From the IMG/VR virus record IMGVR_UViG_3300020153_000010, positions 1 through 23,269 of that record: DNA of 23,269 nucleotides, one strand, 5' to 3'. Origin of the DNA: a virus. The notes beneath the pieces were generated by a model. The model ran no database searches. It saw only the letters and a list, made by a program, of their open reading frames with translations, and had not been told where the DNA came from. Made by a program: the position numbers and the translations under genes. Shown here piece by piece: positions 1 to 23,269 of the stretch; the first letter of the stretch is position 1; each line of letters begins with the position of its first letter.

Positions 1-281
1 AGACCGGCGCTGCGATCAAGTTTCTCTCGCTGGAACCACTCTTGGGGCCGCTGCCCAATCTCGACCTGAACGGTATTGATTGGGTGATCGTTGGCGGTGA
101 ATCGGGGCCGGGCGCACGTCCGATGGCAGCCGAATGGGTGCGCGATATTCGCGATCAGTGTCTCAGGGCAGGGATTGCCTTTTTCTTCAAGCAGTGGGGC
201 GGAATGGTGAAAAAACGCACCGGACGGCTCCTCGATGGCCGGACGTGGGATGAGATGCCGGATCATGTAGAATTGCGGTAA
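1..281 (+). CDS. DUF5131 (Gp37/Gp68-like) family protein, C-terminal part
   Basis: The open frame runs in from the left edge and stops with TAA at 279-281, leaving 92 residues. It shows the C-terminal hallmarks of DUF5131: [11 protein letters not shown] near the edge, then [15 protein letters not shown], a FFFKQWGG motif, and a closing [12 protein letters not shown] segment. In this family the N-terminal part carries a three-cysteine motif and often has a partner gene (TcmP) nearby; both would lie outside this window. Phages and mobile elements commonly carry it, but its biochemical role is not settled. The segment looks more GC-rich than the genes that follow, so it may have a different history or be flanking DNA. 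The family assignment is firm; membership of the phage genome is uncertain. Confidence 0.9.
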
Positions 282-309
282 TGGTATACGTTTGGTACAT
301 GAGTTCGGG

Positions 310-315
310 TATACT
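310..315 (+). promoter_or_regulatory. Possible -10 box TATACT
   Basis: TATACT at 310-315 resembles a sigma-70 -10 element and would place the start point near 322, at the foot of the 323-345 hairpin. No convincing -35 box lies at 17-nt spacing. The palindromic hexamer GTATAC occurs here (309-314) and 25 bp upstream (284-289), which could be operator half-sites or chance. Confidence 0.25.
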
Positions 316-322
316 AGAAATG

Positions 323-356
323 CGCGGGCAGGCGTCTGGCCCGCGTGTGATTTTTT
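323..356 (+). terminator. Hairpin plus T-run after DUF5131
   Basis: A perfect 7-bp GC-rich stem (CGCGGGC at 323-329 with GCCCGCG at 339-345, 9-nt loop) is followed after five bases by six T residues (351-356). This fits a Rho-independent terminator for the DUF5131 gene, although the gap before the T-run is longer than ideal. It could instead be a 5' stabilising stem if transcription starts at the TATACT box just upstream. Confidence 0.5.
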
Positions 357-368
357 GGAGTGGAATGC

Positions 369-809
369 ATGATGGATGACATGTGGGGAACAATACTGAT
401 CAGTATCAGCAGCGCGCTGCTAGGTGGTGGTGGATTAGCAGCGCTGTTGCGCGCACGAGTGCAAAATCAGGTGGATTTGCTGCAATTACAGATCAATCGC
501 GTTGCAGCTCTTGAGCAACAACTTGTTGAGTTAGATCGACGCAATGATGACCTGATTGCACGCAACGCTGAACTGATGGGACAGATTGCATCGTTGCGTA
601 CCGAGAACGAGATGCTTTCTAAGCGATTGGAAGTGCAACGAGTATTAATCGATGATCTTCAGCAAAAAGTCGCTCGATTGTCAATCATAGAAGACGAGAA
701 CGCTCAATTGCGACAGCAACTTCAGATCGAGCGCGCAAAGCGCGAGTTATGCGAGCGTGAAGTTATTACACTACGTGAGCAGATTTCTACCTTGCGTATG
801 CCTTCGTGA
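369..809 (+). CDS. Small membrane-anchored coiled-coil protein
   Basis: This 146-residue protein has a short hydrophobic, glycine-rich N-terminal segment (about residues 5-28, with ILISISSALL then GGGG) that could cross or anchor in the membrane. The rest is a long heptad-rich coiled coil (about 35-140) full of L, E, Q, R and N. A GTG at 360 is also in frame, but GGAG at 357-360 sits 8 nt upstream of ATG 369, so I chose 369; ATG 372 is also possible. It lies directly before the terminase genes, where phages often carry small unassigned proteins. I do not recognise a family. A holin/antiholin-like or spanin-like role is possible but unsupported. Confidence 0.7.
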   Translation: MMDDMWGTILISISSALLGGGGLAALLRARVQNQVDLLQLQINRVAALEQQLVELDRRNDDLIARNAELMGQIASLRTENEMLSKRLEVQRVLIDDLQQKVARLSIIEDENAQLRQQLQIERAKRELCEREVITLREQISTLRMPS

Positions 810-830
810 GTTTCGTTCATGGAGTTTCGT

Positions 831-1250
831 ATGGCTGCACCGGTCGCACGATCGGAATCGCACAGTCGGGCTATTAATCGGCTGATTAGTGACCTGGATA
901 TTCAGGGATACACAAGCATTGAGATTGCCGAGATATTAGCAGAGCAATACAATATCCGCCTGAGTCCTCGTGCTATACAGCTCCGTCTGCGCAAGTTGAA
1001 CGCAGCAGTATCTCATGATCGGGAGGAATATATCAGACGGGAGGAGCGTCTGCTTAATTGGGTTATACACGAACTAATGATGCATTGGGAGCAAACACCT
1101 CCAGAGCGACGACAGAGTAAAACGTTGGCAGCGATCGTGCAAGCTAGTGAGAGTCGACGTCGTTTATTAGGTTTGGATGCTCCATTCCGTCAAGAACATA
1201 GCGGGGTGAACGGAGAGCCAATACGGATTATTGAGATTACTTCGGTATGA
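831..1250 (+). CDS. Putative terminase small subunit (HTH protein)
   Basis: This 139-residue basic protein has a predicted helix-turn-helix in its first half (GYTSIEIAEILAEQYNIRLS, then RAIQLRLRKL), followed by a helical, charged C-terminal half. Its place directly before the large terminase, with nearly abutting genes, makes it the likely small subunit, which recognises phage DNA and loads it on the packaging motor. An upstream ATG at 819 is in frame, but GGAG at 821-824 is 6 nt before ATG 831, so I chose 831. The stop codon lies inside a 14-bp tandem duplication (1242-1269). The call rests on the HTH and gene order, not on a recognised family motif. Confidence 0.65.
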   Translation: MAAPVARSESHSRAINRLISDLDIQGYTSIEIAEILAEQYNIRLSPRAIQLRLRKLNAAVSHDREEYIRREERLLNWVIHELMMHWEQTPPERRQSKTLAAIVQASESRRRLLGLDAPFRQEHSGVNGEPIRIIEITSV

Positions 1251-1269
1251 TGCAATCGGTATGATGCAA
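1242..1269 (+). repeat. 14-bp perfect tandem duplication at terminase gene junction
   Basis: TCGGTATGATGCAA occurs twice head to tail (1242-1255 and 1256-1269). The first copy carries the small subunit's TGA stop (1248-1250); the second carries the ATG pair (1261, 1264) used as the large-terminase start. In a single-copy ancestor the start would have overlapped the stop as ATGA. Confidence 0.95.
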
Positions 1270-2544
1270 GTTGTATCAGACAAGCTCATTGTTACGTTAC
1301 ACGAAGGTCAGCAACAGGCGTTGCGCAGTCCAAAACGTATTGTGTTAGTATTGGCGGGGACCCAAGGGGGAAAAACGTCATTCGGTCCGGTGTGGTTATA
1401 TCAAGAAATTCAGCGTCGGGGCCCAGGCGATTATTTAGTTGTCACACCAGTGTATCCATTGCTTGAATTGAAAGCGTTGCCGGTTTTCCGACGCTATTTT
1501 GAGGAGATGTTACGGCTTGGTACGTATACGGCCACACCCACACGGCGATTTACGATGTCGGATGCTGGAGCTCGACGCACGTTTGGTTATATTCCAGACA
1601 CTCCAACGCGGGTACTCTTTGGATATGCGGCTGATCCAGATAGTCTGGAGAGTGCGACTGTAAAAGCAGCGTGGCTTGACGAGGCTGGTCAGCGTAAGTT
1701 CAAGCTTGAGTCGTGGGAGGCGATTCAGCGACGCCTAGCGATTTATCGTGGCCGAGTGTTGATTACCACGACCCCTTACGATCTTGGATGGATTAAAACG
1801 CATGTGTATGATCGGTGGCGGGCTGGAGATCCAGAAATTGATGTGGTGCATTTTGAGAGTATTGCAAATCCAGCCTTTCCTCGTGATGAATATGAGCGGG
1901 CACGTGCAACGCTACCATCTTGGAAATTTGATTTGTTTTATCGGGCGATTTTCACCAGACCAGCCGGTCTAGTGTATGACAGTTTTGATCCGCAGCGTCA
2001 TGTGGTGATACCGTTTGAGATTCCACATCACTGGAAAGTGCTTGTGGGTATTGATTTTGGGGGCGTACATACGGCAGCAGTGTTTCTAGCAAGTGATCCA
2101 CAAACAGGAATCTTGTATTGTTTTGCAGTATATCGTGGTGGTAGGTGTTCTATTGCAGAGCATGTGCAGCAACTTACGACGATCATTGGTCATCGTTCGT
2201 GTATTGCTGTCGGTGGTTCGTTGGGCGAGGACCAATGGCGACGAGAGATGGCAGCCGCAGGCTTCCCAGTAGTTGCCCCGAAGATTCATCAGGTAGACAT
2301 CGGGATTGAGCGTGTGTATGCGCGATTCAAGCAGGATCGATTGGTAATCTTTGCTTCATGTGTCGAACTGATAGCTGAGTTGGAGACATACCGATATGCA
2401 CTCGATGCCTACGGTCGGCCAGTGTCGGAGATCGAGGATAAGCATGACTATCACGTGTTAGACGCATTGCGCTATGTCGTGTCCTATCACGATCACCCAA
2501 TAACGTCCTCACTTCGGCACTCGGTGAGCTACTATGCGTACTAG
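1261..2544 (+). CDS. terL: Terminase large subunit
   Basis: This is the ATPase-nuclease motor that packages DNA through the portal and cuts it. With the start at 1261 it has 427 residues, normal for the family. The ATPase half has a Walker A loop AGTQGGKT (residues 32-39), a Walker B segment AAWLDEAG with D140 and E141, and a coupling motif TTTP (169-172). The RNase H-like nuclease half has GIDFGG with D265, a later acidic GEDQW region and a C-terminal HDYHVLDAL segment with D396 and D401, candidate metal ligands. An in-frame TTG at 1231 has poor spacing from any Shine-Dalgarno. ATG 1261/1264 fits the alignment of the junction repeat, although its own Shine-Dalgarno is weak, so translation may be coupled to the upstream gene. 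Confidence 0.95.
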   Translation: MMQVVSDKLIVTLHEGQQQALRSPKRIVLVLAGTQGGKTSFGPVWLYQEIQRRGPGDYLVVTPVYPLLELKALPVFRRYFEEMLRLGTYTATPTRRFTMSDAGARRTFGYIPDTPTRVLFGYAADPDSLESATVKAAWLDEAGQRKFKLESWEAIQRRLAIYRGRVLITTTPYDLGWIKTHVYDRWRAGDPEIDVVHFESIANPAFPRDEYERARATLPSWKFDLFYRAIFTRPAGLVYDSFDPQRHVVIPFEIPHHWKVLVGIDFGGVHTAAVFLASDPQTGILYCFAVYRGGRCSIAEHVQQLTTIIGHRSCIAVGGSLGEDQWRREMAAAGFPVVAPKIHQVDIGIERVYARFKQDRLVIFASCVELIAELETYRYALDAYGRPVSEIEDKHDYHVLDALRYVVSYHDHPITSSLRHSVSYYAY

Positions 2545-2553
2545 GGAAAAAAG

Positions 2554-3987
2554 ATGGATATCGATCTTACTGACGCACAGAAACGATTAGCATCGCTCCC
2601 ACGATCGCCTTACGTAACGGTGATTGAGCAATTTGTTGCGGGGAACCATTGGCAGGGAGGGATGCAGTGGATTGGACCACGACCTGGGCGTGACGATGAC
2701 CATGCCGCTCAGGTGATGCAAGAAATCGAACGAACGTTTGTTGCAAGAAATGTGATCGGTGAAGTTATTGACCGGCACGTGAATGGTGTTGTTGGAAGAC
2801 CGGTTGCATGGCGTCTAGTTGGTAATGGCAATGTAGATGACGTTGTTGTACACGAAGCAGAGCAAGCGTTAACGCGGTGGTGGGATTATTATGAGCTTGA
2901 TTTCTTCCTATCTCAGTTTGTTCGGCGTTTACTAATACAACAGCGAGTTCCGCTGCGTGTGATTTTGCCGTCGGCGGATGCGCGGGTTTGGACGTCTGGA
3001 CTTGAGGATGTCATGCACCACGTGCGTGTTGAGATGGTAGACTTGGCACTCTGTGGTGTGATCAAGGATGGATTGATTAGGTACGGCCTGTTAACAGATG
3101 GGCAGTACAGTGAGATGAGTTGGTTAGATCGTGGTGACACAGTGTTGCGGATTAGGGATGGATCTATGGAAACTGAGCAGCGATTACCACTTGACGGTAT
3201 GTTGCTGCATTACGATGCTATCCGCGATCCGTTTGTAACAGAGACGTTGATTCGCCAGCAGCGGTTGCTGAATCTGGCATGTACAATGCTCAGTCGTAAT
3301 GTTGTTATGGGAGGTTTTTTGGAGCGGGTGCTTCTCAACGCCCAATTGCCTGGACGTTGGGAAACCACTCCTGACGGTCGGCGACGGTTTGTTCCAGAGA
3401 TGCTGCGTTTCGGGGCTGGGTCAGTTACCGTGTTGCAAGGTGCAGAGATTCGTGATGAGCGCACGGATGAATTGAAAGGGTTCGCGACACCCAACGTCGT
3501 TTATCGAGATCCGGTGCCAGTTGAAACGTTTGATCAGACGATTGCGATTACATACCGTGCCATGCTCTCAGAGGTCTCACAGCTCCATGCGTTACTAGCA
3601 GGTGATGCAGTAGCAAGTGGGATTGCGCGACAACAGGCGATGCATGATTTTGCAGGATCGTTGCGCACAACTGCCCACGTCGTGGAATCGATGGTGCGAT
3701 GGATGTTACGGGTTGTGCTCGCTGTAGCTGCATACTACAGTGGAGTTACAGAACGGTATCGGTTACTCCGTCCGGTTGTGATGTGTCACTTGCATACAGG
3801 GCAGCAGATGGTTACGCCTGAGACATTGGTACGACTGGTCGACAGTAGAATCATGAGTCGTGAAACAGCAATGACATGGCTTGGTATACACGATCCTGAC
3901 GGAGAGTGGGATCGCATTCAACGTGAGCAACAGCAGGCAAGCACACTTTCTCAGCAGATGTTAGCAGCATTTGATAGCGGGCTATGA
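2554..3987 (+). CDS. Phage portal protein
   Basis: This 477-residue protein follows the large terminase and precedes the MuF head protein, the usual portal position. It shows portal-like features: an N-terminal segment on binding and replacement of residues around NVIGEVIDRHVNGVVGRP, a central alpha/beta region, and a helical C-terminal part with SEVSQLHALLAGDAVASG and a late MSRETAMTWLG segment of the kind seen near portal C-termini. The dodecameric portal forms the DNA entry vertex and docks terminase. AGGGA (2543-2547) lies just before ATG 2554. Its last codons overlap the next gene by an ATGA. The exact portal subfamily (SPP1-like or other) is not certain. Confidence 0.88.
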   Translation: MDIDLTDAQKRLASLPRSPYVTVIEQFVAGNHWQGGMQWIGPRPGRDDDHAAQVMQEIERTFVARNVIGEVIDRHVNGVVGRPVAWRLVGNGNVDDVVVHEAEQALTRWWDYYELDFFLSQFVRRLLIQQRVPLRVILPSADARVWTSGLEDVMHHVRVEMVDLALCGVIKDGLIRYGLLTDGQYSEMSWLDRGDTVLRIRDGSMETEQRLPLDGMLLHYDAIRDPFVTETLIRQQRLLNLACTMLSRNVVMGGFLERVLLNAQLPGRWETTPDGRRRFVPEMLRFGAGSVTVLQGAEIRDERTDELKGFATPNVVYRDPVPVETFDQTIAITYRAMLSEVSQLHALLAGDAVASGIARQQAMHDFAGSLRTTAHVVESMVRWMLRVVLAVAAYYSGVTERYRLLRPVVMCHLHTGQQMVTPETLVRLVDSRIMSRETAMTWLGIHDPDGEWDRIQREQQQASTLSQQMLAAFDSGL

Positions 3988-5723
3988 CGACTGGTTCACA
4001 GCTTGACGATATTGCACAATCATTTCGGCGCGCGTTGTTGCAGCGCGATACGAGAGCTATTCAAAAACTAGTTCAGGCATATGGAAAAGTGTACCTAGCC
4101 GTGCAGCAAGAACTGCAACAGTTGGCTGAAGACCGTAATCATCTGCGTCGGGAACGGCTTGTCAGGTTGCGTCAGCAAATTATCGATGCACTTGCTGAGT
4201 TTGCACGAGAAGCAGACGATATAGTGCAATCGTTGCAGATGAGTGGGTTGAGCATCGGTTGGGATAATGCTGCGTCGTTAGCAGCTACCGCAGGTATTCG
4301 GCTGGCGGGCGACGTCGATCGCTTGCCTCGAGAGGCTTTATCAGCGATGGTTGGTATTTTGGCCGACGGTTCGCCAGTGAGGTCTGTATTGGCCAGGATG
4401 GGCGAAGCTGTAGCAAATGCGGTTATTGGAGCGCTTGAAACATCGGTGACAATCGGGCGTAGTTCGGCACGCACTGCGGAAGAAATACGGAAAATCATGG
4501 GCACAAGTCTCCAACGGGCACTGACGATTGCCCGAACGGAACATATGCGTGCCTATCGCTATGCAACGCTAGAGCGATACCGCACGATTGATGCCGTCAC
4601 TGGTTGGCAGTGGCGTGCTGCACCATCGGACCGGACGTGTGTGTCGTGTTTGGCCTTGGATGGACATGTGTTTTCACTACATCAATCGTTTCCGGGGCAT
4701 CCTAACTGTCGATGCACAATGATTCCGGTTGTTGATGGTGCCGTACCAGATCGTTTATACGGTGCGGATTGGTTTGCCCAGCAGCCAGCATCAGTTCAAC
4801 GGCGTATTCTCGGCCCAACGTTGTTTGAGCGTTACCGTGCTGGCGATGTTGCGCTCAACGACATTGTTGGGATCCGCAATGATCCGATTTGGGGACGTCA
4901 AGTACGACAACGTTCATTGGCTGATTTGGAGATGATGCTCATTGAACGAGCGCAAACGGCAGAGATGATTCGTCGGCAGCTTATATCTGAGTCTGATCGT
5001 TTTGTAGAGCGCATCCGTGAAATTTCTGCTGCGATTACTCGTCTATTTGATCGGTTAGACGATCGTCGTGATCCTGATCATGTGCGGCGACAATTGCTTG
5101 ATGAAATTGGCGAGCTAGAACAAGAGCGTACTGATCTGTTCCGCACACACAAGCAACAGTTGACCAATATCTTGCAAGTACATCAACCAATGCAAGCTCA
5201 ATTCATTTTCACTGCTACCCACGGCGATGACTGGGAACGTCGCGTGCGGAGGGGAATTGATGGTTTTTGTTCTCTTGTTTCAGGAACCAGAACAGCGGTG
5301 CAAATTATCCCATTACCGTCTGGTGAACGGGCATATTATCGTCACCAGGCCATTTTTTTACCGCCTGAAGTGATGCCGAAGACGGTTGTGCATGAATTGG
5401 GTCACTGGTTAGAAGATATACATGCCGGAATCCGCGAGCGTGCGCGCATGTTTCTGCGACGACGGACAATGGCAGAAACTCCTGTGCCGTTGACTTCATA
5501 CAATCCAGCGTACAGTGATCACGAACTGACCAGACCGGATCAGTTCCTAGACCCATATATGGGCAAAGTTTACGAACGAGATGGGAAGATATATGCAACG
5601 GAGATTGTGAGTATGGGCTTAGAACTGCTATATGCCGATCCGGTAATGCTCGCAAAAAACGATCCTGAGTACTTTCGCTTTATTGTAACGTTGGGGCGAG
5701 ATGATGCTATTGATCAAAATTGA
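3984..5723 (+). CDS. MuF-type minor head protein fused to zinc-metallopeptidase-like domain
   Basis: The 579-residue product has two parts. The N-terminal half is a MuF (Mu gpF-like) head-morphogenesis domain: RTEHMRAYRYAT around residue 184, then C219/C222 (CVSC) and HPNCRC at 239-244, the family's conserved cysteine-histidine cluster. These proteins sit at the portal vertex and are often carried into the capsid. After a coiled-coil-rich linker (about 310-400) the C-terminal part has HELGHW at 470-475, a zinc-protease HExxH signature, and a TEIVSMGLE segment with E540 as candidate third ligand. MuF proteins often carry variable C-terminal enzyme domains. The peptidase may process head proteins or be an ejected effector; neither is shown. 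Start ATG 3984 overlaps the portal stop. Confidence 0.88.
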   Translation: MTTGSQLDDIAQSFRRALLQRDTRAIQKLVQAYGKVYLAVQQELQQLAEDRNHLRRERLVRLRQQIIDALAEFAREADDIVQSLQMSGLSIGWDNAASLAATAGIRLAGDVDRLPREALSAMVGILADGSPVRSVLARMGEAVANAVIGALETSVTIGRSSARTAEEIRKIMGTSLQRALTIARTEHMRAYRYATLERYRTIDAVTGWQWRAAPSDRTCVSCLALDGHVFSLHQSFPGHPNCRCTMIPVVDGAVPDRLYGADWFAQQPASVQRRILGPTLFERYRAGDVALNDIVGIRNDPIWGRQVRQRSLADLEMMLIERAQTAEMIRRQLISESDRFVERIREISAAITRLFDRLDDRRDPDHVRRQLLDEIGELEQERTDLFRTHKQQLTNILQVHQPMQAQFIFTATHGDDWERRVRRGIDGFCSLVSGTRTAVQIIPLPSGERAYYRHQAIFLPPEVMPKTVVHELGHWLEDIHAGIRERARMFLRRRTMAETPVPLTSYNPAYSDHELTRPDQFLDPYMGKVYERDGKIYATEIVSMGLELLYADPVMLAKNDPEYFRFIVTLGRDDAIDQN

Positions 5724-5964
5724 CGCATGTTGGCTGCGCTTTGATCCGTCTACAGCCCAGTTTGTACTGGAGCGATCGGAAAGTGATCAATGCTATCGGA
5801 TAGTAAGCGAAATCAACTGGGCTTTGGCAACGCTGCCTGGAGGGGTGCCATCGCACCCATCTCCTGCGCAGGCCTTGATCGATATGCTTACAACGTTATA
5901 TCCAGAGCGCGTTACTGTGTATGCCCGTCCACTTGATAATCGTCGTGGTGATGAGGTGTATTAA
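5701..5964 (+). CDS. Small hypothetical phage protein
   Basis: This 87-residue protein starts inside the end of the MuF gene (23-nt overlap) and its TAA overlaps the ATG of the next gene by one base, so the three genes are probably translationally coupled. The purine-rich GGGGCGAG (5693-5700) precedes two candidate starts, ATG 5701 and ATG 5704. The protein has a mixed alpha/beta look (LLIKIDACWLRFDPSTAQFV at the start) and no motif I recognise. Its tight packing between head genes suggests a structural or accessory role in the head, by context only. Confidence 0.7.
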   Translation: MMLLIKIDACWLRFDPSTAQFVLERSESDQCYRIVSEINWALATLPGGVPSHPSPAQALIDMLTTLYPERVTVYARPLDNRRGDEVY

Positions 5965-6839
5965 TGTTACTGATACCGTTTTCCGCAAAAACCATTTCGT
6001 CGCCGGTGCAACTGCCTGTCTATACATCACGATCCTTTGATGCTCCTTACGCAATGATCAATGGGTCACCTGTGTATCTCGCTAGCGATACGGAATATCG
6101 GTTCCGAGACATCCAAGAAGGATGGGCACATTTAGAATCAGAGATCGGGTTTATCCCGATGTCGTATCTGGATCCGAGAAGTATTCAGATCGATCCCAAT
6201 GCATATAAGCGCATCGTTAGCATGGTTACATCACGCTCTGGCGCGAAAGTGCATGTCAATGATCCCATTTGTACGACTGTACAGCGTTGTCATGACGTGG
6301 AACATATATATCGGAGGATTGTAGATAATCGGTACCATGTCTATCCAGTAGACACGTTGCGGTTCATCATTGACACCTATTATGCAATTGGGACGCAAGC
6401 AGGGATTGATTGGGTAATGATGATTGCTCAATCCATTCACGAAACAGATTGGTTTCGATCCTGGTGGGCTCAACCCACAAGACATAATTTCGCAGGTATT
6501 GGAGTGACTGGTGAGGTCTTATCGCATCGTCCGCCCGATGTGCGGAGATGGGCGTATCGAGCGGACGATCAGCGATGGTATCGCGGCTATACCTTTTCTT
6601 CTGTGTACGATGGTATCGCTAATCATGCAGCACTATTACTCGTGTACGCTCAACCGTCAGCACTGTGGACAGAGACACAGCATGCTCTCGTACGCAAGTC
6701 TATGTTTGCTCTCACATTTCAATCACATCCGTTTGCAGGCATTGCCTCCCGTTGGGTAGATCTAAATGGCCGCTGGGCTGTACCGGGTACATCATATGCT
6801 CAGCAGATTGCACGTGTTGCGATGCTCCTACTGCCATAA
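5964..6839 (+). CDS. Cell-wall hydrolase: SH3-like domain plus glucosaminidase (GH73-like) domain
   Basis: This 291-residue protein has an N-terminal SH3b-like stretch (about 18-70: PVYLASDTEYRF, EGWAHLES, GFIPMSYL) and a C-terminal lysozyme-fold domain resembling the GH73 N-acetylglucosaminidase family: MMIAQSIHETDWF with E160 as candidate catalytic acid, then HNFAGIGVTG, a YDGIANHAALL helix and a closing WVDLNGRWAVPGTSYAQQI segment. It would cut peptidoglycan glycan strands, either as the endolysin or as a virion-associated enzyme that opens the wall at infection. No signal peptide is seen. Its place between the MuF gene and the scaffold is unusual for an endolysin. TAATG overlap couples it to the upstream gene. 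Confidence 0.82.
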   Translation: MLLIPFSAKTISSPVQLPVYTSRSFDAPYAMINGSPVYLASDTEYRFRDIQEGWAHLESEIGFIPMSYLDPRSIQIDPNAYKRIVSMVTSRSGAKVHVNDPICTTVQRCHDVEHIYRRIVDNRYHVYPVDTLRFIIDTYYAIGTQAGIDWVMMIAQSIHETDWFRSWWAQPTRHNFAGIGVTGEVLSHRPPDVRRWAYRADDQRWYRGYTFSSVYDGIANHAALLLVYAQPSALWTETQHALVRKSMFALTFQSHPFAGIASRWVDLNGRWAVPGTSYAQQIARVAMLLLP

Positions 6840-6870
6840 TCGCTTGCTCTTTGCTATAATATGCGTGAGG
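6832..6870 (+). promoter_or_regulatory. Extended -10 promoter and Shine-Dalgarno before scaffold gene
   Basis: TGCTATAAT at 6852-6860 contains a consensus TATAAT (6855-6860) with the TGn extension just upstream, the classic extended -10 arrangement that tolerates a poor -35 (TGCCAT at 6832-6837). GAGG at 6867-6870 then lies 7 nt before ATG 6878. It would give a separate transcript for scaffold, decoration and capsid genes, the most abundant virion proteins. The leader would be very short. Confidence 0.65.
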
Positions 6871-6877
6871 AACACCT

Positions 6878-7474
6878 ATGGAACAAGATGAAACTTCCAC
6901 AACAACTGATCGTGGCGCTGATCGACTTGATGATCTTCATCCTGGCTTGCAACGATTACTCGAACGAGAGGGGAATGCAATCGAGGTTGCCAAACTTCTG
7001 TATCACGAGAATTACGAGCTGCGTGCGAAGAATCGCGATCTGCGTCACAAGATTGAACAAGGCACAGTGCTTGACGAATCACAGCATGCTCTATGGCAAG
7101 CATATCAACAATTTGGCCACCCAGATGACATTGCCACCCAGTTGCAGGAACGGAAAGCGTATGAACGGGAAGTCCTGCTGCGCCGGTTTGCCGAGCAGCT
7201 TGATGTGCGGTACCACGTGCTCGCACGGTTGATTGCAAACATGCCAGTTGAGTCAGATGATGACAAGGTCATCATCATACACAATGATCGTCGCGTTCCT
7301 CTTGAGCATTACGTCCAAACAGAATTGTCTGAATTCCTCCCAGTGCTCCGCCAAGGGCAGAGCGCACGGCAACGGCCAACGATATCTGGTACCGCAGCCG
7401 ATCCAGTTCGCTCGTTTATTGACCGTGTGAATGTCGCACGGGAGCAGCGCTCAAATCCATTTCGTCAATCCTAA
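6878..7474 (+). CDS. Putative capsid scaffold protein
   Basis: This 198-residue protein is hydrophilic, acidic at the N-terminus, with a helical coiled-coil-prone middle (NYELRAKNRDLRHKI and ERKAYEREVLLRRFAEQL) and a basic C-terminal tail (VNVAREQRSNPFRQS). Length, composition and place immediately before the decoration and major capsid genes fit an assembly scaffold, which shapes the procapsid and leaves before DNA fills it. It has no protease motif, so removal would need another enzyme or simple exit. A good GAGG site precedes ATG 6878, under the promoter at 6852-6860. The call rests on context and composition. Confidence 0.65.
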   Translation: MEQDETSTTTDRGADRLDDLHPGLQRLLEREGNAIEVAKLLYHENYELRAKNRDLRHKIEQGTVLDESQHALWQAYQQFGHPDDIATQLQERKAYEREVLLRRFAEQLDVRYHVLARLIANMPVESDDDKVIIIHNDRRVPLEHYVQTELSEFLPVLRQGQSARQRPTISGTAADPVRSFIDRVNVAREQRSNPFRQS

Positions 7475-7489
7475 CCTTGGGGAGTGAGT

Positions 7490-8080
7490 ATGGCAACAGC
7501 ATCACGTCTTCGTCCTTATGCAGACGAATCAAGTTTAGAACGAGCCGGCGGTCACAGGATCGACTTTAGTCGAGTGGCTGGGCCGCTGGTCGCTGGTACA
7601 ATCATTGGTAGGTCAGCATCTCGTCTTATTCTTCCAGTTGCGACAAAACTATTGATTTCGTCGATTATGGTTGACAACAATGTTGCAATCGTGGTCTCGA
7701 ATAATCACGGGCTTGCGATCGGTGATCGCATTGTTATCGAAGGAACAGGAGTCGCGTATATCGACGGTGTACGTGTCGTAACCGAAGTCGTTGACAATAT
7801 GACATATCGGGTTGCCGTGTCTGGTCAAAACACAGTGATGAACAGTAATGGAATGACATGGCGTCATGTTGCTGTTGGTATGTTAGAGACTGACGCCAGC
7901 CGCGACGATCCTGCTGCAACGCAAGGTGGGTATAGTGTGCTGGTTGGCGGAGTGGTATATGAGAATTTGCTGCCTGATGCGAGTGGTAACCCGAAGCGTA
8001 TTCCACAAGCACTCAAAGATGAATTACGTTTAGCAGGATGCACGTTTAAGTTTGTCGAATACCGTGATTCGAGGGCGTAG
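7490..8080 (+). CDS. Putative head decoration protein (gpD-like)
   Basis: This 196-residue protein precedes a gpE-type major capsid gene, as the decoration gene does in lambda-like phages. Its C-terminal part (GMLETDASRDDPAA, GGYSVLVGGVVYENLLPDA) resembles the decoration fold, in which small trimers stabilise the expanded shell. An extra middle domain (about 55-120), rich in V, I, N and G, begins with SSIMVDNNVAIVV and includes HGLAIGDRIVIEGTG and a DNMTYRV stretch, and looks like an inserted beta domain, which makes the protein longer than lambda gpD (about 110 residues). A GTG at 7484 is in frame, but GGGGAG (7479-7484) is ideally spaced for ATG 7490. Confidence 0.65.
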   Translation: MATASRLRPYADESSLERAGGHRIDFSRVAGPLVAGTIIGRSASRLILPVATKLLISSIMVDNNVAIVVSNNHGLAIGDRIVIEGTGVAYIDGVRVVTEVVDNMTYRVAVSGQNTVMNSNGMTWRHVAVGMLETDASRDDPAATQGGYSVLVGGVVYENLLPDASGNPKRIPQALKDELRLAGCTFKFVEYRDSRA

Positions 8081-8089
8081 GAGATTGTC

Positions 8090-9199
8090 ATGGAAATCTT
8101 TTTCACTGAAGCACTGCAACGACTCGGCCCTGACGCCGCATTCAGAATCATCAATGAAGCGCGGCCGGGAAACGTGTATTTGCTGTCAACATTGCTTCCT
8201 GAGCGTTCCATGCCTTCCTACGAGGTGCGGGGTGGATCGCTCGTAGTTCACTCAACAATGGCTGGGTTGGTAGGGTTGGACTCTCCGTATCCGCCGAGTG
8301 GTGCGATGAGTGTCAGCGCGTTTCTCGAGCGAACGGCGAAGCTGGCAAATGAAGTTGTCATGAGTGAACATGCATTACGAACACTACAGGAGATGATGCT
8401 ACGAGTTGGTCAGCAGGATATGACTGAACGGCTTGTAGAAGAAGTGTTGAACTTTACCGATGCAGTGCTTGTGCAACCACATCTTGATGCGGCAGAGTAC
8501 TTGCGTGGTCAGGCGCTTGGTAATGGGATGATCGAGTGGAACTACGGTTCAACATCGATGACTGTTGACTACGGTATTCCCACTACTAACCGGCTTCCAG
8601 TACGCACGGGGGCAGACGCATACGGGGGTAGCTCGTCAAAATTCTGGGATGACATACGGTTGCAAAATCGGTTACTTCGATTTGCATCGCGTATTGTGCG
8701 CATTGCACATCCAGATTTAATTGACAGTATCATCTACAACGATGCGAACGCGCTGCAAGTATTGTCGATAACGGAAAATACCATCACTGTGCGTCGTGTA
8801 GTGTCGACCGGTGGTACACCTGTTGCATCGAACGATGCGCGGGATGTGGTGGAGATCATTCGGTATGGTATGGAAGGAGAGGTGATTAATCCTGACAATC
8901 CTACACAAACAATCCGTGTGCCATTCTGGCCAAGAAACAAATTAGTCGCAATTGGACTTGGAACTGGACGTGGGTATGTGGTTGGATCAGGATCGCGTCC
9001 TGCAGAGGATACAGCATTGGGATATACACATCTTGCTCCAACGGTTGAATCGGGAGGTAAGCCAGGGCGGTGGGCCCGGGTCCATACCCCGCCAGACCGA
9101 CCGTGGCAACTAATCGGGCAGGCGGTAAGCAATGTACTCCCTGTCATTGATGCGCAGTGTGTTAATCGGATTGTCATTGCGACAAGCGATGTAAGTTAG
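8090..9199 (+). CDS. Major capsid protein (lambda gpE-like family)
   Basis: The 369-residue length, position after scaffold and decoration genes, and layout match the gpE capsid family with an HK97-type fold. A helical segment (SVSAFLERTAKLANEVVMSE, about 75-95, then TLQEMMLRVG and a TERLVEEVLNFTDAVLV segment) corresponds to the spine-helix region. The C-terminal part has RPAEDTALGYTH and a PPDRPWQLIGQAVSNVLPVI segment, where gpE proteins carry a conserved proline/aspartate-containing end. AGGAGA (8079-8084) precedes ATG 8090. The last four codons and stop lie in a 13-bp near-tandem duplication (9185-9210); with a single copy the protein would end SDVR instead of SDVS. Confidence 0.85.
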   Translation: MEIFFTEALQRLGPDAAFRIINEARPGNVYLLSTLLPERSMPSYEVRGGSLVVHSTMAGLVGLDSPYPPSGAMSVSAFLERTAKLANEVVMSEHALRTLQEMMLRVGQQDMTERLVEEVLNFTDAVLVQPHLDAAEYLRGQALGNGMIEWNYGSTSMTVDYGIPTTNRLPVRTGADAYGGSSSKFWDDIRLQNRLLRFASRIVRIAHPDLIDSIIYNDANALQVLSITENTITVRRVVSTGGTPVASNDARDVVEIIRYGMEGEVINPDNPTQTIRVPFWPRNKLVAIGLGTGRGYVVGSGSRPAEDTALGYTHLAPTVESGGKPGRWARVHTPPDRPWQLIGQAVSNVLPVIDAQCVNRIVIATSDVS

Positions 9200-9210
9200 C
9201 GATGTAAGGT
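9185..9210 (+). repeat. 13-bp near-perfect tandem duplication at capsid gene end
   Basis: AGCGATGTAAGTT (9185-9197) is followed directly by AGCGATGTAAGGT (9198-9210), 12 of 13 bases identical. The TAG stop of the capsid gene (9197-9199) is formed across the junction. The second copy also contains an in-frame TGA if read as the ancestral end. Confidence 0.9.
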
Positions 9211-9222
9211 GAAGAAACCGCG

Positions 9223-9585
9223 ATGATAACGTTTGATCCGTCTCTTAGCAGAGATATTGACTGGATACGGGCAGCATTAGGCGACACAGACCCAGATACT
9301 GCACTATTGAGTGATCAGCAGATAGAGGCAGTACTAATTAGCGAGCAAGCACAAGGTGGAAATCGAGATACGGCTACCTTCCTCTTAGCAAGTCAGGCTG
9401 TAGCTGCAATCGTGCGCGAGCCGGTCCGTCTTTCAGCGGCTGGTGAGGAGCATGACTACTCACAACGACTCGTTGTGTTGCAGCCATTAGCAGAGATGTG
9501 GCGGATGATACAGGGACGACGTACAGGAACAACTCATTTTGACGGTCGTTCTACGACAAGTGTGACAGGAGTTGCCTCGTGGTAA
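9223..9585 (+). CDS. Putative head-tail connector protein
   Basis: This 120-residue acidic, mostly helical protein is the first gene after the capsid gene, where head-completion adaptors sit. It opens with SRDIDWIRAALGDTDPDTAL and a LSDQQIEAVLISEQ helix, followed by TFLLASQAVAAIVREPVRLS, a pattern common in small neck adaptors that bind the portal ring. It ends with a polar tail. AAGGTGA at 9206-9212 is about 10 nt from ATG 9223, a long spacing. Function is by position and general resemblance. Confidence 0.65.
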   Translation: MITFDPSLSRDIDWIRAALGDTDPDTALLSDQQIEAVLISEQAQGGNRDTATFLLASQAVAAIVREPVRLSAAGEEHDYSQRLVVLQPLAEMWRMIQGRRTGTTHFDGRSTTSVTGVASW

Positions 9586-9893
9586 CATCACGATTTCGGC
9601 GACAACGACGGAGCTCATTGCGACGGCGATATGACACTGATGTGGTTCTCTCTCGCGGTGGTCGTGCATTACCTGTTCAGCGAGTCGCATTTGACGTATC
9701 ACCGCGAGTCGCTGAGCAAGTAATAAGCGATTCTTCCCGAGGAACCTTAACATCGTTGATCATGTGGGGGCCATCATCAATGGATGTACAGGTAGGTGAT
9801 CGGTTTGTGTACGATCACTGTACGTATACAGTCATTCGTATCCGTCCAGGTCGCCAATATACGACGATCATCGATGCTCGGGCAGTGCAATGA
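9579..9893 (+). CDS. Putative head-closure (stopper) protein
   Basis: This 104-residue protein has a very basic N-terminus (RFRRQRRSSLRRRYDTD), then a beta-rich body with VQVGDRFVYDHCTYTVIRI and TTIIDARAVQ. That order, and the place between connector and gp10-like genes, match small beta-barrel head-closure proteins that seal DNA in the filled head. GTG 9579 is the start: GGAG (9568-9571) is 7 nt upstream, and the frame overlaps the previous gene by 7 nt. Its TGA overlaps the next ATG. Family not proven. Confidence 0.65.
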   Translation: MVTSRFRRQRRSSLRRRYDTDVVLSRGGRALPVQRVAFDVSPRVAEQVISDSSRGTLTSLIMWGPSSMDVQVGDRFVYDHCTYTVIRIRPGRQYTTIIDARAVQ

Positions 9894-10219
9894 TTCGATG
9901 GCAACGTAGACCTGGTGAAATCCCTATTCAGTCGTATGCTGAACGGGTTCAAATGAAGATCCAACAACAGGCAGATCGCTATGCAAGTATCATGGAAGCG
10001 TCTGCAAAGGTAAATGCTCCATGGACAGACCGAACCGGCAAAGCACGTGCAGGGCTGTTTGGTACAGTTGATAAGCACGGGAATGTCATCACTGTTGTAC
10101 TTGCTCATTCGATGGAATATGGGGTGTATTTAGAGCTGGCTCACGGTGGAAAGTACGCCATCCTGTGGCCGACAGTGATTGAAACGGCACCAAAGCTGAT
10201 GCGCGAATTACACTTGTGA
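9890..10219 (+). CDS. HK97 gp10-like tail-completion protein
   Basis: This 109-residue protein resembles the HK97 gp10-like family at the head-tail joint: a helical N-terminal part (AERVQMKIQQQADRYASIM), a NAPWTDRTGKARAGLFG core, then a beta hairpin and AHSMEYGVYLELAHGGKYAI, followed by a C-terminal helix. The NAPW-TG-A-R-L and Y-YLE-HGG-YAI signatures are conserved in that family. ATG 9890 overlaps the previous stop (ATGA) and its own TGA overlaps the next start region, so the neck genes are tightly coupled. Confidence 0.82.
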   Translation: MIRWQRRPGEIPIQSYAERVQMKIQQQADRYASIMEASAKVNAPWTDRTGKARAGLFGTVDKHGNVITVVLAHSMEYGVYLELAHGGKYAILWPTVIETAPKLMRELHL

Positions 10220-10623
10220 TGGACGACGTATTGAGATGGCTCGGTGAGGATAGTGATCTGACCAATTTGCTGACCGGTGGAATTTATGACGGGCGACGGG
10301 TTGGAGAGATCGGCCTGTCTACAACGCCAGGCGCATATTTTCAGGGTGTATTATTGCCTTGTGCGTTGGTTACTATTCAAACCGAAACACCATTTGGCCC
10401 GTATCTGACATCCGCGTTACGCACTGTGATTTGCTATTGCTATCAAGATGAAGGCTATAATGTAATCATGCAGGCACAGCAGCGCATCTACAAAATCGTC
10501 CATGGCAGGAACACCGATGAGCGGGGTTGGTTCTACCGCCATACCGGTGATGTTATGCAGTACGATCCTGTTCTGCATGCATACTATATTGCCTCTCGCT
10601 TCGCTGTCATAATTATGAAATGA
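10219..10623 (+). CDS. Putative tail terminator protein
   Basis: This 134-residue protein comes just before the major tail tube gene, the usual terminator position. It begins DDVLRWLGEDSDLTNLLTGG and has a PCALVTIQTETPFGPY strand, resembling the alpha/beta fold of terminators that cap the tube and join it to the head. An in-frame GTG (10216) precedes ATG 10219; I chose ATG 10219 because it overlaps the TGA of the previous gene as TGATG. Assignment relies on order and fold-like layout. Confidence 0.65.
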   Translation: MDDVLRWLGEDSDLTNLLTGGIYDGRRVGEIGLSTTPGAYFQGVLLPCALVTIQTETPFGPYLTSALRTVICYCYQDEGYNVIMQAQQRIYKIVHGRNTDERGWFYRHTGDVMQYDPVLHAYYIASRFAVIIMK

Positions 10624-10635
10624 AGGAGCTATACC

Positions 10636-11154
10636 ATGTCGTTGGAAGGGAATGTCTTTGCATTTGGCTTACGCGAGATCAAAATTCAACGTGGTCAGAC
10701 GATAATCTCCCTGCCTGCGGCTCAGACGCTAAAATGTACTGAACGTGTAGTTAGTACAGAGCTAAAGGGAAATGATCGTGTCGTGGTCAGTGGGTCGTTC
10801 GTAGAGGCCGTTGAATTTGAGTTTTCCGCTGGTGGTATCCCGCTAGATGCATATGCACTTATGACCGGCCGTACAATGCAAGATGCAGGAACATCGCCGA
10901 ATAGGACAACAACTATGACCATACGGGCCGGTGATACCTTCCCCTATTTCACTCTGTATGGAAAGTCAATCGGTGACCAGGGCGATGACGTTCACGTAAA
11001 GTTGTATCGATGTAAACTTACGGGTGGTATTGAAGGTACGTTTCAAAACGATCAATTTTTTATTTCAACCATGCGAGGGGTCGCGATGGATGATGGTATT
11101 AACGGCATCGCTGATATTGTCCGCAATGAAACCTCAGCACCGTTGCCGTCTTAG
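10636..11154 (+). CDS. Major tail (tube) protein
   Basis: This 172-residue beta-rich protein sits between the tail terminator and the tail-assembly chaperone genes, the fixed position of the tube subunit in siphoviruses. The sequence has alternating strands such as EIKIQRGQTIISLP, RVVVSGSFVEAVEFEFS, TTTMTIRAGDTFPYFTLYG and VKLYRCKLTGGIEGTF, fitting the tube fold. It lacks an added Ig domain. GGAG with ATG 10636 gives a good ribosome site. A strong hairpin follows the stop codon. Confidence 0.8.
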   Translation: MSLEGNVFAFGLREIKIQRGQTIISLPAAQTLKCTERVVSTELKGNDRVVVSGSFVEAVEFEFSAGGIPLDAYALMTGRTMQDAGTSPNRTTTMTIRAGDTFPYFTLYGKSIGDQGDDVHVKLYRCKLTGGIEGTFQNDQFFISTMRGVAMDDGINGIADIVRNETSAPLPS

Positions 11155-11181
11155 TCGTAACGCACGAATTGTGCTTACGAA

Positions 11182-11215
11182 CCTCCGTAGGTATGCTGCC
11201 CCATATCTACGGAGG
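11182..11215 (+). promoter_or_regulatory. 14-bp stem hairpin between major tail and chaperone genes
   Basis: The arms 11182-11195 and 11202-11215 pair over 14 bp with one G-T wobble and a 6-nt loop (CTGCCC). No T-run follows (GTTAATAG instead), so it is not a standard intrinsic terminator. It would form in any readthrough transcript and could protect the tail-gene mRNA 3' end, act as a processing site or reduce downstream expression. The chaperone gene's GGAG (11226-11229) lies outside the stem. Confidence 0.8.
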
Positions 11216-11234
11216 GTTAATAGAAGGAGAGGGT

Positions 11235-11666
11235 ATGAACGTTCAGGAATGGCGAGAGCGACGGAAACGAGAGATAACGTTACCAAGTGGACTGCAGGTA
11301 ACGATTAAATCGGTTGGATTGCTTGACTTAGCTGCATACGGGAAAATACCTACACCATTAGTTGATACGGTCCAGCATCTGATGACATCGTCAGATTCGC
11401 ATGGCATGGCAAAGCTTGATTTGCGCGTGCTGCCGGATTACATGGAAGTCATTAATCTGGTCGTGATGGCCGCTGTGGTTTCCCCACGTATTACGGCCGA
11501 TTCCCCTGACCCAAATGATGATCAAAACATTTCCATCGATGAGCTTTCAGTTCTGGATCGTCTCGAGATTTTCAATGAAGCCCAACGCGAGGGGGTTGCA
11601 CTGCTCAAATTTCCTCAGCACACCGACCAATCTTCAGTTGCTGCATCAATTAGCAATAATGTATAG
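11235..11666 (+). CDS. Tail assembly chaperone, first frame (gpG-like)
   Basis: This 143-residue protein lies between the tube and tape-measure genes, the standard place of the tail-assembly chaperone, which coats the tape measure during tail growth. It starts NVQEWRERRKREITLPSG and then VTIKSVGLLDLAAYGKIP, typical of such chaperones, and ends with a variable acidic and polar tail. A longer upstream reading exists from GTG 11169, but GGAG 11226-11229 is 5 nt before ATG 11235, and the hairpin would sit inside the longer form. The last 150 bases overlap a second open frame. Confidence 0.75.
   Translation: MNVQEWRERRKREITLPSGLQVTIKSVGLLDLAAYGKIPTPLVDTVQHLMTSSDSHGMAKLDLRVLPDYMEVINLVVMAAVVSPRITADSPDPNDDQNISIDELSVLDRLEIFNEAQREGVALLKFPQHTDQSSVAASISNNV
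11591..11595 (+). promoter_or_regulatory. Candidate +1 ribosomal frameshift site (GGGGG)
   Basis: Within the chaperone gene the codons GAG-GGG-GTT contain five G residues. A +1 slip of the glycine tRNA from 11592-11594 to 11593-11595 re-pairs perfectly and moves into the second frame, which stays open to 11847. Lambda and many other siphoviruses use a shift at this place, most often -1. No downstream stimulator was established. Confidence 0.3.
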
Positions 11667-11847
11667 CGTTCGACCATCATCAATTCTTGAGATCGACAAT
11701 ACGTGGATTGCGTATCAAATAGACATCTTGTGTGCGTTGTATGGCAATCAACAGTTCTCTCAACAATCCCAGCAGAGGAAAACATACCTGCAATCGCTTG
11801 CACATCGAGCACGCATAGCATCTATCCCTCCAGACGGAATTTGGTAA
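11659..11847 (+). CDS. Tail assembly chaperone, second frame (gpT-like)
   Basis: This 62-residue frame starts at ATG 11659, 8 nt before the end of the first chaperone frame, and ends directly before the tape-measure ATG. Its content, RPSSILEIDNTWIAYQIDIL, resembles the second-frame product that follows gpG-like proteins. The frame is also open upstream, so it could be made either by reinitiation at ATG 11659 or by a frameshift within the first frame, giving a fusion product. The offset matches +1 (or -2), not the more usual -1. There is no separate Shine-Dalgarno of note. Confidence 0.6.
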   Translation: MYSVRPSSILEIDNTWIAYQIDILCALYGNQQFSQQSQQRKTYLQSLAHRARIASIPPDGIW

Positions 11848-14397
11848 ATGACTATCCACATCGGCACCGCATATGCAACCATAGAACTGGACGTCCGGCC
11901 GCTCCAAAATGCAGTTAGACGGTCACAAGACCAATTGGCCGCTCTAGAGCGTAGCGCAACGACTGCTGGCAGTGTTATTGATCGTGCATCACATACAATG
12001 TCACAGGGAATGTCTAACGTTGCGCAAAGTACTGACGTGGCTCGTACAGTATTTGATCGAGTAAGAGTATCTAGTACTGAGACAGCAACGGCACTCGATC
12101 AAGCAAGGATCGCAACAAATCGGTTTGAACGCGGTATTGTATCAATACAAAAGTTGCTGTCTATGTTGACTGTAAGTATGGGAGCAGGGCAACTAGTACA
12201 GTTTGCCCTGTCAGCCGTAACAGTCGCAAATGAAATTGAAACAGTCCAAGCGTCAGTACGGGCGCTCGCTGCCGATCAAGCAACGTATAACGAAATCATT
12301 CGGGTTGCCGTTGAACAACAGCGTATCTACGGAGGAAGTCTTGCCCAGAACGTGTCGCAGATTGGAGCGCTAGCAAACACGGCCAAGCAGGCGGGTGTGG
12401 ACATTGCTGAATTGGTTGAGATCGCCCAGCGATTGCTCGTTGTTGATCCGACTGCAAGATTTGAAGATGCAGTGATCGCGTTGCGTGAAGCTCTCAGTGG
12501 AGATATCACCAGTTTGGCAGAACGATTTGAAGTACCGCGTAAGGCATTGCAAGAATTAACTGACAACGCCCTTTCAGGAGCTGAAAAGCTAAACATTTTA
12601 GATAAATTCTTAAACGATATTGGTGTAACGAGTGAGGTTGTGAATGCACGGATCGAGACAAACGCACAAAGCTTTCGAAACTTGCAGGCAGCCTCGGAAC
12701 AACTTACGATCACGCTTGGGTCGTTACTACAAAACGCATTAGCACCAGTTGCTGATGGGTTGACATTCGTTGCTAATTCATCGAATCTGGCGTTGCGGTC
12801 GTTGTTTCAACGCGGAGAGGTAACACAACAACTGCTGTCACAAACAACAGCATACGAGGCGTTTGTGCACGCGCAACGTGCATATCAATCGGCGTCGGCA
12901 GAAGTGCGGAAAAGCTACGAAGCCGAGTTTGCGGCACTGCAACAATCACTGACTGCATACGAAAAGGCAATTGACCGATCAGTGTTGTTAGCTCTGGCAA
13001 AACACCGTGAAACAGCAGCGTATGAAGCATCTGTCGCGAAAGTACGCAATCTTGATGCGCAGTTGCGAGAGCAATTTGCGCAATTTACCTCCGATCTCAG
13101 CAATGCACAAGATATATACCAGCGTCAAATGGATGCTGCAGCAGCAGCAGCAAGGAAACGTGCGATCGCCGAACGATTAGCATCAAACGATATTGCCGGT
13201 GCACTCGCCATTATGCGTGACCATGCCAATCTGGCCGAAGAAGATGTGAGAAAGCTTGATGATGCTCTACAAGACGCTGCATCACGAGCTACGGATGTCT
13301 TTGCGAAGATTGTGCAGTCATCAATCGACTATCTAGCACAACGGGAACAGGCATACGAGCAACATACGGCAAAAGTAGCATCTATCGAAGATCAATTGCA
13401 GCAACGGCTTGCTGCACTGCAGGAATCGTATGAAGCGGCAAAGACAGAAAAAGAACGAGCTAGCATTCAAAAGCAAATCGAAGACGTACAGGGCTACTAC
13501 TCTCAACGCTTAGAAATGGAGAAACAAGCATACGAGCAACGTCAGCAACAGACTGCGGAAGCGTATGCGCGAGAGCAAGCAGCACAGCTGCAACATTTAG
13601 GACGACTGCTTATTGATTACACTACGGCTCAGGCACGCATGGCAGGCATTGCCGAAGAGCGTATTATCGCAATGACAGATGCAATTGCACGCGAATATGG
13701 CGTGCAACAATCTATCATTGAACGGTCGTATGAGCAGATGTTAGCGACTATTGATGAATGGGTCGCTAATCAGGGTATGAACACATCTTCAAGTATTGAT
13801 CAGCTGCGGCTAATTCAAAACGAGGCAATATCGGTGCAACAGAATATTGACGCCCAGATCAGGAAGATGACCGAGTCGGCCCGTCAACAGTTTGAAGCTG
13901 GTAAGCTGTCAATTGATGAGTATATTCGAAGACTTGCAGCAATACCGGGAGAGGCTGAGCGTGCTGCAAGCGCCTTAGCTCGCATCCCTACACGCATTGA
14001 GCCAACAATATCGTTGAGTATCGGAAATACTGCACAAGCAGTCGCATATCGATCCTACCGCACAGAGGAGCGTACTGTTCCAGGGCGAGCATCTGGCGGT
14101 CCGGTCCAACCGTACCAGATGTATATGGTGGCCGAGCGTGGACCTGAGCTTTTGCAAATGGGAAATCGTCTGTATCTCATTACAGGATCACTCCCAGGTA
14201 CGATTATTCCGGCAACAGCATCATCTCCAGCTCCGACCGCTAGACCTCAAATGGCTGGCATTACGGTCAATGTCAATATTCATCATCCGGTGGTTGATAA
14301 CTATGAGCGAATCGCCCAATTATCAGATACGATTGTAGATCGCGCAACGCGAGCTATCAGTCGTACCATTGAACGGGTGATTCTTGGAGGAGTATGA
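11848..14397 (+). CDS. Tape measure protein
   Basis: This 849-residue, strongly helical and coiled-coil-rich protein after the chaperone frames is the tail-length ruler. Long Q-, A- and E-rich heptads fill most of it (for example QQRLAALQESYEAAKTEKER). A hydrophobic stretch (about 106-128, MLTVSMGAGQLVQFALSAV) could act in membrane passage of DNA. Near the C-terminus, GRASGGPVQPYQMYMV then AERGPELL (about 746-765) is a common tape-measure motif. At about 1.5 angstrom per residue the tail would be near 125 nm. ATG follows the previous TAA directly. No lytic-transglycosylase motif is evident. Confidence 0.92.
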   Translation: MTIHIGTAYATIELDVRPLQNAVRRSQDQLAALERSATTAGSVIDRASHTMSQGMSNVAQSTDVARTVFDRVRVSSTETATALDQARIATNRFERGIVSIQKLLSMLTVSMGAGQLVQFALSAVTVANEIETVQASVRALAADQATYNEIIRVAVEQQRIYGGSLAQNVSQIGALANTAKQAGVDIAELVEIAQRLLVVDPTARFEDAVIALREALSGDITSLAERFEVPRKALQELTDNALSGAEKLNILDKFLNDIGVTSEVVNARIETNAQSFRNLQAASEQLTITLGSLLQNALAPVADGLTFVANSSNLALRSLFQRGEVTQQLLSQTTAYEAFVHAQRAYQSASAEVRKSYEAEFAALQQSLTAYEKAIDRSVLLALAKHRETAAYEASVAKVRNLDAQLREQFAQFTSDLSNAQDIYQRQMDAAAAAARKRAIAERLASNDIAGALAIMRDHANLAEEDVRKLDDALQDAASRATDVFAKIVQSSIDYLAQREQAYEQHTAKVASIEDQLQQRLAALQESYEAAKTEKERASIQKQIEDVQGYYSQRLEMEKQAYEQRQQQTAEAYAREQAAQLQHLGRLLIDYTTAQARMAGIAEERIIAMTDAIAREYGVQQSIIERSYEQMLATIDEWVANQGMNTSSSIDQLRLIQNEAISVQQNIDAQIRKMTESARQQFEAGKLSIDEYIRRLAAIPGEAERAASALARIPTRIEPTISLSIGNTAQAVAYRSYRTEERTVPGRASGGPVQPYQMYMVAERGPELLQMGNRLYLITGSLPGTIIPATASSPAPTARPQMAGITVNVNIHHPVVDNYERIAQLSDTIVDRATRAISRTIERVILGGV

Positions 14398-14738
14398 TGG
14401 CAGAATGGACATTTGGCGGTATTCCATTTGAGTGGTTACGCAATAGTGACGGTACGATACCCACATGGAACCGTGACGTTCGAATAACTAAGCGACATCT
14501 TATCGGTACTGACCGTATTGAAATCAATCGTATTGGGTATGGTGCACCAGTGATTACTGGCCAGATATATTGCTCAGAAGCAGCCAAAACCGCATTGTCA
14601 TCAAAACATGGAACATCAGATTACTTGAATGATGGAGTATCAACCGTCCAAGCATTCTTAGAATTAACCCTCATGGAACTTGCTCCTGGTGGAGGATATA
14701 TTGGGACTGCGACATTTACACAGTTATCTATCTTCTAA
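14397..14738 (+). CDS. Small distal tail-type protein
   Basis: This 113-residue beta-rich protein follows the tape measure and precedes the hub, the place of distal-tail or tail-tip connecting proteins. It reads AEWTFGGIPFEWL, then VRITKRHLIGTDRIEINRIGYG and IEINRIGYGAPVITGQIY. ATG 14394 overlaps the tape-measure stop, but GGAGG (14386-14390) is only 3 nt away, so ATG 14397 (6 nt) fits better. Family not recognised; distal tail role is inferred from position. Confidence 0.65.
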   Translation: MAEWTFGGIPFEWLRNSDGTIPTWNRDVRITKRHLIGTDRIEINRIGYGAPVITGQIYCSEAAKTALSSKHGTSDYLNDGVSTVQAFLELTLMELAPGGGYIGTATFTQLSIF

Positions 14739-14749
14739 CTCGTTAACTT

Positions 14750-17700
14750 ATGTTGTCTGAAATTCGCAAATCATTCAAACATTGGACATGTACGCTAACT
14801 ATCAACGGTCAGCCATACACGATTGTCGATAGATTACCAAGCCGTAGTATGGCTTTAGATCAAGCACGCAGTGTCTGTACGGTTGTGGTACAGGAATTCC
14901 CAGAGTGTAATGCCGGTGATCCAGCACAAGTGAGGATCACCATTAATGGGGTAACCGAGCTTTTCTTTACTGGCCAGGTCGCTGCACGTCCAATTGCAGA
15001 CATTCCACAATATGAAATTCACCTCGTTGATACGTTAGATCGATTGCAACGCATCACAGATCGACCCATTGTTTGGCGAAACGTGTCATTTCAATCCGCC
15101 GTTCGCCTTTTGCTACACCAGGCTGGCATTACGGATGACGAAATTGTGTCTATTCACGATCCGGGATCTGCTTACGTACTAGGCCCGATATATGCAATCA
15201 CAATCCCTGCAGGAAGTGTGATTAGAGATGTCATTGATACTCTGATGGATTTTGCTGGAACCGCGATCCGCGTCAATCCAGATGGTCGTATTGTCGTTGT
15301 CGATGACCCCATTAAGCCATCAGTTCCAGTATGTACGTATGCGTATGGTGCAACAGAATTAGAGTTGGGTTATTTATCTGCACGCCGCACGATTGCTGGG
15401 CGAGAAGATCGTATTTCACGATTTACTGCACGCGGTCCGCGACGGCCAGACTTGTCAATTCCTGATGCAACTTACGTACTCAACAATGATGGACGTAGTG
15501 AGCAGCGTGATTACCCGTATTGCCAAACGGATATATGTGCTCAGGCAATTGCCGCACGTGAAATTGTGCGACGAAACCGACGTATGGGAGAAGTGTTAGT
15601 CGAAGCGACACTGAACCCTCTCTTGCGTCCCGGGGACACCGTGCTGTTCCGCAGCGAACCGCTTGGATTTGTTACGGCAACACCGGGCGTCATTGTGTCA
15701 ATCGTTAACAACGATGACGTCATGACAATGAAAGTAGCCGTTGGTATTGAAAGCCCATCTGGTTCGCTATCACTCATTGCACCTCCAACTGCATCGTTTA
15801 CGTATAGCGCAGAGCGACAGCCGATCCAACTTTCCGGAGCTGTTGATACAAATGTGATCGTGTCATGTATGAATACATCGGTGGACCCGTCAGGATTTGC
15901 GATCACCACGTTGCGTTGGCGAGCAACATGCGAAGGCACAGTATTCCCACAAACGGTTACGTGGCGAGCTGGTGACGACGATACCGGACAACAACCGATC
16001 TTTGTGTTTTCAACGCTTGCCGGTGCAACAGTCACACTGGAGGTGGAAAGTGAAAGTGGCGAAGGGGCAACGACCACGCGGGCGATCGACCCGCCTAACT
16101 CACTTATCTATACACGCAAGCTCGGTGTTGCAGCCCACAATGGATGGCGTGTTTTAGCAACTGCTGATGGATGGCGTACATTTGGCACGCAATGCTCTGC
16201 CGTTCCTAACATTAACGATATGGCTCCTTTTTTGGCAGGATTTGATAATGGAGATATTTATCGCACAAACAACGATCTGGCAACGCAACCGGACAAACTT
16301 GCTACATTGTCAGGCCGCGTGCACAGCTTGTACCTTGATGAGGTCGATGGATTAACTGTTACCGCAGCACATGGTAACAGTGTCAGTCTGAGTACAGACG
16401 GAGGAACATCGTGGGCTCTGCTGCATGTGTTCGATGATCCGGTACAGTATGCGGCACATGAGGCTGGCAATTGGTCAGTTATCCGCGCCTGCAGTGGCAA
16501 TACTCTGTGGCTATCATTAGACGCCGGCAGGACATGGCAAGCCCGGCTTACGGCGGATGGTATTGCACGGCAATTTGCCCGGGCTCGATGGGGAACTGCG
16601 TGTGTATTTGCTGGTGGAACACTTGATCAGGCTATTCAATTTGAAGATGAGAGCAGTGTTGACTGGAGCCTGATACCAATTGATAAACGGCCAATATTTG
16701 GATTAACAGCAATTGCACCGTTACTTCGTGAAGAGGGATGGATCGTTGGCTCAGATGGGGTCCGTGACGTTACACGCGATGGCGTCATGGAAATGCTAGC
16801 TTATGCAGCCACAACAGGATCAGGATATGTGTACAAACTGATCAGAGATGGAAATAACTGGAGAGCAGTATCATATACTTATATTCCTGGAGGTGGGGTG
16901 TGGAAAATCATCAATTACACGACTGCACACTCTATCGATGCGAATGTGTCAATGGCCTATCGTATTGGATATGGAACAACAACCGACCCACCAACACCTC
17001 CAGAACTGTTGTTCCTCCCCATGAACGGATCAACCCTGTATCATTACATACCTGGCAGTGGGTGGACACCGCGACCATTGCCAAGTACTCCCATTGGCTC
17101 CACCAGTCTCGGAGGATCAAACGGTTGGGCTGGCATAGCCATCAATCCACAAAACGTTACCCAGTGGGTCATTTGGGATAGAGATCGCTACTACTGGAGT
17201 GGAGACTCCGGCAACACGTGGCAGCAACTCAATGTACCAGTATCATCAGGCGATGATGCAACGGGCATTAATCTCGGATTTGCTTTCACCGGTCAGGGTG
17301 GGGGATGGGTTGCAACCAAGCATTTTTACAGCATATACGGTACTGGATACTCACTAGGATACTTGGCGTATGGAAACGGTACAAGAGTCCAAGAATATGT
17401 AGCTTTAGGTGATCTTAGAGGACAACCTGTTCCACCGATTCAATTTGTAGACAATTTCCGGAGTTTCCAGCAAGTACTCACAGGCCATCAAGGAGAAATG
17501 CTTGTGCGTGGTGCAAACCAGAGGCGCATCACCGAGTTTGGTGTACGAATGTGGATTCCTAATGCAGACCGGTTGTTTTTAGTATCACCACGACAGACAA
17601 CAGTTGTCCAAGATGTTCCATTCCATTTCACATTGGGTGATACCGTCGATGATATGTCACGGAAACTCATTGTCGTTCATGACTTGTCGTTGTGGATAAG

Positions 17701-18025
17701 TTTGGATTACCGTACTATGCCACCACAGCAATTAGTGGCAGCAGGCGGTAGCGTGGTATCTTGTCTGCATGGTTTGTACTGTGGACATCGTATTGGGGTC
17801 GCGAGAGTAACCAATATTGACAATGTTCCTGAAGTGACCATAGTGATTGCGCACAACCGTCCAGTTGGTCAAGTCGTGCGTGGACGGCGCCGCGTTGCTG
17901 TGGCAGCATTTCTGCCGGCACATTTGACAGCACCACCACAAATCGCGTATTACAATGGGTCTCAATGGGGAATTGTTGATACACCCGTAGCGAGTGGTGG
18001 ATTGATCGCCCTTGTAGAGCCATGA
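14750..18025 (+). CDS. Tail hub/tip protein with Ig-like domain and Asp-box beta-propeller
   Basis: This 1091-residue protein is the largest tail gene. Residues 1 to about 340 resemble a baseplate-hub protein (WTCTLTINGQPYTI at the start, later AIRVNPDGRIVVVDDP, as in gp27/protein-D-like hubs). About 345-450 look like a PKD- or Ig-like beta domain. About 455-870 hold Asp-box motifs of the sialidase/BNR propeller type: STDGGTSW (548-555), SLDAGRTW (589-596) and SGDSGNTW (817-824), with a degenerate TADGWRTF at 471. Asp-box propellers occur in sialidases and other carbohydrate-binding or binding-only proteins; catalytic residues cannot be assigned here. The C-terminal ~200 residues are beta-rich and unassigned. 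No good Shine-Dalgarno precedes ATG 14750. Confidence 0.75.
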   Translation: MLSEIRKSFKHWTCTLTINGQPYTIVDRLPSRSMALDQARSVCTVVVQEFPECNAGDPAQVRITINGVTELFFTGQVAARPIADIPQYEIHLVDTLDRLQRITDRPIVWRNVSFQSAVRLLLHQAGITDDEIVSIHDPGSAYVLGPIYAITIPAGSVIRDVIDTLMDFAGTAIRVNPDGRIVVVDDPIKPSVPVCTYAYGATELELGYLSARRTIAGREDRISRFTARGPRRPDLSIPDATYVLNNDGRSEQRDYPYCQTDICAQAIAAREIVRRNRRMGEVLVEATLNPLLRPGDTVLFRSEPLGFVTATPGVIVSIVNNDDVMTMKVAVGIESPSGSLSLIAPPTASFTYSAERQPIQLSGAVDTNVIVSCMNTSVDPSGFAITTLRWRATCEGTVFPQTVTWRAGDDDTGQQPIFVFSTLAGATVTLEVESESGEGATTTRAIDPPNSLIYTRKLGVAAHNGWRVLATADGWRTFGTQCSAVPNINDMAPFLAGFDNGDIYRTNNDLATQPDKLATLSGRVHSLYLDEVDGLTVTAAHGNSVSLSTDGGTSWALLHVFDDPVQYAAHEAGNWSVIRACSGNTLWLSLDAGRTWQARLTADGIARQFARARWGTACVFAGGTLDQAIQFEDESSVDWSLIPIDKRPIFGLTAIAPLLREEGWIVGSDGVRDVTRDGVMEMLAYAATTGSGYVYKLIRDGNNWRAVSYTYIPGGGVWKIINYTTAHSIDANVSMAYRIGYGTTTDPPTPPELLFLPMNGSTLYHYIPGSGWTPRPLPSTPIGSTSLGGSNGWAGIAINPQNVTQWVIWDRDRYYWSGDSGNTWQQLNVPVSSGDDATGINLGFAFTGQGGGWVATKHFYSIYGTGYSLGYLAYGNGTRVQEYVALGDLRGQPVPPIQFVDNFRSFQQVLTGHQGEMLVRGANQRRITEFGVRMWIPNADRLFLVSPRQTTVVQDVPFHFTLGDTVDDMSRKLIVVHDLSLWISLDYRTMPPQQLVAAGGSVVSCLHGLYCGHRIGVARVTNIDNVPEVTIVIAHNRPVGQVVRGRRRVAVAAFLPAHLTAPPQIAYYNGSQWGIVDTPVASGGLIALVEP

Positions 18026-18792
18026 CTGATCGAGTTGATAATCTCGAATTAAGTTTACGCGATTTAGTTGCTGCTATTCGGCAATCTCACGCTCGTGAGT
18101 CGCGTCAAGCAGCGCTCAATGTGGGCGAACGAGTAGCAACATTAGAACAGCAACTTGCTGAACATGCTGCGCTACGTAGTATGGTGCATGGTGTTGGCCC
18201 AGGATACGTCGTTGCAAAGACAGCTAATCCGCAAGGATTTGTACGGTGGGTTGAGATTGTTGATCGGCCATCCTGGCTAGATCAACATATTGATCTATCA
18301 ACTATCACGATTGATGCATCGCAAATAACCGGCACAATATCCATTGACCGGTTGCCTGTACATCCAAATGGTCCACTGGTCACGCACGATGATCCACGGC
18401 TCAACGCTCGAACCTTGTTAGTCCCTGTGGGGGAACCGTTATCTGCTGGTGATTTTGTCGCGATTACGCATCGGAATAATGTTGCGATGGTCGTGCGGGC
18501 GCACGCGGCAGATCCAATGCGCGCCGCAGTTGGGTTTGTAACCGAGAGTTATGGTCTAAACCAACAAGCACTAATCTATCCCGTGGGCATTAATCCTATG
18601 GCCAGTACTACTACACCGGTGTCTGTGCAAGATGTTGGACGCACGGTGTTTCTCAGTACGCAACCCGGTATTGTCAGCATCACACCACCCAATCTGCCTG
18701 GTCAATTGTTACAACCGGTAGGATCGATCATCGAAGTGAGTAATGCAGTAGTGTCCGTACTTGTGCGTTATGAATATAGGTTTCGGTTATAA
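18022..18792 (+). CDS. Tail appendage protein with coiled-coil start (paralogue A)
   Basis: This 256-residue protein overlaps the previous stop (ATGA). An N-terminal helical segment (about 5-55, ELSLRDLVAAIRQS to RVATLEQQLAEH) is coiled-coil prone and suggests trimerisation. A middle ITGTISIDRLPVHPNGPL linker leads to a C-terminal domain (about 140-256) shared with the next gene: DVG-VFLS, TPPN-PG, GSIIEVS and a final RL. Such small proteins after the hub are usually tail-fibre or tip components. Confidence 0.72.
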   Translation: MTDRVDNLELSLRDLVAAIRQSHARESRQAALNVGERVATLEQQLAEHAALRSMVHGVGPGYVVAKTANPQGFVRWVEIVDRPSWLDQHIDLSTITIDASQITGTISIDRLPVHPNGPLVTHDDPRLNARTLLVPVGEPLSAGDFVAITHRNNVAMVVRAHAADPMRAAVGFVTESYGLNQQALIYPVGINPMASTTTPVSVQDVGRTVFLSTQPGIVSITPPNLPGQLLQPVGSIIEVSNAVVSVLVRYEYRFRL

Positions 18793-18804
18793 AAGGAGAA
18801 GCGT

Positions 18805-19338
18805 ATGGGAACATTTTTAGACGTAGATACAACGACGGGAGAAATTGTTCGAAAAACAGGGATCGCTGTCTCTAGTGGAGCAGGTGATGCAAACAAGATC
18901 ATCATGACCGGCCCAGACGGCAAAATCGATAACTCATTTCTGCCAAGCATTGCCGACTCAGCAGAAACGATCCAAGCAGCGGAAGCGTTGGCAGCAGGAG
19001 ATTTCGTCAATATCTATGACGTGTCCGGAAATCGTCGGGTCAGAAAAGCGCTGGCGACAGACAACACTAAAAACGCCCACGGTTATGTATTAATGGCTGT
19101 CAACAGCGGTGCCAACGCCACGGTCTATACACGAGGGATTGCCAGTGTTGCACCAACCGGATTTACTGCTGCTGACGTTGGGAAACCGGTCTTCTTAAGT
19201 GCCACCACAGCAGGTGGTGTAACGAAGACACCACCTAACAGCCCGGGTAATATTGTGCAGCGGCTTGGATATGTGATCGAAGTCAGCGCTAGTGCGGTTC
19301 GGGTACAGATCGATATGAGCTACATTGTGAGGTTATAG
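18805..19338 (+). CDS. Tail appendage protein (paralogue B)
   Basis: This 177-residue protein follows with an AAAAGGAGAAG-type ribosome site before ATG 18805. Its N-terminal part has DANKIIMTGPDGKIDNSFLP, a linker common in phage fibre proteins. The C-terminal part (about 62-177) is homologous to that of the previous gene: ALAAGDFVNIYDVSGNRRV, then DVGKPVFLSATTAGGV and TPPNSPGNIVQRLGYVIEVS. It looks like a duplication of that domain with a different N-terminus, giving a second tip component. Confidence 0.72.
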   Translation: MGTFLDVDTTTGEIVRKTGIAVSSGAGDANKIIMTGPDGKIDNSFLPSIADSAETIQAAEALAAGDFVNIYDVSGNRRVRKALATDNTKNAHGYVLMAVNSGANATVYTRGIASVAPTGFTAADVGKPVFLSATTAGGVTKTPPNSPGNIVQRLGYVIEVSASAVRVQIDMSYIVRL

Positions 19339-19347
19339 AGGGAACGT

Positions 19348-19947
19348 ATGCGATCAGCAATTGAAATTACTGCAGAAGGAGACCTGGTGCGTACTCCGCC
19401 GTTGATTGAAGCAAGTGACGTGGCTACAATACCAACCACGCATGCGATTCCGCGTGCTAATCACAACGGACACATTGATGCAGGGTGGATACCTCCAGAC
19501 GCGCGTACTATACTGGTGCGCGAACAAGATGGAGACCCAAGCGTTACTGTCACAACGATTGTAGTGGGAAACGGAGATTTGACATATCAAGGTGATGGGA
19601 TCGCTCGCATAAGAACGGCAAGTGACGCAACCGTAAATGCGCTCACTATTCGCGACATTGACGGGTCATCGAGTATCTCACCGGTGACCGTCATTGAGTG
19701 TCCATCTGTAACCGATATGGGTGGGGGAGTAGCGCGGATTAATACTGGTACTGGTACAGGCGCGATCACTATCCGCGACACCAACGGTAATCCAAATGCA
19801 TCTGCATCCGTCATTGTCGTAGGATCAGGAGATGCCATTAATGAAGGTAATGGTGTGATACGTATTCGAACCGCTTCTGACACAACATCTGACACAACAT
19901 CTGAGAAATCGGCACAGATGTTGTTTCTCTGGATGAATTTTCGATAA
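19348..19947 (+). CDS. Three-repeat beta-rich tail appendage protein
   Basis: This 199-residue protein opens with GDLVRTPPLIEASDVATIPT and a fibre-type AIPRANHNGHIDAGWIP linker. It then has three ~45-residue repeats, each with an (I/L)-R-(E/D)-x-(D/N)-G core, a hydrophobic VTxIVV strand, GDGIARIRT-like end. Similar repeats occur in phage virion and fibre proteins. After the last repeat the protein has a 12-bp duplication giving DTTSDTTS. GAGG lies before ATG 19348. Its stop is 3 bp from the end of a minus-strand gene. Confidence 0.7.
   Translation: MRSAIEITAEGDLVRTPPLIEASDVATIPTTHAIPRANHNGHIDAGWIPPDARTILVREQDGDPSVTVTTIVVGNGDLTYQGDGIARIRTASDATVNALTIRDIDGSSSISPVTVIECPSVTDMGGGVARINTGTGTGAITIRDTNGNPNASASVIVVGSGDAINEGNGVIRIRTASDTTSDTTSEKSAQMLFLWMNFR
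19876..19904 (+). repeat. 12-bp tandem duplication in tail gene
   Basis: TCTGACACAACA occurs twice head to tail (19876-19887, 19888-19899) followed by TCTGA (19900-19904). It is in frame and gives DTTSDTTS near the C-terminus of the gene ending at 19947, suggesting recent slippage. Confidence 0.9.
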
Positions 19948-19950
19948 ATG

Positions 19951-20661
19951 TCACATACGATACTGAGCTAACAGTAAAGATGTAATATCAGCGATCGTGT
20001 TTGCATCAAGAACATGTGGATAGACAACACACTCAAAAAAGCAATAGTTAGATCGAACAGTACCAGCTCCGGAAAATGAACCAATAGAAAAGCTGCCAGA
20101 ACTCGATGAGAGGTCGATTGTGGCCGTTGCCACCAAAGATCCGTTATCATATACAGACAACACTGATCCATCGTATGTCATACAAACAATTTGGGGGGAG
20201 GTTTGGAGTGAACCGATGACAATATAAGAAAAGTCCATGTAAGACGGACCGCGTTGATACCGATAGACACCGCGTCTTAGAGCAAAAAAAAGATTTCCAT
20301 ACCAGTAGATTGGGGAAGCTACAATCCACGTATCTACGAATGTTGGATAGTTCACAAATAGTATCGTGCGCTGGTCGTTACCCGTTATGGAGATCCACGA
20401 TGCCGAAAATACTCTGTTATATATGCGTACACCGTACCCAAACGGTGTACTTTCTAACGATGGTGTTGTACCGGATGTCAACAGCAATGACCCTGATCTA
20501 GAGGTCTTGTCATAAAATCCAACGACCGTGCCATGTGTACCGATTATCGGAGCATCTACTGCCCACCAGCATCGTGGGCTTCCAAATTGAAAAGCATCAA
20601 AATACCGTAATTGTCGGTAACGCCGAGGGCGTGCAAGCGTCCGCCTAGGAAATCCGTACAT
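19951..20661 (-). CDS. LamG/concanavalin-like lectin-fold virion protein
   Basis: This 236-residue minus-strand protein reads like a single LamG-type beta-sandwich: CWWAVDAPIIGTHGTVVGFYD, then GYGVRIYNRV, RTILFVNYPTF, a central FFALRRGVYRYQ strand, VCMTYDGSVLSVYDNGSLVA and a closing VVYPHVLDANTIADITSLLL helix, the pattern at the end of LamG domains. Such domains bind sugars and are common at phage tail tips. Its ATG overlaps the TAA of the preceding gene (TAATG), so the two are coupled. It converges on the plus-strand tail genes with a 3-bp gap. Confidence 0.72.
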   Translation of the reverse strand: MYGFPRRTLARPRRYRQLRYFDAFQFGSPRCWWAVDAPIIGTHGTVVGFYDKTSRSGSLLLTSGTTPSLESTPFGYGVRIYNRVFSASWISITGNDQRTILFVNYPTFVDTWIVASPIYWYGNLFFALRRGVYRYQRGPSYMDFSYIVIGSLQTSPQIVCMTYDGSVLSVYDNGSLVATATIDLSSSSGSFSIGSFSGAGTVRSNYCFFECVVYPHVLDANTIADITSLLLAQYRM

Positions 20662-21068
20662 TAGAAATCCCCAAAATTGGCAATCACGGCGACTTCAGCA
20701 GAAGAACTCACGGCCGTTGTCATTGCGCAGCGTATTTCCCATCCATGACCAATCACCCACTTGACGTTATTAGGGTCAAGCCAAACCCATCGTGATGGAT
20801 TAAGCAATGATACCATTACTACCGGTACGGCAGGACTTGCCGACGGGATTGAAATGCTATCTACCAAAAAACTTTCGGCTTGACTAGGATTAACCAGCAG
20901 CACAGATAAAAACCGACTGGTAGGATCGTTAGAAGTGACAAACAATCCTTCCAGTAGACTTCCATTTGATCCTGCTACAAGGAGGGTTTTTGCGTTGGTT
21001 CCGTCACTCGCTCGCAACTTAATTGCAGAAGTGCGGGCCGTTCCAACGAATTGCGGTGTTGTTGCCAT
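20661..21068 (-). CDS. Conserved small virion-type protein
   Basis: This 135-residue minus-strand protein begins ATTPQFVGTARTSAIKL and continues DGTNAKTLLVAGSNGSLLEG, LSVLLVNPSQAESFLVDSIS and a final VAVIANFGDF, matching a small beta-sandwich protein commonly found beside phage tail genes. A GTG at 21080 and an ATG at 21074 are in frame; GAGG fits best to ATG 21068 (6 nt). The stop overlaps the next ATG. Its pairing with the LamG protein suggests one tail-tip or fibre unit. Exact role unknown. Confidence 0.65.
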   Translation of the reverse strand: MATTPQFVGTARTSAIKLRASDGTNAKTLLVAGSNGSLLEGLFVTSNDPTSRFLSVLLVNPSQAESFLVDSISIPSASPAVPVVMVSLLNPSRWVWLDPNNVKWVIGHGWEIRCAMTTAVSSSAEVAVIANFGDF

Positions 21069-21076
21069 ATTCATCC

Positions 21077-21631
21077 TCACGGTGTATCAATATACTGCTG
21101 CCCATCTGGCGATCGACGAACCACTTTGCCGTCCCGCGTAATTAAATCAATGGGATCGAGTGACGACGATGATCCACGCTGACGAGCGATTTCAGCTTGC
21201 AGTGCCGCACGTGCAATCCGATAAATGGGATTGGCACCACCAGGAGTGATGTTTAACCCATACCGTATTGCATCTGTCTCACCAAGTTTCGCCGATCCAT
21301 CAGCTCGACGAGCCTTTACGATGATACGTGCGAGCGCAATCATGACAGCAGTAATAATTGCCGGATCATCGCCGGTGTGTTGTGCTAATTGTTTGACATG
21401 CTCACAACACACAAGAGGTGGGTTGTGCGTATTTTGTGGCTTTGCAATCGAGTTTGTGTGACTCGATGGCTGTTGATCAACGTCACTTGTATCGTCATCG
21501 TTATCTAAATCATCAGGCGTATCATTTGACGTAATAAAGTATCTCCGTGCTATGAGGGAGAATATTTCCAAAACTAAATACGCCAGAACACACACTATCA
21601 TCAGGATAAATATCCACTGAAGTGGTTCCAT
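21077..21631 (-). CDS. Single-pass membrane protein, unknown
   Basis: This 184-residue protein has a strong N-terminal transmembrane helix (about 5-30, WIFILMIVCVLAYLVLEIF), then a disordered acidic linker (about 35-60, rich in D, N and S). The rest is largely helical, with TAVMIALARIIVKA and NPIYRIARAALQAEIARQ segments, and a polar C-terminus. It probably sits in the membrane with the larger part inside. I recognise no family. Its neighbour in the operon is a four-helix membrane protein, so they may form a complex. The Shine-Dalgarno before ATG is weak. Confidence 0.65.
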   Translation of the reverse strand: MEPLQWIFILMIVCVLAYLVLEIFSLIARRYFITSNDTPDDLDNDDDTSDVDQQPSSHTNSIAKPQNTHNPPLVCCEHVKQLAQHTGDDPAIITAVMIALARIIVKARRADGSAKLGETDAIRYGLNITPGGANPIYRIARAALQAEIARQRGSSSSLDPIDLITRDGKVVRRSPDGQQYIDTP

Positions 21632-21643
21632 AGTGCAAACTTT

Positions 21644-22114
21644 CTAGTGCTTAACAAACACCCGTTCGGGGATAACATCCACAGCGATCAGCCCAATCCA
21701 CACCAACAGATGAACAACCAACCCTGTGGCCAACATATACCCATCGACGTCCAATGCTCTGGTAATCGGTGTAAACAAGTCGCCATCAATACCGGTCATC
21801 CATGTTGTTAGAGGTACTGCAATAACATTCCGAAAACCGAGATACGATAACGTACTAGACGCGGTTACACTAATCAGGTACAGCGGGCTTAACCATCGAT
21901 AACACGTCACATATTGTATAAGACTCAGAAACAGCTGAACAACCAGCGAGATTGAAATGTCCCACCATAACGGCTGGTCACTAATTATATCAATTGCAAG
22001 TAGATTGCCAAACCACGAACAACACCATAGCATAACAGCAATCGTTCGGCGCAATGCAGGTTCGGCACGACTGAGCTGCTCGGCACTTATAACGTATGTT
22101 TCACGTGTTGCCAT
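21644..22114 (-). CDS. Four-helix integral membrane protein, unknown
   Basis: This 156-residue protein has about four hydrophobic segments: 23-45 (MLWCCSWFGNLLAIDII), 50-72 (ISISLVVQLFLSLIQYV), 74-104 and 124-150 (ATGLVVHLLVWIGLIAV). An AGAGGTGG site precedes ATG 22114. It lies between the Toprim gene and a single-pass membrane protein in the same operon. No family is recognised. It could be a holin-like or accessory membrane component, but size and helix count alone do not decide; nothing in the sequence shows lysis activity. Confidence 0.65.
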   Translation of the reverse strand: MATRETYVISAEQLSRAEPALRRTIAVMLWCCSWFGNLLAIDIISDQPLWWDISISLVVQLFLSLIQYVTCYRWLSPLYLISVTASSTLSYLGFRNVIAVPLTTWMTGIDGDLFTPITRALDVDGYMLATGLVVHLLVWIGLIAVDVIPERVFVKH

Positions 22115-22129
22115 GCACCACCTCTAAGT

Positions 22130-23101
22130 CTACGATTGATATCCTTCCTCTAATCCGGTACAAACCCATGCACGTACATCTATTCGACTCAAAGACATCG
22201 TATTTGCATCGTCAACGTATGGACGCCAACGCCGACTGTTCGGCAACACCGAAAGCCAAAATTGTGCTGCACGTTCACCCTCAGCATCGTTATCGGTGCT
22301 AACCAGCACCAACGGTGCTCGGGCAAGTCGAGCAATCCATCGAATGCGTCGCCCATTTGACGCCCCGCCCAGACCCATCGGAGTGACAAGATCCCCTGCA
22401 TACTGCTGGATAATGAGGGCATTCAATACCCCTTCAACCAGCATGACCGGTCGATTGACAGAGCCAGAGATGTTCCATATAACATTGCTACTTCCGGGCA
22501 CTGTGTACTGTCGTTTGTGTGTAATCGACCGAATCTCGATTTTTGCAATGCGTCGATCAACATAGTAAGGGATGACAATACCTGCGGGTAGCACAAGCTG
22601 TCCATCACGTCCCCACCGGTTTCCCGGCCGCACGAGACGTGCCCTATTCCAACCCAGACGTGCATTGAGCGCTGTCAAATCAGTAATGTGTCGCTGATTG
22701 AGATATGCAAGTCCACGTTCGTCGTCCTCTGCCCATAACCAGTCCTGGGTATAGGAGACAAATGCTTCAGCAGCACACTGCCACTGTTCACAGGGCAAGT
22801 CTGTACTATCAGGAGCGGACAGATGCGTTACTGTAACACCAGTTGGCCGGCGTAATGGAATATTTACTGCTTGTGCACGACGGAATGCGCTACGAAGTGT
22901 TGATCGGATCTCGTGCAGTGGTAAACCAATGTACTTTGCTATATCTGTAAGCTGGTTAGTAATGTCATCACATGCAATGGCACCACCCTTTGCAAGCTCG
23001 TATAACCGCACTGCTGTACGAAACAATTGATTATTCCGTCCGCTGCGTGTGTTGCGCAAAATCTCAAATTCTCTTGTGATCACGCTCTGAATGTAATCCA
23101 T
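22130..23101 (-). CDS. DnaG-like Toprim primase-type protein
   Basis: This 323-residue protein has an N-terminal helical segment (about 20-76, RNNQLFRTAVRLYELAKGG and GLPLHEIRSTLRSAF) typical of primase-associated domains, then a DnaG-like YLNQRHITDLTALNARLG region (about 133-150) and a Toprim core: E223 in VMLVEGVLNAL, D270/D272 in VSTDNDAEGE, and DDANT (297-301). Toprim folds make RNA primers. No zinc-binding N-terminus or helicase domain is present, so a helicase or zinc partner would be elsewhere. AGGAGGG (plus-strand 23107-23113) is 5 nt from the start. It heads the minus-strand operon, next to a repeat cluster. Confidence 0.82.
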   Translation of the reverse strand: MDYIQSVITREFEILRNTRSGRNNQLFRTAVRLYELAKGGAIACDDITNQLTDIAKYIGLPLHEIRSTLRSAFRRAQAVNIPLRRPTGVTVTHLSAPDSTDLPCEQWQCAAEAFVSYTQDWLWAEDDERGLAYLNQRHITDLTALNARLGWNRARLVRPGNRWGRDGQLVLPAGIVIPYYVDRRIAKIEIRSITHKRQYTVPGSSNVIWNISGSVNRPVMLVEGVLNALIIQQYAGDLVTPMGLGGASNGRRIRWIARLARAPLVLVSTDNDAEGERAAQFWLSVLPNSRRWRPYVDDANTMSLSRIDVRAWVCTGLEEGYQS

Positions 23102-23170
23102 CTTTACCCTCCTGAAACGAAATTGTTCGTTATTTTGCCTATGTCATTCCTATGATGTTCCGACAGTTCT

Positions 23171-23269
23171 ACTGAAGAACTGAAGACACCGGCCAATGAT
23201 GTCTTCAGTACTGGCCAGGTACACCAAGTGAAGAACTGAAGAACTGAAGAACTGAAGATACCGGCCAAT
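23171..23269 (+). repeat. Iteron-like repeat cluster at window edge
   Basis: An 8-bp unit TGAAGAAC recurs: copies at 23173-23180, 23229-23236, 23237-23244 and 23245-23252, with variants ending the runs (23181-23188, 23253-23260). A larger 27-bp repeat, 23171-23197 and 23243-23269, has 26 of 27 bases identical and ends in CCGGCCAAT; the second copy reaches the last base, so the array may continue. In addition, 23179-23188 and 23200-23209 form a perfect 10-bp inverted repeat around an 11-nt loop. It lies upstream of the Toprim gene, so an origin or an operator is plausible. Confidence 0.85.

Follow-up and report, generated by a model that had tools for sequence, protein, structure and literature searches.

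Mirrored iterons between DUF3987 helicase and Toprim primase genes as a putative phage replication origin

The array of 8-bp repeats at the end of the virus contig IMGVR_UViG_3300020153_000010 is very likely, judging from sequence comparison, the primase-side half of a phage replication origin lying between the genes of a DUF3987 helicase and a Toprim primase. The whole origin would consist of array A, with 8-bp iterons and an inverted repeat at its end, followed by an A+T-rich melting core and a mirrored array B. In a related species (contigs G001 and G002), the array, its register, the core and the gene order can be read from the assembled contigs, and elsewhere the layout recurs with other iterons. 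The window, that is, the entire 23,269-base record analysed here, breaks off within the array, and only one iteron set (array B) and the primase gene are visible in it because the contig ends there. The array is therefore truncated, and the first-pass annotation, which had suggested an origin or a repressor-binding region, saw only part of it.

Anatomy and distribution of the repeat

Between positions 23171 and 23269, five exact units and one variant unit of 8 bp lie on the plus strand, the exact word being ACTGAAGA. The features at the contig end are as follows:

22130..23101, minus strand: Toprim primase gene, 323 aa
23102..23170, no strand: spacer from the primase start to the array, 69 bp
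23171, 23179, 23235, 23243 and 23251, plus strand: exact ACTGAAGA units, by word count
23171..23186, plus strand: two tandem iterons, ACTGAAGA ACTGAAGA
23179..23209, no strand: inverted repeat ACTGAAGACA-N11-TGTCTTCAGT, its left arm an iteron and its right arm an inverted iteron
23202 (23202-23209), opposite orientation to the plus-strand units: single inverted unit copy
23227, plus strand: variant unit AGTGAAGA
23227..23258, plus strand: four tandem iterons, AGTGAAGA ACTGAAGA ACTGAAGA ACTGAAGA, which align with the G001 and G002 arrays
23243..23269, plus strand: second copy of the 27-bp repeat; the contig stops within what is presumably the loop of a second inverted repeat

The two copies of the 27-bp repeat (23171-23197 and 23243-23269) agree at 26/27 positions (96% identity). 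The inverted repeat pairs 23176-23188 with 23200-23212 at 12/13 positions around a perfect 10-bp core (23179-23188 and 23200-23209) with an 11-nt loop, and its unit starts are 23 bp apart, as in both inverted repeats of the related species. The array is non-coding, and the minus-strand Toprim gene starts at 23101. A recount thus confirmed the repeats, the 27-bp repeat, the 10-bp stem and the non-coding site before a replication-type gene that had been described earlier. The earlier count of four exact and two variant units depends on the word chosen: four exact units are obtained on the plus strand with TGAAGAAC, and five exact plus one variant with ACTGAAGA. Promoter and terminator scans of the spacer gave no match, and no sigma-70-like promoter was found near the array in a scan limited to that type. 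The window primase matches Pfam Toprim_3 weakly (E 0.0037), and its 51% identical homologue in G001 is above the cutoff (E 9.9e-7); no zinc-binding domain was detected in the 323-aa protein.

The repeat exceeds chance expectation by several measures. The 15-mer CTGAAGAACTGAAGA, allowing up to 3 mismatches, matches the window 5 times where 0.43 matches are expected, a number reached in 0/100 shuffles. The most frequent 8-mer of the last 99 bp occurs five times, which was equalled in 3/20,000 shuffles; elsewhere in the window no 99-bp stretch holds 4 copies of any 8-mer, and the densest 8-mer repeat cluster is the array at the contig end. Outside the array, ACTGAAGA has one further copy in the window, at 11631. 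Scattering of the repeat through the host genome had been named earlier as an observation that would speak against an origin. Among 2.9 million viral contigs, the composite pattern GAAGARSTGAAGA-N14-16-TCTTCAST was found in just 2, both from the related species. By this sequence search the array repeat is not a dispersed element, and the composite pattern is confined to this lineage. The same search of viral contigs did not find a further contig of the window's own species. The exact 16-mer ACTGAAGAACTGAAGA was rejected as a means of finding relatives, as it returned 43 viral-contig stretches, near the chance number, with only G002 a relative. Cumulative GC skew, proposed as a check for an origin, proved uninformative: its extremes track gene orientation, and there is no switch at the array.

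The complete site in a related phage species

A search of viral contigs with the primase returned one relative, G001 (28,816 b), with a 51% identical primase. Its contig begins right at an array of the same unit, upstream of the primase gene and separated from it by a 114-aa ORF. Comparison across relatives, suggested earlier as a check, therefore places the array at the same position before the primase in a second species. G002 (15,860 b, found by a pattern search) and L053 belong to the same species as G001, with 99.4-99.9% identity over most of the shared length; no further species with a primase this close (51%) was found. Beyond the end of G001, G002 continues through genes for an XRE regulator and a tyrosine integrase, two small ORFs, the DUF3987 helicase gene (Pfam E 2.3e-14), an array in the opposite orientation and an A+T-rich stretch.

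The end of G002 is identical to G001 53-84 over 32 bases. The joined origin combines contigs from two metagenomes, rests on this 32-bp overlap and is joined only across the helicase-primase gap. In this species the DUF3987 helicase gene is followed by array A, the A+T core, array B in inverted orientation and the primase gene. The DUF3987 stop lies at 15512 and the first iteron at 15527 in G002, placing the origin candidate immediately 3' of the helicase gene. From that stop, the joined site reads:

first: one unit
next: five tandem units, AGTGAAGA, GCTGAAGA and 3 x ACTGAAGA
next: an inverted unit 23 bp past the last tandem unit, then a divergent pair
core: CTTTTTTTAAAAAACCTTTTTAAAATATGCGTTTTATATT, 85% A+T
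past the core: one more inverted unit
array B, mirrored: a unit, the 23-bp register, then four inverted tandem units
end: CCCTGGCCGGCCAGGG, then the next gene

The joined gap holds 15 units, 11 of them exact, all intergenic and lying on both sides of the core; 11 exact units within its 414 bp were reached in 0/1000 shuffles. The window array aligns with both the G001 and the G002 arrays. All three visible inverted repeats share the 23-bp register, and their loops have diverged, that of the window included.

G001 and G002 disagree over the first 52 bp of G001, which repeat G001 3598-3646 in inverted orientation, 30 bp of it perfectly (L002/L050:1-52 and 3598-3646). The stretch at 3598-3646 lies between convergent genes of that contig. 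A small mobile repeat, a strain difference and an assembly fault are candidate readings of the mismatch.

The first-pass annotation had offered slippage of the 8-bp repeat as an alternative. Neutral microsatellite slippage, or an assembly artefact at the contig end, would suit tandem 8-bp units, which are prone to slippage, and a contig that stops within the array. However, independent assemblies from other metagenomes carry the same array in the same place at 51% protein identity, and the inverted and dispersed copies keep a fixed register. Slippage fails to account for the mirror arrangement, the fixed 23-bp inverted-repeat register or the conservation, and we regard this explanation as highly improbable.

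The carrier of the array has the gene content of a phage. The window encodes terminase and major-capsid-like proteins, and its terminase, capsid and tail-type genes are largely collinear with those of G001, with a few genes relocated. A Glucosaminidase-domain gene lies among the structural genes at 5964-6839; its G001 homologue (23161-24120) lies across the terminase genes, a relocated lysis gene. Two minus-strand genes at 19951-21080 have homologues in G001 (9199-10337) within the late block and in late-gene orientation, which by sequence is a rearrangement of tail-associated genes. A 1091-aa tail-region protein (14750-18025) has a weak Sortilin/Vps10 match that suggests a beta-propeller in a tail protein. 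The ORF at 1-281, cut by the contig start, presumably resembles phage Gp37/Gp68-type (DUF5131) proteins. A terminase search returned four MAG contigs (two labelled Chloroflexi, one Bacillota and one Pirellulaceae), so that any host assignment is a guess. Capsid alignment against genome contigs gave no match, nor did searches for the primase in isolate phages or for the DUF3987 protein in isolate phages and plasmids. When the primase was aligned to 50 terminase relatives, one partial match resulted, and alignment of DUF3987 in 38 relatives gave none.

DUF3987-Toprim gaps across Chloroflexota

If the origin reading holds, other DUF3987-Toprim gaps should contain iterons around an A+T-rich stretch, with the word free to differ. 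We tested this prediction in 400 genomes from the phylum of a Chloroflexota MAG, Chloroflexota being the phylum covered. A DUF3987 relative was present in 18 genomes and a primase relative in 17; in ten, the two genes lie side by side in the same order and on the same strand. Mirrored iterons surround a central, more A+T-rich stretch in 6/10 of these gaps (G167, G135, G159, G100, G336 and G116). The gaps of G167, G135, G159 and G100 contain 9-11 copies of AGTGTCA, all forward copies to the left and all reverse copies to the right (0/1000 shuffles), around a central stretch of only 62-68% A+T in this clade. In G336, AAAGTAG occurs 2+2 times around an 88% A+T core (9/1000 shuffles). In the G116 gap, GTGTCA arrays are nested and mirrored about an A+T core, and they include a 28-bp inverted repeat read off the sequence.

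The gap of G338 has a degenerate version of the mirrored layout. That of G181 has no array; mirrored ACTTAAGA arrays around a very A+T-rich stretch lie about 5 kb away, where L188:2960-3740 comprises five 60-bp repeats with paired ACTTAAGA, some 300 bp of very A+T-rich DNA and then inverted copies. This locus is a candidate displaced mirrored origin, its word being close to ACTGAAGA. G317 encodes a fused DUF3987 protein with no primase gene next to it; a small mirrored array lies 2.2 kb downstream. The gene pair is also present in G385 and G391, with no array in 40-60 kb. Elsewhere, L196:11013-11103 and 16910-17007 hold nine CCGGAACC repeats, spaced mostly at 12 bp, and an array of GTGTGACA close to a primase relative (G175); G175 has no DUF3987 relative.

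Because G167, G135, G159, G100 and G338 are close relatives, the layout is found in the gap in about four independent lineages: this phage, the G167 clade, G116 and G336. It is displaced in G181 and G317. Class-level searches mostly returned the same elements. In 20-kb stretches around G135, G336 and G167, the densest 8-mer cluster is the DUF3987-Toprim gap, likewise in the window and in G002. G336 is a phage-like replication cluster with RusA, and G135 is an integrated plasmid-like island with an integrase, an actin-like ParM-type gene beside the module, and Replic_Relax. Thus the suggestion of an origin made in the first-pass annotation has gained support: the array is kept in the species with the 51% identical primase, a core and an inverted second array are present there, and distant Chloroflexota elements share the layout.

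Two further explanations bear on this distribution. The array could consist of repressor or activator sites, for example for the XRE protein of G002, that control the primase operon and have no role in initiation. Its position just upstream of a gene, the inverted repeats, which would fit a dimeric regulator, and the Cro/C1-type HTH protein encoded by G002 are consistent with operators. However, the mirrored arrays flank an A+T-rich core inside a run of same-strand genes, and the layout accompanies the DUF3987-Toprim pair in elements whose iterons differ. No array copies lie near the XRE gene, which is about 3.3 kb off, and the sigma-70-like scan gave no promoter at the array. Regulation alone is therefore unlikely; repressor binding or autoregulation may accompany origin function.

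The second explanation is a centromere-like partition site or an integrase attachment site. Iteron arrays can act as centromeres, and the ParM-type gene of G135 would be in line with partition, but no partition gene was seen in the phage. Core-plus-arm repeats are known at attP sites, and three contigs end at the array. However, in G002 two small ORFs and the helicase gene separate the integrase gene from the array, a distance of 2.3 kb, and the G002 contig covers array A, the core and the beginning of array B, so the contig ends fit repeat-induced assembly breaks. We consider either role quite improbable, and a replication origin remains our preferred reading.

The putative initiator and related origins

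A DUF3987 fold predicted from a single sequence was unusable (pLDDT 37); an AlphaFold2 model built from 17 aligned DUF3987 sequences reached a mean pLDDT of 85.5. In this model, residues 460-521 are predicted to form helix-helix-helix-strand-strand, a winged-helix topology. The best solved Foldseek matches are MCM subunits (best E 1.8e-6), with a TM of about 0.36 that places the likeness at the level of fold class only; the viral matches are phage primase-helicases and DUF3987 proteins. A PDB sequence search found no credible relative. The predicted structure of the protein is that of an AAA+ helicase of MCM-like fold, carrying a winged helix at its C-terminus. DUF3987 proteins are predicted to be helicases of mobile elements (PMC5862659), and they mark satellites such as PICMIs (PMC10803314). 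In openly accessible papers naming DUF3987, no DNA target or cis site was seen for it.

By analogy with SaPI Rep, SCCmec Cch2 and P4 alpha, DUF3987 is probably the iteron-binding initiator, and we infer that its C-terminal winged helix reads the iterons. It would assemble at both arrays, the two assemblies facing each other, and then open the core, and the Toprim primase would prime both forks.

The sequence is best read as belonging to the origin of a self-sufficient phage, with an organisation resembling that of the SaPI/PICI and P4 origins. According to PMC6092414, an A+T-rich region between two sets of iterons, 3' of the initiator gene, is a constant feature of PICI origins and is shared by no other known bacterial replicon. 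Two iteron sets flanking an A+T-rich region are found here in the G001/G002 species, G135, G159, G167, G100, G336 and G116. As in the SaPI/PICI origins described in PMC6092414 and by Ubeda et al. 2007 (via PMC7581432), two sets of short iterons surround an A+T-rich melting region 3' of a helicase gene, with a primase alongside; SaPI Rep and Cch2 bind such sites through their C-terminal domain (PMC7581432). For SaPI/PICI-type origins, a pri-rep-ori segment is enough to maintain a plasmid. In contrast, the carrier here encodes terminase, capsid and tail proteins of its own and is a phage rather than a satellite, and its terminase and capsid genes mean that the element is not a PICI. Additionally, the putative initiator is a DUF3987 protein, MCM-like by predicted fold, the origin lies between the helicase and primase genes, and an inverted repeat derived from the iterons closes each array.

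The origins of lambda and of iteron plasmids also have iterons next to an A+T-rich unwinding element. Lambda has one iteron set, inside gene O. The iterons described here are intergenic and flank the core on both sides, whereas those of lambda lie within the initiator gene with the A+T element on one side. A non-exhaustive search identified neither a lambda O gene nor a WH1-type Rep gene here.

The repeats of the P4 origin are octameric, and its ori and crr are distinct sites. The phage described here has instead a single compact mirrored site, and separate DUF3987 and Toprim genes where P4 has alpha, a single fused primase-helicase. P4 repeats are read by a winged-helix domain of the helicase, as those described here would be, and both systems have a Toprim primase (PMC4234260, citing Yeo et al. 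2002). In SCCmec, the C-terminal dsDNA-binding domain of the Cch2 helicase recognises iterons just downstream of its own gene, as DUF3987 would; these are three 5-bp AAGTG iterons, mirrored arrays are not described, and the primase is the polymerase-type CCPol-MP rather than a Toprim protein (PMC7581432).

More broadly, and tentatively, DUF3987 proteins may be iteron-reading initiators that define a replicon class across Chloroflexota phages and integrated elements, each lineage having its own word that co-evolves with the winged helix. Mirrored arrays would then load two opposed MCM-like hexamers around the core, much as in eukaryotic double-hexamer loading but by direct sequence reading. We see this extension as plausible, if somewhat short of probable. 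The mirrored origin beside the DUF3987 gene gives DUF3987 a concrete, testable target and would connect iteron recognition with an MCM-like fold. The origin layout, described as unique to PICIs, is extended to integrated elements and to phages that encode their own capsid, and the gap between the DUF3987 and Toprim genes becomes a place to check when origins are sought in uncultured phages.
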